A stretch of DNA of 64,000 nt from Eubacteriales bacterium. Lineage in GTDB: Bacteria > Bacillota > Clostridia > Lachnospirales > Lachnospiraceae. Position numbers and translations under genes: made by a program. Below, piece by piece: positions 1-64,000 of the stretch. The stretch is from contig JAUNDP010000012.1 of assembly GCA_030526005.1 (NCBI GenBank), positions 1 through 64,000 of the forward strand, read 5' to 3'. Under the pieces are notes generated by a model. The model was not told where the DNA came from and did not search any database. It saw nothing but the letters and a program-made list of their open reading frames with translations. How positions within the stretch are numbered: the first letter of the stretch is position 1; each line of letters starts with the position of its first letter.

Positions 1-299
1 TGAGTATCGGATGAATAACCTTAAAAAAGTTGTTTAGTTTACTGTTGACAATCCACATTTGCGTGTATGAATTTGAAAAAACTGGAAAAAATTTTAGAAA
101 TCAGGGAATCCGATGGGAAAGGATTTTGGGGTTTTTTAAGATTTTTATTAAAACAGAGGCTATTTACAGAAAAGTGGTGCTGGGGATAACTCCCAGCACC
201 AACTTTGTCTACAGTCTGAGTACACTTTCAAAGTGTACTTTTTTTGTGAATATAAAGTTGATAAAATGATTGCATTATAAAACAGAGGAGGAAATAGAA
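1..299. other. Gene-free leader-like stretch with tandem hairpins
   Basis: I find no convincing protein gene here. A TTGACA lies at 45-50, but no good -10 follows at 17 bp. The stretch carries two hairpins: a perfect 10-bp stem (175-184 with 192-201, 7-nt loop) and a second one followed by a T-run (219-245). It ends at the ribosome binding site of the small gene at 300. The arrangement could be a leader RNA or the end of an upstream transcript; the window edge prevents a decision. Confidence 0.4.
219..245 (+). terminator. Rho-independent terminator-like hairpin
   Basis: An 8-bp stem (219-226 with 232-239, loop about 5 nt) runs straight into a T-tract at 239-245. It follows another strong hairpin at 175-201, so the pair could be a terminator or an attenuator ahead of the gene at 300. 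Confidence 0.6.
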
Positions 300-524
300 A
301 TGGCAGTTAAACTAAGCAATACTGAAGATAGGGAATATAAGGCTTATATTGAAGCCGTAATACCAAACCTTACCATAGGAATTTATTATTTTTCAGACTT
401 TTTCCCGGGGAGAACAGCATCTCCAAGACTAGCAAAATATCTGTATGAACAGGTGTGCTTAAATAAGTATCCTAATATGAAGTCGTATGGCAAAACATCA
501 GCAGAAGGGTACGAGGTGTTTTAG
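300..524 (+). CDS. Hypothetical protein, 74 aa
   Basis: I do not recognise this small protein. The start is set at ATG 300 because an AGGAGG lies about 10 nt upstream; an in-frame ATG at 270 has no ribosome binding site. The product is mixed in charge with a short aromatic hydrophobic patch (ITIYYFSDFF-like, roughly residues 25-36), too short and polar for a clear membrane segment. It lies between a terminator-like hairpin and another small gene on the same strand, in an AT-rich stretch that looks accessory. No catalytic motif is visible. That it is expressed rests only on the ribosome binding site and an intact frame. Confidence 0.5.
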   Translation: MAVKLSNTEDREYKAYIEAVIPNLTIGIYYFSDFFPGRTASPRLAKYLYEQVCLNKYPNMKSYGKTSAEGYEVF

Positions 525-594
525 GAGTAGTTTGTAAGAAGTTGAATAAAAACAGAACATTGATTAATTACATGAATTTTTAGGAGGATATTAT

Positions 595-801
595 ATGATC
601 AGTACGGCAGTAAAACAGAATGTGACAGAAATCATGAAAGGAGCAAAGGAATTGGTGGGCGCGATTTCTTTAGCGCAGGAAGAATACATTGATGATTCCA
701 GGTTGCTTGCAGAATCTGTTATGAGAAATTGCGTAGAGTTCTTGGGGATTGTAAAAGAATTTTCAGATTTTTTGGAATCGGTTTCTTATCTTGAAGAATA
801 A
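595..801 (+). CDS. Hypothetical small helical protein, 68 aa
   Basis: This is an unrecognised 68-residue protein with a good TAGGAGG site about 8 nt before its ATG. The sequence reads as two amphipathic helices, rich in Glu, Val and Leu, with no predicted membrane span or catalytic motif. It is followed by a terminator-like hairpin at 844-878, so it probably ends a short transcript that may include the gene at 300. Size and position suit a small accessory or antitoxin-like protein, but nothing in the sequence shows that function. Confidence 0.55.
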   Translation: MISTAVKQNVTEIMKGAKELVGAISLAQEEYIDDSRLLAESVMRNCVEFLGIVKEFSDFLESVSYLEE

Positions 802-843
802 ACTAGAGTTAGGCTTATTCTCAAGATGAAAAATTATAAGTTG

Positions 844-878
844 GCGTTCGGGGTGTAGAATCCTGAACGCTATTTTTA
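844..878 (+). terminator. Terminator after the small gene at 595
   Basis: A stem of about 10 bp with G-U pairs (844-853 with 861-870) is followed by a T-rich tract at 871-878. It separates the small genes from the XRE operon. Confidence 0.55.
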
Positions 879-936
879 TATTCAAATTACGCAGAATCAG
901 AAATAGAAATTATATTATGAGCATAAATAAGAACTG

Positions 937-965
937 TTGACAAATTTATTGTCAAAAGATATTAT
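937..965 (+). promoter_or_regulatory. Promoter with embedded palindromic operator for the XRE operon
   Basis: The -35 TTGACA (937-942) and -10 TATTAT (960-965) are 17 bp apart. A perfect inverted repeat, TTGACAA-ATTTA-TTGTCAA (937-955), covers the -35 and half the spacer. Just downstream is the gene for an XRE-type helix-turn-helix protein, so negative autoregulation through this palindrome is a natural inference. It has not been shown. Confidence 0.65.
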
Positions 966-988
966 AATAACAAAGGAGGGCGGATGAA

Positions 989-1471
989 ATGGAAGAGATT
1001 TTAAGAATGCAAGAGAATCTGCTGTTAATTCGTAGAACTGTTGGTTGGACTGCAGAAGCATTTGGCGAAAGAATTGGCGTGACCAGACAGACTATAAATA
1101 ACATAGAAGCAGGAAGAAATAAACTTACAAAAACACAATACATTGCTATGAGAAGTGTATTAGATGCTGAAATAAATCAGCATCCAGATGAAACGGAAAT
1201 GCTTAGATTATTGCTAGATGTTTTAGTTGACTCTCCAGAGAAGTATAGTAGTGATGAAATAAAAGAACTTGTTTCAAAAGCAAATCTTATGTCTCCGTCA
1301 ATATTGGCAGGAACAACTTCTAGAGCAGAGGTGTCCAAAGAATGGATGAAAATAGCATGTGGACTTGCAGGTGTAGCTGCGGCAATGAGTTTTATTCCAT
1401 TTGGCGGCGGAACTGTAGCAGGAGGCTGGTTGACAAAAGTGCTTGCTATGGCAAAAAAGAGGAATAAATAA
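989..1471 (+). CDS. XRE-type HTH regulator with hydrophobic Gly-rich C-terminus
   Basis: This is a 160-residue protein. Residues about 8-60 form a Cro/CI-type helix-turn-helix, with a recognition helix resembling VTRQTINNIEAGRN. A linker follows. Residues about 124-152 are a hydrophobic, glycine-rich segment ending in a lysine-rich tail, which looks like a membrane-inserting or glycine-zipper hairpin. AAGGAGG lies 9 nt before ATG 989. The stop TAA overlaps the next gene's ATG (TAATG), so translation is coupled. The promoter carries a palindrome that the protein may bind. A DNA-binding head joined to a membrane-like tail suggests a regulator that also contacts its membrane partner; that is inference. 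Confidence 0.8.
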   Translation: MEEILRMQENLLLIRRTVGWTAEAFGERIGVTRQTINNIEAGRNKLTKTQYIAMRSVLDAEINQHPDETEMLRLLLDVLVDSPEKYSSDEIKELVSKANLMSPSILAGTTSRAEVSKEWMKIACGLAGVAAAMSFIPFGGGTVAGGWLTKVLAMAKKRNK

Positions 1472-2823
1472 TGAGTTTAGAAGAATTGATAAGAAGACAT
1501 GTTGAATTATCTAGCAAAACAGAAAAGGATTTACAAGGTATGAAAGTTCTTGCTGAAGAATCTCAACGAGTAGGGGATATAGCACATGATTCGGAAAATA
1601 TTATTGATGATATTGACATTCGTTTTGAACAGTTAACTTCGTTAAATAATACGGACATTACTTTTTTGTTCTTTGCTACAATGTTACAGACGCTTCGGTG
1701 GGTACTGTTGCCTGAATTAGAACTACCTAGAATGGAAGAACTTACTCCTAGTGTTGATAAAAGTGAGCGTTTGGCATCAAGTGAAAGAAAACACATTGGT
1801 GGCATATATGATGGAAAAAAATCAGGTGCAGAATATGAACTTGAGGAATTGGCAAAATACAAAGATGGACATCAAGACCTTGCTCAAAGGTCACAAGATG
1901 AATTTTATAGTAAGAAGAATAAATATAGAAGTTGGATTGAAATTCTTACTCAGCCAGTGCCATATGACGCTATGAATGCTCTTGATAAAAATCTAATTCC
2001 TAATATCGCCGGGGTGAACAAGAAGAATTTAAACGGTTCGTATAATAACATTTATGGAAAGAATCATCATGTTGCTACTCTAGGGCATGATCCGATTTTA
2101 GGATGGCTTTTTGGAACTGCAAATATAATGACTAACACAGTTTCATTTGTGGATTTTCAATCGTATGATGTAATTCAAGGTCATAAGGTGAAATCATTAG
2201 GTCAATTCATGCAGACTAGAGAACTACAGTTCTCAGATCAAGTAATTGATTATTCAAGCCCAAGGAGCCTGGCATCAATTATCCGAGAATGTATATTAAG
2301 CACTGAAGAAGACTATAAAAGAATTGCTGCTGCAGTTGTTAGAGAAAGTATACATCTAGCATCAGATAAATATTGTATAGAAGGATTGCCTATTCCTATT
2401 TTATCCACAATAAATCCGGAGAAAGCACAGGAGTTGATTGAACAGGGATGGAATAGTTTGGAATTTAAAAATTTACTGACGGACGATTTAAAGCAGATTG
2501 GTGCAAGTGCAGGATTGGCATTACTGATAAATTTTATTATCGAAGTGTTTTACTTGTTCTGTTTTGAAACAACAGATGACCGAAATATAAGAAAAGTGAA
2601 AATCAAGAAGATTTTAAGCATATCAGAGGTAATGGCATCGTCGTCAAATATATTATTTGTAGCCCTGACAAAAAATATGGCAAAGCTGGATATCGGAGGA
2701 GTTGCGGTTACGATGGTTACACTTATACATTCTCATGATTTTATGAGGAAGATGAAGCAAGAATACATAAGAAATGAATTTGAGTCTCTGGTTATGGAAG
2801 ATTCTTCGGAGGAGATTGTTTGA
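1471..2823 (+). CDS. Unknown 450-aa protein of accessory operon
   Basis: I cannot assign this protein to a family. Residues 1-60 are charged and helical. A striking His/Gly-rich block near residues 197-220 contains NHHVATLGHDP followed by GWLFGTANI; its composition suggests a conserved functional site. Two hydrophobic stretches lie near 346-366 and 393-420, so membrane association is likely. The C-terminus is acidic. The gene overlaps both neighbours (TAATG and TGATG), giving three coupled genes. Codon use is AT-rich (many ATA, AGA and TTA codons) compared with genes downstream of 3.5 kb, which suggests acquisition. A defence or toxin-immunity role is possible but unsupported by any motif I can name. 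Confidence 0.7.
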   Translation: MSLEELIRRHVELSSKTEKDLQGMKVLAEESQRVGDIAHDSENIIDDIDIRFEQLTSLNNTDITFLFFATMLQTLRWVLLPELELPRMEELTPSVDKSERLASSERKHIGGIYDGKKSGAEYELEELAKYKDGHQDLAQRSQDEFYSKKNKYRSWIEILTQPVPYDAMNALDKNLIPNIAGVNKKNLNGSYNNIYGKNHHVATLGHDPILGWLFGTANIMTNTVSFVDFQSYDVIQGHKVKSLGQFMQTRELQFSDQVIDYSSPRSLASIIRECILSTEEDYKRIAAAVVRESIHLASDKYCIEGLPIPILSTINPEKAQELIEQGWNSLEFKNLLTDDLKQIGASAGLALLINFIIEVFYLFCFETTDDRNIRKVKIKKILSISEVMASSSNILFVALTKNMAKLDIGGVAVTMVTLIHSHDFMRKMKQEYIRNEFESLVMEDSSEEIV

Positions 2824-3152
2824 TGGGAAAGTTATATTTGGCCAAAGAAGTTTTTGAAAAAGTTGTAAAGAACGCACCGAAATATTTGAAAAAATACGCA
2901 CCTCACATAGCTATCGGAACAGGTGGAGTTGGATTAGGTGTAGCCTTTTCTCAACCAGGTAAAAAGAAGGCAGAGGAGAAAGGATATAAAAAAGGATTTT
3001 CAGATGCTTCGGAAATTTATGAAAAAAAATTCAGATTACAAACAGAGGCATTTCTTGAAAAAGAGAAAAGTTATGAGAATAATAAAAAAGAATATGATAA
3101 ACTGATAAGGGAATACGAGAAAGAAATCGTTAAATTGGAAAATAAAGTTTAA
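2823..3152 (+). CDS. Glycine-zipper / coiled-coil protein, apparently truncated by in-frame TAA
   Basis: This 109-residue protein starts at ATG 2823, which overlaps the previous stop (TGATG) and has a GGAGG-type site just upstream. Residues about 28-44 form a short glycine-rich hydrophobic segment (IAIGTGGVGLGVAF). From about residue 45 to the end it is a highly charged coiled coil. The frame stops with TAA at 3150-3152 but stays open beyond it for 26 more codons, to TAA at 3231-3233. Those codons keep the same heptad phase, so the intact ancestor was probably about 136 residues. No family recognised. It probably works with the preceding membrane-like protein. Confidence 0.65.
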   Translation: MGKLYLAKEVFEKVVKNAPKYLKKYAPHIAIGTGGVGLGVAFSQPGKKKAEEKGYKKGFSDASEIYEKKFRLQTEAFLEKEKSYENNKKEYDKLIREYEKEIVKLENKV

Positions 3153-3233
3153 AAGACTGAAGCAGAAGTAAATGAACTAAGATTTCTTCTTAATAAGAAA
3201 AATGAATTACTTTCTCTAAAGATAGCTGTTTAA
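3153..3233 (+). pseudogene. In-frame continuation of the coiled-coil gene beyond its stop codon
   Basis: Reading on after the TAA at 3150-3152 gives 26 sense codons and then TAA. With the Leu of KLENKV as position 0, the a/d positions across the stop read Leu, Val, Thr, Val, Leu, Leu, Lys, Leu, so the heptad register is unbroken. A recent nonsense mutation is the simplest reading. Stop-codon readthrough or an assembly or sequencing error are alternatives. Confidence 0.5.
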
Positions 3234-3481
3234 GGGCGCGAGAAGGTGACTTTTTAAAAATGCACACCCCTACCTTTTCTATCGTTAAAAGGTTCCAAAA
3301 TTGGAGTAGTCTGCACTCCCTTAACAGACTACCAAGTGACTACATTTAACTACTACACTAGGCTGTAAATTGCCACAGTTTGCGTAGTTTTTAAGAATCC
3401 GCATAGAAGTATGAGAGTCGGAGAATTTCAAAAAAGTCCGCAAATCTGGGCATTTTATGGCATTTCAGGAGGAAAAATATA
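3234..3481. other. Intergenic boundary with hairpin and GACTAC repeats
   Basis: I see no gene here. A perfect inverted repeat GTAGTCTG / CAGACTAC (3306-3332 region) is followed by a cluster of GACTAC-like copies (about 3327-3352) spaced 10-11 bp, that is, one helical turn. The stretch separates AT-rich accessory genes from the core phosphatase gene. Such clusters can be recombinase arm sites or regulator sites. No tRNA or integrase accompanies this one, so its role is open. Confidence 0.4.
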
Positions 3482-3946
3482 ATGATAAAAATACTTTTCA
3501 TCTGCCACGGCAACATCTGCCGTTCACCTATGGCAGAATTTGTTTTAAAAGATTTAACACAAAAGAGGAACATTTCTGATTTATTTGAGATTGCTTCTGC
3601 AGCTACAAGCAGAGAAGAAATCGGCAATCCCATCCATTATGGAACAAAACGAAAATTGGATGAAGTGGGAATCACAGGTTACAGTAAAAAGCGTGCATGT
3701 CAGATGACAAAGGAAGATTATGAGAAATATGATTATCTGATTGGCATGGATCAATATAATATAAGAAATATGCTTCGAATATTGGAAGAAGATCCACAAA
3801 AGAAAGTATATCGTCTCTTAGAATTTTCAAATCATCCCCGTGACATTGCAGATCCATGGTACACGGGAGATTTTGAACAGACATATGCTGATATTCTGGA
3901 AGGATGCGAGGCATTTCTCTCTTGGCTAAAAAGAAAAAAGGAATAG
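3482..3946 (+). CDS. Low-molecular-weight protein-tyrosine phosphatase
   Basis: This cytoplasmic phosphatase removes phosphate from tyrosine (or arginine) residues through a cysteinyl-phosphate intermediate. The family signature C-x5-R-S is complete at the N-terminus (Cys8, Arg14, Ser15, in CHGNICRSP). The general-acid DP loop is present at about Asp124 (DPWYTGDFE). Length is 154 residues, normal for the family. ATG 3482 is preceded by AGGAGG. No kinase or capsule genes lie beside it, so the substrate cannot be inferred. It is the first clearly core gene after the accessory stretch. The family is certain; whether it prefers phosphotyrosine or phosphoarginine is not. Confidence 0.93.
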   Translation: MIKILFICHGNICRSPMAEFVLKDLTQKRNISDLFEIASAATSREEIGNPIHYGTKRKLDEVGITGYSKKRACQMTKEDYEKYDYLIGMDQYNIRNMLRILEEDPQKKVYRLLEFSNHPRDIADPWYTGDFEQTYADILEGCEAFLSWLKRKKE

Positions 3947-4099
3947 AGCCTGAACTAAGAAAGATATTTTTTAAAATATACCCTTCCTAATCTATAAAAA
4001 TATAGCTGTTAATCGATCATATAGATCATAGCTATATTTTGAAGATCTCCAGATATATCTTAGGTAATATCTGCTCATAAATACTCAAAGATCATAGAT

Positions 4100-4135
4100 A
4101 TCCTCTTTACAGACAAATCGGTAAAGAGGATTTTT
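4100..4135 (+). terminator. Terminator downstream of the phosphatase
   Basis: An 11-bp perfect stem (4100-4110 with 4121-4131, 10-nt loop) is followed by five T residues. It ends the phosphatase transcript. Confidence 0.75.
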
Positions 4136-4249
4136 AATGTTAAAGATACAGTTCATTTCGTAAAATAAAAAATTTTTAAAATATATTTATATTTATTCAA
4201 AACACACACGAATCATCTGAGATAAACAAAGAAATTTTTCCAATAAAAA

Positions 4250-4278
4250 CTGGCATATTAAAATTTTGGGAGTATAAT
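4250..4278 (+). promoter_or_regulatory. Probable promoter of the M28 peptidase gene
   Basis: The -10 is TATAAT at 4273-4278. The best -35 at 17 bp is CTGGCA (4250-4255), only four of six consensus bases. Confidence 0.4.
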
Positions 4279-4386
4279 AGAGACGAATTATAGTAAATGT
4301 TCCATAGTCTGCAAATGAAAAGTAAGAAAGACCATGAAACAGATGATATAAAATAAATGAAATCATCAACTAAGGAGATGGAAAAA

Positions 4387-6516
4387 ATGACAGCAGAAGA
4401 AAAGCTGTTAAAGGCATTAGACATCAAATATTCTTATCGTCTTGCGAAGAGAATGGAAGAGAAAAAGACAAATCCGCTTTTAGGATACCGCACAGCGGGA
4501 TCATGGGCAGAATTAGAGACAGGGGATATGCTGAAAGCGGAGATGGAAGAGATCGGACTTTCCGATGTGAGAAAAGATGAGATTACGGTAGATTCTTGGG
4601 AGTTTCAGAAAGCCGAATTAGAATTTGAGGATGGGGACAGTATCACCAGAAAGTTTCAGCTTGGGGCATATCAGACACAATTTGTTACAGATGGGAAAGA
4701 AGAGATGTCTTTAGTCTATGCCGGAAGAGGAACAGAAAAAGATTATGACGGTCTGGATGTAAAAGGAAAACTGGTTTTAGTAGATATCAATCAACGGGAA
4801 GAGTGGTGGATCAATTTTCCTGTATATCAGGCGTATTTAAAAGGAGCAAAAGCCTTAATTGCTGTTCAGGCAGGAGGATATGGGGAAATTGATGAAAAAG
4901 CGTTAAATGCACAGGACATTGCAGGACCAAAAGAGGCGGCAGCTTTTTCGATGTCCTGGGAAGACGCTCAAATTTTGAAAGCAGAATTAAAAAAGAAACA
5001 GGAGATTCGTGTTTTATTTGATGCAGTTTCCAACGTAAAACAGAATCAGAAGACATACAATATTGTTGGAACGATTCCGGGAAAAAATAAAGAGAGAATG
5101 ATTTTGCTTTCAGCTCATTATGACTCCTATTTTGATGGATTTCAGGATGATAACACAGCTGTCTCTATGATGCTGGGAATTGCAAAAGGTTTGCTTGAAA
5201 GTGGATATAAACCAAAGAATACCATTCTATTCTGTGCGTTTGCAGCGGAAGAGTGGGGAGTAGTAGACTCGAAATATGACTGGTCATCCGGTGCATATGA
5301 GCAAGTTTTTACTGCGCATCCGGAGTGGAGAAAAAAAGTGATTGCTGATTTGAATTTTGAACTTCCAGCTCTTGCACATGGGAAAAAAGATGCGATCCAC
5401 TGCACTTATGAATATGTGAAGTTTTTAAAAGAATTTCTGAAAGAAACAGAAGATTTAAAAATACCGGAAGCTTATCCGGAGGGAATTGAGATTCAGGCTC
5501 CGATTGAGACGTGGTCGGATGATTTTTCCATGGCGATTGCCGGAATACCTTCGATGGTCAATGAATTCAGCACAAGTTCTTTTATGGAAACACATTATCA
5601 TTCCCAATTTGACAATGATATCTATTATGATGAAGAAGTATATCGGTTTCATCATGAGTTGTATGGACGTCTTGTCCTCTGGCTGGATCAGCTTGCCATT
5701 GTGCCGCTTGACTTTGAAAATGTGATGTGTCATCTGGGAAAAAGTGTGTCAGAAGAATGCTGCAGGCAGACAGGAGCGTCGTTTGAAGAACTGCAAAATA
5801 AAATACGAGAAGCAAGAGAACTGGGGCAGGAAGTTTATAAAAAGATTGAACAGGTAAATCAAAACTATAAAAAATGGCTGAAAGAAGGTCACAAAGAAGA
5901 GGCAGAAAAACTTTACAATCAGATGAGAACAGCAGAACAGCAGCTGCTGACGTTGTTTCAGAAAGAACAGGATATGCTTGTACGTTTAAACTGGCACGAC
6001 GAAGTTCTTTTTCCGCAGGAAGCTGTACAGAACAATCTGCTTTATCTGGAGAATGCGATTGTCTATCTGAAAGAAAAAGATTTAAAATCTGCGTTGCAGT
6101 CTCTTTATAAAATAGATAATAACAGATATGCGTTTCTGTTTGAAGAAGAAGTCTACAATCATTTCACAGAATATGTGCTGCATCAGCCGAAAGAGAGGCT
6201 GAAATGGGGCGCAGACCGAATTGTCCATCATGAAAATTTATATGCGCTTGTGAAAAAGATGATGGAAAAAATAATGAAGGAATCACAAGACGATGTATTT
6301 GAGGAAGAAATTGCTTATCTGGAAATGGTAAAGGAACAGCAGCGCAGATATTATATCCATGATATTTTGTATGTCATGCGCGCTGTGGACGAAATGAAAG
6401 AAATTTTGCAAGAGACGAAAGAGGAAATGGAAAATTATGGAAACACAGAATCTATATCGAGTGACAAAGGAAGAAGAACTGGAAAAGGTAAAAAAACTGC
6501 TGACGGTATGTTTTGA
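4387..6516 (+). CDS. M28 family zinc aminopeptidase with PA domain and long helical tail
   Basis: A cytoplasmic metallopeptidase (709 aa, no signal peptide) related to the aminopeptidase / glutamate carboxypeptidase group. A protease-associated domain spans roughly residues 95-200. The M28 core follows with its zinc-site residues: His244 (AHYDS), Asp254/255 (DDNTA), the Glu288-Glu289 pair (AAEEWG) and His403/405 near the end of the core. Residues about 430-709 form a helical, charged extension with no domain I recognise. ATG 4387 is chosen because AAGGAG precedes it by 9 nt; the upstream ATG at 4357 lacks a site. The last 80 nt overlap the acetyltransferase gene in another frame, and the resulting basic tail looks like read-on after loss of an older stop. 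Confidence 0.85.
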   Translation: MTAEEKLLKALDIKYSYRLAKRMEEKKTNPLLGYRTAGSWAELETGDMLKAEMEEIGLSDVRKDEITVDSWEFQKAELEFEDGDSITRKFQLGAYQTQFVTDGKEEMSLVYAGRGTEKDYDGLDVKGKLVLVDINQREEWWINFPVYQAYLKGAKALIAVQAGGYGEIDEKALNAQDIAGPKEAAAFSMSWEDAQILKAELKKKQEIRVLFDAVSNVKQNQKTYNIVGTIPGKNKERMILLSAHYDSYFDGFQDDNTAVSMMLGIAKGLLESGYKPKNTILFCAFAAEEWGVVDSKYDWSSGAYEQVFTAHPEWRKKVIADLNFELPALAHGKKDAIHCTYEYVKFLKEFLKETEDLKIPEAYPEGIEIQAPIETWSDDFSMAIAGIPSMVNEFSTSSFMETHYHSQFDNDIYYDEEVYRFHHELYGRLVLWLDQLAIVPLDFENVMCHLGKSVSEECCRQTGASFEELQNKIREARELGQEVYKKIEQVNQNYKKWLKEGHKEEAEKLYNQMRTAEQQLLTLFQKEQDMLVRLNWHDEVLFPQEAVQNNLLYLENAIVYLKEKDLKSALQSLYKIDNNRYAFLFEEEVYNHFTEYVLHQPKERLKWGADRIVHHENLYALVKKMMEKIMKESQDDVFEEEIAYLEMVKEQQRRYYIHDILYVMRAVDEMKEILQETKEEMENYGNTESISSDKGRRTGKGKKTADGMF

Positions 6517-7075
6517 AAAAGATCCGCTTTATTGCTATCTGATTCCAGATGAAGATACGAGAAAACGATTGCTTCCGGAGTTGTTTTCCTGTGATTTGAC
6601 GGAATTTTATGAGACATGCCAGATTTATGCAGACAGTCCGGAGTTAAACGGTGTATTGATTGTGTCGGATGAGGCAGAGCCGTATAATCTGTTTAAATAT
6701 TACCTGACTGAGACACAGGCGGCGCTGCGGACGGATGGATATTTGATTAAAGAAGATCCAACATTGAAGACATTCTGGAATTTTATTATGGGACGCGACT
6801 ATTTAAATTCAAGATGGACCGATCAGCTTCATCAGAATAATCGTCTCCATATTATTTATCTGGCGGTCAACCCTGAAATGCAGCATCATGGAATCGCTGC
6901 ACAGATGATGGAAGAAGTCATCCATTATGCGGAGCGGAATCAGATGATGATTTCCCTGGAGACACATAATGAGAAAAATGTAGCGATGTATGAACATTTT
7001 GGATTTAAATTGTTTGGAATTGTAAAAAAACATTTTGAATTAAAGCAGTATTGTCTGATCCGAGAAGTGCAGTAA
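6437..7075 (+). CDS. GNAT family N-acetyltransferase
   Basis: This 212-residue protein has a GNAT acetyl-CoA fold. Motif A is visible near residues 137-160 (IYLAVNPEMQHHGIAAQMM, with the Q-x-x-G-x-A pyrophosphate loop), and motif B follows (LETHNEKNVAMYEHFGFK). The N-terminal half is variable and would set the substrate, which cannot be read from the sequence. The ATG lies 80 nt inside the end of the M28 peptidase gene and has a weak GAGGAAA site, so the two genes are probably cotranscribed and translationally linked. No terminator follows directly. Confidence 0.85.
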   Translation: METQNLYRVTKEEELEKVKKLLTVCFEKDPLYCYLIPDEDTRKRLLPELFSCDLTEFYETCQIYADSPELNGVLIVSDEAEPYNLFKYYLTETQAALRTDGYLIKEDPTLKTFWNFIMGRDYLNSRWTDQLHQNNRLHIIYLAVNPEMQHHGIAAQMMEEVIHYAERNQMMISLETHNEKNVAMYEHFGFKLFGIVKKHFELKQYCLIREVQ

Positions 7076-7085
7076 CGGTGAGAAG

Positions 7086-7114
7086 TTGACTTTTTTTGAG
7101 TATTCAGATAAAAT
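7086..7114 (+). promoter_or_regulatory. Promoter for the DUF1002 gene
   Basis: TTGACT (7086-7091), a 17-bp spacer and TAAAAT (7109-7114) make a good sigma-A promoter directly after the acetyltransferase gene. It implies a 5' leader of about 230 nt before ATG 7352. Confidence 0.55.
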
Positions 7115-7351
7115 TAATTTATTTTAAGAAAAGGTACAAGAATTTAAATCAGAAATTTGGTAAGATAAAACCAGAAATCACAATAGAATAAAACAAATCA
7201 GAAATACATAACGAAAAACATACAATAAAAATAATGAAGGCTGTAAATGAGTGGAGATTGCAGAGGAATGCAGGAAAATAGAAAAGAAGAACTGCAAACA
7301 GCTGCAGACATAATGAAATGAAGGCAAGAAAATTTTAAAGGAGGGATTCTT

Positions 7352-8917
7352 ATGAAGAATAAGAAAGTAATTGGTGCAACTCTTTGCGGATTGTGCATGA
7401 TCATGGGAGTATCCATGACGTCACTCGCAGACAGCAGAAAAGTAGTGACATTGGGAGCAAACTTAAGTGATTCCCAGAGAACAATGATGTTGAATTATTT
7501 TGGCGTCAATGAGAATCAGGTAGATATCCTGACAATCACAAATCAGGATGAGAGAGATCATCTGAGTGCATTTGTTCCTATTGAGCAGATCGGAACAAGA
7601 ACATTCAGCTGTGCATATGTTCTGCCTACCACATCTGGCGGAATTCAGGTAAAGACAGCAAACTTAAACTGGGTAACGTGCAACATGATTGCATCTACCT
7701 TATCTACATCAGGCGTCACAAACTGCCAGGTTATCGCAGCTTCTCCGATTGAAGTATCTGGAACAGGAGCGTTGACAGGAATCATTATGGCATATGAGAC
7801 AGCAAATGGAGAACAGCTGGAAGAGTCCAAAAAACAGCTTGCAAATGAGGAGTTGTATCTGACAGGAACACTTTCTGATAAGATTGGACAGAAAGCAGCA
7901 ACAGCCATTATGAACGAGACAAAGATTCAGGTGATTTCACAGGATATCACAGACACAGACCAGATCAACAATATTATTTCTGAGGCAACGCAGAATAACA
8001 ATGTGACGATCACAGAGGAAGAACAGCAGGAAATCGTTGATCTGATGGACAAAATTGCACAGGAATCCTATGATTACAGCGAAATGGAAGATACACTTCA
8101 GATGGTAGAACAAAATGTATCTGATAATCCGATCACACAGCCAGAGACAGAGGATATGAATACAGATACAGGAGAACTGGAAGAAACAGAAGAAAATATT
8201 CTGGATAATACAAATGAAGATGTTTTAGGTGGAGGCGTTATCACAGGGTCCACACAGGAGCCGATGACAGAAGTACCTGAGACAACAGCTCCTGAGACGA
8301 CAGTTCCGGAAACAACAGCGCCGGAAGATCCATTTGGAGAAGTACAGGAAGAAACATACAACTTTACAGAGCCAGAGACACAGACACCGGCAGATGCAGT
8401 TCACTATACAGAAGAAATGCTGACAGATGAGGAAGACAAACAGGATTACAAAGATACAATGGAATTCTTTGACAAACTGCTGTCCCCAGACAAAGTGGTA
8501 GAGCCGGAAGATTATAAAGTTTACCTTCCTCAGGAAGTAGCAGATAAATTCAAAGAGGATATCGGACAGAAATTACTGGACTACATGATTAATGGCGTAT
8601 TAGTAGATACATTAGAGTATGATGAAGAGACGGCTGTTTACCAGGATGTAGAACTGAAAAATATGATTAAATTTGTCAGAGATCTGCTTCGTGACGACAA
8701 AGAGCAGCTTATGCCGGCAGATGTAACGACAGAAGACAAAGAGTTTTTATACAGTGAAGCAAAAGAATGGTTTGAAGATCTGTATGATTATGTTCCGGAA
8801 GGTGAGACAGAGATGACAGAGGCTTTACAGAGTGAACCGACTGACGTTCCTCAGCCAGCATCTGAATCAGAAGGCGCTGAGATTGATTTAGGACCAGTGA
8901 CAGAAGGAACATTCTAA
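7352..8917 (+). CDS. Secreted DUF1002 domain protein (YpuA-like)
   Basis: This 521-residue exported protein has a Sec signal peptide (residues 1 to about 26, MKNKKVIGATLCGLCMIMG followed by SLADS). Residues about 27-260 match the DUF1002/YpuA domain, recognised from its VTLGANLSDSQRTMML opening. A Pro-Glu-Thr linker with repeats of PETTAP type lies near 308-335. The C-terminal part is acidic and helical, with no sortase motif or membrane anchor. The function of DUF1002 is unknown; a cell-envelope location is inferred. AAAGGAGG precedes ATG 7352. A terminator at 9071-9119 closes the transcript. Confidence 0.85.
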   Translation: MKNKKVIGATLCGLCMIMGVSMTSLADSRKVVTLGANLSDSQRTMMLNYFGVNENQVDILTITNQDERDHLSAFVPIEQIGTRTFSCAYVLPTTSGGIQVKTANLNWVTCNMIASTLSTSGVTNCQVIAASPIEVSGTGALTGIIMAYETANGEQLEESKKQLANEELYLTGTLSDKIGQKAATAIMNETKIQVISQDITDTDQINNIISEATQNNNVTITEEEQQEIVDLMDKIAQESYDYSEMEDTLQMVEQNVSDNPITQPETEDMNTDTGELEETEENILDNTNEDVLGGGVITGSTQEPMTEVPETTAPETTVPETTAPEDPFGEVQEETYNFTEPETQTPADAVHYTEEMLTDEEDKQDYKDTMEFFDKLLSPDKVVEPEDYKVYLPQEVADKFKEDIGQKLLDYMINGVLVDTLEYDEETAVYQDVELKNMIKFVRDLLRDDKEQLMPADVTTEDKEFLYSEAKEWFEDLYDYVPEGETEMTEALQSEPTDVPQPASESEGAEIDLGPVTEGTF

Positions 8918-9070
8918 AGAAAATCAGAAAGATTTTGTTTCTGTGAAGCAGGAGGGAGCTGTCCACAGAATAGAAAAAGATAACCGGGAACATCAGGGGA
9001 TAGTATAACGAATGATATAGCGCAATTCTTATAAGAATATTATTAAATATCAAATAAGAAACAGCAGAAA

Positions 9071-9119
9071 AGGAACTGCAGTAAAACAGAGAAAATTCAT
9101 CTGGGAAACTGCAGTTTCT
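9071..9119. terminator. Bidirectional terminator between DUF1002 gene and fabV
   Basis: An 11-bp stem with one G-U pair (9071-9081 with 9109-9119) has T residues after it on the plus strand and A residues before it, so it can end both convergent genes. The 27-nt loop is long, which lowers certainty. Confidence 0.5.
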
Positions 9120-9169
9120 TTTGATTTATAAATCAGACAAGAATAGTCTTTATTATGAGAGTGAGAGAC

Positions 9170-10360
9170 TTAAAGATGAATACTTGGAATTTCAACGCAG
9201 ATATCGACATCTTTTGTATAGTCGACACAGTCAAAATGAAATCCAAACATATGGTAAAAATCTTCCCAGTATCCATCCAGATCAGACAGAGCGGATAAAT
9301 TTTCAGTGGAAATCTGCTTCCAGATCGCCATCACCTTTGCCTGTACTTTTTCATTTAATTCCCAGTCATCCATACGGATCAGCTTTTCGCTTCCTGATGT
9401 ATCAGCCGGAAACAGTTTGTCACGGAAGAGGCGGCTGATCTGCTCGATACATCCTTCATGTGTCCCCTGTTCCTTCATCACTTTATATAAAATAGCAAAG
9501 TAAAGCGGCACAATCGGGATGGCAGAGCTGGCCTGTGTCACGAGCGCTTTATTTACAGAGACATAGGCATTTATTTCTGAAAATTTCTCCGAGATTTCTT
9601 TTGCTGTCTTTGTGAGATGGCGTTTCGCACATCCGATCGTTCCGTCAAAATAGATGGGATATGTCAATTCTGGGCCGATATAGGAATAAGCCACAGTCAC
9701 ACTGTCATTTTTAAGAACGCCTGCCTTTGAAAGCGCTGTGATCCAGTCCATCCAGTCTTCGCCGCCCATGACTTTTATCGTTCCCTGCAATTCTTCTTCT
9801 GTGGCAGGTTCTACACTTTTCTGTGTGATGATATTATTTTTCAGATCGAGACTTTTTTCGGTAAAGACAGAATCCGTTGTCTTTAAGGAAGAAGTGTAGA
9901 CTGTTCCATCCGCCGTTGTTCTTCTCGGTGCGGCAAGACTGTAAATGACAAGATCAACCTGTCCCAGATCTTTTTTTATCAGATCGATCGTCTTCTGCTT
10001 TATTTCTTCTGAAAACGCATCGCCATTGATGGATTTTGCATACAGTCCATCCTCAGCGGCAGCTTTTTCAAATGCTGCTGTATTATACCAGCCGGGAGTG
10101 GCAGTTCGTTTGCCGTTCGATGGTTTTTCAAACATGACGCCGATTGTGGCGGCTTGACATCCGAAAGCAGCAGTAATACGGGAAGCAAGACCGTATCCTG
10201 TGGATGCGCCGATCACAAGTACTTTTTTTGCATTTTGGACTGCTTCCGCAGGAAAAGAGAGCGATTTCACATAAGAAATCTGGCGGTTTACATTTTCCAT
10301 ACATCCGACAGGATGTGCTGTAGTACAGATAAATTCTCTGACCTTTGGTTCAACGATCAT
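9170..10360 (-). CDS. fabV: Trans-2-enoyl-CoA / enoyl-ACP reductase, FabV type
   Basis: A NADH-dependent reductase of the FabV/Ter family (396 aa, typical length). It reduces the trans-2 double bond of enoyl-ACP in fatty-acid elongation or of crotonyl-CoA in butyrate formation; sequence alone does not choose between them. The Rossmann loop GASTGYG is at residues 51-57, YSLAAPRR near 140-147, and the family Y-x8-K active site is Tyr237 and Lys246. It stands alone on the minus strand with AGGAGG before ATG 10360. A perfect FabT-like palindrome 68 nt upstream suggests control with the fatty-acid genes. Confidence 0.93.
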   Translation of the reverse strand: MIVEPKVREFICTTAHPVGCMENVNRQISYVKSLSFPAEAVQNAKKVLVIGASTGYGLASRITAAFGCQAATIGVMFEKPSNGKRTATPGWYNTAAFEKAAAEDGLYAKSINGDAFSEEIKQKTIDLIKKDLGQVDLVIYSLAAPRRTTADGTVYTSSLKTTDSVFTEKSLDLKNNIITQKSVEPATEEELQGTIKVMGGEDWMDWITALSKAGVLKNDSVTVAYSYIGPELTYPIYFDGTIGCAKRHLTKTAKEISEKFSEINAYVSVNKALVTQASSAIPIVPLYFAILYKVMKEQGTHEGCIEQISRLFRDKLFPADTSGSEKLIRMDDWELNEKVQAKVMAIWKQISTENLSALSDLDGYWEDFYHMFGFHFDCVDYTKDVDICVEIPSIHL

Positions 10361-10427
10361 AAAAAATCCTCCTGATTTTTAACTCTTATAAAAAAATAGA
10401 TTGATAAATTGCTGAAAAATAAAAAAC

Positions 10428-10440
10428 TTTGATTATCAAA
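10428..10440 (-). promoter_or_regulatory. FabT-like operator upstream of fabV
   Basis: The 13-bp palindrome TTTGATTATCAAA matches the known core of binding sites for FabT, the MarR-family repressor of fatty-acid synthesis in streptococci and relatives. It sits about 68 nt before the fabV start. A second partial copy (TTGATAAATT, about 10400-10410) lies closer to the gene. No FabT gene is in the window, so the regulator is inferred. Confidence 0.55.
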
Positions 10441-10506
10441 ATATTTTAACACAAAAATAAAAAGATGCAATACTTTTTTATAAAAACAAAGAGCAAAAAT
10501 AGAAAA

Positions 10507-10558
10507 ACAGAGAGATCTCTGCAAAATCTGCGATGCAGATTGGCAAAAATCTCTCTGT
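10507..10558 (-). terminator. Compound hairpin, distal terminator of the gal transcript
   Basis: Perfect 10-bp arms (10507-10516 with 10549-10558) enclose a second 7-bp hairpin (AATCTGC / GCAGATT). Reading the minus strand, T-rich sequence follows the structure. Confidence 0.55.
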
Positions 10559-10629
10559 AATTTTCGCGTCCTTTTTTCACCCATTTACTGGTTCATCAGG
10601 GAGCGGTTTTTATTTTAAAAATAGAAATG

Positions 10630-10672
10630 TTTTCTCAAAGCGATCCTACGTCATGTCGAGTTTCTGAGAAAA
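10630..10672 (-). terminator. Hairpin just downstream of galT
   Basis: Arms TTTTCTCA (10630-10637) and TGAGAAAA (10665-10672) form a hairpin 16 nt after the galT stop on the minus strand. The loop is long, so this may be a weak terminator or a 3' stability element. Confidence 0.35.
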
Positions 10673-10687
10673 GAACAGAAATCTTTT

Positions 10688-12181
10688 TTATAATGTCTTG
10701 ATAAATCTGGCAAATGCTTCTCTGCCTTCCGGTGTACATTTGTATACGCCAGCGTCTTCCAGAACTTTTGTAAATACATGACCGATTTCATCCTGTAAAA
10801 TGGTATGTACATTTTCAGCAGTGACAGAATCATATTTTGGAAGGAATTCTTCTACCCAGTCAGCGTGTTTTTCAAGTACTTCATTGCTGCGGATATCTTC
10901 TTTGTTTAAGATTGCATTTGCAAGCAGTTCCATCTCTTCTTTTAATCTTGCAGGAAGTACGGCAAGACCCATAACTTCGATCAGACCAATATTTTCTTTC
11001 TTAATATGGTGAAGAGCTGCATGAGGATGGTATACTCCGAGCGGGTGTTCTTCTGTTGTGATATTGTTTCTGAGTGCCAGATCCAGTTCAAAAGTATCGC
11101 CTACTTTTCTTGCAATCGGTGTGATCGTATTGTGTGGTTCTCCGTCTGTCTCAGCGAAAATAAATGCAGCTTCATCTGTGTAGCCTCTCCAGTTCTGTAA
11201 AATATGATCTGCAAGATCAATCAGTCTCTTTTCATCGACGCAGCGGATACGGATGACAGACAATGGCCAGTGAACGATTCCAACTTCTACGTCCTCATAT
11301 CCAGAGATCGTGAAGTGCTGTTCAATCGGAGCTTTTGCCATTGCAAACTGATAATTTCCGCCCTGAAAATGGTCATGGCTCAGGATAGAACCTCCAACGA
11401 TTGGAAGATCTGCATTGGAACCGATAAAATAGTGAGGGAACAGTTTGATAAAATCAAACAGTTTCACGAAAGTGTTGCGCTCGATTTTCATCGGTGTGTG
11501 CTGTCCGTTAAATACGATACAGTGTTCATTGTAATAAACGTATGGTGAATACTGGAATCCCCAGTCGCTGTCATTGATGCGGATCGGAATGATGCGGTGG
11601 TTCTGTCTTGCAGGATGGTTGACACGTCCGGCATATCCCACATTTTCCTTGCACAGAAGACATTTTGGATAGCCGCTCTGTTTTGCAAGTTTTGCTGCGG
11701 CGATGGCTTTTGGATCTTTTTCAGGTTTTGAGAGGTTGATTGTGATATCAATCTTTCCATATGGGCTGTCTGTTGCCCATTTCTGATCTTTTTTGATGCG
11801 GTAACGGCGGATGTAGTCGCTGTCCTGACTTAATTTGTAGAAATAATCCGTTGCGTCTTTCGGAGATTTTTCATATAACTCATGGAATGTTTTCACAACC
11901 TCGCTTGGACGCGGCATCAGGCAGTTCATAATGCGTGTGTCGAACAGATCTCTGTATACAACGCTGTTCTCCTTTAAAATGCCATTTTCATACGCATAAT
12001 CCATCAGGTTTTTTAAAATTTCTTCCAGGTCGAGATTTTCTGTATCTACCTCAGGTTTTTCAAAATCGTCCTGTCCAAACAGATCCAATAAAAGATTCGT
12101 AGAATAGCTGACATCTTCTTCCTTGATTAATCCGGTTTTCAAACCATATTGAATCAGTTTTTCAATGTTTTCGTAAAGCAT
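10688..12181 (-). CDS. galT: UDP-glucose-hexose-1-phosphate uridylyltransferase, class II GalT
   Basis: This enzyme swaps galactose-1-phosphate with UDP-glucose to give UDP-galactose and glucose-1-phosphate in the Leloir pathway. At 497 residues it belongs to the longer GalT class found in Firmicutes rather than the 350-residue E. coli type. A central region carries CLLCKENVGYAGRVNHPA and an HDHFQGG histidine block. The start is put at 12181 because AGGAGGA lies 7-14 nt upstream; an upstream in-frame ATG at 12217 overlaps galK and lacks a site. It follows galK by 23 nt, forming a galKT operon on the minus strand. No galE is present in the window. Confidence 0.93.
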   Translation of the reverse strand: MLYENIEKLIQYGLKTGLIKEEDVSYSTNLLLDLFGQDDFEKPEVDTENLDLEEILKNLMDYAYENGILKENSVVYRDLFDTRIMNCLMPRPSEVVKTFHELYEKSPKDATDYFYKLSQDSDYIRRYRIKKDQKWATDSPYGKIDITINLSKPEKDPKAIAAAKLAKQSGYPKCLLCKENVGYAGRVNHPARQNHRIIPIRINDSDWGFQYSPYVYYNEHCIVFNGQHTPMKIERNTFVKLFDFIKLFPHYFIGSNADLPIVGGSILSHDHFQGGNYQFAMAKAPIEQHFTISGYEDVEVGIVHWPLSVIRIRCVDEKRLIDLADHILQNWRGYTDEAAFIFAETDGEPHNTITPIARKVGDTFELDLALRNNITTEEHPLGVYHPHAALHHIKKENIGLIEVMGLAVLPARLKEEMELLANAILNKEDIRSNEVLEKHADWVEEFLPKYDSVTAENVHTILQDEIGHVFTKVLEDAGVYKCTPEGREAFARFIKTL

Positions 12182-12204
12182 ATTTTGTCCTCCTAAAAAA
12201 TAAA

Positions 12205-13371
12205 TTAACAGCGGCAAACGCCGGATCCTGTTGTTACCACATAAAAATCTGCATCATAGCCAATGACTTTTTTATATTTTTCGCCTACCTGTTCAATGAA
12301 AGAATCGACAGCTTCATTTTTAACAAGATTGACTGTGCATCCTCCAAATCCCGCGCCTGTCATCCGCGCGCCCAATACGCCTGGATGTTCCCATGCAGCC
12401 TGAGCAAGGGTGTCAAGTTCAGGACAGGTAACTTCATAGTCATCGCGAAGGGAGATATGAGATTCATTCATAAGCTGACCAAATAAAGCAAGATCATTTT
12501 CTTTCAGAGCATGAACGGCTTTGATTGTGCGCTGATTCTCAGAGACTGCATGGCGGGCGCGTCGGCGGCAGATCGGATCATGGATTGCGGATTTTACCAT
12601 ATCAAATGCCTCCATTGTCAACTCGCTGAGAGAAGAGATGGTGGTCAGTTTCTGTAGATCTGCAAGAGCCGTCTCGCACTCATGGCGGCGCTCGTTATAT
12701 TTTGATTCTCCCACATGGCGCTCTTTATTGCTGTATGCAACGATGAGTTTTTCGTGCTCCAGATGAAGAGGAGCATACTCGTATGAAAGATCGCTTGTAT
12801 CGAGAAAAATAGCATGACCTTTTTTCCCCATGGCAATCGTGAAAGGATCCATGATACCGCAGCGAACGCCACAGTATATGTTTTCGGCGGACTGAGCAAT
12901 CAGGGCAAGATCTGGCAGGCTTAAATCAGAAAAATGGTACATTTCCTTTAAAATCAGGCACATTGCCATTTCAAGGGAAGCAGAAGAAGAAAGACCGGCA
13001 CCGTTTGGAAGATTCCCAACGATCATAAGATCCATTCCGAAAGGGATCGGGTAGCCTTTCTGAACAAAACTCCATATGACACCTTTTATATAGTTGACAA
13101 ATCCGAGGGAAGGAAGAAAAGTAAAATCTGATAGATCGGATTCCACGATTCCCATACTGCTCATATTTTTGCTGTACAAACGAAGTTTTTTATCACGGCG
13201 CTGTCTGACAACAGCATACGTTCCCAAAGTCAGAGTGCAGGGAAATACATGACCTCCGTTGTAATCCGTATGACCTCCGATGAGATTGACACGACCGGGT
13301 GAAAAATAACAAAGAATTTCTCCGCCATCGCCAAAAAGTTCTGCGAATTCTTTCAATAATTCTTCTTTCAT
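12205..13371 (-). CDS. galK: Galactokinase
   Basis: This GHMP kinase phosphorylates galactose at C1, the entry step of the Leloir pathway (388 aa, normal length). The three GHMP motifs are present: GRVNLIGGHTDYNGG near residues 26-40, the ATP loop LPNGAGLSSSAS near 119-130, and GARMTGAGFGG near 340. The residue before His34 is Gly33, where the standard galactokinase signature expects Asp or Glu. Everything else looks intact, so this may be a lineage variant. AAGGAGA precedes ATG 13371. A TATAAT on the minus strand (13422-13427) is a likely -10 with a poor -35. Confidence 0.93.
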   Translation of the reverse strand: MKEELLKEFAELFGDGGEILCYFSPGRVNLIGGHTDYNGGHVFPCTLTLGTYAVVRQRRDKKLRLYSKNMSSMGIVESDLSDFTFLPSLGFVNYIKGVIWSFVQKGYPIPFGMDLMIVGNLPNGAGLSSSASLEMAMCLILKEMYHFSDLSLPDLALIAQSAENIYCGVRCGIMDPFTIAMGKKGHAIFLDTSDLSYEYAPLHLEHEKLIVAYSNKERHVGESKYNERRHECETALADLQKLTTISSLSELTMEAFDMVKSAIHDPICRRRARHAVSENQRTIKAVHALKENDLALFGQLMNESHISLRDDYEVTCPELDTLAQAAWEHPGVLGARMTGAGFGGCTVNLVKNEAVDSFIEQVGEKYKKVIGYDADFYVVTTGSGVCRC

Positions 13372-13476
13372 TCTGCTTTCTCCTTTGTTTCTTCTATGAT
13401 GATAAGCTGTTTTTCTTTTTTATTATATCATAAATCAGTTAAAAAAGAAAAAAATTATTAAGAATTATGAAAAAAT

Positions 13477-13505
13477 TTGATTCAGAAAATAAGCTGTAGT
13501 ACAAT
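13477..13505 (+). promoter_or_regulatory. Promoter of the lipid kinase gene
   Basis: TTGATT (13477-13482), a 17-bp spacer and TACAAT (13500-13505) make a good sigma-A promoter about 45 nt before the ATG. Confidence 0.6.
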
Positions 13506-13549
13506 AAAGTAACATACGGAAAGAAGAAAAGAAAGCGGGCGAACATAGG

Positions 13550-14611
13550 ATGAAGAAAAAAATGTTATTTTTATTTAACATGAGATCTGGCAAAGGGATG
13601 ATTCGTAATCGTTTGGGAGAAATACTGGATATTTTTGTAAAAAGTGGATTTGAAGTGACTGCACATCCTACACAGTGCTATAAAGATGCAGAACAGATTA
13701 CAACGAAAGAGGCTGGCAGATATGATATCATTGTCTGCAGCGGCGGAGATGGAACGCTCGATGAAGTTGTGACGGGTATGATGAGATGTGAGGAGAAAGA
13801 CAGAAGACCAATCGGTTACATACCGGCAGGAAGCACAAATGATTTCGGAAACACCCTTAAAATTAATAAAAAAATGGAGGATGCGGCATGGGATGTGGTG
13901 CAGGGGACGCCATTCGCCTGTGATATCGGAGCATTTAACAATGATTTTTTTGTATACATAGCGGCGTTTGGCGCCTTTACAGATGTATCCTATGAGACAA
14001 AACAGGAAGTAAAAAATGTACTGGGACATCTGGCCTATATGATAGAAGGAATGAAACGCCTTCCGACTCTGAAATCTTATCAGATGACAATACGGTATGA
14101 AGACCGGGAGATCAGCGGAAAGTTTTTGTATGGAATGATTACAAATTCTGACTCTGTAGGCGGATTTAAACATATTGCCGGAAAAGATGTCAAACTAAAT
14201 GACGGCGTCTTTGAAGTTGTTTTGATTAAAGAACCACGAAAGCCGATGGATATTCAGTCCATCATCACTTCTATTTTAATGCGTGATCTCGAACATAATG
14301 AGAGAATCATCACATTTAAGACGAATACGCTGACAGTAGAGTCAGAAAATGAAATTCAGTGGACCTTGGATGGAGAATTTGGGGGGAAACACAAAAAAGT
14401 AGAGATTATTAATAAAAAAGAGGCGGTACAGATTCTCGTCAATGAGGGAAAGAATCTGGAAAAGCTGGAAAAAAGAAATGAGATGGATGACAGGAATGAG
14501 ATAACGAAAGAAATCGAGGGAGAAATCGTGACAATCGCGGATTTGCTCAATGCAAAACTGGAAAGCGAGTATGCGGAAAAAGAAAATTCTGACGGAATTT
14601 CAGAAAATTGA
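13550..14611 (+). CDS. Diacylglycerol kinase family lipid kinase (YegS/DgkB-like)
   Basis: This is a cytoplasmic or peripheral-membrane lipid kinase (353 aa) with the DAGK catalytic domain. The nucleotide-binding signature GGDGTLDE is at residues 65-72, preceded by a KG-rich strand and followed by PAGSTNDF, typical of the YegS/DgkB/BmrU group. The second beta-rich domain runs to about residue 300. A charged helical tail of about 50 residues, rich in Glu and Lys, is extra compared with the usual length. The substrate may be diacylglycerol or another lipid; sequence cannot tell. The ribosome site before ATG 13550 is modest. Confidence 0.9.
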   Translation: MKKKMLFLFNMRSGKGMIRNRLGEILDIFVKSGFEVTAHPTQCYKDAEQITTKEAGRYDIIVCSGGDGTLDEVVTGMMRCEEKDRRPIGYIPAGSTNDFGNTLKINKKMEDAAWDVVQGTPFACDIGAFNNDFFVYIAAFGAFTDVSYETKQEVKNVLGHLAYMIEGMKRLPTLKSYQMTIRYEDREISGKFLYGMITNSDSVGGFKHIAGKDVKLNDGVFEVVLIKEPRKPMDIQSIITSILMRDLEHNERIITFKTNTLTVESENEIQWTLDGEFGGKHKKVEIINKKEAVQILVNEGKNLEKLEKRNEMDDRNEITKEIEGEIVTIADLLNAKLESEYAEKENSDGISEN

Positions 14612-14630
14612 AAATTCTAATTCCTTTTTT

Positions 14631-14649
14631 TGATAAAATGAGTTATAAT
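14631..14649 (+). promoter_or_regulatory. Promoter region of fba
   Basis: An extended -10 (TGATAAAAT, 14631-14639) and a consensus TATAAT (14644-14649) lie in tandem, 45-60 nt before the fba ATG. No good -35 is seen. Either could be the true -10. Confidence 0.45.
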
Positions 14650-14693
14650 GGATAAAGCAATAGGTGCAATTTAAATTTACGGAGGTAAAAATC

Positions 14694-15557
14694 ATGTTAG
14701 TATCAGCAAAAGAAATGTTAGAGAAAGCAAAAGCAGGCCATTACGCAGTTGGTCAGTTCAATATCAATAACCTGGAATGGACAAAAGCCATTCTTCAGAC
14801 AGCACAGGAATTAAATTCCCCTGTTATCCTGGGTGTTTCCGAAGGTGCAGGAAAATATATGGCAGGATATAAAACAGTTGTCGGCATGGTAAACGGAATG
14901 CTGGAAGAATTAAATATCACTGTTCCTGTAGCTCTTCATCTGGATCACGGTTCATACGAAGGATGCTACAAATGTATCGAAGCTGGATTCTCATCCATCA
15001 TGTTCGACGGATCTCATTATCCAATCGAGGAGAATGTAGAGAAGACAAAAGAATTAGTAAAAGTTTGCGCTGAAAAAGGACTGTCTCTGGAAGCAGAAGT
15101 TGGTTCTATCGGCGGTGAAGAAGACGGCGTTGTTGGTATGGGCGAATGCGCAGATCCAAATGAATGTAAGATGATCGCAGATCTGGGCGTTACAATGCTG
15201 GCAGCAGGTATCGGAAACATTCATGGAAAGTATCCGGAAAACTGGCAGGGACTGAGCTTTGAAACTCTGGATGCAATCCAGGCTCTGACAGGAGAAATGC
15301 CATTAGTTCTGCACGGCGGCACAGGTATTCCGGAAGACATGATCAAAAAAGCAATCAGCTTAGGAGTTGCAAAGATCAACGTAAATACAGAATGCCAGCT
15401 GGCATTTGCAGCTGCTACACGCGAATATGTAGAAGCTGGAAAAGATTTACAGGGAAAAGGATATGATCCTCGTAAATTATTAGCTCCAGGCGCAGAAGCA
15501 ATCAAAGCTACTGTAAAAGAAAAAATGGAATTATTCGGATCTATTGGAAAAGCCTGA
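14694..15557 (+). CDS. fba: Class II fructose-1,6-bisphosphate aldolase
   Basis: This zinc-dependent aldolase splits fructose-1,6-bisphosphate into dihydroxyacetone phosphate and glyceraldehyde-3-phosphate in glycolysis (287 aa). The metal and catalytic block HLDHGSYEG (His82, Asp84, His85) is intact. The second and third zinc-site regions follow, with GNIHGKY near 178 and LHGGTGIP near 208, together with the phosphate-binding NVNTE strand. ATG 14694 is chosen because GGAGG lies 8 nt upstream; an earlier in-frame ATG at 14664 has no site. It is monocistronic, ended by a strong terminator at 15641. GatY/KbaY-type aldolases are related, but the layout fits Fba. Confidence 0.95.
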   Translation: MLVSAKEMLEKAKAGHYAVGQFNINNLEWTKAILQTAQELNSPVILGVSEGAGKYMAGYKTVVGMVNGMLEELNITVPVALHLDHGSYEGCYKCIEAGFSSIMFDGSHYPIEENVEKTKELVKVCAEKGLSLEAEVGSIGGEEDGVVGMGECADPNECKMIADLGVTMLAAGIGNIHGKYPENWQGLSFETLDAIQALTGEMPLVLHGGTGIPEDMIKKAISLGVAKINVNTECQLAFAAATREYVEAGKDLQGKGYDPRKLLAPGAEAIKATVKEKMELFGSIGKA

Positions 15558-15640
15558 GAAATAGAAAGGCGATCTGCAGACCGAATCAGAAGATATGGTT
15601 TTGCATAGCCAAGACAGCGAACAATTCAAAGTAAAAAGAA

Positions 15641-15691
15641 CAGAAAGCTCTATGTGGAGAGAACTTCTCAGCATAGAGTTTTCTGTTTTAT
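15641..15691 (+). terminator. Terminator of fba
   Basis: A 14-bp stem with one G-U pair (15641-15654 with 15672-15685) is followed by a T-rich run to 15695. This is a strong intrinsic terminator. Confidence 0.85.
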
Positions 15692-15779
15692 TTTTCTGCA
15701 AATTTCTGAACTCTGTCAGGGAAAAGAGACGACAGTAAATCAGAAAAATACAAAAATAAATGCGGATCAGATAAAAAAC

Positions 15780-15808
15780 TTGCATTTTGCTGGAGAGTAG
15801 AGTATTTT
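15780..15808 (+). promoter_or_regulatory. Probable promoter of glutamine synthetase III
   Basis: TTGCAT (15780-15785), a 17-bp spacer and TATTTT (15803-15808) lie about 35 nt before the ATG. Confidence 0.4.
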
Positions 15809-15841
15809 TATAGAAAAGAAAAAAGAAAGGAAAAGTGGAAA

Positions 15842-17953
15842 ATGGAAAATAAAGTCAATGCCGCTGAGATTTTCGGGAAAAATGTTTTTAACGATAAAGT
15901 AATGCGAGAGAGACTTCCAAAAAAAGTTTATATCGAACTTCACAAAACCATTGATGAGGGAAAAGAATTAGATCCGATGATCGCTGAGGTAGTAGCAGGG
16001 GCGATGAAGGACTGGGCTGTAGAAAAAGGAGCGACACATTATACGCACTGGTTTCAGCCTTTGACTGGATCGACAGCGGAAAAGCACGATGCTTTTATCA
16101 CTGCGCCGCATAAAGATGGATCTGTTCTTATGGAATTCTCAGGAAAAGAGCTGATCAAAGGAGAGCCGGATGCTTCCTCATTTCCATCTGGCGGACTGCG
16201 CGCTACTTTCGAGGCAAGAGGATACACGGCCTGGGACTGTACATCACCGGCATTTGTGCGGGAGGATGCAGCAGGCGCTATTTTATGTATACCGACCGCT
16301 TTTTGTTCCTATACAGGGGAGGCATTAGACCAGAAAACTCCGCTTTTGCGTTCTATGGAGGCAGTTCAGAAACAGGCGCTGCGTCTGCTGCGTCTGTTTG
16401 GAAATACGACTTCCAAAAAAGTAACTCCATCTGTCGGTATTGAGCAGGAATATTTTATTGTTGATCGTCAGAAATACTTAAAAAGAAAAGATTTGATTTT
16501 TACGGGCCGTACTCTGTTTGGCGCTATGCCGCCAAAAGGACAGGAGCTGGACGATCATTATTTTGGAGTTATCCGTGAGAGAATTGCCGGATTTATGAGA
16601 GACGTAAACGAGGAGCTGTGGAAATTGGGAGTTTCCTCTAAGACACAGCACAATGAAGTGGCGCCGGCACAGCATGAACTTGCGCCGATCTATGCACAGT
16701 GCAACGTTGCGGTAGACCATAATCAGATTATTATGGAGACGCTGAAGAGAATAGCAGAACAGAGAGGGCTGCAGTGTCTGCTCCATGAAAAACCATTTGC
16801 AGGGGTAAACGGTTCAGGAAAGCACAATAACTGGTCGCTCACGACAGATGATGGAATTAATCTGTTGGAACCGGGCAAGACGCCGCACGAAAATATTCAG
16901 TTCCTGATGATTTTAACGTGTATTTTGCGCGCTGTGGACCGCCATGCTGCTTTATTGCGGGAATCTGCGGCGGACGTAGGAAATGAACATCGTCTTGGAG
17001 CAAACGAGGCGCCGCCGGCAATTATCTCTGTATTTTTAGGAGATCAGCTGGAAGATGTTCTGGCGCAGCTGATCAGTACGGGAGAGGCGACACACAGTTT
17101 AAGAGGCGGAAAGCTTCACACAGGTGTGAAAACACTTCCGGATTTTGCAAAAGATGCCACAGACAGAAACAGAACATCTCCGTTTGCATTTACAGGAAAT
17201 AAATTTGAGTTCCGTATGGTAGGTTCCAGGGATTCTGTAGCAGAGTGTAATGTGGTCATCAACACCATCGTTGCGGAAGCGTTCGCAGATGCGTGTGATA
17301 TTTTAGAGAAAGCAGAAGATTTTGACATGGCTGTCCATGATCTGATCAAGGAGTATGCGACGCAGCATCAAAGAATTGTATTTAACGGAAATGGATATTC
17401 AGAAGAATGGGTGAAAGAGGCAAAGAGAAGAGGACTTCCAAATATTATTTCTATGGTGGATGCAATTCCGGCGCTTGTGACAGAGGACACTATTCAGATG
17501 TTTGAGCGGTTTAAAGTCTTTAATCGCGCCGAATTAGAGTCCAGAGTAGAGATTCAGTATGAAGCTTATGCAAAGGCAATCAATATAGAGGCGCGCGCAA
17601 TGATTGACATTGCAAGCAAGCATATCATTCCGGCTGTCATCCGATATACAAGACAGCTGGCTGATACAATCAATGCGGTGACAGCAGCAGGCGGAGATGC
17701 AGAGGTTCAGACAGAACTGTTAAAAGAGACGACACAGCTGCTTAAAAAGACGAAAGAGACATTGAAAGATCTGGAGCATGACACAGAGGAAGCTACATAT
17801 AAGACACCTGGAAGAGAACAGGCAGTATATTTTAGAGATGCAGTATTTGCTGATATGGAAGCGCTGAGAATACCGGTAGATCAGCTGGAGATGATTGTAG
17901 ACAAGGAAATCTGGCCGATGCCGTCTTATGGAGATCTGCTCTTTGAAGTATAA
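15842..17953 (+). CDS. glnN: Glutamine synthetase type III
   Basis: This enzyme makes glutamine from glutamate, ammonia and ATP. At 703 residues it is the long GSIII form found in Bacteroidetes, Clostridia and cyanobacteria, not the 450-residue GSI. Typical features are [17 protein letters not shown] near residues 69-86, the [10 protein letters not shown] metal-binding strand, the [11 protein letters not shown] nucleotide and glutamate region, and a long C-terminal helical domain specific to type III. It stands alone between two terminators. No glnR or PII gene accompanies it, so how nitrogen controls it is not visible. Confidence 0.96.
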
Positions 17954-18533
17954 ATAAAAAATAGAAAAGAAAATAAATAAAACAGGGTATCCGTTTGAAG
18001 GATACCCTGTTTTGACAATATGCCAAGATCAAGAATGATGAACGCAATGTACAAATAAAATCTGAGCATACCGTCCTGAAAGGGAGGATGCCCGACAGGG
18101 GGACACAGTCGGGCACTATTATGAAAAAGTTTATCGAAAATTAGAAAACGGTCAACTACAAATAATACTGTAAAAAATTTCTCGATGTTCTGCATAAAGC
18201 AAAATATGAAAAAAGAAAGATATATTACAAAAATATATCAAAGCCAAGATTGGAATTTATTCAGAGAAAGAATCAAAAAAGCAGCTTCTTCCATTTTGAT
18301 CCGCATTGCTTTTTTTGATAAAATAAGTATAGAAAACAGAAATGAAGAAATCGTTAGAAAGCAGTAAAAAAAATTTAAAAGTATCATGAATAAAATGTGA
18401 ATAAATTTTAGAATATGATAAACAAAAAAGGAAGATTTGTTATAAAACAAGGGAAAAGTTGAAAATAAAAAAAAATTATGGTAAAGTGGAAACAGAAAAT
18501 CAGATGAGAAAGAATTACTGGGTGGGCGTAATT
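17954..18533. other. 580-bp region between glnN and the GT26 gene
   Basis: It contains the glnN terminator (17979-18013). A GC-rich hairpin with perfect 8-bp arms TGCCCGAC / GTCGGGCA lies around 18089-18116. Further on is an extended -10 TGATAAAAT near 18317-18325. I see no protein gene with a ribosome binding site. The hairpin could belong to a small RNA or a decayed element. Confidence 0.35.
17979..18016 (+). terminator. Terminator of glnN
   Basis: A perfect 14-bp stem (17979-17992 with 18000-18013, 7-nt loop) ends in T residues. Confidence 0.88.
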
Positions 18534-19235
18534 ATGAAAGAAAAAATAGAAATATTAGGCTGTAGAATTCATGATCTGAGCGCTTCGGAAGCTCTTGAAC
18601 AGATGGAGGAGCAGATACAGTCAGGCGCGATGTGTTCTGTGGGGATGATCAACAGAAAGATGCTGATGTATGCGGCGAAAGATGAAGAATATCGGCTTCA
18701 GATTGAAAAAATGGATGTGACCGTGATCAATGACAAAGAAGTGTTAAAAGCAGTCAATATAAAAGATACGCAGAGAAAAGAGGAAGTAGAAGAGCATACT
18801 TTTTTGAAACTGCTCCTGAAAGATGCGGTGAGAAGAAAAAGAACGGTAGCTCTTTTGACGGAACTGGAGGAGGAGCGGATTACATGCGAAAAACTGCTTG
18901 CAAAGTATTATAAGGAGCTTCAGATTATCGGATCGTTTTCCATTGAGGAAAGTCCGGTGGAGGATGACGATGGCATTGTCAATATGCTGAACGCAGTGAC
19001 GGAGGATATTCTTCTTGTGATGATGCCATGTCCGGATCAGGAGCGTTTTCTGGCAGCAAACAGAGGAAAACTGGGAATCAAAGTCTGGGTAGGAATCGGG
19101 ACAGCTATGGTAGATAAATACTCCAGCGATCTGGGGATGGGATTTTTTGAACGTCTGCTCGATAAAAGAAAATTTAAACGACAGGTTTCCAGATATCAAA
19201 GTGAAAAAAGTGAAAAAAAGAGCAGTCCTCAATAG
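18534..19235 (+). CDS. Divergent WecG/TagA/CpsF (GT26) family protein
   Basis: This 233-residue protein has the overall layout of GT26 glycosyltransferases, which move N-acetylmannosamine or a related sugar onto a lipid-linked acceptor. The C-terminal half has the family PDQERFLAANRGKLG and KVWVGIGTAMVD strands. In the N-terminal half the usual T-P-N and P-D-G active-site motifs are changed (MINRKM and VINDKEV), so only the Asp is kept. Activity is therefore uncertain. The start at ATG 18534 matches the usual family N-terminus; its ribosome site is weak, and earlier in-frame starts have none. No other wall-polymer genes adjoin. Confidence 0.75.
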   Translation: MKEKIEILGCRIHDLSASEALEQMEEQIQSGAMCSVGMINRKMLMYAAKDEEYRLQIEKMDVTVINDKEVLKAVNIKDTQRKEEVEEHTFLKLLLKDAVRRKRTVALLTELEEERITCEKLLAKYYKELQIIGSFSIEESPVEDDDGIVNMLNAVTEDILLVMMPCPDQERFLAANRGKLGIKVWVGIGTAMVDKYSSDLGMGFFERLLDKRKFKRQVSRYQSEKSEKKSSPQ

Positions 19236-19413
19236 GGGGAAAATAGTATTTTATAAATAAATATGCAAATATGAGAAGAAATTTGTGAAAAGTGCATTGA
19301 TTTTTCTTTATTTTTTTCCCTGTTTATATTACAATAGTATACAGAGCCTGGCGGACATTTATGGGGAATAGAAAAGTAAAAGCTATAAAATAAAGAAAAA
19401 GGAGTGGCGTATT

Positions 19414-20502
19414 GTGATTTCAAACCAAATTTTACAGACTACATTAGATGGGCTAAAGGTAATTACGAGAGTAGATTTATGTGTGATGGATACGGAAGGG
19501 AATATACTGGCTTCTACATTTGCAGATGCAGAACATTTTCGGGATTCCATTATTTCATTTGTACAGTCTCCGGCAGACAGCCAGGAGATCCAGGGATATC
19601 AGTTTTTCAAGGTCTTTGATGACCAGCAGTTAGAATATATCCTTCTGGCAAATGGAAGCAGCGACGATTCTTATATGGTAGGCAAGGTAGCGGTATTCCA
19701 GATACAGAATCTGTTGATTGCATACAAAGAACGTTTTGACAAGGATAATTTTATCAAAAATTTGCTGCTGGATAATCTGCTGTTAGTGGATATCTATAAC
19801 AGAGCAAAAAAACTGCATATTGACATTGCTGTCCGGCGTGTTGTCTTTATTCTGGAGACAAACCATGAAAAAGACAATCATTCCATGGAGAGCGTCAGAA
19901 CTTTGTTCAGCGGAAAGACAGCCGATTTTATCACCGCTGTCGATGAAAAGAGCATTATTGTTGTGAAAGAATTAAAAGATGGCGAAGGATATCCGGAGAT
20001 GGAGAGAACAGCCAACAGCATTCTTGACGTATTGTCACCGGAGCGCAGAGAAAATGCGCATATTGCTTATGGAACAATCGTAGGCGAAATCAAGGAGGTC
20101 TCCAGATCTTACAAGGAAGCAAGAATGGCATTAGACGTCGGAAAAATTTTCTTCAGTGACCGGGAGGTAATCGCATACAGCTCACTGGGAATAGGACGTT
20201 TGATTTACCAGCTTCCGATTCCGCTGTGCAAAATGTTTATCCGGGAAATCTTTGATGGAAAGTCTCCGGATGATTTTGACGAGGAGACGCTTACAACGAT
20301 CAATAAGTTCTTTGAGAACAGCTTAAATGTCTCAGAGACGTCGCGTCAGCTGTATATTCACAGAAATACGCTTGTCTATCGTCTTGATAAACTGCAAAAG
20401 AGCACAGGACTGGATCTGCGTGTGTTTGAGGACGCAATCACGTTTAAAATTGCGCTGATGGTTGTGAAATATATGAAATATATGGAATCGCTGGATTATT
20501 AA
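19414..20502 (+). CDS. CdaR/PucR-type transcriptional regulator
   Basis: This 362-residue regulator has an N-terminal ligand-binding half of the sugar-diacid recognition kind (residues about 1-120), a middle GGDEF-like CdaR domain, and a C-terminal PucR-type helix-turn-helix (about 300-355: FFENSLNVSETSRQLYIHRN and onward). Family members respond to diacids or purine-related metabolites; the ligand here is unknown. Translation starts at GTG 19414, with AAGGAG 10 nt upstream. A terminator follows at 20509. The S41 protease gene downstream therefore has its own transcript. Confidence 0.85.
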   Translation: MISNQILQTTLDGLKVITRVDLCVMDTEGNILASTFADAEHFRDSIISFVQSPADSQEIQGYQFFKVFDDQQLEYILLANGSSDDSYMVGKVAVFQIQNLLIAYKERFDKDNFIKNLLLDNLLLVDIYNRAKKLHIDIAVRRVVFILETNHEKDNHSMESVRTLFSGKTADFITAVDEKSIIVVKELKDGEGYPEMERTANSILDVLSPERRENAHIAYGTIVGEIKEVSRSYKEARMALDVGKIFFSDREVIAYSSLGIGRLIYQLPIPLCKMFIREIFDGKSPDDFDEETLTTINKFFENSLNVSETSRQLYIHRNTLVYRLDKLQKSTGLDLRVFEDAITFKIALMVVKYMKYMESLDY

Positions 20503-20508
20503 TAAAGA

Positions 20509-20555
20509 ATGGCTGTCGGAGTTTTGGGGATGCAAAATTCGGCAGTCATTTGCTT
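20509..20555 (+). terminator. Terminator after the CdaR-type regulator
   Basis: A 12-bp stem with G-U pairs (20509-20520 with 20538-20549) is followed by a short T-rich tract. Confidence 0.55.
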
Positions 20556-20641
20556 TATACCGATCAGGAATAAAAAGTTTCATCCAGCGATAGGATAGAT
20601 AAAAGAAGAAAAAGAGTATAAAGATAGAAAGAGGCGTATAA

Positions 20642-21850
20642 ATGAAAAAAAATTATCGTTTTTTTAAAGGTTTTTTAAGCGGCTGGGCATTTATGTTGCT
20701 GATCGGAGCGGCGGCGCTGGCAATGAGAACGAAAATTCCGGGATCAGCTTCAGATAATACAGATGAGGAGGCTGCTGTCACACAGGAGCATGTCAATAAA
20801 CTGGCTGAGCTGGAGATGATGATTGACGCTTATAATCTGGAGGAAGCAGATAAAAAGAAAATGACCGATTATATGTATAAGGGGCTGATTGCAGGGTTGG
20901 AAGACCCATATGCAGCATACTACACGGAGGAAGAACTAAGCAGTGTGCAGCAGTCTTTAGAGGGAAGCTATAAAGGGATCGGCGTTTTGATGACACAGAA
21001 TTATGAGACAAATGAAATCAAAGTTTTGAGGTGTTATGAAGGTGCGCCGGCAGAGAACTCTGGTCTGATGCCGGATGATATTCTGCTGAAAATAAACGGA
21101 CAGGACACGGCAGAGATGAGTCTCAATGAAGTGGTATCAATCATTCAGCAGGGAGAAGAAGATATGATTTCCCTGACTGTCGCACGAGAAGGGGAAAAGG
21201 AACCTTTAACCTTCTCGATGGAGAGGGAGAAAGTGGAAGTTCCGACCGTAAATGCACAGATGCTGGAAGATGAGATCGGATATATTCAGATTACGGAATT
21301 TGATTCTGTGACGGTCAGTCAGTTTGGAAATGCACTTGAAGAACTGGAAGAAGAAGGAATGGAAAAACTGATTGTGGATGTGCGGAATAATCCGGGAGGA
21401 ATGCTGACGAGCGTATGCGACATTTTGGATCAGATGCTGCCGGAAGGGCTGATGGTCTACACAGAGGACAAAGAAGGCAACCGTTCTGAATATTCCTCAG
21501 ATGAAGAACATCAGTTTACAAAACCGCTGGCTGTTCTTGTCAATGAAAACAGCGCAAGCGCTTCTGAAATTTTTGCAGGGGCAATTCAGGATTATGGTCT
21601 GGGTACAATCGTAGGCACAACGACATATGGAAAAGGAATCGTCCAGACCACATACAGTCTGGAAGACGGAAGCGCTTTGAAACTGACAACAGCCAAGTAT
21701 TATACGCCGGATGGAAATGACATCCATGAAAAAGGAATTACTCCTGACGTGGCAGTAGAAGCAGCCGAAAGCGTACAGACACCTGGAGCTACTGAAAAAG
21801 AGACCGATATCCAGCTGGAGAAAGCGATTGAGATATTAAACGAGAACTAG
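20642..21850 (+). CDS. S41 family carboxy-terminal processing protease (CtpA-like)
   Basis: This is a membrane-anchored, outward-facing serine protease (402 aa). A single N-terminal membrane segment spans about residues 9-28, a PDZ domain about 105-185, and the S41 catalytic domain follows. The Ser-Lys dyad is seen as Ser306 in ENSASASEIFAG and Lys331 in TYGKGIVQ; the spacing of 25 equals that of known CtpA/Prc enzymes. Family members trim C-termini of envelope proteins. The gene ends 12 nt before the sigma-like gene, so the two probably form one operon. Confidence 0.93.
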   Translation: MKKNYRFFKGFLSGWAFMLLIGAAALAMRTKIPGSASDNTDEEAAVTQEHVNKLAELEMMIDAYNLEEADKKKMTDYMYKGLIAGLEDPYAAYYTEEELSSVQQSLEGSYKGIGVLMTQNYETNEIKVLRCYEGAPAENSGLMPDDILLKINGQDTAEMSLNEVVSIIQQGEEDMISLTVAREGEKEPLTFSMEREKVEVPTVNAQMLEDEIGYIQITEFDSVTVSQFGNALEELEEEGMEKLIVDVRNNPGGMLTSVCDILDQMLPEGLMVYTEDKEGNRSEYSSDEEHQFTKPLAVLVNENSASASEIFAGAIQDYGLGTIVGTTTYGKGIVQTTYSLEDGSALKLTTAKYYTPDGNDIHEKGITPDVAVEAAESVQTPGATEKETDIQLEKAIEILNEN

Positions 21851-21862
21851 AGAGGAAAACAG

Positions 21863-22660
21863 ATGAACGAAAAATTTATTTTCAGAGAAATCATAAGAGA
21901 GATGCAGGAACTTGCCGATCAAAATGGAAATGTTTTGTCAGAGGAGGAAGTGAGAAAAGCGCTTGAGGATCTGAGACTGGAAGAAGAACAAATCAAGCTG
22001 GTATTTGACTATTTGATTGGACAAGATATTCAGATTGAGGGATACAGACAGAAAGAAAATTTCAAAAAAGAAAAGAAAATAGAGGAAGAACCGGAGTGGA
22101 GCGGGGAGGAATCGGAATTTCTCAGTTTTTATGAAGAAGATCTGCAGAAAATACAAAGCATTTCAGAGAGGGAGAAAATGCAGCTGATCTGTGAGGCTGT
22201 GGATGGTGATGCTTTGGCAAAAGGACGGCTGATCGAGCTGTATCTTCCTGTTGCAGCGGAGATTGCAAAAGAATATGAAAAAAGAGAGCTTCCATTGGGG
22301 GATCTGATTCAGGAGGGAAATGTAGGACTGATGATCGCAGTGGAATCTCTTGCTGATACAAAAAGAATACTGGATGCAGATACTTTTTTGAGAGAGCAGA
22401 TCAGAATGGCAATCGAAGAAGCTATTGAAATTCAAAAAGACAGCCGGCGAGCAGGATCAGAGATCGCAGAGCGTGTCAATTATCTGAATGAAGCGATTCA
22501 AAATCTGGAGGAAGATCTGGAACATAAAGTTTCTATGGAAGAGCTGTCTGCTTATCTGGAAATGCCAAAAGAAGAGATACAGGATATTTTGAGAATGGCA
22601 GGAGATGAGATTGAGATCGAAAATCCTCATTCTCACCATGTACATGACGAGGAAGAATAG
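21863..22660 (+). CDS. Sigma-70-like protein lacking region 4
   Basis: This 265-residue protein resembles the front part of a primary sigma factor. Residues 1-65 are an acidic, helical region like sigma 1.1. Residues about 90-175 contain a region-2 core with ELYLPVAAEIAKEY and LGDLIQEGNVGLMIAVE (2.1-2.2). A region-3-like helix pair follows (LNEAIQNLEEDLEHKVSMEELSAYL). Regions 2.3-2.4 lack the usual aromatic and basic residues for -10 melting, and region 4, which binds the -35, is absent; the protein ends in a His/Glu-rich tail. It may be a decayed sigma factor or a core-polymerase-binding regulator. It lies 12 nt after the CtpA-like gene. Confidence 0.7.
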   Translation: MNEKFIFREIIREMQELADQNGNVLSEEEVRKALEDLRLEEEQIKLVFDYLIGQDIQIEGYRQKENFKKEKKIEEEPEWSGEESEFLSFYEEDLQKIQSISEREKMQLICEAVDGDALAKGRLIELYLPVAAEIAKEYEKRELPLGDLIQEGNVGLMIAVESLADTKRILDADTFLREQIRMAIEEAIEIQKDSRRAGSEIAERVNYLNEAIQNLEEDLEHKVSMEELSAYLEMPKEEIQDILRMAGDEIEIENPHSHHVHDEEE

Positions 22661-22670
22661 AAGAGAAAAA

Positions 22671-22713
22671 GAAAATCCCTCTGTTCCCGAAAAAGGGAAC
22701 AAAGGGATTTTTT
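22671..22713. terminator. Bidirectional terminator
   Basis: A long stem (about 22673-22688 with 22695-22710) is flanked by A-rich sequence on the left and T-rich sequence on the right. It serves the sigma-like gene and the convergent CorC-like gene. Confidence 0.8.
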
Positions 22714-22715
22714 AT

Positions 22716-24014
22716 TTATGATATTGGTTCCGAATTGTTATCGTTTCCTTCATCAGACGATGCGGAAGGCAGATAGAGATGAATCTTATTGATTCGATTT
22801 TTCACAATCTCATCCACAATCAGGCGGATTCCATCGTCTGAGACGACGGATTCGTGAAGCTCAGGCAGATGATCTAATTTTTCGATCACATATCCTCCGA
22901 TGGAATCATAATCTTCAGAATCAAAATGAAGTCCCAAAGCATCATTGATATCATCCAGCTTCATAGAGCCTTCTACAATATATTCTCTGTCATTGATCTT
23001 TTTGATCAGATCTTCCTCATCTTTGTCATACTCGTCACGGATTTCTCCTACAATCTCTTCCAGCAAATCTTCCAGAGTGATCAGACCGGCGGTTGCGCCA
23101 TATTCATCCAGAACGATTGTAAAGTTGATTGAGTACTGGCGCATCTCCATCATGAGTTCAGAAGTCTTTTTGAACTCATAAGTAAAGTGTGGCTTTCTCA
23201 TGATATCCTGAATGTTAAATTCATCTGTCGGAGAGTAGAGCAACAGGTCTTTTACATTGATCAGTCCGACTACGTTGTCGGGACTTTTTTCATATACAGG
23301 AAGACGGGTGAATTTTTCACGTTTGAATACTTCGATAATTTCCTGATATGTGCTGTGAATATCAATAGAAACCATGTCAACACGTGGAATCATGATATCC
23401 TTTGCCTGAGAATCTCCAAAATCAAACACGTTGTAGATCATCTGGCGTTCATCGCTCTCGATTACTCCTTCTTCATGACTGACATCTACAATCGTGCGGA
23501 GCTCGTGCTCCGTGATGGCATTTCCGGACTGGGAAGAGTCGATACGCAGCAACTTTAAAACACCATTGGCGAGTTTGTTGACGATAAAAATAAGTGGTGT
23601 CATAATGCGGACCAGAAAATAAATAATACCAGAATAAGCAAGACCCAGCTTTTCGGCGTGAACAGTAGCCATTGTTTTCGGAGTGATTTCTCCGAAGATC
23701 AAAATAATCAAAGTCAGTACTCCTGTCGAAATTCCGACTGCGGCATTGCCGAACAGACCTGTAATCCAGGTGGTAGTCAGAGAAGAAGCAGAAATATTGA
23801 CGATGTTATTTCCAATCAAAATGGCGCTGAGCATTTTTCCGGGATCTTCTGTTACTTTCAGCAAAGTAACAGCACGCTTGTCACCCTGATCGGCGAGCGT
23901 CTTAATTCTGAGTTTGTTTACGGTTGTCAATGCAGTTTCAGCTGATGAAAAAAATGCTGATAAGAGAACCAGCACTGCGATAATAACCAGCTGTATGGCA
24001 TCACTGGAATCCAA
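22716..24014 (-). CDS. HlyC/CorC (CNNM) family membrane protein with CBS domains
   Basis: This integral membrane protein is of the CNNM/CorC class (often called hemolysin family), linked in some members to magnesium export. The N-terminal DUF21 domain has about four membrane helices. A CBS pair follows (IPRVDMVSIDI and VVGLINVKDLL regions), then a C-terminal CorC_HlyC domain (EYDKDEEDLIKKINDREYIV onward). The start is set at TTG 24014: AAGGAG at 24024-24029 is 9 nt from it, whereas the ATG at 24023 directly abuts the site with no spacing. Length from TTG is 432 residues. The transported ion is unproven. Confidence 0.88.
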   Translation of the reverse strand: MDSSDAIQLVIIAVLVLLSAFFSSAETALTTVNKLRIKTLADQGDKRAVTLLKVTEDPGKMLSAILIGNNIVNISASSLTTTWITGLFGNAAVGISTGVLTLIILIFGEITPKTMATVHAEKLGLAYSGIIYFLVRIMTPLIFIVNKLANGVLKLLRIDSSQSGNAITEHELRTIVDVSHEEGVIESDERQMIYNVFDFGDSQAKDIMIPRVDMVSIDIHSTYQEIIEVFKREKFTRLPVYEKSPDNVVGLINVKDLLLYSPTDEFNIQDIMRKPHFTYEFKKTSELMMEMRQYSINFTIVLDEYGATAGLITLEDLLEEIVGEIRDEYDKDEEDLIKKINDREYIVEGSMKLDDINDALGLHFDSEDYDSIGGYVIEKLDHLPELHESVVSDDGIRLIVDEIVKNRINKIHLYLPSASSDEGNDNNSEPIS

Positions 24015-24252
24015 ATAAGTCATCTCCTTTATAAAATAATAAAATATAGTTTTCATTGCAGAAAAGAAAAATTCTGCAATGATTGCAACTAATAAAAAAT
24101 ATACAATATTTTTTGAATTTTTGCAAGGTCAAAAGATAAAAACATAAATTCTTTAGGTCAAAAAACAAGAGATTTTTCACACTTCAGAAGCAAAAGACAA
24201 AAACATAAATTCTTGGGAGGAGTCATAAAATAAAAAAAAGGGGGAAAACGGA

Positions 24253-24633
24253 ATGAATAACGGAAAAGCAGTGCAGACAAAGAAAAAGGGAGCAGTGTGC
24301 ATGGCGGCGCTTTTAACTTCGTATTTTATGACCGCAGTAATGCTTTTAATTTTAGCTCTTCTGCTCTATAAAATGAACTTGGATGAAAGTAAAGTGGCGG
24401 CAGGAATACTGATTACTTATATTGTGTCAGGATTTACGGGAGGCTTTGTAGCAGGAAAAGGAATTGCGAGCAAGAAGTATTTATGGGGCCTGGGCGTTGG
24501 AATGCTTTACTTTTTGATTTTAATCTGTGTCTCAGCAGTCTCCGGACGTATTTTACTGCAAGAAGGGCTTCATCTGTTTACAACGATGATTTTATGTGCC
24601 GGTTCAGGTATGATGGGCGGGATGCTGTCATAA
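24253..24633 (+). CDS. TIGR04086 family membrane protein
   Basis: This 126-residue protein has four predicted membrane helices (about residues 14-36, 44-66, 73-96 and 104-124) and glycine-rich turns such as SGFTGGFVAGKG. The pattern fits the small TIGR04086 membrane family found in spore-forming Firmicutes, function unknown. In many Clostridia the gene next to it encodes a SCIFF peptide; I looked and found no six-cysteine ORF here. A GGGGGAAA site precedes ATG 24253. It lies upstream of rho but is separated by a 270-nt leader. Confidence 0.7.
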   Translation: MNNGKAVQTKKKGAVCMAALLTSYFMTAVMLLILALLLYKMNLDESKVAAGILITYIVSGFTGGFVAGKGIASKKYLWGLGVGMLYFLILICVSAVSGRILLQEGLHLFTTMILCAGSGMMGGMLS

Positions 24634-24905
24634 AAAAGCCTCTTTTTTTTGTTTCCATTTTGTGGTATAGTGATATCAGGTCTAAGTAGAATTAACGTCA
24701 TCTCAGACAAAGACTCCTTTAATGGAACACTTCATGAAGGAAGATACAGGTGTTCCTGACTTATTTATAAACAAATCTAAAAAAGCCCTTTGCGATTGAA
24801 ATAATGCTCGAAAGCCGCGCTACATGGCAGGAGTGCAGTCGTGTTCTGGCATCAATATACAGAAATCCATAAATAAATTGCACAGAGAAAGGAGCAGCCT
24901 GCTTC

Positions 24906-24935
24906 ATGAAGACAGGCACAAAAATTTATGAATAG
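24906..24935 (+). CDS. Nine-codon upstream ORF overlapping the rho start
   Basis: A tiny ORF (MKTGTKIYE) has AAAGGAG about 11 nt upstream. Its stop TAG (24933-24935) lies 3 bp beyond the rho ATG (24928-24930), in a different frame. The rho ATG itself has no good ribosome site. Ribosomes ending the short ORF could restart at rho, giving translational coupling. This is inference from layout. Confidence 0.4.
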   Translation: MKTGTKIYE

Positions 24936-26343
24936 AGAAAAATACGAATCTTTATCAGCTGTTGCTTTGCGGGATATTGCGAAAGCGAGAGGACTGAAAC
25001 ACCTTTCCGCATTGAGAAAAGGCGAATTGATTGAGCTGATGCTGAAAGAAGATGAGAAAGAAAACAGAGAAGAAAAGAAAGAAGCAGTTTCTCAGGAATC
25101 AGATGGAAAAGAAGAAAATCATGCTGGCGGAGAAAGAACTGTGCGGGAAGAAAATCGTTCCAGAGAAGAAAATCACTCCCGTGAGGATAGAACACCGGGA
25201 GAATTATCACAGCTGGACAGCGGTTTGATTGCACATGGTATCCTGGAAGTTCTGCCGGATGGATATGGATTCATTCGATGTGAAAATTATATGCCGGGAG
25301 AAAATGATGTCTATGTTTCTCCTTCTCAGATCAGGAAATTCAATTTGAAGACAGGGGATATCATCTCCGGAAACACGAGAATCAAGACACAGCAGGAAAA
25401 ATTTTCCGCGCTGTTATATTTAAAAAGTATCAATGGACTTCCGCCGTTTGTGGCGATGAAGCGATATAATTTTGAAGATATGACGCCAATTTTTCCGAAT
25501 GAACGTCTGAAAATGGAGAGAGGCTCAAGAGAAGTATCCATGCGGATTCTCGATTTGATTTCTCCGATCGGCAAAGGGCAAAGGGGAATGATTGTATCTC
25601 CGCCCAAGGCAGGAAAGACGACGCTTTTAAAGGATATTGCAAAGTCGATCCAGCTGAATAATCCGCAGATGCACTTGATTATCCTTCTGATTGATGAGCG
25701 TCCGGAAGAAGTGACAGACATCAAAGAGGCAATCCAGGGAGAAAACGTGGAAGTAATCTATTCTACCTTTGATGAACTGCCTGAACACCATAAGCGTGTC
25801 TCAGAGATGGTAATCGAACGTGCAAAACGTCTTGTGGAACACCAAAAAGATGTGATTATTCTGCTGGACAGCATCACACGTCTGGCACGCGCGTACAATC
25901 TCATTGTGCCGCCGAGCGGACGAACGCTTTCCGGAGGTCTGGACCCGGCAGCTCTTCATATGCCAAAACGATTTTTCGGGGCGGCCAGAAACATGCGAGA
26001 GGGAGGCAGCCTGACGATTCTGGCTTCTGCATTGATTGATACAGGAAGCAAGATGGACGATGTTATCTATGAAGAATTTAAGGGAACCGGAAATATGGAG
26101 CTTGTCCTGGATCGAAAGCTGTCAGAAAAACGTGTATTTCCAGCCATCGATATACAAAAATCCAGCACACGAAGAGAAGATCTGCTCTTGAATCAGGAAG
26201 AGATGGAAGCTGTCTATATCATGAGGAAAGCCTTAAATGGAATGAAATCGGACGAAGCAGTGGAAAATATTCTGAATTTGTTTACAAGAACAAAGAACAA
26301 TCAGGAATTTGTTCAGACCGTAAAAAAACAGAAATTCGTTTAA
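24928..26343 (+). CDS. rho: Transcription termination factor Rho
   Basis: This is the hexameric RNA-dependent ATPase that ends transcripts (471 aa). It has the N-terminal Rho helix domain (residues 1-45: [20 protein letters not shown]), then a charged Arg/Glu insert of about 50 residues typical of Clostridia. An RNA-binding cold-shock-like domain follows ([18 protein letters not shown]), then the ATPase. The Walker A loop PPKAGKTT lies near 224, Walker B near [16 protein letters not shown], and the Q/R loops follow. The start matches the family N-terminus but lacks its own strong ribosome site; a short upstream ORF overlaps it. Confidence 0.97.
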
Positions 26344-26352
26344 AAAAGCCAG

Positions 26353-26381
26353 TTGCAATTTTACCATAAATGTGATATGAT
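26353..26381 (+). promoter_or_regulatory. Promoter of rpmE
   Basis: TTGCAA (26353-26358), a 17-bp spacer and TATGAT (26376-26381) lie 10 nt after the rho stop. It implies a leader of about 200 nt before rpmE. Confidence 0.6.
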
Positions 26382-26387
26382 CTAATC

Positions 26388-26591
26388 GCTATAAATACGA
26401 CAGCCCGTATGGCGGGAAGTCAAAGAGAAGGCGGGCTTTAGAAATTCCGCTTGGAACTGCAGGGACTTGCAGGGATAGTCCGGGGAATCTTGCTGTGGAA
26501 ATTTGGGAGCAGCATTGACCGGAAACAGACTGTGGATTGTGGATAGATCTGCAGTAAGCAGTTCACAAAATCAGAAGAAGAGGTGAAAATC
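26388..26591 (+). promoter_or_regulatory. Structured 5' leader of rpmE, candidate L31 leader
   Basis: About 200 nt separate the promoter from the ATG. A hairpin with arms AGCCCG (26402-26407) and CGGGCT (26432-26437), and a later TGCTG/CAGCA pair, are visible. Ribosomal protein genes often have such autoregulatory leaders, and L31 leaders have been predicted in Firmicutes. I cannot match the consensus by eye. Confidence 0.35.
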
Positions 26592-26795
26592 ATGAAAGAA
26601 GGAATCCATCCAACATATCAGCAGGCAACTGTTACATGTAACTGTGGCAACACATTCGTGACAGGATCTACAAAGAAAGAACTTCACGTAGAAGTATGTT
26701 CAAAATGCCATTCATTCTACACAGGACAGCAGAAAACTGCTGCAGCTCGTGGACGTATTGATAAATTCAATAAGAAATATGGTATGAATAAGTAA
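26592..26795 (+). CDS. rpmE: 50S ribosomal protein L31 (bL31)
   Basis: This 67-residue ribosomal protein bridges the large and small subunits. It opens with MKEGIHPTY and carries the zinc-binding form of bL31, with cysteines in C-x-C (VTCNCGN) and C-x-x-C (VCSKCHS), so it is the zinc-replete type. It ends in a basic [11 protein letters not shown] tail. ATG 26592 is chosen over an in-frame GTG at 26583 that sits within the ribosome site. The next genes are DUF1385, prmC and prfA, a conserved clostridial order. A terminator follows rpmE. Confidence 0.97.
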
Positions 26796-26805
26796 GAGAA
26801 AGATC

Positions 26806-26837
26806 AGGTTGAGGTTGCGAAATCTCAACCTATTTTT
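26806..26837 (+). terminator. Terminator of rpmE
   Basis: An 11-bp stem with one G-U pair, closed by a GCGA tetraloop (26806-26831), is followed by an ATTTTT tract. Confidence 0.85.
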
Positions 26838-26935
26838 GCTCTATAGGAAAAATTGAGATTTCACAGAAATGCAAAGCAGATGTATGAGATGGGGAAATCC
26901 TGTGAAATCTGGGAGCAAGGAGGAGGAGCAGACAG

Positions 26936-27925
26936 ATGAAATCATCGAACATTGGCGGACAGGCTGTCATGGAAGGCGTCATGATGAAAAACGGCGACCA
27001 ATATGCAGTGGCAGTCAGAAAGGCGAATCAGGAAATCGAAGTCAAGGTGGATGAGTATAAGGGAATCATCAAAAATAAAAAAATCTATAAGATACCGATC
27101 GTGAGAGGGGTCTTCAATTTTATTGATTCGCTTGTGCTGGGAATGAAAACATTGATGTATTCTTCCAGTTTCTTCCTGGAGGAAGAGGAGGAAGAAGAGA
27201 ACAAAAAGGAAAGCAAGAAACCGGAAAAGACAGCGGAGCAGAAAAAGAAATCCGATGATCTGATGATGGGGCTGACTGTTGCATTTTCGATTGTGATGGC
27301 AGTTGGAATTTTTATGATTCTGCCATATTTTATTTCAAATATTCTGAGAAAATTTACGGATTCTTCCTTTTTGATCAGTTTAGGTGAAGGCATTATCCGT
27401 ATTTTGATTTTCCTGGCATATATCCTTTTGATCTCCAGAATGAAAGAGATTCAGAGAGTTTTTATGTACCACGGGGCAGAGCATAAATGTATCAACTGTA
27501 TTGAACATGGATTGGATCTGACTGTGGAGAATGTCAGAAAAAGTTCTAAACACCATAAGAGATGCGGAACAAGCTTTCTGCTCATTGTAATGATCATCAG
27601 TATCGTGACATTTATGTTTATCCGCACCGACTCACCTGTTTTGCGTGTGGTATATCGTATTTTGTTAGTGCCGGTAATCTCAGGAATTTCTTATGAATTT
27701 ATCCGCATTGCCGGAAACAGTGACAGTAAATTTGTTGAGATTTTGAGCAAACCAGGTATGATGCTTCAGAGAGTGACAACAAAAGAGCCGGATGATTCCA
27801 TGATTGAGGTCGGAATCGCATCTGTAGAAGCTGTGTTTGACTGGAAAAAATATCTTGCAGAAAATTTTGATAAACATTATGAAGAGCCAGATGCAACAGA
27901 AGAAAAAGCGGAGGCAAGCGCATGA
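26936..27925 (+). CDS. DUF1385 membrane protein (YqhQ-like)
   Basis: This 329-residue membrane protein opens with the family hallmark GGQAVMEGVMM (residues 7-17). An acidic run of Glu residues near 80-90 and three to four membrane helices (about 118-140, 150-168, 205-225, 235-252) follow, with the conserved YHGAEHK motif between them. The family is widespread in Firmicutes, and its function is not established. GGAGGAGG precedes ATG 26936. The stop overlaps the prmC start (ATGA), so DUF1385-prmC-prfA is a translationally coupled operon. Confidence 0.92.
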   Translation: MKSSNIGGQAVMEGVMMKNGDQYAVAVRKANQEIEVKVDEYKGIIKNKKIYKIPIVRGVFNFIDSLVLGMKTLMYSSSFFLEEEEEEENKKESKKPEKTAEQKKKSDDLMMGLTVAFSIVMAVGIFMILPYFISNILRKFTDSSFLISLGEGIIRILIFLAYILLISRMKEIQRVFMYHGAEHKCINCIEHGLDLTVENVRKSSKHHKRCGTSFLLIVMIISIVTFMFIRTDSPVLRVVYRILLVPVISGISYEFIRIAGNSDSKFVEILSKPGMMLQRVTTKEPDDSMIEVGIASVEAVFDWKKYLAENFDKHYEEPDATEEKAEASA

Positions 27926-28752
27926 CGTGGCAGAATGCACTTCGGCAAGGAGAAATGCTCCTTGCCGAAAGGCATATTGACAATGCGGCGGTCGATGCAT
28001 GGTATCTGTTGGAATACTGCGGAAAGATAGACCGCACCTGGTTTCTTCTGAATAGAGGAGAAGAGATACCTGATGAAGTCTACAGGATGTATCAGGAACT
28101 TCTGAATAAGCGCAGTCTTCATATTCCTCTCCAACATCTGACAGGAGAACAGGAATTTATGGGACTGCCGTTTCATGTAAACAAATATGTTCTGATACCA
28201 AGACAGGATACAGAGATTCTGGTGGAAGAAGCACTTAAAATTATTAAAAAAGGCGATCGGGTTCTGGATCTGTGTACCGGTTCCGGCTGTATTATTATCA
28301 GTATTGCAAAACTGGCAGAACAGATAGCAGGAGTTGGCATTGACCTTTCCGAACAGGCGCTTCTGGTGGCGCAGGAAAATGCCAGACAGCTTCAGGCAGA
28401 TGTAACTTTTGTAAAAAGCGATCTGTTTGAGCAGGTGACAGGAGTGTTTGACTGCATTGTGTCGAATCCGCCTTATATCGCAACGGAGGAGATCGACACT
28501 TTGATGGAAGAGGTGCGGTGCAATGAGCCGCGGATGGCGCTGGATGGGATGGAAGACGGATTGTTTTTCTATCGGAAAATTATAAAAGAAAGCGCGACAT
28601 ATTTAAAGAAAGACGGCTGGCTGTGTTTTGAGATCGGATGCGATCAGGCAAAGGACGTATCGGAGATGATGAGAGCAGCCGGCTATCACAATAGAAAAGT
28701 AATAAAAGATTTAGCGGGACTTGACCGTGTTGTAATGGGACAGAGAGGATAG
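27922..28752 (+). CDS. prmC: Peptide chain release factor N5-glutamine methyltransferase
   Basis: This enzyme methylates the glutamine of the GGQ motif in release factors RF1 and RF2, using S-adenosylmethionine (276 aa). It has the PrmC N-terminal helical domain, then the SAM loop [11 protein letters not shown], and the NPPY catalytic motif at about residues 182-185 ([10 protein letters not shown]). Its target RF1 is encoded 11 nt downstream; RF2 is at 47.7 kb. It starts in a 4-nt overlap with the DUF1385 gene. Confidence 0.95.
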
Positions 28753-28763
28753 GAGGAAAAACC

Positions 28764-29840
28764 ATGTTTGATAAATTGGAAGATTTGCTGATCCGGTTTG
28801 AAGAGATTATGAGTGAATTAAATGAGCCTTCTGTGGTAAACGATCAGGCACGTTTTCAGAAATTGATGAAAGAACAAAGCGATCTGCAGCCGATTGTGGA
28901 TGCTTACAGAGAATATAAAAAATGTCAGGAGACAGTAGAAGAAAGTCTGATGATGCTCGATGAGGAATCCGACGAAGAGATGCGCGAGATGCTGAAAGAA
29001 GAGCTGAACGAGGCAAAAAAACGCATTGAAGAGCTGGAGCATGAGCTGAAAATTTTACTGTTGCCGAAAGATCCGAACGATGAGAAAAACGTAATTGTAG
29101 AGATCCGTGCCGGCGCCGGCGGAGATGAAGCAGCATTATTTGCAGCCGAAATCTACAGAATGTATGTGAAGTATGCCGATATGCAGCGCTGGAAGACGGA
29201 GATGATGAGCTTAAATGAGAATGGAATCGGCGGATTTAAGGAAGCTGTTTTCATGATCAACGGAAAAGGAGCATACTCTCGTCTGAAATATGAGAGCGGC
29301 GTTCACCGTGTACAGCGTGTGCCGGAGACAGAGTCCGGCGGAAGAATCCATACCTCCACGATCACAGTTGCCATTATGCCTGAAGCGGAGGAGATTGATT
29401 TCCATCTGGACATGAATGACTGTAAATTTGATGTGTTCCGTGCGTCTGGAAACGGGGGACAGTGTGTCAATACGACGGACTCTGCCGTTCGTCTGACGCA
29501 TATTCCGACAGGAATCGTCATCTCCTGTCAGGATGAAAAATCACAGCTGAAGAATAAAGATAAAGCCTTAAAAGTGCTGCGTTCCAGACTGTATGAGATG
29601 GAGCTGGAAAAACGCCACGATGCTGAGGCGGAGGCGAGAAGAAGCCAGGTCGGAACGGGAGACCGCTCAGAAAAGATCAGAACGTACAACTTCCCACAGG
29701 GACGTGTGACGGATCACCGAATCAAATTGACGCTGCACAGACTGGATGATATCATGAATGGCGATCTGTCTGAAATCATCGACAGCCTGATCGCAGCAGA
29801 CCAGGCAATTCGCTTGAGCAAATTAAATGAGACACCTTGA
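28764..29840 (+). CDS. prfA: Peptide chain release factor 1
   Basis: RF1 reads UAA and UAG stop codons and releases the peptide on the ribosome (358 aa). The stop-reading loop is P-E-T ([18 protein letters not shown]), fitting the RF1 PxT type. The catalytic GGQ lies near residue 231 in [18 protein letters not shown] and is the substrate of PrmC. AGGAGG precedes ATG 28764. A terminator at 29877-29921 ends the operon. Confidence 0.97.
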
Positions 29841-29876
29841 TCTTCTTTGTAAAAATATAGTAGAGTAAAAAAATAA

Positions 29877-29921
29877 AAAGCTGCTATGATATCTTTTGAT
29901 ATTGTAGTAGCTTTCCTTTTT
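29877..29921 (+). terminator. Terminator of the rpmE/prfA region operon
   Basis: A 17-bp stem with several G-U pairs (29877-29893 with 29898-29914) is followed by T-rich sequence. Confidence 0.7.
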
Positions 29922-29932
29922 CTGCTATGCTG

Positions 29933-29941
29933 TGATATAAT
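29933..29941 (+). promoter_or_regulatory. Extended -10 promoter of the ABC exporter
   Basis: TGATATAAT combines the TGn element with a consensus TATAAT (29936-29941), about 93 nt before the ATG. The -35 is poor. Confidence 0.45.
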
Positions 29942-30033
29942 AGCGCATAGCGTGCAGGCTTTTTGGAAGGAGGATGGAAAGACACAGGAAAGAATGACGC
30001 TGGAAAAACGGAAATATTTTTTGGAGGGAATTT

Positions 30034-31758
30034 ATGGAACACAAATGGAAAAAACTGATTGGATATTATAAGCCATATCAGAAATTATTCTGGACCGATA
30101 TGCTCTTCGCGCTGACAGGAGCGGCAGTCACATTGATTATTCCACTGATTGTACGCTATATCACAAACGAGGTTGTCTATCTGGAAGGAAGCGAACCCCT
30201 TCATCAGATTATAAAATTAGGAATTTTGATGATGGGACTTGTCGCAGTCGAATTTTTCTGTAATTTTTATATTGCATATTATGGCCATCTTATGGGAGCC
30301 AAAATGGAGCATGATATGAGAAATGAAATTTTCTCGCATTATCAGAAACTGTCCTTTACTTTTTATGACAATCAGAAAGTAGGTCAGCTGCTGTCACGCG
30401 TCACAAGTGATTTGTTTGATATCAGTGAGCTTCTTCACCATGGACCGGAAGATATTGTGATTTCTCTGATTAAATTTATTGGATCTTTTGTGATTCTGTT
30501 CCAGATCAATGGAACGCTGACACTTGTCGCCTATGCCTTCATACCTGTCATGGCTGCGTATGCGTATTACTTCAATAAGAAGATGAAAAGGGCGTTTAAA
30601 GAAAACAGAGCGAAAATTGCAGATATCAACAGCCAGATCGAAGACAGTCTCTCAGGCATCCGCGTCGTCAAATCATTTGCAAACGAGGCGGAGGAGATGC
30701 GAAAATTCCGTCAGGGAAATGAGCGGTTTGTCAGCACAAAAAGAACCAGTTATCGGTATATGGGGTGGTTTCACTCAGGACTTGGAGCGCTTACGACCAT
30801 GGTGACGATCGGCGTGCTGATTGCAGGGGCTGTGATGCTGACAAAAGGAAAATTAGTTGTGACTGATTTAATTACATTTTTGCTTTATATCAATAATTTC
30901 ACAGAGCCAGTCAAAAAGCTGATTAATTTTACCGAACAGTTTCAAAATGGGTACAGCGGCTATGAGAGATTCCTGGAAATTCTGGATATCCAGCCGGATA
31001 TCAAGGATGCGCCGGATGCTCTGCCCCTTGACCATGTGAAAGGCGATGTGGAATTTGAAGATGTCTCTTTTGGATATGGAGAGAAAAAAGAATATGTTTT
31101 AAACCATATTAATCTAAAGGTGAAAGCCGGAGAATATATTGCGATTGTGGGCGCTTCCGGAGGAGGAAAGACGACGCTTTGCAGCCTGATTCCTCGTTTC
31201 TATGAGGTGGAAAAAGGAAGAATTTTGCTGGACGGCACCGATATCCGAAAAATAAAACTGAAAGATCTAAGAGATCACATCGGAATTGTGCAGCAGGACG
31301 TGTATTTGTTCATGGAAAATGTGATGGAAAATATCAGATATGGACGCCCAGATGCGACAGATGAAGAAGTAGTGGAAGCGGCAAAACGAGCGAACGCACA
31401 TGAATTTATCATGGAACTGCCGGACGGATATCAGACGGATATCGGACAGAGGGGAGTAAAACTGTCAGGAGGACAGAAACAGAGATTATCGATCGCGCGT
31501 GTATTTTTGAAAAATCCGCCGATACTGATCTTTGACGAGGCAACATCAGCGCTGGACAATGAAAGTGAAAAAATTGTGCAGCATTCTCTGGAAGAGCTGG
31601 CGAAAAACAGGACGACATTTGTGATCGCCCATCGCCTGAGTACGATCAGAAATGCAGGAAAAATTCTGGTGCTGACAGAGAATGGCGTTGAGGAACAGGG
31701 AACACATGAGGAATTGTTAAGACAAAATGGCATTTATGCGATGCTATATAATCGCTAG
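30034..31758 (+). CDS. ABC exporter, fused permease and ATPase
   Basis: This is a half-size exporter (574 aa) that would work as a homodimer. It has six membrane helices in residues about 15-300 (type I exporter fold). The ATPase carries Walker A GASGGGKTT near 372-380, the signature LSGGQKQRLSIARVF near 477-491, Walker B ILIFDEATSALD and an H-loop His in IAHRLST. The ATG has TTGGAGGG upstream. The substrate cannot be inferred: no partner half-transporter or peptide gene is adjacent. The stop is followed 14 nt later by the DUF2156 gene, so the two are cotranscribed. Confidence 0.92.
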   Translation: MEHKWKKLIGYYKPYQKLFWTDMLFALTGAAVTLIIPLIVRYITNEVVYLEGSEPLHQIIKLGILMMGLVAVEFFCNFYIAYYGHLMGAKMEHDMRNEIFSHYQKLSFTFYDNQKVGQLLSRVTSDLFDISELLHHGPEDIVISLIKFIGSFVILFQINGTLTLVAYAFIPVMAAYAYYFNKKMKRAFKENRAKIADINSQIEDSLSGIRVVKSFANEAEEMRKFRQGNERFVSTKRTSYRYMGWFHSGLGALTTMVTIGVLIAGAVMLTKGKLVVTDLITFLLYINNFTEPVKKLINFTEQFQNGYSGYERFLEILDIQPDIKDAPDALPLDHVKGDVEFEDVSFGYGEKKEYVLNHINLKVKAGEYIAIVGASGGGKTTLCSLIPRFYEVEKGRILLDGTDIRKIKLKDLRDHIGIVQQDVYLFMENVMENIRYGRPDATDEEVVEAAKRANAHEFIMELPDGYQTDIGQRGVKLSGGQKQRLSIARVFLKNPPILIFDEATSALDNESEKIVQHSLEELAKNRTTFVIAHRLSTIRNAGKILVLTENGVEEQGTHEELLRQNGIYAMLYNR

Positions 31759-31772
31759 AGGTGAAAAGATTG

Positions 31773-32666
31773 ATGGAATTAAATTTTCAAAAACCAAAAC
31801 TAGAGGACAGAGACTGGGTAATGCAGTTTCTGTCACTTCAGAAAAGCAGAAGCTGCGAGCAGACGTTTGCAAATTTGTACCTTTGGAGACGACAATATCC
31901 GGCAGGAATTGCCGTTGTGGGAAAGACGCTGGTCATTAAGACAGAGGGAGAAGTGCAGAGCTTTTCTTTCCCGATCGGAAAAAAGGAAGATATAAAAGAA
32001 ACCGTCGATATTTTGATGGAGTACAGCAAAGAACAGGGCTTTCCATTTCAGATGCACCTGGTGACGCCAGAGCAGTTTGAACTTTTAGAGGAACTGTATC
32101 CTGGAAAATTTACGATTTCCTATGACAGAGACATGGCAGATTATATTTATGAGACAGAAAAGCTTGCAAATTTGCCCGGCAGGAAATATCATGGAAAGAA
32201 AAACCATATTAATAAATTCAAGCGTATGTATCCGGACTGGAGTTATGAAGCTTTGGATGAACAAAACGTGGAAGCGTGTTTTAAGATGGCTCTGGAGTGG
32301 AGAAGTCAGAATGGATGCAATGATCACGAAGAAAAAAATGCAGAGATGTGCGTTGCGTTAAATTCTCTGCGTCTGTTTCGAGAACTTAATCTGACGGGAG
32401 GAGTATTGAAAACAGGAGGAAGAGTCGTTGCCTTTTGTATGGGAGAGCCGGCGTGTGATGACACGATGGTTGTGCATATCGAAAAAGCGCTTGCTGATGT
32501 GGAAGGCGCATATCCGATGATCAACCAGCAGTTTGTGCTTCACGAGGCAGAATCGTATCGGTATGTCAACAGAGAGGACGATATGGGAGAAGAAGGACTG
32601 CGTCAGGCAAAGCTTTCCTATCGTCCGGCAATTCTTTTGGAAAAAGGAAGGGTGACACAACGCTGA
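31773..32666 (+). CDS. DUF2156 / GNAT-like protein
   Basis: This 297-residue protein belongs to the DUF2156 family, a double GNAT-like fold related to the lysyl-phosphatidylglycerol synthase catalytic region, usually of unknown substrate. Telling features are the N-terminal F-x-x-L-Y-L-W (ANLYLWRRQY), the central GRKYHGKKNHINKF motif near residue 138, and the C-terminal tail with SYRP. ATG 31773 is preferred over GTG 31761 because AGAGGTG lies 9 nt before it. No membrane domain is present, so it is cytoplasmic. It lies between the ABC exporter and an aminotransferase gene on the same strand. Confidence 0.85.
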   Translation: MELNFQKPKLEDRDWVMQFLSLQKSRSCEQTFANLYLWRRQYPAGIAVVGKTLVIKTEGEVQSFSFPIGKKEDIKETVDILMEYSKEQGFPFQMHLVTPEQFELLEELYPGKFTISYDRDMADYIYETEKLANLPGRKYHGKKNHINKFKRMYPDWSYEALDEQNVEACFKMALEWRSQNGCNDHEEKNAEMCVALNSLRLFRELNLTGGVLKTGGRVVAFCMGEPACDDTMVVHIEKALADVEGAYPMINQQFVLHEAESYRYVNREDDMGEEGLRQAKLSYRPAILLEKGRVTQR

Positions 32667-32694
32667 GGAAGCTTGAAGAAAGAAGGAATCAAAG

Positions 32695-33885
32695 ATGATA
32701 TCAGAAAAAATGAAAGAATATGTAAAAAATGGTTCAGCAATCCGCGCTATGTTTGAGGAGGGAAAACAGATGGCGCGTGAAGTCGGGGCAGAAAATGTAT
32801 ACGATTTCAGTCTGGGAAATCCGAATGTGGCGGCGCCTGAATCCGTCAGAGAAGCGATCTTGGATATTGTCCGTCAGGAAGATCCCGTTATGGTGCATGG
32901 CTATATGAGCAATTCCGGATATGAGGATGTGAGAGAGGCGATCGCCGATTCTCTGAACAGACGGTTTGGGACATCATTTGCCGGGAGAAATATTGTGATG
33001 ACAGTCGGAGCGGCAGGCGGGCTGAATGTGATTTTAAAAACACTGCTGAATGCTGGAGATGAAGTTGTCGTGTTTGCTCCTTTTTTCGGCGAATATCGGT
33101 TCTATGTCCAAAATTATGACGGCGTCTTAAAGGTTGTGCCGCCTGACACAGAGACATTCCAGCCAGATCTGGAAGCATTTAAAAAGATTGTGACGCCGAA
33201 GACAAAAGCCGTTATCGTAAATTCTCCAAACAATCCGACTGGCGTTGTATATTCAGAAGAGACGATCCAGAAACTGGCTGATATCCTGCGGCAGAAGCAA
33301 AAAGAATTTGGAACACAGATTTATCTGATTTCAGATGAACCGTACAGAGAACTGGTCTATGGGGATGTGAAGGTTCCTTATCTGACGAAGTACTATAAAA
33401 ATACGATTGTGGGATATTCCTACAGTAAATCTCTTTCTCTTCCTGGAGAACGCATCGGATATCTGGTGATTCCGGATGAGGCGGCAGACTGTCAGGAGAT
33501 TTTGGATGGAGTAAATGTGGCGACACGAATCTTAGGATTTGTCAATGCGCCGTCTCTCCAGCAGAGAGTTATAAAAAAATGCCTTGAAGAGCAGTGCGAC
33601 GTTTCCTATTATAACAGAAACAGAGAACTGCTATATGAGGGCCTGAAAAAGGCCGGATTCTCCTGCATCAAACCAGAAGGAGCATTTTATCTGTTTGTAA
33701 AATCTCCTGTGGAAGATGAGAAAGCATTTTGTGAAGCCGCAAAAAAATATCACATTCTGATTGTGCCTGGAAGTTCTTTTGCGTGTCCTGGCTATGTAAG
33801 AATTGCCTATTGCGTCGCATATGAGACGATTCAGAGAGCGCTTCCATATTTTGAAAAACTGGCAGAAGATTTTGGATGCAGATAA
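32695..33885 (+). CDS. PLP-dependent aminotransferase, class I/II
   Basis: This is a fold-type I aminotransferase (396 aa). The cofactor lysine is in YSYSKSLSLPGERIGY (about Lys244), with NSPNNPTG (substrate and PLP contact, near 175) and the SDEPYRELVY Asp/Tyr pair before it. It belongs to the aspartate/aromatic aminotransferase branch; the amino acid used is not evident. GAAGGA precedes ATG 32695. It is followed 25 nt later by hisC, a second aminotransferase, in the same direction. Confidence 0.92.
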   Translation: MISEKMKEYVKNGSAIRAMFEEGKQMAREVGAENVYDFSLGNPNVAAPESVREAILDIVRQEDPVMVHGYMSNSGYEDVREAIADSLNRRFGTSFAGRNIVMTVGAAGGLNVILKTLLNAGDEVVVFAPFFGEYRFYVQNYDGVLKVVPPDTETFQPDLEAFKKIVTPKTKAVIVNSPNNPTGVVYSEETIQKLADILRQKQKEFGTQIYLISDEPYRELVYGDVKVPYLTKYYKNTIVGYSYSKSLSLPGERIGYLVIPDEAADCQEILDGVNVATRILGFVNAPSLQQRVIKKCLEEQCDVSYYNRNRELLYEGLKKAGFSCIKPEGAFYLFVKSPVEDEKAFCEAAKKYHILIVPGSSFACPGYVRIAYCVAYETIQRALPYFEKLAEDFGCR

Positions 33886-33909
33886 AAATGATGAAGGAGG
33901 AGAGCAAAG

Positions 33910-34974
33910 ATGAAAGTCTGGGAAGAAAATATAAGAAAAGTGATTCCTTATATTCCGGGAGAACAGCCGAAACAAAAAGATATCATTAAATTAAATACAA
34001 ATGAAAACCCGTATCCGCCTGCTCCTGGGGTGAGAAAAGCGCTGATCCGTTTTTCAGAGATGGATTATGACTGGCTGCGGAAATATCCAGATCCGACCTC
34101 GGACGTTCTGGTGGAGAGTCTGGCAAATTATTATCATCTGAAGAAAGATCAGGTCTTTGCAGGCGTTGGATCGGACGACGTTCTGGCGATGGCATTTCTG
34201 ACTTTCTTTAACTCTCAAAAACCGATCTTATTTCCGGACATCACCTATTCTTTTTATGATGTCTGGGCGGATCTGTTTCAGATTCCATATGAAAGACAGC
34301 CTCTGGATGAAAGATTCCGAATCGTGCCGAGCGATTATTATAAAAAGAATGGCGGCATAATTTTTCCAAATCCAAATGCGCCGACCGGCATTCTGATGCC
34401 ACTCGATGAGATTGAGGATATCATCCGGCATAATCAGGATGTCATTGTAATTATTGACGAGGCATATATTGATTTCGGGGGAATATCGGCATTGCCTCTG
34501 ATTGAAAAATATGATAATGTCCTGATTGTGCAGACATTCTCAAAGTCACGCTCCATGGCTGGAATGAGAGTTGGATATGCGATGGGAAATAAGACATTGA
34601 TCAAATACTTAAACGACGTCAAATATTCATTTAATTCTTATACGATGAATCAGACGGCGCTTGCGGCGGCTCCGGCAGCGCTGGAAGATGAGGCGTATTT
34701 TCAGGGAACGAGAAAGAAAATTATGGAGACGAGAGAGCGTGTCAAAGAAGAATTAAGAGAATTGGGCTTTTCATTTGAGGATTCCATGGCAAATTTTCTG
34801 TTTGTCACACATGAGAATTACTGGGCGCGAGACATTTTTGAGGCTTTAAAGCGATCCGGTATTTATGTCCGGTATTTTAATCAGCCGAGAATTGACAATC
34901 ATCTGCGGATTTCAATCGGGACAGATGAGGAGATGGATCAGCTGATTGCATTTTTAAAAACTTATCTGAAATAA
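33910..34974 (+). CDS. hisC: Histidinol-phosphate aminotransferase
   Basis: This PLP enzyme converts imidazole-acetol phosphate to histidinol phosphate in histidine synthesis (354 aa). It has the HisC opening KLNTNENPYPP, the NPNAPTG motif, DEAYIDF for cofactor contact, and the cofactor lysine Lys212 in TFSKSRSMAGMRVG. Two Arg-containing motifs near the C-terminus bind phosphate. It is not in a his operon; hisA is 8 kb away and alone. HisC-like enzymes can also act on aromatic or threonine phosphate substrates, so the exact role is likely rather than certain. Confidence 0.88.
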   Translation: MKVWEENIRKVIPYIPGEQPKQKDIIKLNTNENPYPPAPGVRKALIRFSEMDYDWLRKYPDPTSDVLVESLANYYHLKKDQVFAGVGSDDVLAMAFLTFFNSQKPILFPDITYSFYDVWADLFQIPYERQPLDERFRIVPSDYYKKNGGIIFPNPNAPTGILMPLDEIEDIIRHNQDVIVIIDEAYIDFGGISALPLIEKYDNVLIVQTFSKSRSMAGMRVGYAMGNKTLIKYLNDVKYSFNSYTMNQTALAAAPAALEDEAYFQGTRKKIMETRERVKEELRELGFSFEDSMANFLFVTHENYWARDIFEALKRSGIYVRYFNQPRIDNHLRISIGTDEEMDQLIAFLKTYLK

Positions 34975-34986
34975 AAGGAGGAAATA

Positions 34987-35484
34987 ATGGAAGCATTAGT
35001 ACAATGGTTTACCACGAATCTGTCGGGAGTTCTGTCAAAAGAACTGATTGCATTTGTTGTCTCTATGGTTCCGATTCTGGAACTGAGAGGGGGACTTTTG
35101 GCTGCATCCTGGATGCACATCGATATGATTCGGGCGATTGTGATCTGTGTGATCGGAAATATCATACCGATTCCGTTCATCTTGCTGCTGATCACAAAAA
35201 TCTTTAACAAACTGAAGCAGACGCGCACATTTAAACCGATGGTGGAGAAACTGGAAAATAAGGCGCTTGGAAAGAAAGAGCAGATCGAGAAATATGAATT
35301 CTGGGGCCTCGTATTATTTGTGGGAATTCCGCTTCCGGGAACAGGAGCATGGACAGGGGCGCTGATCGCATCTCTTCTGGGAATCCGTTTCCGAAAAGCA
35401 TTTCCGGCAATCATACTTGGAATTCTGCTTGCGACGTGTATTATGACGATTGTTTCCTACGGAATTTTGGGAAAGGTGTGGTAA
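34987..35484 (+). CDS. COG2426 small integral membrane protein
   Basis: This 165-residue protein has four to five predicted membrane helices. It carries the pattern seen in the Sm_multidrug_ex (COG2426) family, a name that reflects an old annotation rather than proven drug export: VPILELRGG near residue 30 and GIPLPGTGAWTGALIA near 117. These two helix-breaking re-entrant segments resemble those of DedA-like proteins. AGGAGG precedes ATG 34987, and it is packed 12 nt after hisC and 3 nt before the methyltransferase gene. Confidence 0.85.
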   Translation: MEALVQWFTTNLSGVLSKELIAFVVSMVPILELRGGLLAASWMHIDMIRAIVICVIGNIIPIPFILLLITKIFNKLKQTRTFKPMVEKLENKALGKKEQIEKYEFWGLVLFVGIPLPGTGAWTGALIASLLGIRFRKAFPAIILGILLATCIMTIVSYGILGKVW

Positions 35485-35487
35485 GCC

Positions 35488-36240
35488 ATGGAAGCATATA
35501 CAAGTTTTGCGAGAGTGTATGACACCTTTATGGACAATGTTCCATATGAAGAATGGAGCAGATATGTGACTGCGCTGCTGAGAGAGTATGGGATAGAAGA
35601 TGGAATTATTCTGGAACTGGGATGCGGAACGGGCAGTATGACAGAGCGATTGGCAGATGCCGGCTATGATATGATCGGGATTGATCAGTCGGAAGAAATG
35701 CTGGAGATTGCAATGGAAAAGAAAGCAGAGTCGGGGCACGATATCTTATATCTGCAGCAGGATATGCGTGAGTTTGAGCTGTATGGCACCGTAAGAGCGA
35801 TTGTGAGCATTTGCGATTCCATGAACTATCTGATGGAAGAAGACGACTTGCTTTCGGTCTTTAAGCTCGTCAACAATTATCTGGACCCAAAGGGGATTTT
35901 TATCTTTGATCTGAATACGATCTACAAATATGAAGAACTGCTGGGTGATGCGACGATCGCAGAAAACCGTGAGGAGAGCAGTTTTATATGGGAAAATACA
36001 TATTATGAGGAAGATCGTGTAAATGAGTATGATCTGACACTGTTCATCCGGGAAGAGGACGGCAAATATCAGAAATATGAGGAGACACACTACCAGAAAG
36101 CGTATGACCTGGATACCGTGAAAAGACTGATTGAGAAGGCAGGGATGGAATATATTGCCTGCTATGAGGCATTTACAAGACAGCAGCCGAAAAAAGAAAG
36201 CGAGAGAGTGTATGTGATTGCCAGAGAAAAGGGAAAATAA
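35488..36240 (+). CDS. Class I SAM-dependent methyltransferase
   Basis: This is a 250-residue cytoplasmic methyltransferase with motif I ILELGCGTGSMTERLADAGY near residues 45-64, an acidic GIDQSEEML motif II, and QQDMREFEL motif III. The fold is certain; the substrate is not. It starts 3 nt after the membrane protein gene with a weak GGAAAGG site, so translation is probably coupled. The next gene (hslO) follows after 53 nt. Confidence 0.88.
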   Translation: MEAYTSFARVYDTFMDNVPYEEWSRYVTALLREYGIEDGIILELGCGTGSMTERLADAGYDMIGIDQSEEMLEIAMEKKAESGHDILYLQQDMREFELYGTVRAIVSICDSMNYLMEEDDLLSVFKLVNNYLDPKGIFIFDLNTIYKYEELLGDATIAENREESSFIWENTYYEEDRVNEYDLTLFIREEDGKYQKYEETHYQKAYDLDTVKRLIEKAGMEYIACYEAFTRQQPKKESERVYVIAREKGK

Positions 36241-36293
36241 AAAATGCGGAATGAAAAAGATTCTGCACAGAAATACAGAATGGAGAGAATAAA

Positions 36294-37172
36294 ATGTCTG
36301 ATTATATTGTAAGAGCCACAGCGGCGGATAACCAGATCCGCGCGTTTGCTGCGACGACGAGAGAATTGACCGAATATGCAAGAAAAGTTCACAATTTAAG
36401 CCCTGTTGCGACAGCTGCGCTTGGAAGACTGATGACAGCAGGAGCAATGATGGGTTCCATGATGAAAGGCGAAGACGATCTTCTGACACTTCAGATTCAT
36501 GGCGGCGGTCCGATCGGAGGAATCACAGTGACGGCCGATTCAAAGGCAAACGTAAAGGGATATGTCAACCACCCTGATGTAATGTTGCCGCCGAATGCAA
36601 AAGGAAAGTTAGACGTTGCAGGGGCAGTGGGAGTCGGAATTTTAAATGTCATAAAAGACATGGGAATGAAAGAACCGTATGTCGGACAGACAGCCCTGCA
36701 GACAAGTGAGATTGCAGAGGATCTGACTTATTACTTTGCTACTTCTGAGCAGGTTCCATCTTCTGTGGGACTTGGCGTCTTGATGACAAAGGAAAATGAA
36801 GTGGAGGAAGCAGGCGGATTCATTATTCAGCTCATGCCGTTTACAGATGAAAAGGTGATTGATGCGCTTGAAAAAAAATTAAGCCAGATGACATCCGTTA
36901 CTTCTCTGTTAAAAGAAGGAAAGACGCCGGAAATGATTCTGGAAGAACTTTTAGGAGAGTTTGGACTGGAGATCAACGAAAAAATTCCGACACAGTTTTA
37001 CTGCAACTGTTCAAAAGAGCGTGTGGAGAAAGCGATCATCAGCATCGGGAAGAAAGAAATCCGAGAGATGATAGAGGAAGGAAAGCCGATAGAGGTAAAT
37101 TGTCATTTCTGTAATACAAACTATGTATTTTCAGTGGAAGATTTAAAAGAGATTTTAAAGAAAAGCAAATAG
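36294..37172 (+). CDS. hslO: Redox-regulated chaperone Hsp33
   Basis: Hsp33 is a holdase chaperone switched on by oxidation (292 aa). The N-terminal domain begins DYIVRATAADNQIRAFA. The C-terminal zinc switch has the four cysteines as C-x-C (FYCNCSKERV, near residue 238) and C-x-x-C (VNCHFCNTNY, near 272). Under reducing conditions these bind zinc; oxidation releases it and activates the protein. It sits between a methyltransferase gene and nadE, with only 30 nt to the latter. Confidence 0.96.
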   Translation: MSDYIVRATAADNQIRAFAATTRELTEYARKVHNLSPVATAALGRLMTAGAMMGSMMKGEDDLLTLQIHGGGPIGGITVTADSKANVKGYVNHPDVMLPPNAKGKLDVAGAVGVGILNVIKDMGMKEPYVGQTALQTSEIAEDLTYYFATSEQVPSSVGLGVLMTKENEVEEAGGFIIQLMPFTDEKVIDALEKKLSQMTSVTSLLKEGKTPEMILEELLGEFGLEINEKIPTQFYCNCSKERVEKAIISIGKKEIREMIEEGKPIEVNCHFCNTNYVFSVEDLKEILKKSK

Positions 37173-37202
37173 AAGACGCCTGTGAAAAAGGAGGAAAAGT
37201 CC

Positions 37203-39116
37203 ATGTTTGATGGTTTTTTAAAGGTAGTTGCCATGACGCCGAAGGGACGTGTCGCAGATTGTGAATATAACAGAATACAGATTTGTAAGATGATAGATGA
37301 AGCAGCAGAAAACGGGGCCAAGATCGTCGTGTTTCCGGAACTTTGCATCACAGGATACACATGTGGGGACTTATTCTGGCAGGAATATCTTCTGGAGGAG
37401 GCAAAGCATGAGCTTCACAAGATTCTTTTTCACTCAAGAGAAAAAGACTGTCTGATTTTTGTGGGATTGCCGTGGGAAAAAGACGGAAAGCTGTACAATG
37501 TTGCCGCGGCAGTGTGCAAGGGAAAACTTCTTGGACTTGTTCCGAAAAAAAATCTCCCTAATTATGCAGAATTTTACGAGGCAAGAAATTTTACGCCGGG
37601 AAATGAGGCGGTAGAATGGATCGAATATGAAGGAAATCCAATTCCATTTGGCATGAAGCAGATTTTTTCTTGCCGTGAGATGGAAGGACTGCGTGTCGCT
37701 GCAGAAATCTGTGAAGATTTGTGGGTGCCAGCCCCGCCTAGTATTTCGCATACGGCGGCAGGCGCGACGGTGATCGTCAATCTGTCGGCAAGCGATGAGT
37801 GTACCGGAAAGAAAGAATACAGAGAAACACTGATTGCAGGACAGTCAGCCAGACTGCTGTGCGCATATATCTATGCAAATGCCGGTGAGGGCGAATCGAC
37901 GACAGATCTCGTCTTTGCCGGACAGAATGTGATTGCAGAAAATGGAACGGTGCTGTCAAAGGCAGAAAATTATGAACAGTCCAGCGTTTATGCTATTCTG
38001 GATCTGAACCGTCTGCGCAGTGAGAGAAGGAGAATTACTACATTTCAGACGGACAACACAGGATATGAAAAGATTGCATTTTCACTGGAGATGAAAGAAG
38101 AAAAATTAGACCGTTTCTTCGATCCGTCCCCGTTTGTGCCGCACGATCAGAAAATCCGTGACAGACGGTGCGAAGAAATTCTGACGATTCAGGCGCTGGG
38201 TCTGAAGAAAAGACTGGAACATACTCATTGTCAGAGCGCAGTTGTAGGAATTTCCGGTGGGCTGGACTCCACGCTTGCACTTCTTGTGACGGCAAAGGCT
38301 TTTGATATGCTTGGAATCAGCAGAGATCACATTCTTAGCGTCACGATGCCATGTTTTGGAACAACAGACCGCACCTACACAAATGCGTGCGAGATGACGC
38401 GAAGACTGGGCGCTGTCTTAAAAGAAGTCGATATCAAAAATGCGGTACATCAACATTTTTCAGATATCGGGCAGGATTTTGAAAATCACGATGTCACATT
38501 TGAAAACAGTCAGGCACGAGAGCGCACCCAGGTGCTGATGGATATTGCAAATCAGACTGGCGGAATGGTGATCGGAACAGGTGATATGTCAGAGCTTGCG
38601 CTTGGATGGGCGACCTATAATGGAGATCATATGTCAATGTATGGGGTGAACGCATCCGTTCCGAAAACGCTTGTCCGTCATCTGGTGCGGTATTATGCCG
38701 ATGCCTGCGAGGACAGAGCGCTGGCTGATATTTTATATGATGTGCTGGATACGCCTGTCAGCCCAGAACTGCTTCCTCCAAAAGACGGCGAGATCGCTCA
38801 GAAGACGGAGGATCTTGTTGGACCGTATGAACTGCACGACTTTTTCTTATATTATATTCTGCGCTTTGGATATGAACCGGCAAAGATTTACAGAATAGCA
38901 AAGAAAGCATTTGAAGGTGTATATGAAAAAGAGACGATCTTAAAATGGCTAAAAACATTTTACCGCAGATTTTTTGCACAGCAGTTCAAACGTTCCTGTC
39001 TCCCGGACGGACCAAAAGTCGGAACCGTAGCCCTCTCTCCGAGAGGAGATTTAAGAATGCCGAGCGACGCGTGCGCAAGGCTGTGGCTGGATCAGCTGGA
39101 AGAATTAGAAGAGTAA
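37203..39116 (+). CDS. nadE: Glutamine-dependent NAD+ synthetase
   Basis: This enzyme makes NAD+ from nicotinate adenine dinucleotide, taking ammonia from glutamine (637 aa, the long two-domain form). The N-terminal nitrilase-type glutaminase has the Glu-Lys-Cys triad: Glu46 in VFPELCITGY, a Lys in PKKNLPNY near 115, and Cys170 in AAEICEDLW. The synthetase domain has the P-loop GISGGLDSTLALL near 345. ATG 37203 is chosen because AAGGAGG is 9 nt upstream; an earlier in-frame start overlaps that site. A bidirectional terminator follows. Confidence 0.96.
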   Translation: MFDGFLKVVAMTPKGRVADCEYNRIQICKMIDEAAENGAKIVVFPELCITGYTCGDLFWQEYLLEEAKHELHKILFHSREKDCLIFVGLPWEKDGKLYNVAAAVCKGKLLGLVPKKNLPNYAEFYEARNFTPGNEAVEWIEYEGNPIPFGMKQIFSCREMEGLRVAAEICEDLWVPAPPSISHTAAGATVIVNLSASDECTGKKEYRETLIAGQSARLLCAYIYANAGEGESTTDLVFAGQNVIAENGTVLSKAENYEQSSVYAILDLNRLRSERRRITTFQTDNTGYEKIAFSLEMKEEKLDRFFDPSPFVPHDQKIRDRRCEEILTIQALGLKKRLEHTHCQSAVVGISGGLDSTLALLVTAKAFDMLGISRDHILSVTMPCFGTTDRTYTNACEMTRRLGAVLKEVDIKNAVHQHFSDIGQDFENHDVTFENSQARERTQVLMDIANQTGGMVIGTGDMSELALGWATYNGDHMSMYGVNASVPKTLVRHLVRYYADACEDRALADILYDVLDTPVSPELLPPKDGEIAQKTEDLVGPYELHDFFLYYILRFGYEPAKIYRIAKKAFEGVYEKETILKWLKTFYRRFFAQQFKRSCLPDGPKVGTVALSPRGDLRMPSDACARLWLDQLEELEE

Positions 39117-39120
39117 ATAG

Positions 39121-39169
39121 AACAAAAAGGATGGCAAAGAGTGAATTTTTTCTGCCATCCTTTTTTGTT
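39121..39169. terminator. Bidirectional terminator after nadE
   Basis: A long A/T-flanked stem (39123-39136 with 39153-39167) serves nadE and the convergent FMN-binding-like gene. Confidence 0.85.
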
Positions 39170-39226
39170 TTGTATGCGAGGCGTCTGGATGCCGGCATTT
39201 TGCCTCACCGCCAATATTGCTCTATG

Positions 39227-39673
39227 TCAGATATCGCCTTCCGCCAAAGTGAGCGCCTCGGAGATTGCATCGAGCAGCATTTGGGAAGTGTATTTACTGT
39301 CTGATGGATAAGTAATATTTTCCAGAGACTGACTCTGGCAGACTTGAGAGGCAATCGAGTCAAGTGTAGGGCTGACAAGCGGGTACATCGCGGAGACGGT
39401 ATCATTTAGATTGACAAGGCGAATGGAATTAATATGATTTTCGTCTACCACAACTTCTACGTCAACGCTGCTTCCATTTAAGCTGACAGGAGAAGTGTAG
39501 ACGCCGGCAATGTATTTTGGCGCGGATGCGCTGCCTTCGTCCGATGTTTCTTCAGCAACTGGAAGAAACATAAAGAACAGCAGAACAAGCAGAATGATTC
39601 CCAGCACTGCAAAGATTGCAGTATAAATGATTTCACGCATCCGAAACACCAGGATTTTCGTTTTTGCACTCAT
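39227..39673 (-). CDS. Membrane-anchored FMN-binding-domain-like protein
   Basis: This 148-residue protein has one N-terminal membrane helix (about residues 14-36) and an outside domain. That domain resembles the FMN_bind domain of RnfG/NqrC/PplA proteins: YIAGVYTSPV, then VEVVVDENHINSIRLV, then a C-terminal helix. The flavin-attachment motif S-G-A-T is not conserved; the matching place reads SDSKYTS, so covalent FMN is unlikely. The start has a GAAGGGGG site. It is divergent from the DegV gene. It could be a decayed or repurposed electron-transfer subunit. Confidence 0.6.
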   Translation of the reverse strand: MSAKTKILVFRMREIIYTAIFAVLGIILLVLLFFMFLPVAEETSDEGSASAPKYIAGVYTSPVSLNGSSVDVEVVVDENHINSIRLVNLNDTVSAMYPLVSPTLDSIASQVCQSQSLENITYPSDSKYTSQMLLDAISEALTLAEGDI

Positions 39674-39845
39674 CTGCGTGCCCCCTTCTTTTTATTTTCT
39701 ATATTGTATGTATAAGAAGAAAATATTATTCAATGAAAAGTAAAGCAGAATGGAGCTGTAAGAGAAGTTCCAGGATGACAGGTTAAAATTTAAGAAAAGT
39801 TAAAAAAATAAATTTTGGAACGTGCTGTGATTCTATTAAAAAATA

Positions 39846-39854
39846 TGATAAAAT
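39846..39854 (+). promoter_or_regulatory. Extended -10 promoter of the DegV gene
   Basis: TGATAAAAT, with TG at 39846-39847 and TAAAAT at 39849-39854, about 68 nt before the ATG. The -35 is poor. Confidence 0.4.
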
Positions 39855-39922
39855 GATTGACATATGAAAGCTGTTTTCATCTTAACATAAAGATATGACG
39901 GAAAATGTGAAAGGAGAAAAAT

Positions 39923-40792
39923 ATGGGAGAGTACTTAATTACAACAGACAACATGAGTGATTTGCCAGAGAAATATCTCAATGAGCATCATATCAAGACG
40001 TGCTCATTGAGTTATATGTTGGAAGGGGAAATATACACAAGTAAGAATGGGATGGACAGTCATCTGTTTTATGAAAAGATGAGAAATGGTTCCATGCCTA
40101 CAACTTCTCAGGTAAATCCGGAGGAAGCGAAATGTGATTTACAGGAATTTTTAAAAGAAGATAAAGATATCATCCACATTGCATTTTCAAGCGGACTGAG
40201 CGGAACATACAACAGTATGCAGATCGCAGCCAGAGAGTTGGAGGAAGAAGGATGCGGTCACAGAATCACAATCATTGATTCTTTAAGCGCTTCTCTGGGA
40301 GAAGGACTGCTTGTTCATAAAGCGCTGGAACAACAGAAAAAAGGATTGAGTTATGATGAAATGATCCAGTGGATTGAAGAGCATAAACGAAATATATGTC
40401 ATAATTTTACCGTGGATGATCTATTTCATCTGTACAGAGGAGGAAGAGTCTCAAAGACAACGGCGATTTTAGGAACGATGATTAAAATTAAGCCAGTGCT
40501 TCATGTGGATGATGAAGGTCATCTCATCAATGTGTCAAAGGCGCACGGAAGAAAAAAAGCGCTTGCAGAGCTGGTATCCAGCATGGAGCGTCAGATAGGA
40601 AGCTATCGCGATAAAAATGACGTTGTATTTATCAGTCACGGAGACTGTATAGAAGATGTGAAATATGTGCAAAAGCTGGTGGAGGAGAAATTCGGAATCC
40701 ATAACTTTGTGATCAACTATGTGGGACCGACAATCGGAGCACATTCCGGTCCGGGCACAGTGGCGCTGTTCTATATGGGAGACGTGCGATAA
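39923..40792 (+). CDS. DegV family fatty-acid-binding protein
   Basis: This 289-residue protein is of the DegV/FakB family, which hold a fatty acid in a closed pocket and can present it to a FakA kinase. Features are the opening ITTDNMSDLP (usually D-S-x-x-D-L), the MPTTSQ loop near 58, HIAFSSGLSGTYNSM near residues 89-103, and the C-terminal GAHSGPGTVALFY. Family members bind acyl chains of different length. AAAGGAG precedes ATG 39923. It is a single-gene transcript. No fakA gene is in the window. Confidence 0.92.
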   Translation: MGEYLITTDNMSDLPEKYLNEHHIKTCSLSYMLEGEIYTSKNGMDSHLFYEKMRNGSMPTTSQVNPEEAKCDLQEFLKEDKDIIHIAFSSGLSGTYNSMQIAARELEEEGCGHRITIIDSLSASLGEGLLVHKALEQQKKGLSYDEMIQWIEEHKRNICHNFTVDDLFHLYRGGRVSKTTAILGTMIKIKPVLHVDDEGHLINVSKAHGRKKALAELVSSMERQIGSYRDKNDVVFISHGDCIEDVKYVQKLVEEKFGIHNFVINYVGPTIGAHSGPGTVALFYMGDVR

Positions 40793-40848
40793 AAAATGTG
40801 ATCTTCAAAAAGCGGCAGAATCGTCAGATGATATTTTGTACAAAATAA

Positions 40849-40889
40849 AAAACAGAATTGCGGCAGAGAAAAGCGGCAATTCTGTTTTT
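40849..40889. terminator. Bidirectional terminator between DegV and PAP2 genes
   Basis: Stem arms AAAACAGAATTGC (40849-40861) and GCAATTCTGTTTT (40876-40888) are flanked by A and T runs on both sides. Confidence 0.8.
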
Positions 40890-40943
40890 TTATTTTCTGC
40901 TTTCAGATATCTGACAGATAAGCAGTGAAAAGTGGATTTTACT

Positions 40944-41858
40944 TTAACTTTGACTCTTTGACGGGAAAGAAAAGAATCCCCAGGAAAATTTTTTATCAAG
41001 CATCGGGAAGAGGCAGATTGCCCAAAATACAATGATAAAGTAGCGCAGAGCGCCGAGAAGAAGTCCATCTCCGATGAGATATTTAAATCCAAATTCCAGA
41101 ATGGCTGTCACGCAGATCCCTATAATAAATTTAAGCGTCTGTTTTTTCAATGGAACTTTATTTTCAAAATTCAGGCAGGCGTGTTCCAGATACCAGGAAA
41201 GCGCAAAACCCATTCCGGCTCCTGCTGCTTTGAGACAGTCAGCGGCATATTCCGCTTCGATCAGCTGACGGTTTAAGAAAACGAAAGCAAAGACGGCGGT
41301 GAAAACGGAACAGAGGGCTAAAATGATTCCAATCAAAGCGGATGACACACGATGCGTTTCCATATAAGAGGCAAGGCGTGAAATTCCAAATGCAATCAAA
41401 AGAGTCAAAGTCATAGAGACGAGGACATCTTTTGGCGTATGGACACCGAGATACATTCTGGAAAATCCGACTGCCAGAAAAAGAAAAACGCATACGACTT
41501 TCTGCCATGTCTTTTTGAAAAATAGGGCAAGCGTTCCAAATAAAGCAGTCGCCGCCTGCGTGTGACCGCTTGGAAAAGAATAGCCTGTGGCAGCTGTGAC
41601 CGCTGAGGCAACTGCCTCAAATTCCGGATCGAGAATCCACGGGCGTGGAATGCGGAAAGCAATTTTTAAAATCTGCATAAGCAGTCCCGACGCAAAGAAA
41701 GTAAGACCGATCTGGTAGGCAAGTTTTTTATGAAGACACCAGTAAATCAGACATAAGATTAAAATGATCAGAAGTTCCTGACCAAAATAAGTAAAAAACT
41801 GAAAGACCGCTTCACCGGCAGGCGTGCGGTGCTGTGCCAGAAAACGCAAGAAATCCAT
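40944..41858 (-). CDS. PAP2 family membrane phosphatase
   Basis: This 304-residue membrane protein has about eight helices and the complete PAP2 phosphatase signature: K-x6-R-P (KIAFRIPRP, near residues 65-73), PSGHT (near 95-99) and SR-x5-H (SRMYLGVHTPKDV, near 132-144). Family members dephosphorylate lipid phosphates such as undecaprenyl pyrophosphate or phosphatidate. The C-terminal four helices beyond the core are extra compared with the 200-residue minimum. It is transcribed alone on the minus strand; the exact lipid is unknown. Confidence 0.92.
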   Translation of the reverse strand: MDFLRFLAQHRTPAGEAVFQFFTYFGQELLIILILCLIYWCLHKKLAYQIGLTFFASGLLMQILKIAFRIPRPWILDPEFEAVASAVTAATGYSFPSGHTQAATALFGTLALFFKKTWQKVVCVFLFLAVGFSRMYLGVHTPKDVLVSMTLTLLIAFGISRLASYMETHRVSSALIGIILALCSVFTAVFAFVFLNRQLIEAEYAADCLKAAGAGMGFALSWYLEHACLNFENKVPLKKQTLKFIIGICVTAILEFGFKYLIGDGLLLGALRYFIIVFWAICLFPMLDKKFSWGFFSFPSKSQS

Positions 41859-42043
41859 AATATTCTTTCTCTCTTTCTAAAAAATTTTTCTGTCTCAGAA
41901 ATGAATTCATTATATCATAATCCAGATCAGAAAAAAAGAGTTGCGGAAAAAACAGGTGCATAGAAAAATCAGAATTGTACATATTATTAAAAAGCGTCTG
42001 GATGCTTCTCATATAAAAAAATGAAATAGCAGGAGGAATTTTC

Positions 42044-42541
42044 ATGAAAAAAATAAAACCGTATGCCGCAGGATGTCTGGTTGCATTGTGCATTTTAGGG
42101 CTGACAGGATGTGGAAATGACAATTCTACAAAAGCAACAGAAAAGACAGAACGATCTGTGCCTTCCACAGAGAGAAAACGTACTGCGACAGAGAAAACGA
42201 CAGAGAGAGACAGAACAAAGAATGATGATGGCAAAATGGACAATGGTATCATGGATGATATGGATGAGAACAGAAAAAATGATGAAGACAGAACAGCACA
42301 GACAGACAAAAACGGAGATATCAGGAGAGACAGCACAGAAAGAGAGACAGGAGTTCTGGAAGATTTAGGCGAAGGAATCGCAGATGGAGTGGAAGATATC
42401 GGAGAAGGAATTAAAAATGGAGTAGAAGATGTCGGAGACGGGATCAAAGACAGCGCAGAAGATACGAAGAGAGAATGGAACGACAATGAGACAGAGACGT
42501 ACCATATGACGGAAGATGGCATGCAGGAAAGTGCACGATAA
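42044..42541 (+). CDS. Small charged lipoprotein with 11-residue repeats
   Basis: This 165-residue protein has a lipoprotein signal peptide ending in the lipobox L-T-G-C (Cys23), so it should be anchored outside the membrane. The mature part is almost free of hydrophobic residues, rich in Thr, Glu, Arg and Asp, and probably disordered. Near residues 106-139 are three 11-residue repeats of the type D-[LIV]-G-[ED]-G-I-x-[DN]-[GS]-[VA]-E. No family recognised. AGGAGG precedes ATG 42044. A strong terminator follows. Confidence 0.75.
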   Translation: MKKIKPYAAGCLVALCILGLTGCGNDNSTKATEKTERSVPSTERKRTATEKTTERDRTKNDDGKMDNGIMDDMDENRKNDEDRTAQTDKNGDIRRDSTERETGVLEDLGEGIADGVEDIGEGIKNGVEDVGDGIKDSAEDTKREWNDNETETYHMTEDGMQESAR

Positions 42542-42550
42542 AAATGAAAG

Positions 42551-42595
42551 AGGCAGAAAACTTTTTGAAGCGCGGGAAAAGTTTCCTGCCTTTTC
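42551..42595 (+). terminator. Terminator of the lipoprotein gene
   Basis: A 15-bp stem with one G-U pair (42551-42565 with 42577-42591) is followed by a short T-run. Confidence 0.75.
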
Positions 42596-42610
42596 ACGGA
42601 TTGTAAAGTT

Positions 42611-42619
42611 TGATATAAT
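42611..42619 (+). promoter_or_regulatory. Extended -10 promoter of hisA
   Basis: TGATATAAT (TATAAT at 42614-42619) lies 65 nt before the ATG. A TTGTAA at 42601-42606 is too close to serve as a standard -35. Confidence 0.45.
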
Positions 42620-42683
42620 AACCGTACATGGACAGTTTGTATTTCAGAAATAATAAAAAAAGAGCAGAGAGGAGAGAACAACG

Positions 42684-43463
42684 ATGCGGTTTCGCCCGTG
42701 TATTGACATACATAATGGAAAAGTAAAACAGATTGTGGGAGGAAGTTTGAGCGATGAGGGAGATCAGGCAGAGGAAAATTTTGTATCAGAGCTTGGCGCG
42801 GCAGATTTTGCCCGATTTTACCGTCGAGATGATGTGAAAGGCGGTCATATTATTTTGCTGAACCATGCTTCCTCACCATATTATGAGGCGACAAAGGCTC
42901 AGGCTGTCGCAGCGCTTCAGGAATGGAGGGAGGCAATGCAGATCGGAGGAGGAATTCACAGTGAAAATGCTTCCTTCTATCTGGACGCAGGCGCATCCCA
43001 TGTGATCGTGACATCTTTTGTCTTTCAGAATGGACAGATCCAGTATGAAAATCTGGAGAAAATGGAGCGGGAGACGGGAAAAGAGCGGCTGGTTCTGGAT
43101 TTAAGCTGCAGGAAAAGGGACGGACAGTATTACATTGTGACAGACAGATGGCAGAAATTTACGGACGTCGTATTGTCAGAAAAGGTACTGGATGAGCTGG
43201 CTGGGCATTGTGCGGAATTTTTGATTCATGCTGTAGATGTGGAAGGAAAAGCATCCGGAATTGAAACGCCGCTTGTGCAGATGCTGGGGAAATGGGGGAA
43301 AATTCCGATTACATATGCAGGGGGAGTAGGAAGCTTTCAGGATTTGGAGGAATTGAGAAAAGCTGGGAAAAACAGATTAGATGTGACGATTGGAAGCGCG
43401 CTTGATCTTTTTGGCGGTCATATGGAATACGAAAAAGTTTTAAAATTGTGTGAAAAATATTAA
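42684..43463 (+). CDS. hisA: ProFAR isomerase, eukaryotic-type HisA
   Basis: This enzyme isomerises ProFAR to PRFAR, the fourth step of histidine synthesis (259 aa, TIM barrel). The sequence follows the fungal/plant HIS6 type rather than ordinary bacterial HisA. Shared landmarks are IDIHNGKVKQIVGG at residues 8-21, HVIVTSFVF, LDLSCRK, LIHAVDVEG and TIGSALDLFGG. The usual bacterial start (IPAIDL and GxxVRL) is absent. It stands alone with its own promoter, far from other his genes. AGGAGAG precedes ATG 42684. Confidence 0.88.
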   Translation: MRFRPCIDIHNGKVKQIVGGSLSDEGDQAEENFVSELGAADFARFYRRDDVKGGHIILLNHASSPYYEATKAQAVAALQEWREAMQIGGGIHSENASFYLDAGASHVIVTSFVFQNGQIQYENLEKMERETGKERLVLDLSCRKRDGQYYIVTDRWQKFTDVVLSEKVLDELAGHCAEFLIHAVDVEGKASGIETPLVQMLGKWGKIPITYAGGVGSFQDLEELRKAGKNRLDVTIGSALDLFGGHMEYEKVLKLCEKY

Positions 43464-43500
43464 AAAAATGAAAAAGAATAAAAAAGCTCAAGAAATTGTA

Positions 43501-43528
43501 TTGAAAAGTACAGAGAATATGGTATAAT
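43501..43528 (+). promoter_or_regulatory. Promoter of hpf
   Basis: TTGAAA (43501-43506), a 16-bp spacer and TATAAT (43523-43528). Confidence 0.6.
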
Positions 43529-43582
43529 CAGTTTATAGTAAATCATCTGCTTTACTAAAAACAGGATAAAGGGGTGTGTCAT

Positions 43583-44110
43583 ATGCGTTATACAATCAGC
43601 GGAAAGAATATTGATATTACCGAAGGCTTAAGAAATGCAGTTACAGAAAAACTTGGAAAGCTGGAACGGTATTTTACTCCTGATACGGAGATTATTGTTA
43701 CACTCAGCGTTGAAAAAGAGAGACAAAAAATAGAAGTTACAATTCCGGTAAAAGGAAATATTATTCGTTCAGAGCAGGTCAGCAATGACATGTATGTGTC
43801 CATTGATCTTGTGGAAGAAGTGATCGAGAGACAGCTGCGGAAATATAAAAATAAGATTATTGAGAAACACAAAGAAGGCGGAATCTTCCAGCCGGAATTT
43901 ATGGAGACAGAAGAGGATGATCCGGAAGAGATCAAGATTATCCGCACAAAACATTTTGGAATGAAACCAATGTATCCGGAAGATGCCTGCATCCAGATGG
44001 AACTGCTGGGACATAACTTTTTCGTATTCTGTAATGCAGAGACAGAGGAAGTAAACGTAGTCTATAAGAGAAAAGGCAACACATATGGACTGATTGAACC
44101 AGAATTCTAA
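43583..44110 (+). CDS. hpf: Ribosome hibernation promoting factor, long form
   Basis: This protein dimerises idle 70S ribosomes into 100S particles (175 aa, the long form typical of Firmicutes). The N-terminal domain (residues 1 to about 98, MRYTISGKNIDITEGLRNAV) binds the decoding region. The C-terminal domain (about 118-175, IIRTKHFGMKPMYPEDACI onward) mediates dimerisation. ATG 43583 is chosen because AAAGGGG is 8 nt upstream; an in-frame GTG at 43574 overlaps that site. It stands alone between its own promoter and terminator. Confidence 0.95.
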   Translation: MRYTISGKNIDITEGLRNAVTEKLGKLERYFTPDTEIIVTLSVEKERQKIEVTIPVKGNIIRSEQVSNDMYVSIDLVEEVIERQLRKYKNKIIEKHKEGGIFQPEFMETEEDDPEEIKIIRTKHFGMKPMYPEDACIQMELLGHNFFVFCNAETEEVNVVYKRKGNTYGLIEPEF

Positions 44111-44122
44111 ATAGTGAAAGAA

Positions 44123-44154
44123 AATCCCCGCTTCAAAACAGCGGGGAATTTTTT
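44123..44154 (+). terminator. Terminator of hpf
   Basis: A GC-rich stem AATCCCCGCT (44123-44132) / AGCGGGGAATT (44140-44150) is followed by T residues. Confidence 0.88.
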
Positions 44155-44189
44155 GTTGCGATAAAAAAGTACAAAAGAATGGAGAGTTT

Positions 44190-44789
44190 ATGACAGGAAA
44201 AACGCATTTCGTGGTAGGGGAGGCGGCAGCGCTTGCTGTAATCCTGCCTTCAGGCTGGAAAGAGACGGCGCTTTGTTTTGCCGCCGCCGCAGTCGGATCG
44301 GTGATCTGCGATATTGATGTGGATAGTTCTCATGCCCACAGACAGGCAGAACGTGTGATTTTGTTTTCGATCCTGGCAGTGCTGACAGCAGGACTGGCTG
44401 AGTGGAAATTTGATTTTGGGATCATGCAGAAAATTATATCGCAGCGGGAGCTGTGGCCGATTGCGGCAGGGATTATCGGATTTCTGGCTATGTGTGTGAT
44501 TGGAAAAGAACAGCCGCACCGTTCTTTTATGCACTCGCTTTTAGCAGTGCTGATTTTTTCCGGACTTGTATATCTGGTGATTCCAAAAGCGGCAGGTTCG
44601 TTTGCAGTGGCGATGAGTTCTCATCTCGTGCTGGATATTTTTAATAAAAAAAATATCCGTCTGTGGTATCCGTTTCCAGGCGGCGTATCGCTGAAATTAT
44701 GTAAGGCAGATGGATGGGCGGATGAAGCACTTTTTTATATCGGATGCACAGCAGCAGCTGTTTTGACGCTGATCTGTCTGATGCGATAG
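44190..44789 (+). CDS. YdjM/DUF457-type membrane-bound hydrolase-like protein
   Basis: This 199-residue membrane protein has about five helices and the metal-ligand pattern of the YdjM (LexA-binding, DUF457) family: His6 in MTGKTHFVVGE, Asp residues in VICDIDVDSS near 38-47, HRSFMHS near 110-116, and SSHLVLDIFNKKNIRLWYPF near 143. Members are often called metal-dependent hydrolases, but the reaction is not established. The ATG has GGAGAG upstream. It lies between the hpf terminator and the secA promoter and is probably expressed alone. Confidence 0.82.
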   Translation: MTGKTHFVVGEAAALAVILPSGWKETALCFAAAAVGSVICDIDVDSSHAHRQAERVILFSILAVLTAGLAEWKFDFGIMQKIISQRELWPIAAGIIGFLAMCVIGKEQPHRSFMHSLLAVLIFSGLVYLVIPKAAGSFAVAMSSHLVLDIFNKKNIRLWYPFPGGVSLKLCKADGWADEALFYIGCTAAAVLTLICLMR

Positions 44790-44853
44790 GGACAGAAAAA
44801 AGAAAATAAAAGAAAAAAGAAGAAATATGTGGGGAGAAGGAAAAAAAATTTTG

Positions 44854-44882
44854 TTGTGTTCATCAATGGAAAGTGCTACAAT
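44854..44882 (+). promoter_or_regulatory. Promoter of secA
   Basis: TTGTGT (44854-44859), a 17-bp spacer and TACAAT (44877-44882), with a leader of about 130 nt before the ATG. Confidence 0.55.
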
Positions 44883-45017
44883 AAGAAACAGAATTATGTT
44901 TTCAGCAGAATCTGATTTTGCCATGTCAAACATGGAGACTGAAGACAGCTGTCTGAAAAATCATCGGATAAAAAGACAGAAAAGAAATTTAATAGAACGG
45001 AAATAGGAGAAAGTGAC

Positions 45018-47591
45018 ATGAAGTTTGTTGAAAAAGTATTTGGGACTCATAGCTCCAGAGAGCTGAAAAGAATCATGCCTCTGGTCAAAAAGATTGAAGA
45101 TCTGCGCCCGACAATGCAGGCGCTCACGGATGAAGAGCTGAGAGGAAAAACAGAAGAGTATAAGAAGAGACTGCAGCAAGGTGAGACACTCGATGATCTG
45201 CTTCCGGAAGCATTTGCTACCGTGCGCGAAGCGAGCAAGAGAGTTTTGAATATGGAGCATTATCCGGTACAGTTAATCGGAGGGATTATTCTGCATCAGG
45301 GACGTATCGCTGAGATGAGAACAGGTGAAGGTAAGACGCTTGTGTCAACAACGCCGGCATATTTAAATGCGCTGACAGGGAGAGGCGTTCACATCGTAAC
45401 CGTCAACGACTATCTGGCAAAGCGTGACGCTGAGTGGATGGGAAAGGTGCATGAATTTTTAGGCCTGAAAGTCGGCGTTGTTTTAAATGATATGGACAAC
45501 GATGCAAGAAGAGCGGCATATGCGTGCGATATCACTTATGTGACGAACAATGAGCTGGGATTTGATTATCTGAGAGACAACATGGTTATCTACAAAGAAC
45601 AGCTGGTACAGAGAGATCTGGCATATGCGATCATCGATGAGGTCGACTCCGTATTGATTGACGAGGCAAGAACACCTCTGATTATTTCCGGACAGAGCGG
45701 AAAGTCAACAAAATTATATGAAGTATGCGATATTCTGGCAAGACAGCTGGAACGCGGCGAGGCAAGCGGCGAAGTGACAAAAATGTCTGCGATCATGGGA
45801 GAAGAGATCACAGAGACCGGAGACTTTATTGTAAATGAAAAAGATAAGATTGTCAGCCTGACGCAGGATGGTATCAAAAAAGTAGAGAAATTCTTTAATA
45901 TTGAAAACCTTGCTGATGCGGAAAATCTGGAAATTCAGCACAATATTGATCTGGCGCTGCGCGCACACAATCTGATGTTCCGCGATAAAGACTATGTTGT
46001 CAAAGATGATGAAGTATTGATCGTCGATGAGTTTACAGGTCGTATTATGCCGGGAAGAAGATATTCTGACGGTCTGCACCAGGCAATCGAGGCAAAAGAG
46101 CATGTAAAAGTAAAACGAGAGAGCAAGACGCTTGCCACAATCACATTCCAGAACTTCTTTAATAAATACGAAAAGAAGAGTGGTATGACTGGTACCGCTC
46201 TCACAGAAGAAAAAGAATTCCGTGAAATCTATGGCATGGACGTTGTGGAAATTCCGACAAACCGTCCGGTTCAGCGAAAAGATTTAGACGATGCTGTTTA
46301 TATGACGAAAAAGGAAAAATTCCATGCAGTTGTAAGAGCCATCAAAGAAGCGCATGATAAAGGTCAGCCTGTTCTGGTAGGTACGATCACAATCGATACA
46401 TCCGAACTTTTAAGCTCTATGCTGAGAAAAGAGGGAATTCCTCACAAAGTCCTGAATGCGAAATTCCATGAGATGGAAGCTGAGATCGTGGCAGACGCCG
46501 GTATTCACGGAGCAGTCACGATTGCGACAAACATGGCTGGACGTGGTACGGATATCAAGCTGGATGACAAGTCAAAAGAGCTGGGCGGATTAAAAATTAT
46601 CGGTACAGAGCGTCATGAATCAAGACGTATCGACAATCAGCTGCGCGGTCGTTCCGGACGTCAGGGAGATCCGGGAGAATCCAGATTTTACATTTCTCTG
46701 GAAGACGATCTGATGAGATTGTTCGGATCAGAAAAACTGATGGGAGTATTTAAATCTCTCGGAGTAAAGGAAGACGAACAGATTGAACATAAAATGCTCA
46801 GCAGCGCAATCGAAAAAGCGCAGATGAAGATTGAGAGCAACAACTATGGAATCCGTAAAAACCTGCTGGAATATGACCAGGTCAACAACGAACAGCGTGA
46901 GATCATTTATAAAGAGAGACGTCGCGTACTTGACGGCGAGAGCATGAGAGATTCTATCTTTAAGATGATCAATGACTGCGTAGACCGCTATATCGATCTG
47001 TGCATCCCATCCGATCAGGAACGCAGCGAGTGGGATTTAAAAGAACTGGACAGAGTTGTTCTGCGTATTATTCCATTGCAGCCGATCACAGAGGAAGATA
47101 TTAAAGATATCAAAAAGAAGGATGAACTGAGACAGTATCTGAAAGAAAAAGCAGTAAAAATGTACGAGGAGAAAGAAGCACAGTTCCCAGAAGCAGAACA
47201 GCTGCGTGAGTTGGAGCGTGTCATTCTCTTAAAGGTAATTGACCGGAAGTGGATGGATCATATCGACGATATGGAACAGCTGCGTCAGGGAATCGGACTT
47301 CAGGCATATGGACAGAAAGATCCAAAAGTAGAATATAAAATGCAGGCATATGACATGTTCAATGAAATGTCAGCTGCCATTCAGGAAGAGACGATCCAGC
47401 TTCTGTACCATGTAAAACTGGAACAGAAAGTAGAGAGAGAAGAAGTAGCAAAAGTGACAGGAACAAATAAGGATGAAAGTCTTGCAAAAGCGCCGAAGAA
47501 ACGCGAAGAAAACAAGGTTTATCCGAATGATCCATGTCCATGCGGAAGCGGCAAAAAATATAAACAGTGCTGCGGAAGAAAAAGAGTATAA
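45018..47591 (+). CDS. secA: Preprotein translocase ATPase SecA
   Basis: SecA drives secretory proteins through the SecYEG channel (857 aa). It shows the opening [12 protein letters not shown], the Walker A region MRTGEGKT near residue 100, the DEVD Walker B box, the preprotein crosslinking domain, [12 protein letters not shown] in the second nucleotide fold, and a long helical scaffold domain. The C-terminus carries the zinc finger C-x-C-x8-C-C ([14 protein letters not shown]), the SecB/ribosome contact site. GGAGAA precedes ATG 45018. A terminator separates it from prfB. Confidence 0.97.
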
Positions 47592-47612
47592 AAAATAGAA
47601 TAGAAAAGCAGA

Positions 47613-47657
47613 CAGGAAAAAGGCTTGCCATTTCGACATTCCTTTTTCCTGATTTTT
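47613..47657 (+). terminator. Terminator between secA and prfB
   Basis: An 11-bp stem CAGGAAAAAGG (47613-47623) / CCTTTTTCCTG (47641-47651) is followed by ATTTTT. Confidence 0.65.
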
Positions 47658-47676
47658 AGGAAAGAAGGTGAAGCGA

Positions 47677-48802
47677 ATGGTAGAATTAGATCAGTTTAAG
47701 TACGTTCTCGGTACATATGAGAAACCATTGGTGGAAGTGAGGGATTCACTTTGACCTGGCTAACAAAGAGCAGCGTATCCAGGAATTAGAGAGAAAGATG
47801 GAAGAACCGGGATTCTGGGATAAACCGGAAGAGTCTCAGGAGTCCATGAAAACCTTAAAGGGACTGAAAGACGATGTGGAGACGTATCGTCAGCTGAAAC
47901 AGAAATATGAAGACATTGAAACACTGATTGCAATGGGCTATGAGGAGAATGACGCTTCTTTGATTCCGGAGATTCAGGCTGAATTGGATGACTTTATTGA
48001 GACCTATGAAGGAATCCGTGTAAAGACACTGCTTTCCGGAGAGTATGACAAGGACAATGCGATTGTGACGCTCCATGCCGGAGCCGGGGGAACAGAGTCC
48101 TGCGACTGGGCGGGAATGCTTTATCGTATGTATACAAGATGGGCAGAGAAGAAAGGATATCAGGTGGAAGTGCTTGATTATCTTGACGGAGACGAAGCCG
48201 GAATCAAGTCTGTGACCTTTCAGGTAAATGGAGAAAACGCGTACGGCTATCTGAAATCAGAAAAAGGCGTTCATCGTCTTGTGCGCATCTCACCATTTAA
48301 TGCGGCAGGAAAACGTCAGACTTCTTTTGTCTCATGCGATGTCATGCCGGACATTGAAGAAAATATTGATATTGAAATCCGAGACGAGGATATCCGTGTG
48401 GACACATACCGTTCCAGCGGCGCCGGCGGTCAGCATATCAATAAGACTTCTTCCGCAGTCCGAATTACACATCTGCCGACGAATATTGTGGTGCAGTGTC
48501 AGAATGAGCGCTCTCAGCATATGAACAAAGACAAGGCAATGCAGATGCTGAAAGCAAAATTATATTTGATGGAACAGCAGAAAAATGCAGAGAAACTTTC
48601 TGATATCCGAGGCGAGGTGTCAGATAACGGATGGGGAAGCCAGATTCGCTCTTACGTTCTCCAGCCGTATACGATGGTGAAAGATCATCGTACAAATGCC
48701 GAAACAGGAAATGCCGAGCAGGTATTGGATGGCGGCATTGATCATTTTATCAATGCCTACCTGAAATGGCTGACACTTGGAAAAAAGAAGGAAGAAGAAT
48801 AG
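47677..48802 (+). CDS. prfB: Peptide chain release factor 2, with programmed +1 frameshift
   Basis: RF2 reads UGA and UAA stop codons. The gene is in two frames: 25 codons from ATG 47677 end at an in-frame TGA (47752-47754), and the rest continues in the +1 frame from GAC at 47753, giving 374 residues. The slip site CTT-TGA-C is preceded by an internal AGGGAT Shine-Dalgarno-like element at the spacing used in other bacteria, so low RF2 raises its own synthesis. The main part has the RF2 recognition tripeptide SPF (VRISPFNAAG) and GGQ near residue 250. AAGGTG precedes the ATG. A second ATG at 47798 is inside the gene and not the true start. Confidence 0.96.
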
Positions 48803-48809
48803 AATCAGC

Positions 48810-48844
48810 AGACATCAGGCATTGACCCTGGTGTCTGTTTTTTT
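48810..48844 (+). terminator. Terminator of prfB
   Basis: A 10-bp stem with one G-U pair (48810-48819 with 48827-48836) is followed by seven T residues. Confidence 0.82.
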
Positions 48845-48858
48845 AGGAAGGAATTGCG

Positions 48859-50145
48859 ATGGGAATTATTAAATCAATGATAAGCAGTGCGACAACAGCG
48901 ATCGGAGAAGGATTACAGGATCAGTTTTTAGAAGTAATTGAGCCGGAAGACATGGGAGAACAGACGGTCATGACAAGAGGCGTTCAAGTGCGAAGAGGAC
49001 GCGGCGGAAACCGTCGGGGAAATGAAAATATCATCTCGAATGGTTCTGTCATTCATGTATATGACAGCCAGTTTATGATCGTGACAGACGGCGGAAGAAT
49101 CATCGACTATACAGCAGAACCGGGCTATTATACGGTTGATAATTCCTGTATGCCTTCTATGTATAATGGGGAGCTGGGGGATGCGCTGACAGAGACATTT
49201 GAGAGAATCAAATTTGGAGGAATTACGCCTCAGGAGCAAAGAGTGTATTACATCAATTTACAGGAAATAAGGGGCCTGAAGTTTGGAACAAAAAACCCAG
49301 TCAATTATTTTGACAATTTTTATCAGGCAGAATTGTTTCTTCGGGCACATGGCACATACTCGATTAAAATTACAGATCCGCTGAAGTTTTATGAGGAAGT
49401 CGTGCCGAGAAACAGAGATCAGATAGAAGCGGAAGAGATCAGCGAACAGTTTCGGAATGAATTTTTAGATGCGCTGCAGTCCAGTATCAATCAGATGTCT
49501 GTCGATGGCATCCGCATTTCTTTTGTGACATCTAAGAGCAGAGAACTGAGTAAATATATGGCAGATGTGCTGGACGAATTGTGGAGAAACAGTAGAGGGG
49601 TGGAGATTCAGAATGTCGGAATCGCCAATCTTTCTTATGATGAAGAGTCGAAAGCGCTGATTCAGATGAGAAACAAAGGCGCCATGTTAGGAGATCCATA
49701 TGTCAGAGAAGGATATCTTCAGGGAGCGATTGCGCGTGGCATAGAAGCGGCAGGAAACAATCCGTCCGGCAGCATGAATGGGTTTATGGGCGTCAATATG
49801 GGGATGGCATCGTTTGGAGCAGGCAATGCTCTGTTATGGAACCAACAGCAAAATATGAACTCAAAAGAGCACAGAACCAGCGGGGAGAATGATTCTGCTT
49901 ACAGCAAGGGCGCCAGAGAATGGCGATGCGAATGTGGCACTGTGAATGAAGGCAGATTTTGTCAGGGATGTGGAAGACCTCGTATACAGGATAACAGATG
50001 GCGATGTAGCTGCGGTACGGTCAATGAAGGAAATTTCTGTCAAGGCTGTGGGAAACCACATTTAAAAAATACGAGATGGACATGCAGCTGCAGCACGGTC
50101 AATGAAGGGAATTTTTGCCAGGGATGCGGAAAACCACGCCCATAA
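48859..50145 (+). CDS. SPFH-domain protein with three C-terminal zinc ribbons (YdjI-like)
   Basis: This 428-residue protein starts with an SPFH/virion-core-like domain (residues about 1-290) of the kind found in Bacillus subtilis YdjI, associated with membranes and stress. A glycine/methionine-rich linker follows. Residues 355 to the end are three near-identical zinc ribbons of the type W-x-C-x-C-x-T-V-N-E-G-x-F-C-Q-G-C-G, starting at Trp355, Trp381 and Trp407, an exact 26-residue period. YdjI-like proteins commonly have one. AGGAAGG precedes the ATG. The next two genes encode the other partners of the ydjGHI set, so a membrane-stress complex is inferred. Confidence 0.85.
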   Translation: MGIIKSMISSATTAIGEGLQDQFLEVIEPEDMGEQTVMTRGVQVRRGRGGNRRGNENIISNGSVIHVYDSQFMIVTDGGRIIDYTAEPGYYTVDNSCMPSMYNGELGDALTETFERIKFGGITPQEQRVYYINLQEIRGLKFGTKNPVNYFDNFYQAELFLRAHGTYSIKITDPLKFYEEVVPRNRDQIEAEEISEQFRNEFLDALQSSINQMSVDGIRISFVTSKSRELSKYMADVLDELWRNSRGVEIQNVGIANLSYDEESKALIQMRNKGAMLGDPYVREGYLQGAIARGIEAAGNNPSGSMNGFMGVNMGMASFGAGNALLWNQQQNMNSKEHRTSGENDSAYSKGAREWRCECGTVNEGRFCQGCGRPRIQDNRWRCSCGTVNEGNFCQGCGKPHLKNTRWTCSCSTVNEGNFCQGCGKPRP

Positions 50146-50183
50146 AAGGATAATGAGAGAAGAAAACGAGAGGAGGGGGTCAG

Positions 50184-51236
50184 ATGGCAGCGGTCAGCTA
50201 CCATTGTCCAAACTGTGGAGGAGAGTTACGATTTGATCCAACTATTCAGAGATATAAATGTGATTATTGCGGATCTGATTTTGAAGTGGAAGAAAAAAAA
50301 GAGATGGAAAGAGAGACGGCAGAATCCTATTCTTTTGACGCTGGAGAGGACAAGAGAGAAGAATTTGAAGGAATGGTCTACACCTGTCCTTCCTGTGGCG
50401 CAGAGATTGTGACAGACGAGACGACAGCGGCGACTGTTTGTTATTATTGTCATACGCCTGTCGTCTTATCCGGAAAACTGTCGGGAGAATATATGCCGGA
50501 TGCGATCCTTCCGTTTGCATTTGACAAAAAAGAGGCAGAGAGACGCTTTTTACAGTTTGTGAAAACGAAAAAATATGTGCCTGCTCGCTTTTTTCAGAAA
50601 AAACAGATTGAGATGCTGAAAGGAGTTTACTTTCCATTCTGGGTCTGTGAATGTAAGGCAGAAGGAAATTTAAGAGGAGAAGGTGTCCGTACTCGTGTCT
50701 GGAGACAGGGTGATATCGAATTTACAGAGAGAAATACCTACCATGTGGAGAGAGCAGGGCAGGCAGAATTTAAAAATATCGTAAAGAATGCGCTTGGAAA
50801 AGCAAAAAATGATCTGACACAAGGCGTTCATCCATTCGATCTTGCGCAGGCAAAGCCATTTTCCATGGGATATCTTGCAGGGTTTCAGGCGGAAAAGCGC
50901 GATATAGAAAAAAGAGAACTGGAAGATGAGGTCGAAAGAGAAGTCAAAAATCATACGAAAAAGATGCTGGAACAATCCATGGGAGGATATAGTGTAAAAA
51001 ATATAGACAGCTGCTTTGTTCATATGATAGAAGAAAAATGGAAGTATGTGCTGGTCCCTGTCTGGACATTGACCTATAAGGGGAAAAATAATGAAGTTTA
51101 TTACTATGCAATGAATGGACAAGATGGAAAGATATGCGGAAAATTTCCTATCTCTTACAAAAAATTATGGCTTCATTCGGGACTTCTGGCGGTCGCAGTG
51201 ATGATACTTTGCATGATAGGAGGATATCTCGCATGA
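50184..51236 (+). CDS. Double zinc-ribbon membrane protein (YdjG-like)
   Basis: This 350-residue protein has two zinc ribbons at the N-terminus: CPNCGG with CDYCGS (residues about 8-30) and CPSCGA with CYYCHT (about 68-92). A conserved middle domain follows (YMPDAILPFAFDKKEAERRF onward), with one membrane helix at the C-terminal end (about 329-349). This matches Bacillus YdjG-type proteins. AGGAGGGG precedes ATG 50184. The TGA overlaps the next start (ATGA), so it is coupled with the TPM-domain gene. Function in Bacillus is tied to membrane stress; here that is inference. Confidence 0.82.
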   Translation: MAAVSYHCPNCGGELRFDPTIQRYKCDYCGSDFEVEEKKEMERETAESYSFDAGEDKREEFEGMVYTCPSCGAEIVTDETTAATVCYYCHTPVVLSGKLSGEYMPDAILPFAFDKKEAERRFLQFVKTKKYVPARFFQKKQIEMLKGVYFPFWVCECKAEGNLRGEGVRTRVWRQGDIEFTERNTYHVERAGQAEFKNIVKNALGKAKNDLTQGVHPFDLAQAKPFSMGYLAGFQAEKRDIEKRELEDEVEREVKNHTKKMLEQSMGGYSVKNIDSCFVHMIEEKWKYVLVPVWTLTYKGKNNEVYYYAMNGQDGKICGKFPISYKKLWLHSGLLAVAVMILCMIGGYLA

Positions 51237-52030
51237 AAAAATGGAAAACAGGGATCGGATGTCTGATTTTTTCTTTCCTTTTCTTTATGCCATATCATGG
51301 TCAGGCACAGACATCCTATGTATACGATCAGGCAGATCTCTTGAGTGAAGCGCAGGAACAAACGCTGCAGGGATGGGCAGAAGAGAAGAAAGAAACAGAG
51401 AAACAAAATTTTGTTTTTCTGACATCAGAAGATACAGGAAATCAAGACACAAAGACGTATGCAGATCAATTTTATGACAGCCATGGATTTGAAAAACAGG
51501 ATGGAATTTTATTTTTTATCGACATGGATAACAGACAGCTGACCGTCTCCACAACAGGAAGTATGAGAAACAGCATGACAGATGAGAGAGTTGATGAAGT
51601 ACTGGAAGAAGTGAAACCATATGCATCAGATGGAGCATATTATCAGGTATTTACACAACTTGGGGAAAAGACGATTGCTTCTTTGAAAGATATGGAACAG
51701 ATCCCGTCTGGAACGCATGGAGACGAAGCAGAGTTTGAGGAGAAAAAAGAAATCACGGCAAGTGAGGCAGAAGGCGCGTTTTTGACGGCTTTGCTTGTTG
51801 GTGGAATTTTTTTCTTGGTGATTCGCAGAAAGTATCATGCGAACAGAAAGACAGCTGCATACGCATACCGGGAAAATGCTACGCTTGATATGACAAAACA
51901 GACCGATGATCTCATTCACCATACTGTGACAAGAAGACGGATTGAAAGAGAAGAGACAGAAGCAGATGTGGCAGGAGGAAACGGAAGTCAAAATCAGGAT
52001 GATCACGGGGGAGGAAGTATAGGTTTTTGA
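51233..52030 (+). CDS. TPM-domain membrane protein (YdjH/YgcG-like)
   Basis: This 265-residue protein has a signal peptide (residues 1 to about 25, MKKWKTGIGCLIFSFLFFM), an outside TPM domain (about 28-150: YVYDQADLLSEAQEQTLQ, then GILFFIDMDNRQLTVSTTG), one membrane helix near 180-197, and a cytoplasmic His/Gly-rich tail ending GGGSIGF. ATG 51233 overlaps the previous stop and has AGGAGG 10 nt upstream; an earlier in-frame start at 51134 lies inside the zinc-ribbon gene. TPM domains occur in envelope-stress proteins and in photosystem repair. It is the third gene of the SPFH/zinc-ribbon/TPM set. Confidence 0.82.
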   Translation: MKKWKTGIGCLIFSFLFFMPYHGQAQTSYVYDQADLLSEAQEQTLQGWAEEKKETEKQNFVFLTSEDTGNQDTKTYADQFYDSHGFEKQDGILFFIDMDNRQLTVSTTGSMRNSMTDERVDEVLEEVKPYASDGAYYQVFTQLGEKTIASLKDMEQIPSGTHGDEAEFEEKKEITASEAEGAFLTALLVGGIFFLVIRRKYHANRKTAAYAYRENATLDMTKQTDDLIHHTVTRRRIEREETEADVAGGNGSQNQDDHGGGSIGF

Positions 52031-52054
52031 ACTTTTTGTGCAGAGAAAAAAGTC

Positions 52055-52083
52055 TTGCATGAAAGCAATAAATGTGGTACGAT
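52055..52083 (+). promoter_or_regulatory. Promoter of the threonine-branch operon
   Basis: TTGCAT (52055-52060), a 17-bp spacer and TACGAT (52078-52083), 58 nt before the ACT-domain gene. Confidence 0.55.
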
Positions 52084-52140
52084 CTTCCTTATGAAAACAG
52101 ATGTATCTCTGGTGCAAACACGGAGGAGGAATATAGACAG

Positions 52141-52584
52141 ATGGAAGAGAAAAGCAAATATTTTGTTGTAAAACAAAAAGCAGTTCCGGAAGTTCTCTTA
52201 AAAGTGGTCGAGGCGAAACGACTTCTGGAATCGGAAAAGGTAGAGACGGTGCAGGAAGCGACAGAGCGTACCGGAATCAGCCGCAGCTCTTTTTATAAAT
52301 ATAAGGATGATATTTTCCCTTTTCATCAAAACGCAAAAGGAAAAACGATCACTTTTGTGATACAGATGGATGATGAACCTGGTTTGTTATCGGATGTATT
52401 AAAGATTGTGGCAGAGTTCAGGGCAAATATTCTGACGATTCATCAGAGTATTCCGATTAACGGGATTGCTTCCCTCACATTAAGTGTGGAGGTTTTGCCG
52501 AACACGGGAGATATTTCGCAGATGATTGAAGAAATTGAAGAGAAATCAGGTGTTCAGTACCTGAAAATTTTAGCTAGGGAGTGA
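52141..52584 (+). CDS. ACT-domain protein, UPF0735 (PheB-like)
   Basis: This 147-residue protein has an N-terminal helical and HTH-like part (QEATERTGISRSSFYKYKD, residues about 38-56) and a C-terminal ACT domain (about 70-145: ITFVIQMDDEPGLLSDVLKI onward), which binds amino acids. It matches the PheB/UPF0735 family, commonly found next to homoserine dehydrogenase. ATG 52141 is chosen for the AGGAGGA 10 nt upstream; an earlier ATG at 52072 sits in the promoter. It ends 7 nt before hom. A sensor role for threonine or a related amino acid is inferred. Confidence 0.9.
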   Translation: MEEKSKYFVVKQKAVPEVLLKVVEAKRLLESEKVETVQEATERTGISRSSFYKYKDDIFPFHQNAKGKTITFVIQMDDEPGLLSDVLKIVAEFRANILTIHQSIPINGIASLTLSVEVLPNTGDISQMIEEIEEKSGVQYLKILARE

Positions 52585-52591
52585 AAAGAAA

Positions 52592-53815
52592 ATGGTTCAG
52601 ATCGCAATATTAGGATATGGCACAGTAGGATCAGGAGTGGTGGAAGTACTCAATACAAATAAAAACAGTATCGCTAAAAAAACAGGTGAAGAAATTCAGA
52701 TCAAATATGTGCTAGATTTAAGAGATTTTCCGGGAGACCCGATTCAGGAAAAAATAGTACATGACTTTAATATGATTTTAAATGATCCTGAAGTGGCGAT
52801 TGTAGCAGAGGTGATGGGAGGCGTAGAACCGGCTTACACCTTTACAAAAAAAGCTCTGATGGCCGGAAAAAGCGTATGCACATCCAACAAAGAACTGGTT
52901 GCACGGCACGGGGCAGAGCTTTTGCAGACTGCAAAAGAAAACAATGTCAATTATCTGTTTGAGGCGAGCTGCGGCGGAGGAATTCCGATCATCCGTCCGT
53001 TAAATTCTTCTCTGACAGGAGATCAGATTGATGAGATCACCGGTATCTTAAATGGAACGACAAACTATATTCTGTCTAAAATGATCCAGGAGGGATCTGA
53101 ATTTGACGATGTGTTAAAAGAGGCGCAGGAAAAAGGATATGCGGAGAGAAATCCTGAGGCAGATGTGAAAGGATATGATGCCTGCCGTAAAATTGCGATT
53201 TTGTCTTCCCTTGCATTTGGGAAACAGGTAAATTTTGAAGATGTCTATACAGAAGGAATCTCAAAGATTTCTTTAGCTGATATTCAATATGCAAAGGCGA
53301 TGAACTGCTCTATCAAACTGCTGGCGAGCAGCAGACGCGAGGGAGAGGACGTCTATGCGATGGTCTGCCCTGTCCTTGTGGACAAGGAAGATCCGCTTTT
53401 CAGCGTGAACGGCGTATTTAATGCTATTTTTGTGCATGGAAATATGCTGGGAGACGCCATGTTTTATGGAAGCGGCGCCGGAAAGCTGCCGACAGCAAGC
53501 GCAGTGGTAGGAGATATCGTAGACGAGGCAAAAAACAGAGGCAGAAATGTGATGGCTTCCTGGGGCGAAGAGCGTCTGGCGCTTGCGGATGTCAAGACAT
53601 CTAAAAGTATGTTCTTCGTGCGCGTATGCAAAACAGCAGAGACCGATTTAGAAAAAACAGAAGCAATATTTGGACGTGTGAAACCAGTTGTGCTGGAGGA
53701 ATTGCCGGGAGAATTTGGTTTTGTCACAGAAGAAATGACAGAAGCAGAATTTGAAGAAAGAAAAGAAAAATTCGGCAGTGTGATCAGCCGGATTCGTGTT
53801 CGCCGTGCAGAGTAA
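52592..53815 (+). CDS. hom: Homoserine dehydrogenase
   Basis: This enzyme reduces aspartate semialdehyde to homoserine, the branch step to threonine and methionine (407 aa). The NAD(P) loop GYGTVGSGV is at residues 8-16. NKELVARHG and the catalytic region GILNGTTNYILSKM and KGYDACRKIAIL follow. A C-terminal ACT-like regulatory domain (about residues 330-405) suggests feedback by threonine. AGGGAG precedes ATG 52592. It is in an operon with an ACT protein upstream and, after a strong hairpin, the homoserine-kinase-like gene and aspartokinase. Confidence 0.96.
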   Translation: MVQIAILGYGTVGSGVVEVLNTNKNSIAKKTGEEIQIKYVLDLRDFPGDPIQEKIVHDFNMILNDPEVAIVAEVMGGVEPAYTFTKKALMAGKSVCTSNKELVARHGAELLQTAKENNVNYLFEASCGGGIPIIRPLNSSLTGDQIDEITGILNGTTNYILSKMIQEGSEFDDVLKEAQEKGYAERNPEADVKGYDACRKIAILSSLAFGKQVNFEDVYTEGISKISLADIQYAKAMNCSIKLLASSRREGEDVYAMVCPVLVDKEDPLFSVNGVFNAIFVHGNMLGDAMFYGSGAGKLPTASAVVGDIVDEAKNRGRNVMASWGEERLALADVKTSKSMFFVRVCKTAETDLEKTEAIFGRVKPVVLEELPGEFGFVTEEMTEAEFEERKEKFGSVISRIRVRRAE

Positions 53816-53880
53816 AAGAAAAATGGCGGAATCTTCAAAATATATGAGATAAGATGAATTGAAAAAAGAAAAATCTTTGG

Positions 53881-53921
53881 AGGTTCCCCACAAAATATTT
53901 TTTTGATTTTGTGGGGAACCT
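53881..53921 (+). terminator. Strong hairpin between hom and the mutase-like gene
   Basis: A perfect 16-bp stem AGGTTCCCCACAAAAT (53881-53896) / ATTTTGTGGGGAACCT (53906-53921) with a T-rich loop. Only three T residues follow, so it may act as a partial terminator or an RNA stability element between cotranscribed genes. Confidence 0.55.
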
Positions 53922-53951
53922 TTGAAAATTTATAAAATACAGGAGGAAAAA

Positions 53952-55169
53952 ATGAAATATATCGTAGTTTTGGGAGATGGAATGGCAGATGAACCGATTG
54001 AATCGCTGGGAGGAAAGACGCCGCTTTCCTATGCAGTCACAAAGACGCTAGACGAGCTGGCTCCTAAGTCTGAGATCGGTTTGGTACATACGATACCAGA
54101 GGGCATGAAACCGGGAAGCGACACAGCAAATCTGGCTGTTTTAGGATACGATCCGAAAAAGTATTATTCCGGACGGTCTCCGCTGGAAGCTTTGAGCATC
54201 GGAGTTCCGATGAAAGATACGGACGTTGCGCTCAGATGCAACCTTGTGACACTGTCGGAGGAGGAACCGTATGAAGAAAAGACGATGATCGATCACAGTT
54301 CCGATGAGATCAGCACAGAAGACGCTGCGATCTTATTGGATGCAGTGAAAAAAGAGCTGGAAAATGAGCAATACCAGTTTTATGCAGGAACGAGCTACCG
54401 CCATTGCCTGATCTGGAACAACGGCAGCATCGCAGATCTGGCGCAGCCACATGACATTTTGACACAGAAAATTAAATCCTATCTTCCAAGCGATCCGATT
54501 TTGCGTCAGATGCAGATCAGAAGCTATGAGATTTTAAAGGATCATCCGATCAATCAGGAGCGAAGAAAAAAAGGCTTAAATCCGGCAAACAGCTGCTGGT
54601 TCTGGGGAGCAGGCACGAAACCGTCTCTGTCTTCCTTTGAGGAAAAAAATCATAAAAAAGGCGCAATGATTTCAGCGGTAGATCTTCTGAAAGGAATCGC
54701 AGTCGGCGCCGGAATGAAAAATATTATTGTGGAAGGTGCGAACGGCGGTCTTCACACAAACTATGAAGGAAAGGCAAAAGCGGCAGTGGATGCGGTATTA
54801 AATGAAGGATTTGACTTTGCATACATTCATGTGGAAGCGCCGGACGAGATGGGGCATCAGGGAAGCGTGGAGCGAAAGGTTCAGGCGATCGAGTATCTGG
54901 ACGAGAGAGTTATCCGATATGTCAAAGAGAAGATGGATGAATCAGGCGAAGCATATCGACTGCTTGTTCTGCCTGACCACCCGACTCCGATCCGGGTGCG
55001 CACGCACACAGCGGATCCTGTTCCATACCTTTTATATGATAATACAGTTGAAAAACACGAAAATTGGATTTATAATGAAGCAGATGCGAAAAAAAGTGGA
55101 AATTATATTGCAGAGGGCTACAAATTAATCGATCATCTGTTTCAGAATGAAAACGATCATCTCGAATAA
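53952..55169 (+). CDS. Cofactor-independent phosphoglycerate-mutase-like protein, proposed homoserine kinase
   Basis: This 405-residue protein of the alkaline-phosphatase superfamily resembles ApgM-type phosphoglycerate mutases: GDGMADEP (residues 8-15, metal site), GSDTANLAVLGYDP (nucleophile region near 56) and HVEAPDEMGHQG (metal ligands near 297). The subfamily (TIGR02535-like) has been proposed to act as homoserine kinase, because it sits with threonine genes in genomes lacking thrB. Here it lies between hom and lysC, which supports that reading. ATG 53952 follows AGGAGG. The function remains an inference. Confidence 0.82.
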   Translation: MKYIVVLGDGMADEPIESLGGKTPLSYAVTKTLDELAPKSEIGLVHTIPEGMKPGSDTANLAVLGYDPKKYYSGRSPLEALSIGVPMKDTDVALRCNLVTLSEEEPYEEKTMIDHSSDEISTEDAAILLDAVKKELENEQYQFYAGTSYRHCLIWNNGSIADLAQPHDILTQKIKSYLPSDPILRQMQIRSYEILKDHPINQERRKKGLNPANSCWFWGAGTKPSLSSFEEKNHKKGAMISAVDLLKGIAVGAGMKNIIVEGANGGLHTNYEGKAKAAVDAVLNEGFDFAYIHVEAPDEMGHQGSVERKVQAIEYLDERVIRYVKEKMDESGEAYRLLVLPDHPTPIRVRTHTADPVPYLLYDNTVEKHENWIYNEADAKKSGNYIAEGYKLIDHLFQNENDHLE

Positions 55170-55246
55170 ACGATCATTGAAAAAATAACGCTTCGCATAA
55201 AACAGATGAGAGAGTAGGAAAAGTCTCTGCTTCACAGGAGGAAAAC

Positions 55247-56455
55247 ATGCTGATAGTAAAAAAATTCGGCGGCACATCCGTTGCCAATAAGGAACGAATT
55301 TTTAATGTGGCAAGACGCTGCATTGCAGATTACCAGAAAGGAAACGATGTGGTCGTTGTCCTGTCTGCAATGGGAAAGACAACAGATGAGCTGCTTGCAA
55401 AGGCAAGAGAAATCAATCCGTCTGCTTCCAAGAGAGAACTCGATATGCTCCTGACAACAGGAGAACAGACATCGGTTGCTCTGATGGCAATGGCAATGGG
55501 GGCTTTAGGCGTTCCGGCAATCTCTCTGAACGCATTTCAGGTTCAGATGCATACGACATCAAAATATGGAAATGCCAGACTGAAAGGAATTGACAGCGAC
55601 CGCATTCAGACGGAGCTGGAAAACAGAAAAATTGTCATTGTGACAGGATTTCAGGGAATGAATAAATATGACGATTATACGACGCTCGGCAGAGGAGGCT
55701 CTGATACGACGGCGGTAGCGCTTGCGGCTGTGCTTCACGCAGATCTGTGTGAAATTTATACAGACGTCGATGGAGTGTATACAGCTGATCCGAGAATCGT
55801 AAAAAATGCGAAAAAATTAAAAGAAATTACATACGATGAAATGCTGGATCTCGCTACGGCCGGAGCAGGCGTTTTACACAACCGCTCAGTGGAAATGGCG
55901 AAAAAGTATGGGGTGCAGCTTGTTGTGCGCTCCAGTCTGAATGAATCAGAAGGTACGGTGGTCAAGGAGGAAGTAGACGTGGAAAGAATGTTAGTGAGCG
56001 GAGTGGCTCTCGATAAAAAAGCGGCAAGAATATCAGTTATGGGCTTAAAGGATGAACCGGGAATTGCATTCCGTCTGTTTCAGATCCTTGCCAAGAATAA
56101 TATCAATGTGGATATCATTCTTCAGTCAATCGGACGTGAAAATACGAAAGATATTTCTTTTACAGTAAATGAAGAAGAGGCAGATGAAGTGGTAGCGCTG
56201 ATTGAAGAAAATAAAGCCAGAATCACTGCAAAAGAAGTAAACTGCAATAAATCGGTTGCAAAGGTTTCCATCGTCGGCGCCGGCATGATGTCAAATCCAG
56301 GCGTTGCTGCTAAGATGTTCGAGGCGCTGTATGGCAGAGGAATCAACATCAATATGATTTCTACCTCAGAGATCCGTATCACAGTTTTAGTAGATCTGGA
56401 AGACGGCGAGAGAGCAATGAATGCAATCCATGACAGCTTTGGGCTTTCTGAATAA
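55247..56455 (+). CDS. lysC: Aspartate kinase
   Basis: This enzyme phosphorylates aspartate, the first step toward lysine, threonine and methionine (402 aa). The kinase domain opens with KKFGGTSVAN (residues 4-13) and carries FQGMNKYDDYTTLGRGGSDT near 134-153. Two C-terminal ACT domains (about 260-330 and 340-400) provide feedback control; whether by lysine, threonine or both is not readable. AGGAGG precedes ATG 55247. With hom and the mutase-like gene it completes a threonine-branch cluster. Confidence 0.96.
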   Translation: MLIVKKFGGTSVANKERIFNVARRCIADYQKGNDVVVVLSAMGKTTDELLAKAREINPSASKRELDMLLTTGEQTSVALMAMAMGALGVPAISLNAFQVQMHTTSKYGNARLKGIDSDRIQTELENRKIVIVTGFQGMNKYDDYTTLGRGGSDTTAVALAAVLHADLCEIYTDVDGVYTADPRIVKNAKKLKEITYDEMLDLATAGAGVLHNRSVEMAKKYGVQLVVRSSLNESEGTVVKEEVDVERMLVSGVALDKKAARISVMGLKDEPGIAFRLFQILAKNNINVDIILQSIGRENTKDISFTVNEEEADEVVALIEENKARITAKEVNCNKSVAKVSIVGAGMMSNPGVAAKMFEALYGRGININMISTSEIRITVLVDLEDGERAMNAIHDSFGLSE

Positions 56456-56746
56456 AAAATACAAATAAAAAGAAAAAATATGCGGCGGATGGAAAAGATC
56501 CGCACAGAAAAAAGTGTCATAGACAGAAAAGACAGGAATGAAAAGAAATCGATTCATGACTGGACTTCTGCCTGTGACATTTTTTTTGAGAAAATCCGGA
56601 GCGAAAGGGCAGAAAAACGGTGCGAACGGCATATCAGACAAATTGATAAAAAAATATGGGATTTGTATAATAAAAATATCAAAAATCGCACAATGTGGAT
56701 GGGATCTTGTGAAAAGAAATTGAAATGCAGGAAAGGGGAATACAAA

Positions 56747-59700
56747 ATGAATCGAAACAGAAAAGGATTATCAAAGAAAATAATGGGCGCTGTTCTGACA
56801 GGAACGATGATGTTGTCCGGCATGAGCGTGCTTGCGGAAGGACTTCAGGAAGGTCAGGCAGATGAATATACACAGGCAAATATGGACAATGCAAAGAATG
56901 GAACAGGGCTTGGAACGGTCTATGAGGAAGGAACATTTGATAGAAATACCGATTATGACGATGACAGTTTTTATAATAATGTAGATTCGGAAGATACGAC
57001 ATTTCCAGATTGCTATCCAAAGGATAACATGGCTCCGATGGATGACGAGACATTGGAAAAGACGCTGGACGCTCTGATGAGAACGATGACATTTGAAGAA
57101 AAGATCAACTTAGTGTCCATGAATACAGATCCGGAGAATCGATCCGGCGTCGGATATATCACAGGTGTTCCGAGGCTCGGCGTTCCGGAGAGCCGTATGC
57201 ACGACGGTCCGTCCGGAATCAGCACAGGAACACAGAATGCAGATTCTTACGTTGAGACGACAAATATGCCATTACAGCTGACAACGTCTATGACATGGAG
57301 CGAAGATCTGGCATATGCGTACGGCGCGGCGCTTGGAAAAGAACATGTATCGACAGGATCTGGCTGGCAGCTGGGAATGCAGATGGATTTGGCGCGCACG
57401 CCTCACTGGGCAAGAGCAAAAGATTCATTTGGCGAAGATTATTATCTGACGTCACGCCTGACGGTGGCGGAGACAAACGGACTTCAGGAACACGGCGGAC
57501 TGGCAATGGCAAAACATATCGGCGCATATTCCACAGACGGCGACACTTCACTTTGGCTGGAAGTGGATGAACAGACACTGCACACTGCTTACTTATATCC
57601 GTTTGAGACGGCGGCAAAAGAAGCAAGAGTTGCCTCTATCATGGGTACTTACAACCGCCTGAATGGATTTTATACTTCTTCAAACGCCCATCTGCAGATT
57701 GAAATTTTGCGCGATATGTGGAAATGGCAGGGAGCCATGGTTCCTGACTGGGGCGCAAACAAAGAATTTTCCATGAGTCTTGGAACAACGATTTCACAGG
57801 AAAATGCAGAAAATATTGAAGCGAAATTCCGTTCCGCGGCCTCTCAGGGAATCATGACAATCAAAGATCTCGATGCGGCAGCCAGAACAACGCTGTATGC
57901 GTATGGCGTCAGCGGATACTTAAATCTGGTGCAGATTGATGAGAACGGCTATGCAAAAGAAGAACCGGGACGCACAGAGCCGATCCGTTTTGAGAGAACG
58001 TATGAGGCAGACCGTGAAGCAGGTCTGTATGATGAAAATAATGAAGTGGCGAAAGAAATCGCAGAGAAAGGCATCGTACTCCTGAAAAATGAAGACCATA
58101 CGCTTCCTTTGACAAGTGAAGACTATACAGGCGATAATTCTGTAGCTTTGATCGGTTACGGCGCAGTCAATCTGATCGGAGGAACAGGAGGAGAACGTTC
58201 CTTTGGCGTATTAGAATATATGACAACTCCTTATGAATCTTTAAAGAGCATTGCAGGAGAAGATGCAAATATCACAGCAGCTGTTTTAAATAATGTTCAC
58301 GGAACAGACATACCGGCTGAACTTGTATACCAGAGTGAAGATGGAACGGAAAACGGATGGACACGCACAAATGGAATCAAGTCGGAGGACGTTGTGGAAC
58401 GTAAGATGGGATTTGGCGGTCCGGGAGGTCCAGAAGGAGAGCAGAAAGAGACAGAAGAAGCGAAAGCTCCAGATCCAATCGAGAATCCAGGCACAGAACT
58501 TGGAAGCGAAGCAGGAGTGGAAGAAGCCATTCACCTGTCAACAGGAAAGAGAGACTTTAAGAATGCAGAGAATGGAAATGCGATGACAGGAGAGGAAGCA
58601 TATACATGGACTGGCTATGTGGAAGCTCCGGAGTCCGGCGAGTATTCTTTTGTAATCCAGACAAACGGTGGAAATGCAAGCGTGAAGATCAGCGGCGCAG
58701 CAGAAGAAGATATCACAGCAACTGCATCTGATGGCGTATCATGGGATTACTATACGACAGAAGGACTGAATTATTCCACCGCATCGGCAACTCTGGAAGC
58801 TGGAAAACGGTACAAAGTCGTTGTGACAGCACATCATACGTCTGCTTACCGTGATCAGGGTGTCAAACTGAGCTGGATTCTGCCGTCTCAGGAAGAAACA
58901 GACATGGAAAATGCACTTGCAGCGGCAAAAGAAAATGATACTATTGTCATGTTCACAAGAACAGGCGCTACCGGCCATGGACCAGTATTCCAGACAGACT
59001 TTGACATCTCACTGGATGAAGCAGATCAGATCAAAGCGGTGCAGCAGGCAGCAAAAGAGAATGGAAATAAATTTGTCCTTGTTGTATTCGGACGCTCCGG
59101 ATTTTCATTTGAGGGAGACTGGTTAGAGGATACAGACGCTCTGTTAGTGCCATTCTATGCCGGACAGTCCGCAGGAACAGCAATCGCAGAACTTTTGACA
59201 GGCGTTGTCAATCCAAGCGCAAAACTGACGATGACACTGCCGAAGACAAACGCAGATACGCTGCTGACGTATGGATATTATGACAATCCAGATTCCGAGA
59301 CAAATTATAATCCGGAACGCGTAGGAGATCAGTCACAGTCCGAATATACAGCGAAATATACAGAAGGACTGAACTTTGGATACCGCTGGTATGACGCAGA
59401 AGAGGTAGAACCACAGTACGCATTTGGATATGGATTATCTTATACGACATTTGAGTACAGCGATTATGAAGTGACGGTGAATGACGACCATACGATTGAT
59501 GTGAGCGTCAAAGTGACAAACACAGGAGACGTCGCAGGAGATGAGATTGTTCAGGTATATCTGGGAGCAGCAGACGTTCCGGAAGGCGTCCAGACTGCCA
59601 AAAAGCAGCTTGCCGCATTCGCAAGAGTGGAAGATATTCAGCCGGGAGAGAGCAAAACAGCAGAAATGACGATCAATGAAAGAATGCTTTCCTACTGGGA

Positions 59701-59833
59701 TGCAAGCCTTGAATTGATTGAGAGAGAAGATGGAACAAAAGATAAGTGGGTACTTGCAGCAGGAGAACGCGACGTGATGATTGGATCTTCTTCTGATAAC
59801 CTGCTTTACACAGAAAGTGTGACAATCAAGTAG
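56747..59833 (+). CDS. Secreted GH3 family glycosidase with PA14 insert
   Basis: This 1028-residue exported enzyme is probably a beta-glucosidase or related. It has a signal peptide at residues about 1-32 (ending VLAEG), then the GH3 barrel, with substrate-binding MHDGPSGIS and the likely nucleophile Asp334 in VPDWGANKEF. The second alpha/beta domain contains an inserted PA14 domain (about 620-715: YTWTGYVEAPESGEYSF), common in GH3 enzymes acting on branched glycans. A fibronectin-III-like C-terminal domain follows (about 900-1005). No sortase or other anchor is seen. ATG 56747 is chosen for the GAAAGGGG site and signal peptide; the long upstream in-frame extension is not credible. Confidence 0.93.
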   Translation: MNRNRKGLSKKIMGAVLTGTMMLSGMSVLAEGLQEGQADEYTQANMDNAKNGTGLGTVYEEGTFDRNTDYDDDSFYNNVDSEDTTFPDCYPKDNMAPMDDETLEKTLDALMRTMTFEEKINLVSMNTDPENRSGVGYITGVPRLGVPESRMHDGPSGISTGTQNADSYVETTNMPLQLTTSMTWSEDLAYAYGAALGKEHVSTGSGWQLGMQMDLARTPHWARAKDSFGEDYYLTSRLTVAETNGLQEHGGLAMAKHIGAYSTDGDTSLWLEVDEQTLHTAYLYPFETAAKEARVASIMGTYNRLNGFYTSSNAHLQIEILRDMWKWQGAMVPDWGANKEFSMSLGTTISQENAENIEAKFRSAASQGIMTIKDLDAAARTTLYAYGVSGYLNLVQIDENGYAKEEPGRTEPIRFERTYEADREAGLYDENNEVAKEIAEKGIVLLKNEDHTLPLTSEDYTGDNSVALIGYGAVNLIGGTGGERSFGVLEYMTTPYESLKSIAGEDANITAAVLNNVHGTDIPAELVYQSEDGTENGWTRTNGIKSEDVVERKMGFGGPGGPEGEQKETEEAKAPDPIENPGTELGSEAGVEEAIHLSTGKRDFKNAENGNAMTGEEAYTWTGYVEAPESGEYSFVIQTNGGNASVKISGAAEEDITATASDGVSWDYYTTEGLNYSTASATLEAGKRYKVVVTAHHTSAYRDQGVKLSWILPSQEETDMENALAAAKENDTIVMFTRTGATGHGPVFQTDFDISLDEADQIKAVQQAAKENGNKFVLVVFGRSGFSFEGDWLEDTDALLVPFYAGQSAGTAIAELLTGVVNPSAKLTMTLPKTNADTLLTYGYYDNPDSETNYNPERVGDQSQSEYTAKYTEGLNFGYRWYDAEEVEPQYAFGYGLSYTTFEYSDYEVTVNDDHTIDVSVKVTNTGDVAGDEIVQVYLGAADVPEGVQTAKKQLAAFARVEDIQPGESKTAEMTINERMLSYWDASLELIEREDGTKDKWVLAAGERDVMIGSSSDNLLYTESVTIK

Positions 59834-60199
59834 TAAAGAACAATTCAGGAAATTCTTGAATCACAGGATATGAATTATCCCGTCTAAAGTCAGGGGTTTT
59901 GCCATTAGGCGGGGATTCCTTTAAATAGAGTTAAAAAAAAGAAACGGTTTTTTCGATCAGCAGAGATTGAGAAGACCGCTTCTTTTTTGGGAAAATTTTA
60001 TAAAATAATAGCCAGAAAGTCCAGCGCCTTTAAGTACTGGGGAGTTTGCAGAAAAAAAGGGATTAGAAAAAATATATTGCGAATATTCAGATAAAAATGA
60101 TATAATAAGATAAAATAAAAAATATTTTTATATGGATCAGATAGAAGATGCCTTTCAAATGTTTAAAAAGATCGGACAGATGGAGTAGCGGATGGAAGG
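59834..60199. other. 367-bp intergenic region after the GH3 gene
   Basis: It holds a GC-richer hairpin at about 59878-59920 (ATCCCGTCTA pairing with TAGGCGGGGAT) and a terminator at 59935-59990. The minus strand around 59880-59898 reads CTGACTTTAGACGGGA, which recalls the end hairpins of IS200/IS605 elements, but no transposase or tnpB is near. I see no gene. Confidence 0.35.
59935..59990 (+). terminator. Terminator of the GH3 gene
   Basis: Arms AAAAAAGAAACGGT (59935 onward) and ACCGCTTCTTTTTT (59975-59988) pair with one mismatch or wobble and end in a T-run. Confidence 0.65.
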
Positions 60200-60961
60200 T
60201 CATTTTGTAATGAGGACATTGTGATAAGAAGAAATCCATCGTAAAATCTCATTTTTTTTCCGAGAAGAAAACATAATTTCTTGTCCGTCTGACATCGTAA
60301 TCGTTTTTTTACTTAAATGGATGAAACGGACGAAATCCGCATTGATAATATAAGAACGGTGACAGCGGTAAAAACGGGAATCCAGCTTTGAAAGAACATT
60401 GTTTAAGTTACTGTTAAATTCAAGCTGCATATTTATGGTATATAAAGTCACTTTATGGGGCTGGGTATTTGTCTCAAAATATAAAATTTCATCGAGAGAA
60501 ACAAAAGAAACGCAATCTCCGATTTTCACTGAAAATGTTTTTTGACGAGAATCTCTGATACAGGCATGTTTTTTCAAAGCATTTGAGAGACATTGAAAAA
60601 TCTGATCGGAAAGAGTCTCTGGATGATCTTTTATAATATAGTCAAGCACTTCTAACTTCATCTGAAAGGTAAGCGATGCCATTTCAGAATGAGAGGTGAT
60701 AAAGACGATAAAACCTCTTGGATCTATTTCGCGGATTTTCTGTGCAAGTTCCAGTCCATCTATATCTGCATTCAGATTAATATCCAAAAAATAAATACCA
60801 GTATGCTGGGAAGAGCCGGTAGCATCTAAAATAGTATGCGGATCTGTGGAAGCGGCCGCAATAGACAGATCAAGGTTATAGATCAAGATGTATTTTTGAA
60901 TAGATTCTTTGATATATGTTAATTGAGGAATTTCATCCTCACAGATATAGATGTAAAGCAT
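60200..60961 (-). CDS. agrA: LytTR-family response regulator, AgrA-like
   Basis: This 253-residue response regulator has a receiver domain (residues 1 to about 125) with acidic pocket CEDE and phospho-acceptor Asp60 (YFLDINL). The LytTR DNA-binding domain spans about 145-245 (ILYFETNTQPHKVTLYT, then FYRCHRSYIINADFV), as in AgrA. It should be phosphorylated by the AgrC-like kinase at 61.6-62.9 kb and activate the agrD promoter. GGGAGAG precedes ATG 60961. It is alone on the minus strand, divergent from agrB, with an extended -10 promoter (TGATATAAT) at 61003-61011. The symbol is by role and family, not close identity. Confidence 0.88.
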   Translation of the reverse strand: MLYIYICEDEIPQLTYIKESIQKYILIYNLDLSIAAASTDPHTILDATGSSQHTGIYFLDINLNADIDGLELAQKIREIDPRGFIVFITSHSEMASLTFQMKLEVLDYIIKDHPETLSDQIFQCLSNALKKHACIRDSRQKTFSVKIGDCVSFVSLDEILYFETNTQPHKVTLYTINMQLEFNSNLNNVLSKLDSRFYRCHRSYIINADFVRFIHLSKKTITMSDGQEIMFSSRKKNEILRWISSYHNVLITK

Positions 60962-61002
60962 AAAGTCTCTCCCTCATAAAAAATAAAAAAATATACAGCT
61001 TC

Positions 61003-61011
61003 ATTATATCA
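61003..61011 (-). promoter_or_regulatory. Extended -10 promoter of the agrA-like gene
   Basis: The minus strand reads TGATATAAT (61011 to 61003), 42 nt before the start codon. The -35 region is poor. The same element is seen at the agrD promoter. Confidence 0.5.
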
Positions 61012-61036
61012 AAAGAAAGAAAGGGAAAAAAGAGTT

Positions 61037-61585
61037 TTGAGAAAATATTTTAGCTTCAGTTCTGACAGAAGTGAATTGGAAAAGGCACAGATTTTATATG
61101 GAATACAGGTACTGTGGCATAATATAAAAACGACAGTGATTATTTTTGCAGTAGCATTACTTCTCGATATATTCTGCGGCACATTTTGGACATTTTTATC
61201 TTTTGGGATGTTTCGGATGTTTGCCGGAGGTCTGCATTTAAATACGACTGTGGGATGTCTGCTCACAACAGGAAGCGTCGCGATTGGCGGAGGAATTTTA
61301 GGAAATCATCTTATATTTCATCCGTGGCTGCTGTTTTTTATCTATTGTCTGATCTTTACAGGCGTTGTACTGTTTGCACCGCAGGGAACAGTGAACAATC
61401 CTTTTTCAGAAGATAATCAGAAAAAAATGAAAAAACGTTCCATGATTCTTGTCTTGATCTACGCAGTCATTTCCGTATCCGGAATAGAAAAGATCAGCTC
61501 TTGGATTACGATAGGAGCAATTGCAGAGCTGATCACAGTTATTATTTTATATGTTCAGAAGAAATCCGTCAGGAAAAAGGGATAG
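61037..61585 (+). CDS. agrB: AgrB-like membrane endopeptidase
   Basis: This 182-residue membrane cysteine peptidase matures the AgrD precursor and closes its ring. It has the family layout of five to six helices. The catalytic pair is His67 and Cys74 in FAGGLHLNTTVGC, the same spacing of seven as the His/Cys pair of Staphylococcus AgrB. Translation appears to start at TTG 61037, since there is no ATG before the first helix; the ribosome site (AAGGG, 11 nt upstream) is modest. Its 3' end overlaps that of the convergent agrC by 17 nt. Its likely substrate is the 46-residue peptide at 63084. Confidence 0.9.
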   Translation: MRKYFSFSSDRSELEKAQILYGIQVLWHNIKTTVIIFAVALLLDIFCGTFWTFLSFGMFRMFAGGLHLNTTVGCLLTTGSVAIGGGILGNHLIFHPWLLFFIYCLIFTGVVLFAPQGTVNNPFSEDNQKKMKKRSMILVLIYAVISVSGIEKISSWITIGAIAELITVIILYVQKKSVRKKG

Positions 61586-62873
61586 TCAAACGCTGCTCAA
61601 AGATATGATCTTTCATCGCGGTTTGATGTAAAACGTGTGGATATTGCGATAAAATTTTTTCAGCGTTATAAAGTCCCAGACCGCGAAGCGCTCCTTTTGT
61701 AGAAAATGCAGGGTCTTTCAACTGACTGTATGGAATCTCATCACCGCTGTAAGTGTTTTTGACAGAAATAACAATGGTATTTGGAAAAGTTACAATGGCA
61801 AACCAGATCTGACGCGATTCTGATTGGAGTGCAGCCTCGACAGCATTATCGAGATAGATGCCAAGAAGGCGCGCCAGATCCAGCGTCTCCATACTAATTT
61901 GTTCCAAAGGATCTAAAATTTCAATGGAAACAAAGAGCCCCATTTCGTGTGCATAGATTAGTTTCGCAGAGATCATACCTTTTAATTCAGGAATTTTTAG
62001 ATTGCTTAAAGTCCCAAGCCGATAGGTTTCATTCGTATATTGCTTGCCAAAAGGCAATACTTTATCATAAAAGTACACTTCTAATTTATCAAATTGTTTC
62101 ATTTCAAAATATTCCGTCATAGAAAGCATAATATTTGCATAGTCATGCTTGAAGGTACGCAGTTCAAGATTCATATCTTCAATTTTTTCTGTGTACTGCT
62201 GTAAAGTTTCATATAACTTTTCTTTTTCTTTCTGCTTTTCAACAGCAATTAATGTCTTCACAGAATGAAAAGCAGAGAAAAGTGTCCATAAAGTACAGCA
62301 GATAACAAGAAAAAAATTAAAATATACGATAGGGTCTGTGTAACCTAATTTTTCGCCTGCAATGAAATTCAGAAGAACTATCAGCAGACAGATAAAAAGA
62401 GTAGGAAAGACCAGTTTTAATACTTCATTCAATTCTAAAACAGATTGAAATTTTTTCTTCAAAAAAGGCAGCAGGAAATGTGAGAGCAGGAAACAAATAA
62501 CCAATTCCACAGTAAGACCGGCAAGACAGCTCACAGTCATCAGAGAATAATCTGTATGTGTTGAGGCAACACCATAGTCAAGTCCAGTTAAAACGATACT
62601 TATAAGCTGATCAATCAGAACAAGCAAAAAATAAGCGACAATAACAGAACAAACAGTGGGCAGGTTTTTATTTGTTATTTTACATAAGTAAATAGAGACA
62701 ACGACCAAGAGAAAAATAACAGCCGCATTGCTTGTGGTGGCAATAAGAATCAGAGAGAAAAATAAAAGGAAATATAAAGTTAAATATTGTTTTATCGAAA
62801 GCCGATAAGGCAAAAAAGTAATAATAGGGAAAAAATAAAGGAAACTTGATAAAAAAATAGAAAAAATAAACAT
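61569..62873 (-). CDS. agrC: AgrC-like sensor histidine kinase (GHKL type)
   Basis: This 434-residue sensor has six to seven N-terminal membrane helices (residues about 1-205) and a cytoplasmic kinase. The phospho-acceptor is His243 in FKHDYANIML, and the GHKL ATPase has YLDNAVEAAL (N-box) and the GLGLYNAEKIL G-box. It would sense the cyclic peptide and phosphorylate the AgrA-like regulator. ATG 62873 is preferred over GTG 62882, because AGAAGGG is 8 nt before the ATG and abuts the GTG. It has a near-perfect sigma-A promoter. Confidence 0.88.
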   Translation of the reverse strand: MFIFSIFLSSFLYFFPIITFLPYRLSIKQYLTLYFLLFFSLILIATTSNAAVIFLLVVVSIYLCKITNKNLPTVCSVIVAYFLLVLIDQLISIVLTGLDYGVASTHTDYSLMTVSCLAGLTVELVICFLLSHFLLPFLKKKFQSVLELNEVLKLVFPTLFICLLIVLLNFIAGEKLGYTDPIVYFNFFLVICCTLWTLFSAFHSVKTLIAVEKQKEKEKLYETLQQYTEKIEDMNLELRTFKHDYANIMLSMTEYFEMKQFDKLEVYFYDKVLPFGKQYTNETYRLGTLSNLKIPELKGMISAKLIYAHEMGLFVSIEILDPLEQISMETLDLARLLGIYLDNAVEAALQSESRQIWFAIVTFPNTIVISVKNTYSGDEIPYSQLKDPAFSTKGALRGLGLYNAEKILSQYPHVLHQTAMKDHIFEQRLTIPFS

Positions 62874-62906
62874 AAAAATCACCCTTCTAAAAATATTTAT
62901 AGAAAA

Positions 62907-62935
62907 ATTATAAAATTCTATAAAATATATGTCAA
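62907..62935 (-). promoter_or_regulatory. Consensus promoter of the agrC-like gene
   Basis: On the minus strand, TTGACA (62935-62930), a 17-bp spacer and TATAAT (62912-62907): all twelve consensus bases. This implies steady, regulator-independent expression of the sensor. Confidence 0.75.
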
Positions 62936-62991
62936 GAAACTTAAATCGACAATATTTTCTAAAAAATAAAAATAAAAATGTAAAAATATAG

Positions 62992-63021
62992 CATTCAGGA
63001 CTGAAAAACGATCATTTAGGA
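62992..63021 (+). repeat. Direct repeats upstream of agrD, candidate AgrA-type binding sites
   Basis: CATTCAGGA (62992-63000) and CATTTAGGA (63013-63021) differ at one base. They lie exactly 21 bp apart (two helical turns), ending 7 bp before the poor -35 of the agrD promoter. LytTR regulators bind paired 9-bp direct repeats at this spacing. Binding is inferred. Confidence 0.6.
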
Positions 63022-63047
63022 AAAAAACGTAGAATTTCAGAAAGAAG

Positions 63048-63056
63048 TGATATAAT
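63048..63056 (+). promoter_or_regulatory. Extended -10 promoter of agrD
   Basis: TGATATAAT (TATAAT at 63051-63056) with a poor -35 (CGTAGA). This pattern is expected of an activator-dependent promoter, and the repeats just upstream are where an activator would sit. Confidence 0.6.
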
Positions 63057-63083
63057 AATGATACATAAAAGGGGGAAAGAAAA

Positions 63084-63224
63084 ATGGGAATGAAACGAAG
63101 AACAGAAGAACTTTTAATATGGCTGGGAAAGCACAGTGTTGGAAAATCTATATTTTGGGGCGTGTATGAACCGCCTGTTCCACAGGTTCTGAAACAGCAA
63201 GAAGAAAAGAAAAAATGCCAGTGA
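63084..63224 (+). CDS. agrD: AgrD-like autoinducer precursor peptide without ring cysteine
   Basis: This 46-residue ORF is preceded by GGGGG and fits an AgrD precursor in three parts: a basic amphipathic leader (residues 1-21, KRRTEELLIWLGKHSVGK), a hydrophobic core SIFWGVY (22-28), and a tail EPPVPQVLKQ followed by acidic residues, like the E-P-K-V-P-E tail of staphylococcal AgrD. The ring residue is normally Cys; here the only candidate is Ser22, as in the serine-lactone peptides of Enterococcus FsrD and Staphylococcus intermedius. The only Cys (45) is at the far C-terminus. The predicted signal is a Ser22-Tyr28 lactone. The ring size is unproven. Confidence 0.75.
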   Translation: MGMKRRTEELLIWLGKHSVGKSIFWGVYEPPVPQVLKQQEEKKKCQ

Positions 63225-63343
63225 TGCTGTAATCCAGAAGAAATGGTAGATGCAGAGAAAAATAGTATCATGGAAGAGAACGTGAAAATAAAACAATAGA
63301 GCGTACGGCTATTGTAAACTTAAAGAAAAAGGAGAGGATTCCG

Positions 63344-63367
63344 ATGGAGAAAGAAAAAAAGACCTAA
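63344..63367 (+). CDS. Seven-codon mini-ORF with strong ribosome site
   Basis: AAAGGAGAGG precedes an ATG whose frame (MEKEKKT) ends after seven codons. It lies between agrD and the small secreted protein gene. It may be a leader peptide or the remains of a frameshifted gene. The ribosome site is the only evidence. Confidence 0.25.
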   Translation: MEKEKKT

Positions 63368-63398
63368 ACACAAATCTAATTTGAGAGGAGTAATAGGT

Positions 63399-63794
63399 AT
63401 GAAGCGGATGTTAAAAACATCGGCAGCGATAGCAGGAAGCGTTGGACTGCTGGCGGGAGCGTGCTATGCGAATAATAGTGTGGATGAATATTTTGAATAT
63501 TATGTATCCAGAGTGAGATGTGTTACAAGACTAAGAGAGAAAACAGATACTTCTTCATGTTACATGATTTATACTGGTGGGGATCCAGAATATATTTATG
63601 GAAGTGTATATGCTTCAGATCAGGTGACAAATATGACAGTAGGAGCCTTTTCCTATGCTTGCTATCGAGGACAGTCTATCTATATACCATCAAATACATA
63701 TGAATATGGATACAGAAGTTGTTGTCTGTCTATCTTAGGACCAAGCTATACTCCACAACATGCATATGGATATTGGAGCCCAGACAGTGTATAA
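63399..63794 (+). CDS. Small secreted cysteine-containing protein, agr-linked
   Basis: This 131-residue protein has a signal peptide (residues 1 to about 24, with small residues before the cut near CYA-NN). The mature part is rich in Tyr, Ser and Gly, has six cysteines (about five to six in the mature chain) and ends in GYWSPDSV. It looks like a compact beta-rich secreted protein. A loose likeness in size and layout to DUF2712 proteins is noted, at low confidence. ATG 63399 is chosen because GAGGAG is 8 nt upstream. It follows agrD in the same direction with no terminator between, so it is a likely agr-controlled product. Confidence 0.7.
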   Translation: MKRMLKTSAAIAGSVGLLAGACYANNSVDEYFEYYVSRVRCVTRLREKTDTSSCYMIYTGGDPEYIYGSVYASDQVTNMTVGAFSYACYRGQSIYIPSNTYEYGYRSCCLSILGPSYTPQHAYGYWSPDSV

Positions 63795-63899
63795 ATATAG
63801 AAAAAATTATACCTGATGTGATAAAAAATAATAGAAGGAACTGGAAAGACACTTAGTAAAAATATATATAACGTTCCTTAATATTATTATTAAAAACAG

Positions 63900-63972
63900 G
63901 AAAGGTATCTCAAAAGTAAGTTGTGATGTAACGATTTATCATAACATATAATAATTGAGATACCTTTTTTAT
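63900..63972 (+). terminator. Long terminator hairpin at the end of the agr segment
   Basis: Outer arms AAAGGTATCTCAA (63900-63912) and TTGAGATACCTTT (63954-63966), with an inner pair (GTTGTGA / TCATAAC), are followed by a T-run. Confidence 0.75.
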
Positions 63973-64000
63973 TCACCATGTTTTATTTAGTTTATGATCT

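Follow-up and report, generated by a model that had tools for sequence, protein, structure and literature searches.

The window, the whole stretch of 64,000 nucleotides analysed here, belongs to a Lachnospiraceae genome (2.5 Mb, 95% complete) and holds, close to its end, a complete agr locus of four genes, all of them open reading frames, in which the strands of neighbouring genes alternate (agrA minus, agrB plus, agrC minus, agrD plus). The genes and features are these:

60200..60961, minus strand: agrA, LytTR response regulator, 253 aa (LytTR 69.1 bits, Response_reg 43.2 bits)
61037..61585, plus strand: agrB, membrane peptidase/cyclase, 182 aa, with R..AGG.H......C (PF04647 101.9 bits, cut-off 23)
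61569..62882, minus strand: agrC, 437-aa sensor histidine kinase, transcribed divergently from agrD (HATPase_c_5, a GHKL domain, 58.2 bits)
62992..63021, plus strand: putative AgrA box, direct repeat CATTCAGGA-N12-CATTTAGGA with a 21-bp period, 29 bp before TATAAT (pattern search)
63084..63224, plus strand: agrD, 46-aa signal precursor (ORF reading, homologues, conservation, TIGR04223 14.3 bits, below cut-off)
63147..63149, plus strand: Ser22 codon of agrD, predicted lactone residue, position -7 (Ser/Cys conservation in related AgrDs and AgrB clade)
63399..63794, plus strand: DUF2712 protein, ~131 aa, signal-like N-terminus (PF10916 36.8 and 37 bits, cut-off 22)

AgrB contains AGGLHLNTTVGC, with an Arg seven residues before the His, and is the only AgrB found in its genome. 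The two-component partners were recognized by HATPase_c_5, Response_reg and LytTR, all above their cut-offs, while the specific models NF046015 (AgrC, 185.6 bits, cut-off 500) and NF046049 (AgrA, 182.1 bits, cut-off 400) matched below theirs. The same alternating gene order was found in genomes G001, G027, G181 and G107; in G001, of the same genus, AgrC and AgrB are 59% and 57% identical to those of the window. Coprococcus catus (L074, matching G027) has an agr locus with AgrC 33% and AgrB 26% identical, and G002, the remaining genome of the genus among those compared, gave no AgrB match at E <= 1e-6. A PDB search with AgrB returned a single match, a capsid protein at E 0.7, which we took as chance. 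Upstream of the locus (56480-59833) is the gene of a large secreted protein that looks by eye like a glycoside hydrolase of family 3, and G001 encodes a similar protein ahead of its own agr locus (L036 397-3378).

The product of agrD, MGMKRRTEELLIWLGKHSVGKSIFWGVYEPPVPQVLKQQEEKKKCQ (46 aa, ATG at 63084, end of stop codon at 63224), is preceded by AGGGGG (63070-63075) 8 nt 5' of the ATG and by TATAAT at 63051-63056. It has the layout of an AgrD, as judged from its sequence and from alignment with relatives: a short precursor with a basic leader (approximately residues 1-21), a ring region (predicted as Ser22-Val27, window 63147-63164) and an EP/QP-type tail that starts at Tyr28, encoded 1.5 kb from agrB. 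G001 encodes a 48-aa homologue in the same place beside agrC (58% identical, E 4e-14). The ORF is thus real and is the agrD of this locus, and the original prediction of a 46-residue ORF with AgrD parts was exact in both place and length. An overlapping antisense ORF (62918-63271, minus strand, 117 aa) was not taken as a gene, because in the six-frame translation of G001 a stop interrupts the matching frame (S*TPTT in place of SYTPQN).

Automatic recognition of this gene is poor. The AgrD model TIGR04223 did match it, at 14.3 bits, short of the cut-off of 19 that confers membership, and a Pfam search gave no family match, so that cut-off-based annotation would miss agrD. When TIGR04223 was run on 10 relatives, seven gave no match, two fell below the cut-off and one rose above it (L042, with Cys at -6). 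Positions are numbered here from the E of YEPPVP, such that Tyr28 is -1 and Ser22 is -7; the canonical ring position, -6, is occupied by Ile23 in place of a Cys or Ser. As had been claimed, the core is free of Cys, the sole Cys being residue 45 in the C-terminal tail. Cys45 was rejected as a ring residue, since it falls in the part that AgrB is expected to cut off and has no counterpart in the G001 homologue, and no Ser, Thr or Cys occurs between Ser22 and the tail.

Related AgrDs were collected in several ways. A search with three AgrCs against genome contigs gave 79 loci, 19 of which had an AgrB; an AgrD was recognized in 16 of these 19, as well as in L069 and, fused, in L072, and none was recognized in the other 58 loci, which were without AgrB. 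Searching with the window AgrD gave a match in 27 of 98 genomes at E <= 1, mostly at E 0.1-1, and all matches were rescored with the family model; a weak match in L031 was read and dropped, and that in L006 proved real. Another search gave several hits, in L048, L051, L052 and L056, that belong to larger unrelated proteins. A search at the level of the class matched in 9 of 391 genomes. From these sources and the census described below we picked 27 AgrDs by hand, leaving out weaker-scoring AgrD-like peptides with Cys or Ser at -5 or -6 (L044, L062, L018/L049, L053, L013, L050, L021), the fused L072, the unclear L054, L084 and L170, L169, and, from the class search, L172, L173 (Cys at both -7 and -6), L175 (Cys at -6) and L176 (Ser at -6, adjoining an AgrB). 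No AgrB was seen in the DNA examined around L046, L069 and L164. In L072 (4405-4785, minus strand, Lachnospiraceae bacterium 28-4), the leader resembles that of an AgrD as far as VGKSQILG and then continues into a different, longer ORF with no EP tail, which may be read as a fusion, a deletion or a new use of the AgrD leader.

In this set, column -7 is Ser in 22 AgrDs, Cys in three, Leu in one and Lys in one, and at 3.38 bits it is the most conserved of columns -13 to -1 (columns -6 to -4 reach 0.97 to 1.22 bits), a figure that is somewhat circular and biased upward, since part of the set came from searches with family-seeded models. Ser is exemplified by VGK-S-IRFGM-YDPKIP (L064), VGK-S-IIPGM-FDPEIP (L065) and VGK-S-IVMGM-YDPKIP (L069, Schaedlerella arabinosiphila), and Cys in the same place by VGK-C-MIPGM-FDPKIP (L067), VGK-C-MIPGM-FDPEIP (L070) and VGK-C-MVPGL-FDPKIP (G181). 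Ser stands at -7 in 16 of the 17 AgrDs whose columns -8 to -1 are free of Cys, and 14 of the 27 have no Ser or Cys in columns -7 to -1 other than the Ser at -7. The two exceptions place their candidate residue one position downstream (L110, Leu at -7 and Ser at -6; L085, Lys at -7 and Cys at -6), and several AgrDs offer other candidates beside the Ser at -7, namely Cys at -6 (L042), Ser at -6 (L117, L043), Cys at -5 (L117, L139), Cys at -4 (L074) and Cys at -3 (L167, L285). Conservation of the Ser22 column among homologues, on which the earlier reading of Ser22 as the ring residue hinged, is therefore borne out by 22 Ser and three Cys; the accompanying expectation that no homologue would keep a Cys elsewhere held less well, as 10 of the 27 have one between -8 and -1, three of these at -7. 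Judged by these comparisons, Ser22, one residue upstream of the canonical site, is probably the ring residue in place of Cys.

The automatic models' failure to find agrD is also what one would see if the gene had decayed, its Cys lost and the system dead. This reading is next to negligible, as all four genes are open, the same-genus pair differs far less at nonsynonymous than at synonymous sites (pN 0.29 versus pS 0.83 over 45 codons, with dS saturated), and Ser at -7 is kept in nearly all of the relatives that lack Cys from -8 to -1.

The AgrB proteins tell a matching story. The pair H......C, catalytic in the AgrB of S. aureus, fits 134 of the 135 AgrBs examined (the exception being L085). 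Seven residues before the His, 126 of these have Arg and the other eight, L064-L068, L070, L071 and L073, have Lys. Two trees were built. The quick one took in 130 AgrBs and carried a warning of long branches meeting; the careful one was limited to 50 selected rows (29 of the group and 21 others). In both, the window AgrB groups with the AgrBs of other AgrDs that have their Ser or Cys at -7. In the careful tree it falls in a clade of 21 (bootstrap 96, SH-aLRT 92); an AgrD was found for 18 of these, every one with Ser (15) or Cys (3) at -7, and the remaining rows are L068, where the contig ends just before agrC, and L071 and L111, where none was found. Cys occurs in two places of this clade, L294 (G181) lying apart from L067 and L070, so that the careful tree needs two Ser/Cys changes, in either direction. 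Outside the clade, Ser at -7 occurs in L045, L047 and L165, which sit on long or weakly placed branches of the careful tree. The quick tree puts all 12 rows labelled Ser at -7 in one group of 26 (support 98), which also contains L042 (Cys at -6), L085 and L110; the careful tree places L110 and L085 far from the rest. Apart from these, in L296 (G289:C2) an agrD with Ser at -7 adjoins agrC- and agrA-like genes with no AgrB within the 10 kb examined, and an AgrB lies on another contig of that genome. S. aureus AgrB1 and AgrB2 are described as unable to process an AgrD with Ser (PMC10482373), which implies that an adapted AgrB would be needed here.

The frequency of ring Ser was assessed by a census. 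Of 397 Lachnospiraceae genomes, 129 had a PF04647 match at E <= 1e-6, and the census took 110 of the higher-scoring AgrB loci among the matches listed, down to ~109 bits (30 plus 80 added, with four listed rows passed over); being ranked by AgrB score it is non-random, and it covers the window AgrB (101.5 bits) and the rest of that clade too thinly. AgrDs were sought with an iterated model that started from 13 peptides of both kinds. It found a candidate AgrD in 84 of the 110 loci at E <= 0.5 and none in the other 26, and after L206 and L234 (E above 0.01) and L192 (no anchor) were dropped, 81 loci with 79 distinct anchored AgrDs remained. Cys stands at -6 in 55 of these 79 AgrDs from higher-scoring loci, and Ser in 21. 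The Ser cases account for 21 of the 24 without Cys at -6 (12 of 14 where columns -8 to -1 are free of Cys, and 9 of 10 where a Cys stands elsewhere). Compared with a mean Ser rate of 0.097 at the nine other sites, this excess has a probability of 8e-19 under a binomial model that ignores relatedness. The three with neither residue at -6 are L285 (Ser at -7), L275 (Ser at -5) and L219, whose AgrD, FTRFLFYEPEIP, has Thr at -6 and no Ser or Cys from -8 to -1 and could form a Thr lactone. Ring Ser, which had been called rare, is thus common in this score-ranked sample. Ser at -6 followed by Cys at -5 was seen in L205, L243, L255 and L289 of the census and in L053 and L044; since L196, L201, L246 and L274 keep the Ser at -6 with Ser, Gly or Ile at -5, Ser may be the ring residue in such AgrDs and Cys a bystander.

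These data bear on whether a ring is formed at all. Lys at -8 (22 of 27), Gly at -9 (19) and Val at -10 (16) are conserved as well, and Ser22 might accordingly be kept as part of a VGKS motif for processing or recognition by AgrB or a leader peptidase, the signal being linear. We consider this improbable, given that Cys, found in two places, is the only substitute for Ser in the AgrB clade of 21, that column -6 is Cys or Ser in 76 of the 79 census AgrDs, and that linear AIPs of S. aureus are inactive according to PMC12312760. Cyclization through Ser22 is the reading we follow.

The size of the ring depends on the cut site. C. difficile AgrD1 contains ANSTCPWIIHQPK (PMC8534292), and its AIP is given in Table 1 of PMC12312760 as ANST[CPWII]; in our numbering its Cys is at -6 and its five-residue ring ends at -2, leaving the residue before the QP motif outside. 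Transferred to the window, this CPWII/HQP register would put the cut between Val27 and Tyr28 and close a six-residue ring, SIFWGV, at Val27. By this comparison such a cut is more likely than one after Tyr28, and it displaces both the Tyr-Glu junction and the seven-residue ring Ser22-Tyr28 of the original prediction. That larger lactone, SIFWGVY, is unlikely, though the strongest of the rivals. An aromatic residue is conserved at -1 (Tyr 12, His 10, Phe 5 of 27) and could either close the ring or serve in recognition, and cut sites can differ, as the ring of C. botulinum AIP-1, ACYW[CVYQP], extends into its QP (Table 1, PMC12312760), so that the cut is not fixed. Against it, the matching His of HQPK lies outside the ring listed for C. 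difficile AgrD1 (PMC8534292 and PMC12312760), and with Cys at -6 in most of the census AgrDs the majority of their rings would have six residues if the cut fell after -1, in conflict with the five-residue ring of most AIPs in Table 1 of PMC12312760.

Should the leader be cut right before Ser22, the lactone might rearrange to a homodetic cyclohexapeptide that is the true signal; a tail-less synthetic lactone analogue of the Listeria AIP was converted to 48% homodetic peptide in 22 h at 37 C (PMC11297923). We rate this a shade less probable even than a linear signal, since the conservation of Lys21 (22 Lys and 2 Arg of 27) would fit a tail retained in the product. A six-residue Ser lactone with an N-terminal tail, to which we return, is a strong prediction from the sequence.

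More broadly, we give about even weight to the proposal that in a branch of AgrB enzymes centred on Lachnospiraceae the ring nucleophile has moved upstream by one residue, that their products are six-residue macrocycles, mainly Ser lactones, with repeated exchange of Ser and Cys at the one site, and that, once AgrDs with Ser at -6 are counted too, oxygen lactones would be a regular signal class in the family.

The putative AgrA box lies before agrD, and its 21-bp spacing resembles that of AgrA sites in S. aureus. In the whole genome the pattern has two exact sites and nine more with 3 mismatches, and a reversed-pattern control gave 13 matches. The second exact site (G000:C50 61525-61554; L038 6525-6554) precedes a 154-aa membrane protein without a family match (L038 6718-7182) and is a possible second target of the agr system; the 90 bases around the two exact boxes are 85% alike. 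A third DNA match of the box region, 31 bases on contig C12 (E 7e-4), was taken as chance. G001 has one exact box, before agrD, and no counterpart of the C50 box at <= 3 mismatches except one site with 3 mismatches. Across 11 upstream regions examined, the 21-bp repeat precedes agrD in the window, L063, L064 and L066 (by script) and in L073 (by eye), and six are without it. A shared stretch, CAACG..TATTACTGAATAAACGTTGAT, was seen by eye instead in L065, L067, L070 and L072, and is perhaps the site of another regulator. Beyond the C50 box, at L038 ~7300-8653, the signal-peptide part and the body of a secreted, by eye esterase-like protein lie in different frames, owing to a frameshift or an assembly error.

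Downstream of agrD, the DUF2712 gene is perhaps part of the agrD operon, and the cassette continues beyond the window (L035) with two lipoprotein-like genes, membrane proteins without a family match that appear by eye to be ABC permeases, and an ABC ATPase (PF00005 108.8 bits; best NCBIfam match TIGR03740, lantibiotic protection, 181.6, cut-off 309.75). The two lipoprotein-like genes (L035 6061-6744 and 6793-7557) are adjacent and very similar, an apparent tandem duplication. G027 has a similar downstream set, DUF2712 included, and no DUF2712 ORF was seen in the downstream region of G001. Inspected by eye, the loci of G181 and L070 encode a small secreted protein next to membrane proteins and an ATPase; in L069 a radical SAM protein is accompanied by a small protein resembling PqqD. 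These cassettes suggest that the agr signal may control bacteriocin-like modules.

To summarize, we consider it likely, and the best explanation of the whole, that the four genes form a complete quorum-sensing system of the agr type, with an AgrD precursor cyclized through Ser22. In the mechanism we propose, the catalytic Cys of AgrB would cut between Val27 and Tyr28 and the hydroxyl of Ser22 would accept the acyl group, giving the six-residue lactone SIFWGV with an N-terminal tail; AgrC would sense the lactone outside the cell, leading to phosphorylation of AgrA, which would bind the 21-bp direct repeat and raise transcription of agrD and of the DUF2712/lipoprotein/ABC genes that follow it, a cassette that may serve in export or protection of a bacteriocin-like kind. 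Lachnospiraceae are a major family of gut bacteria, and if this is right, Ser-ring signals would be common among them and partly overlooked by models at present cut-offs, ring size would follow the AgrB clade and not be fixed at five, and the natural Ser/Cys pairs of relatives would provide material on how AgrB picks its nucleophile. It would also give exact masses to seek in culture, 690.36 for [SIFWGV] versus 853.42 for [SIFWGVY], each with the same tail added.

Ser rings and six-residue rings are each already known separately, and we found no report of the two together: the titles and abstract openings covered named neither Ser-ring AgrDs of Lachnospiraceae nor a six-residue Ser lactone. 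As far as can be told, what is new is the shifted ring position, its AgrB clade, the occurrence of both Ser and Cys at the same site within that clade, and the share of Ser-ring AgrDs. Among known systems, the Staphylococcus intermedius group is close in having an AgrD-derived AIP, RIPT[STGFF], with ring Ser in place of Cys and a lactone (PMC3673130, PMC12312760), but its ring has five residues, compared with Ser at -7 and a predicted six here, and its gene order is agrBDCA (PMC12312760), unlike the alternating strands of the window. The Fsr system of Enterococcus faecalis shares a Ser lactone with a ring larger than five, GBAP QN[SPNIFGQWM] (PMC3673130, PMC12312760); however, that ring has nine residues and fsrD lies inside the fsrB sequence in another frame (PMC3673130), whereas agrD here is a separate gene with a YEPPVP tail and six or seven residues from Ser22 to the EP motif. 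Clostridioides difficile Agr2 provides a clostridial AIP with Ser at the start of the ring, NSA[SSWVA] (Table 1, PMC12312760), although that ring is again of five residues. Finally, the Agr system of Clostridium acetobutylicum has a ring of six residues, [CVLVTL] (PMC12312760, PMC4916163), yet one that starts with Cys and is thus a thiolactone.
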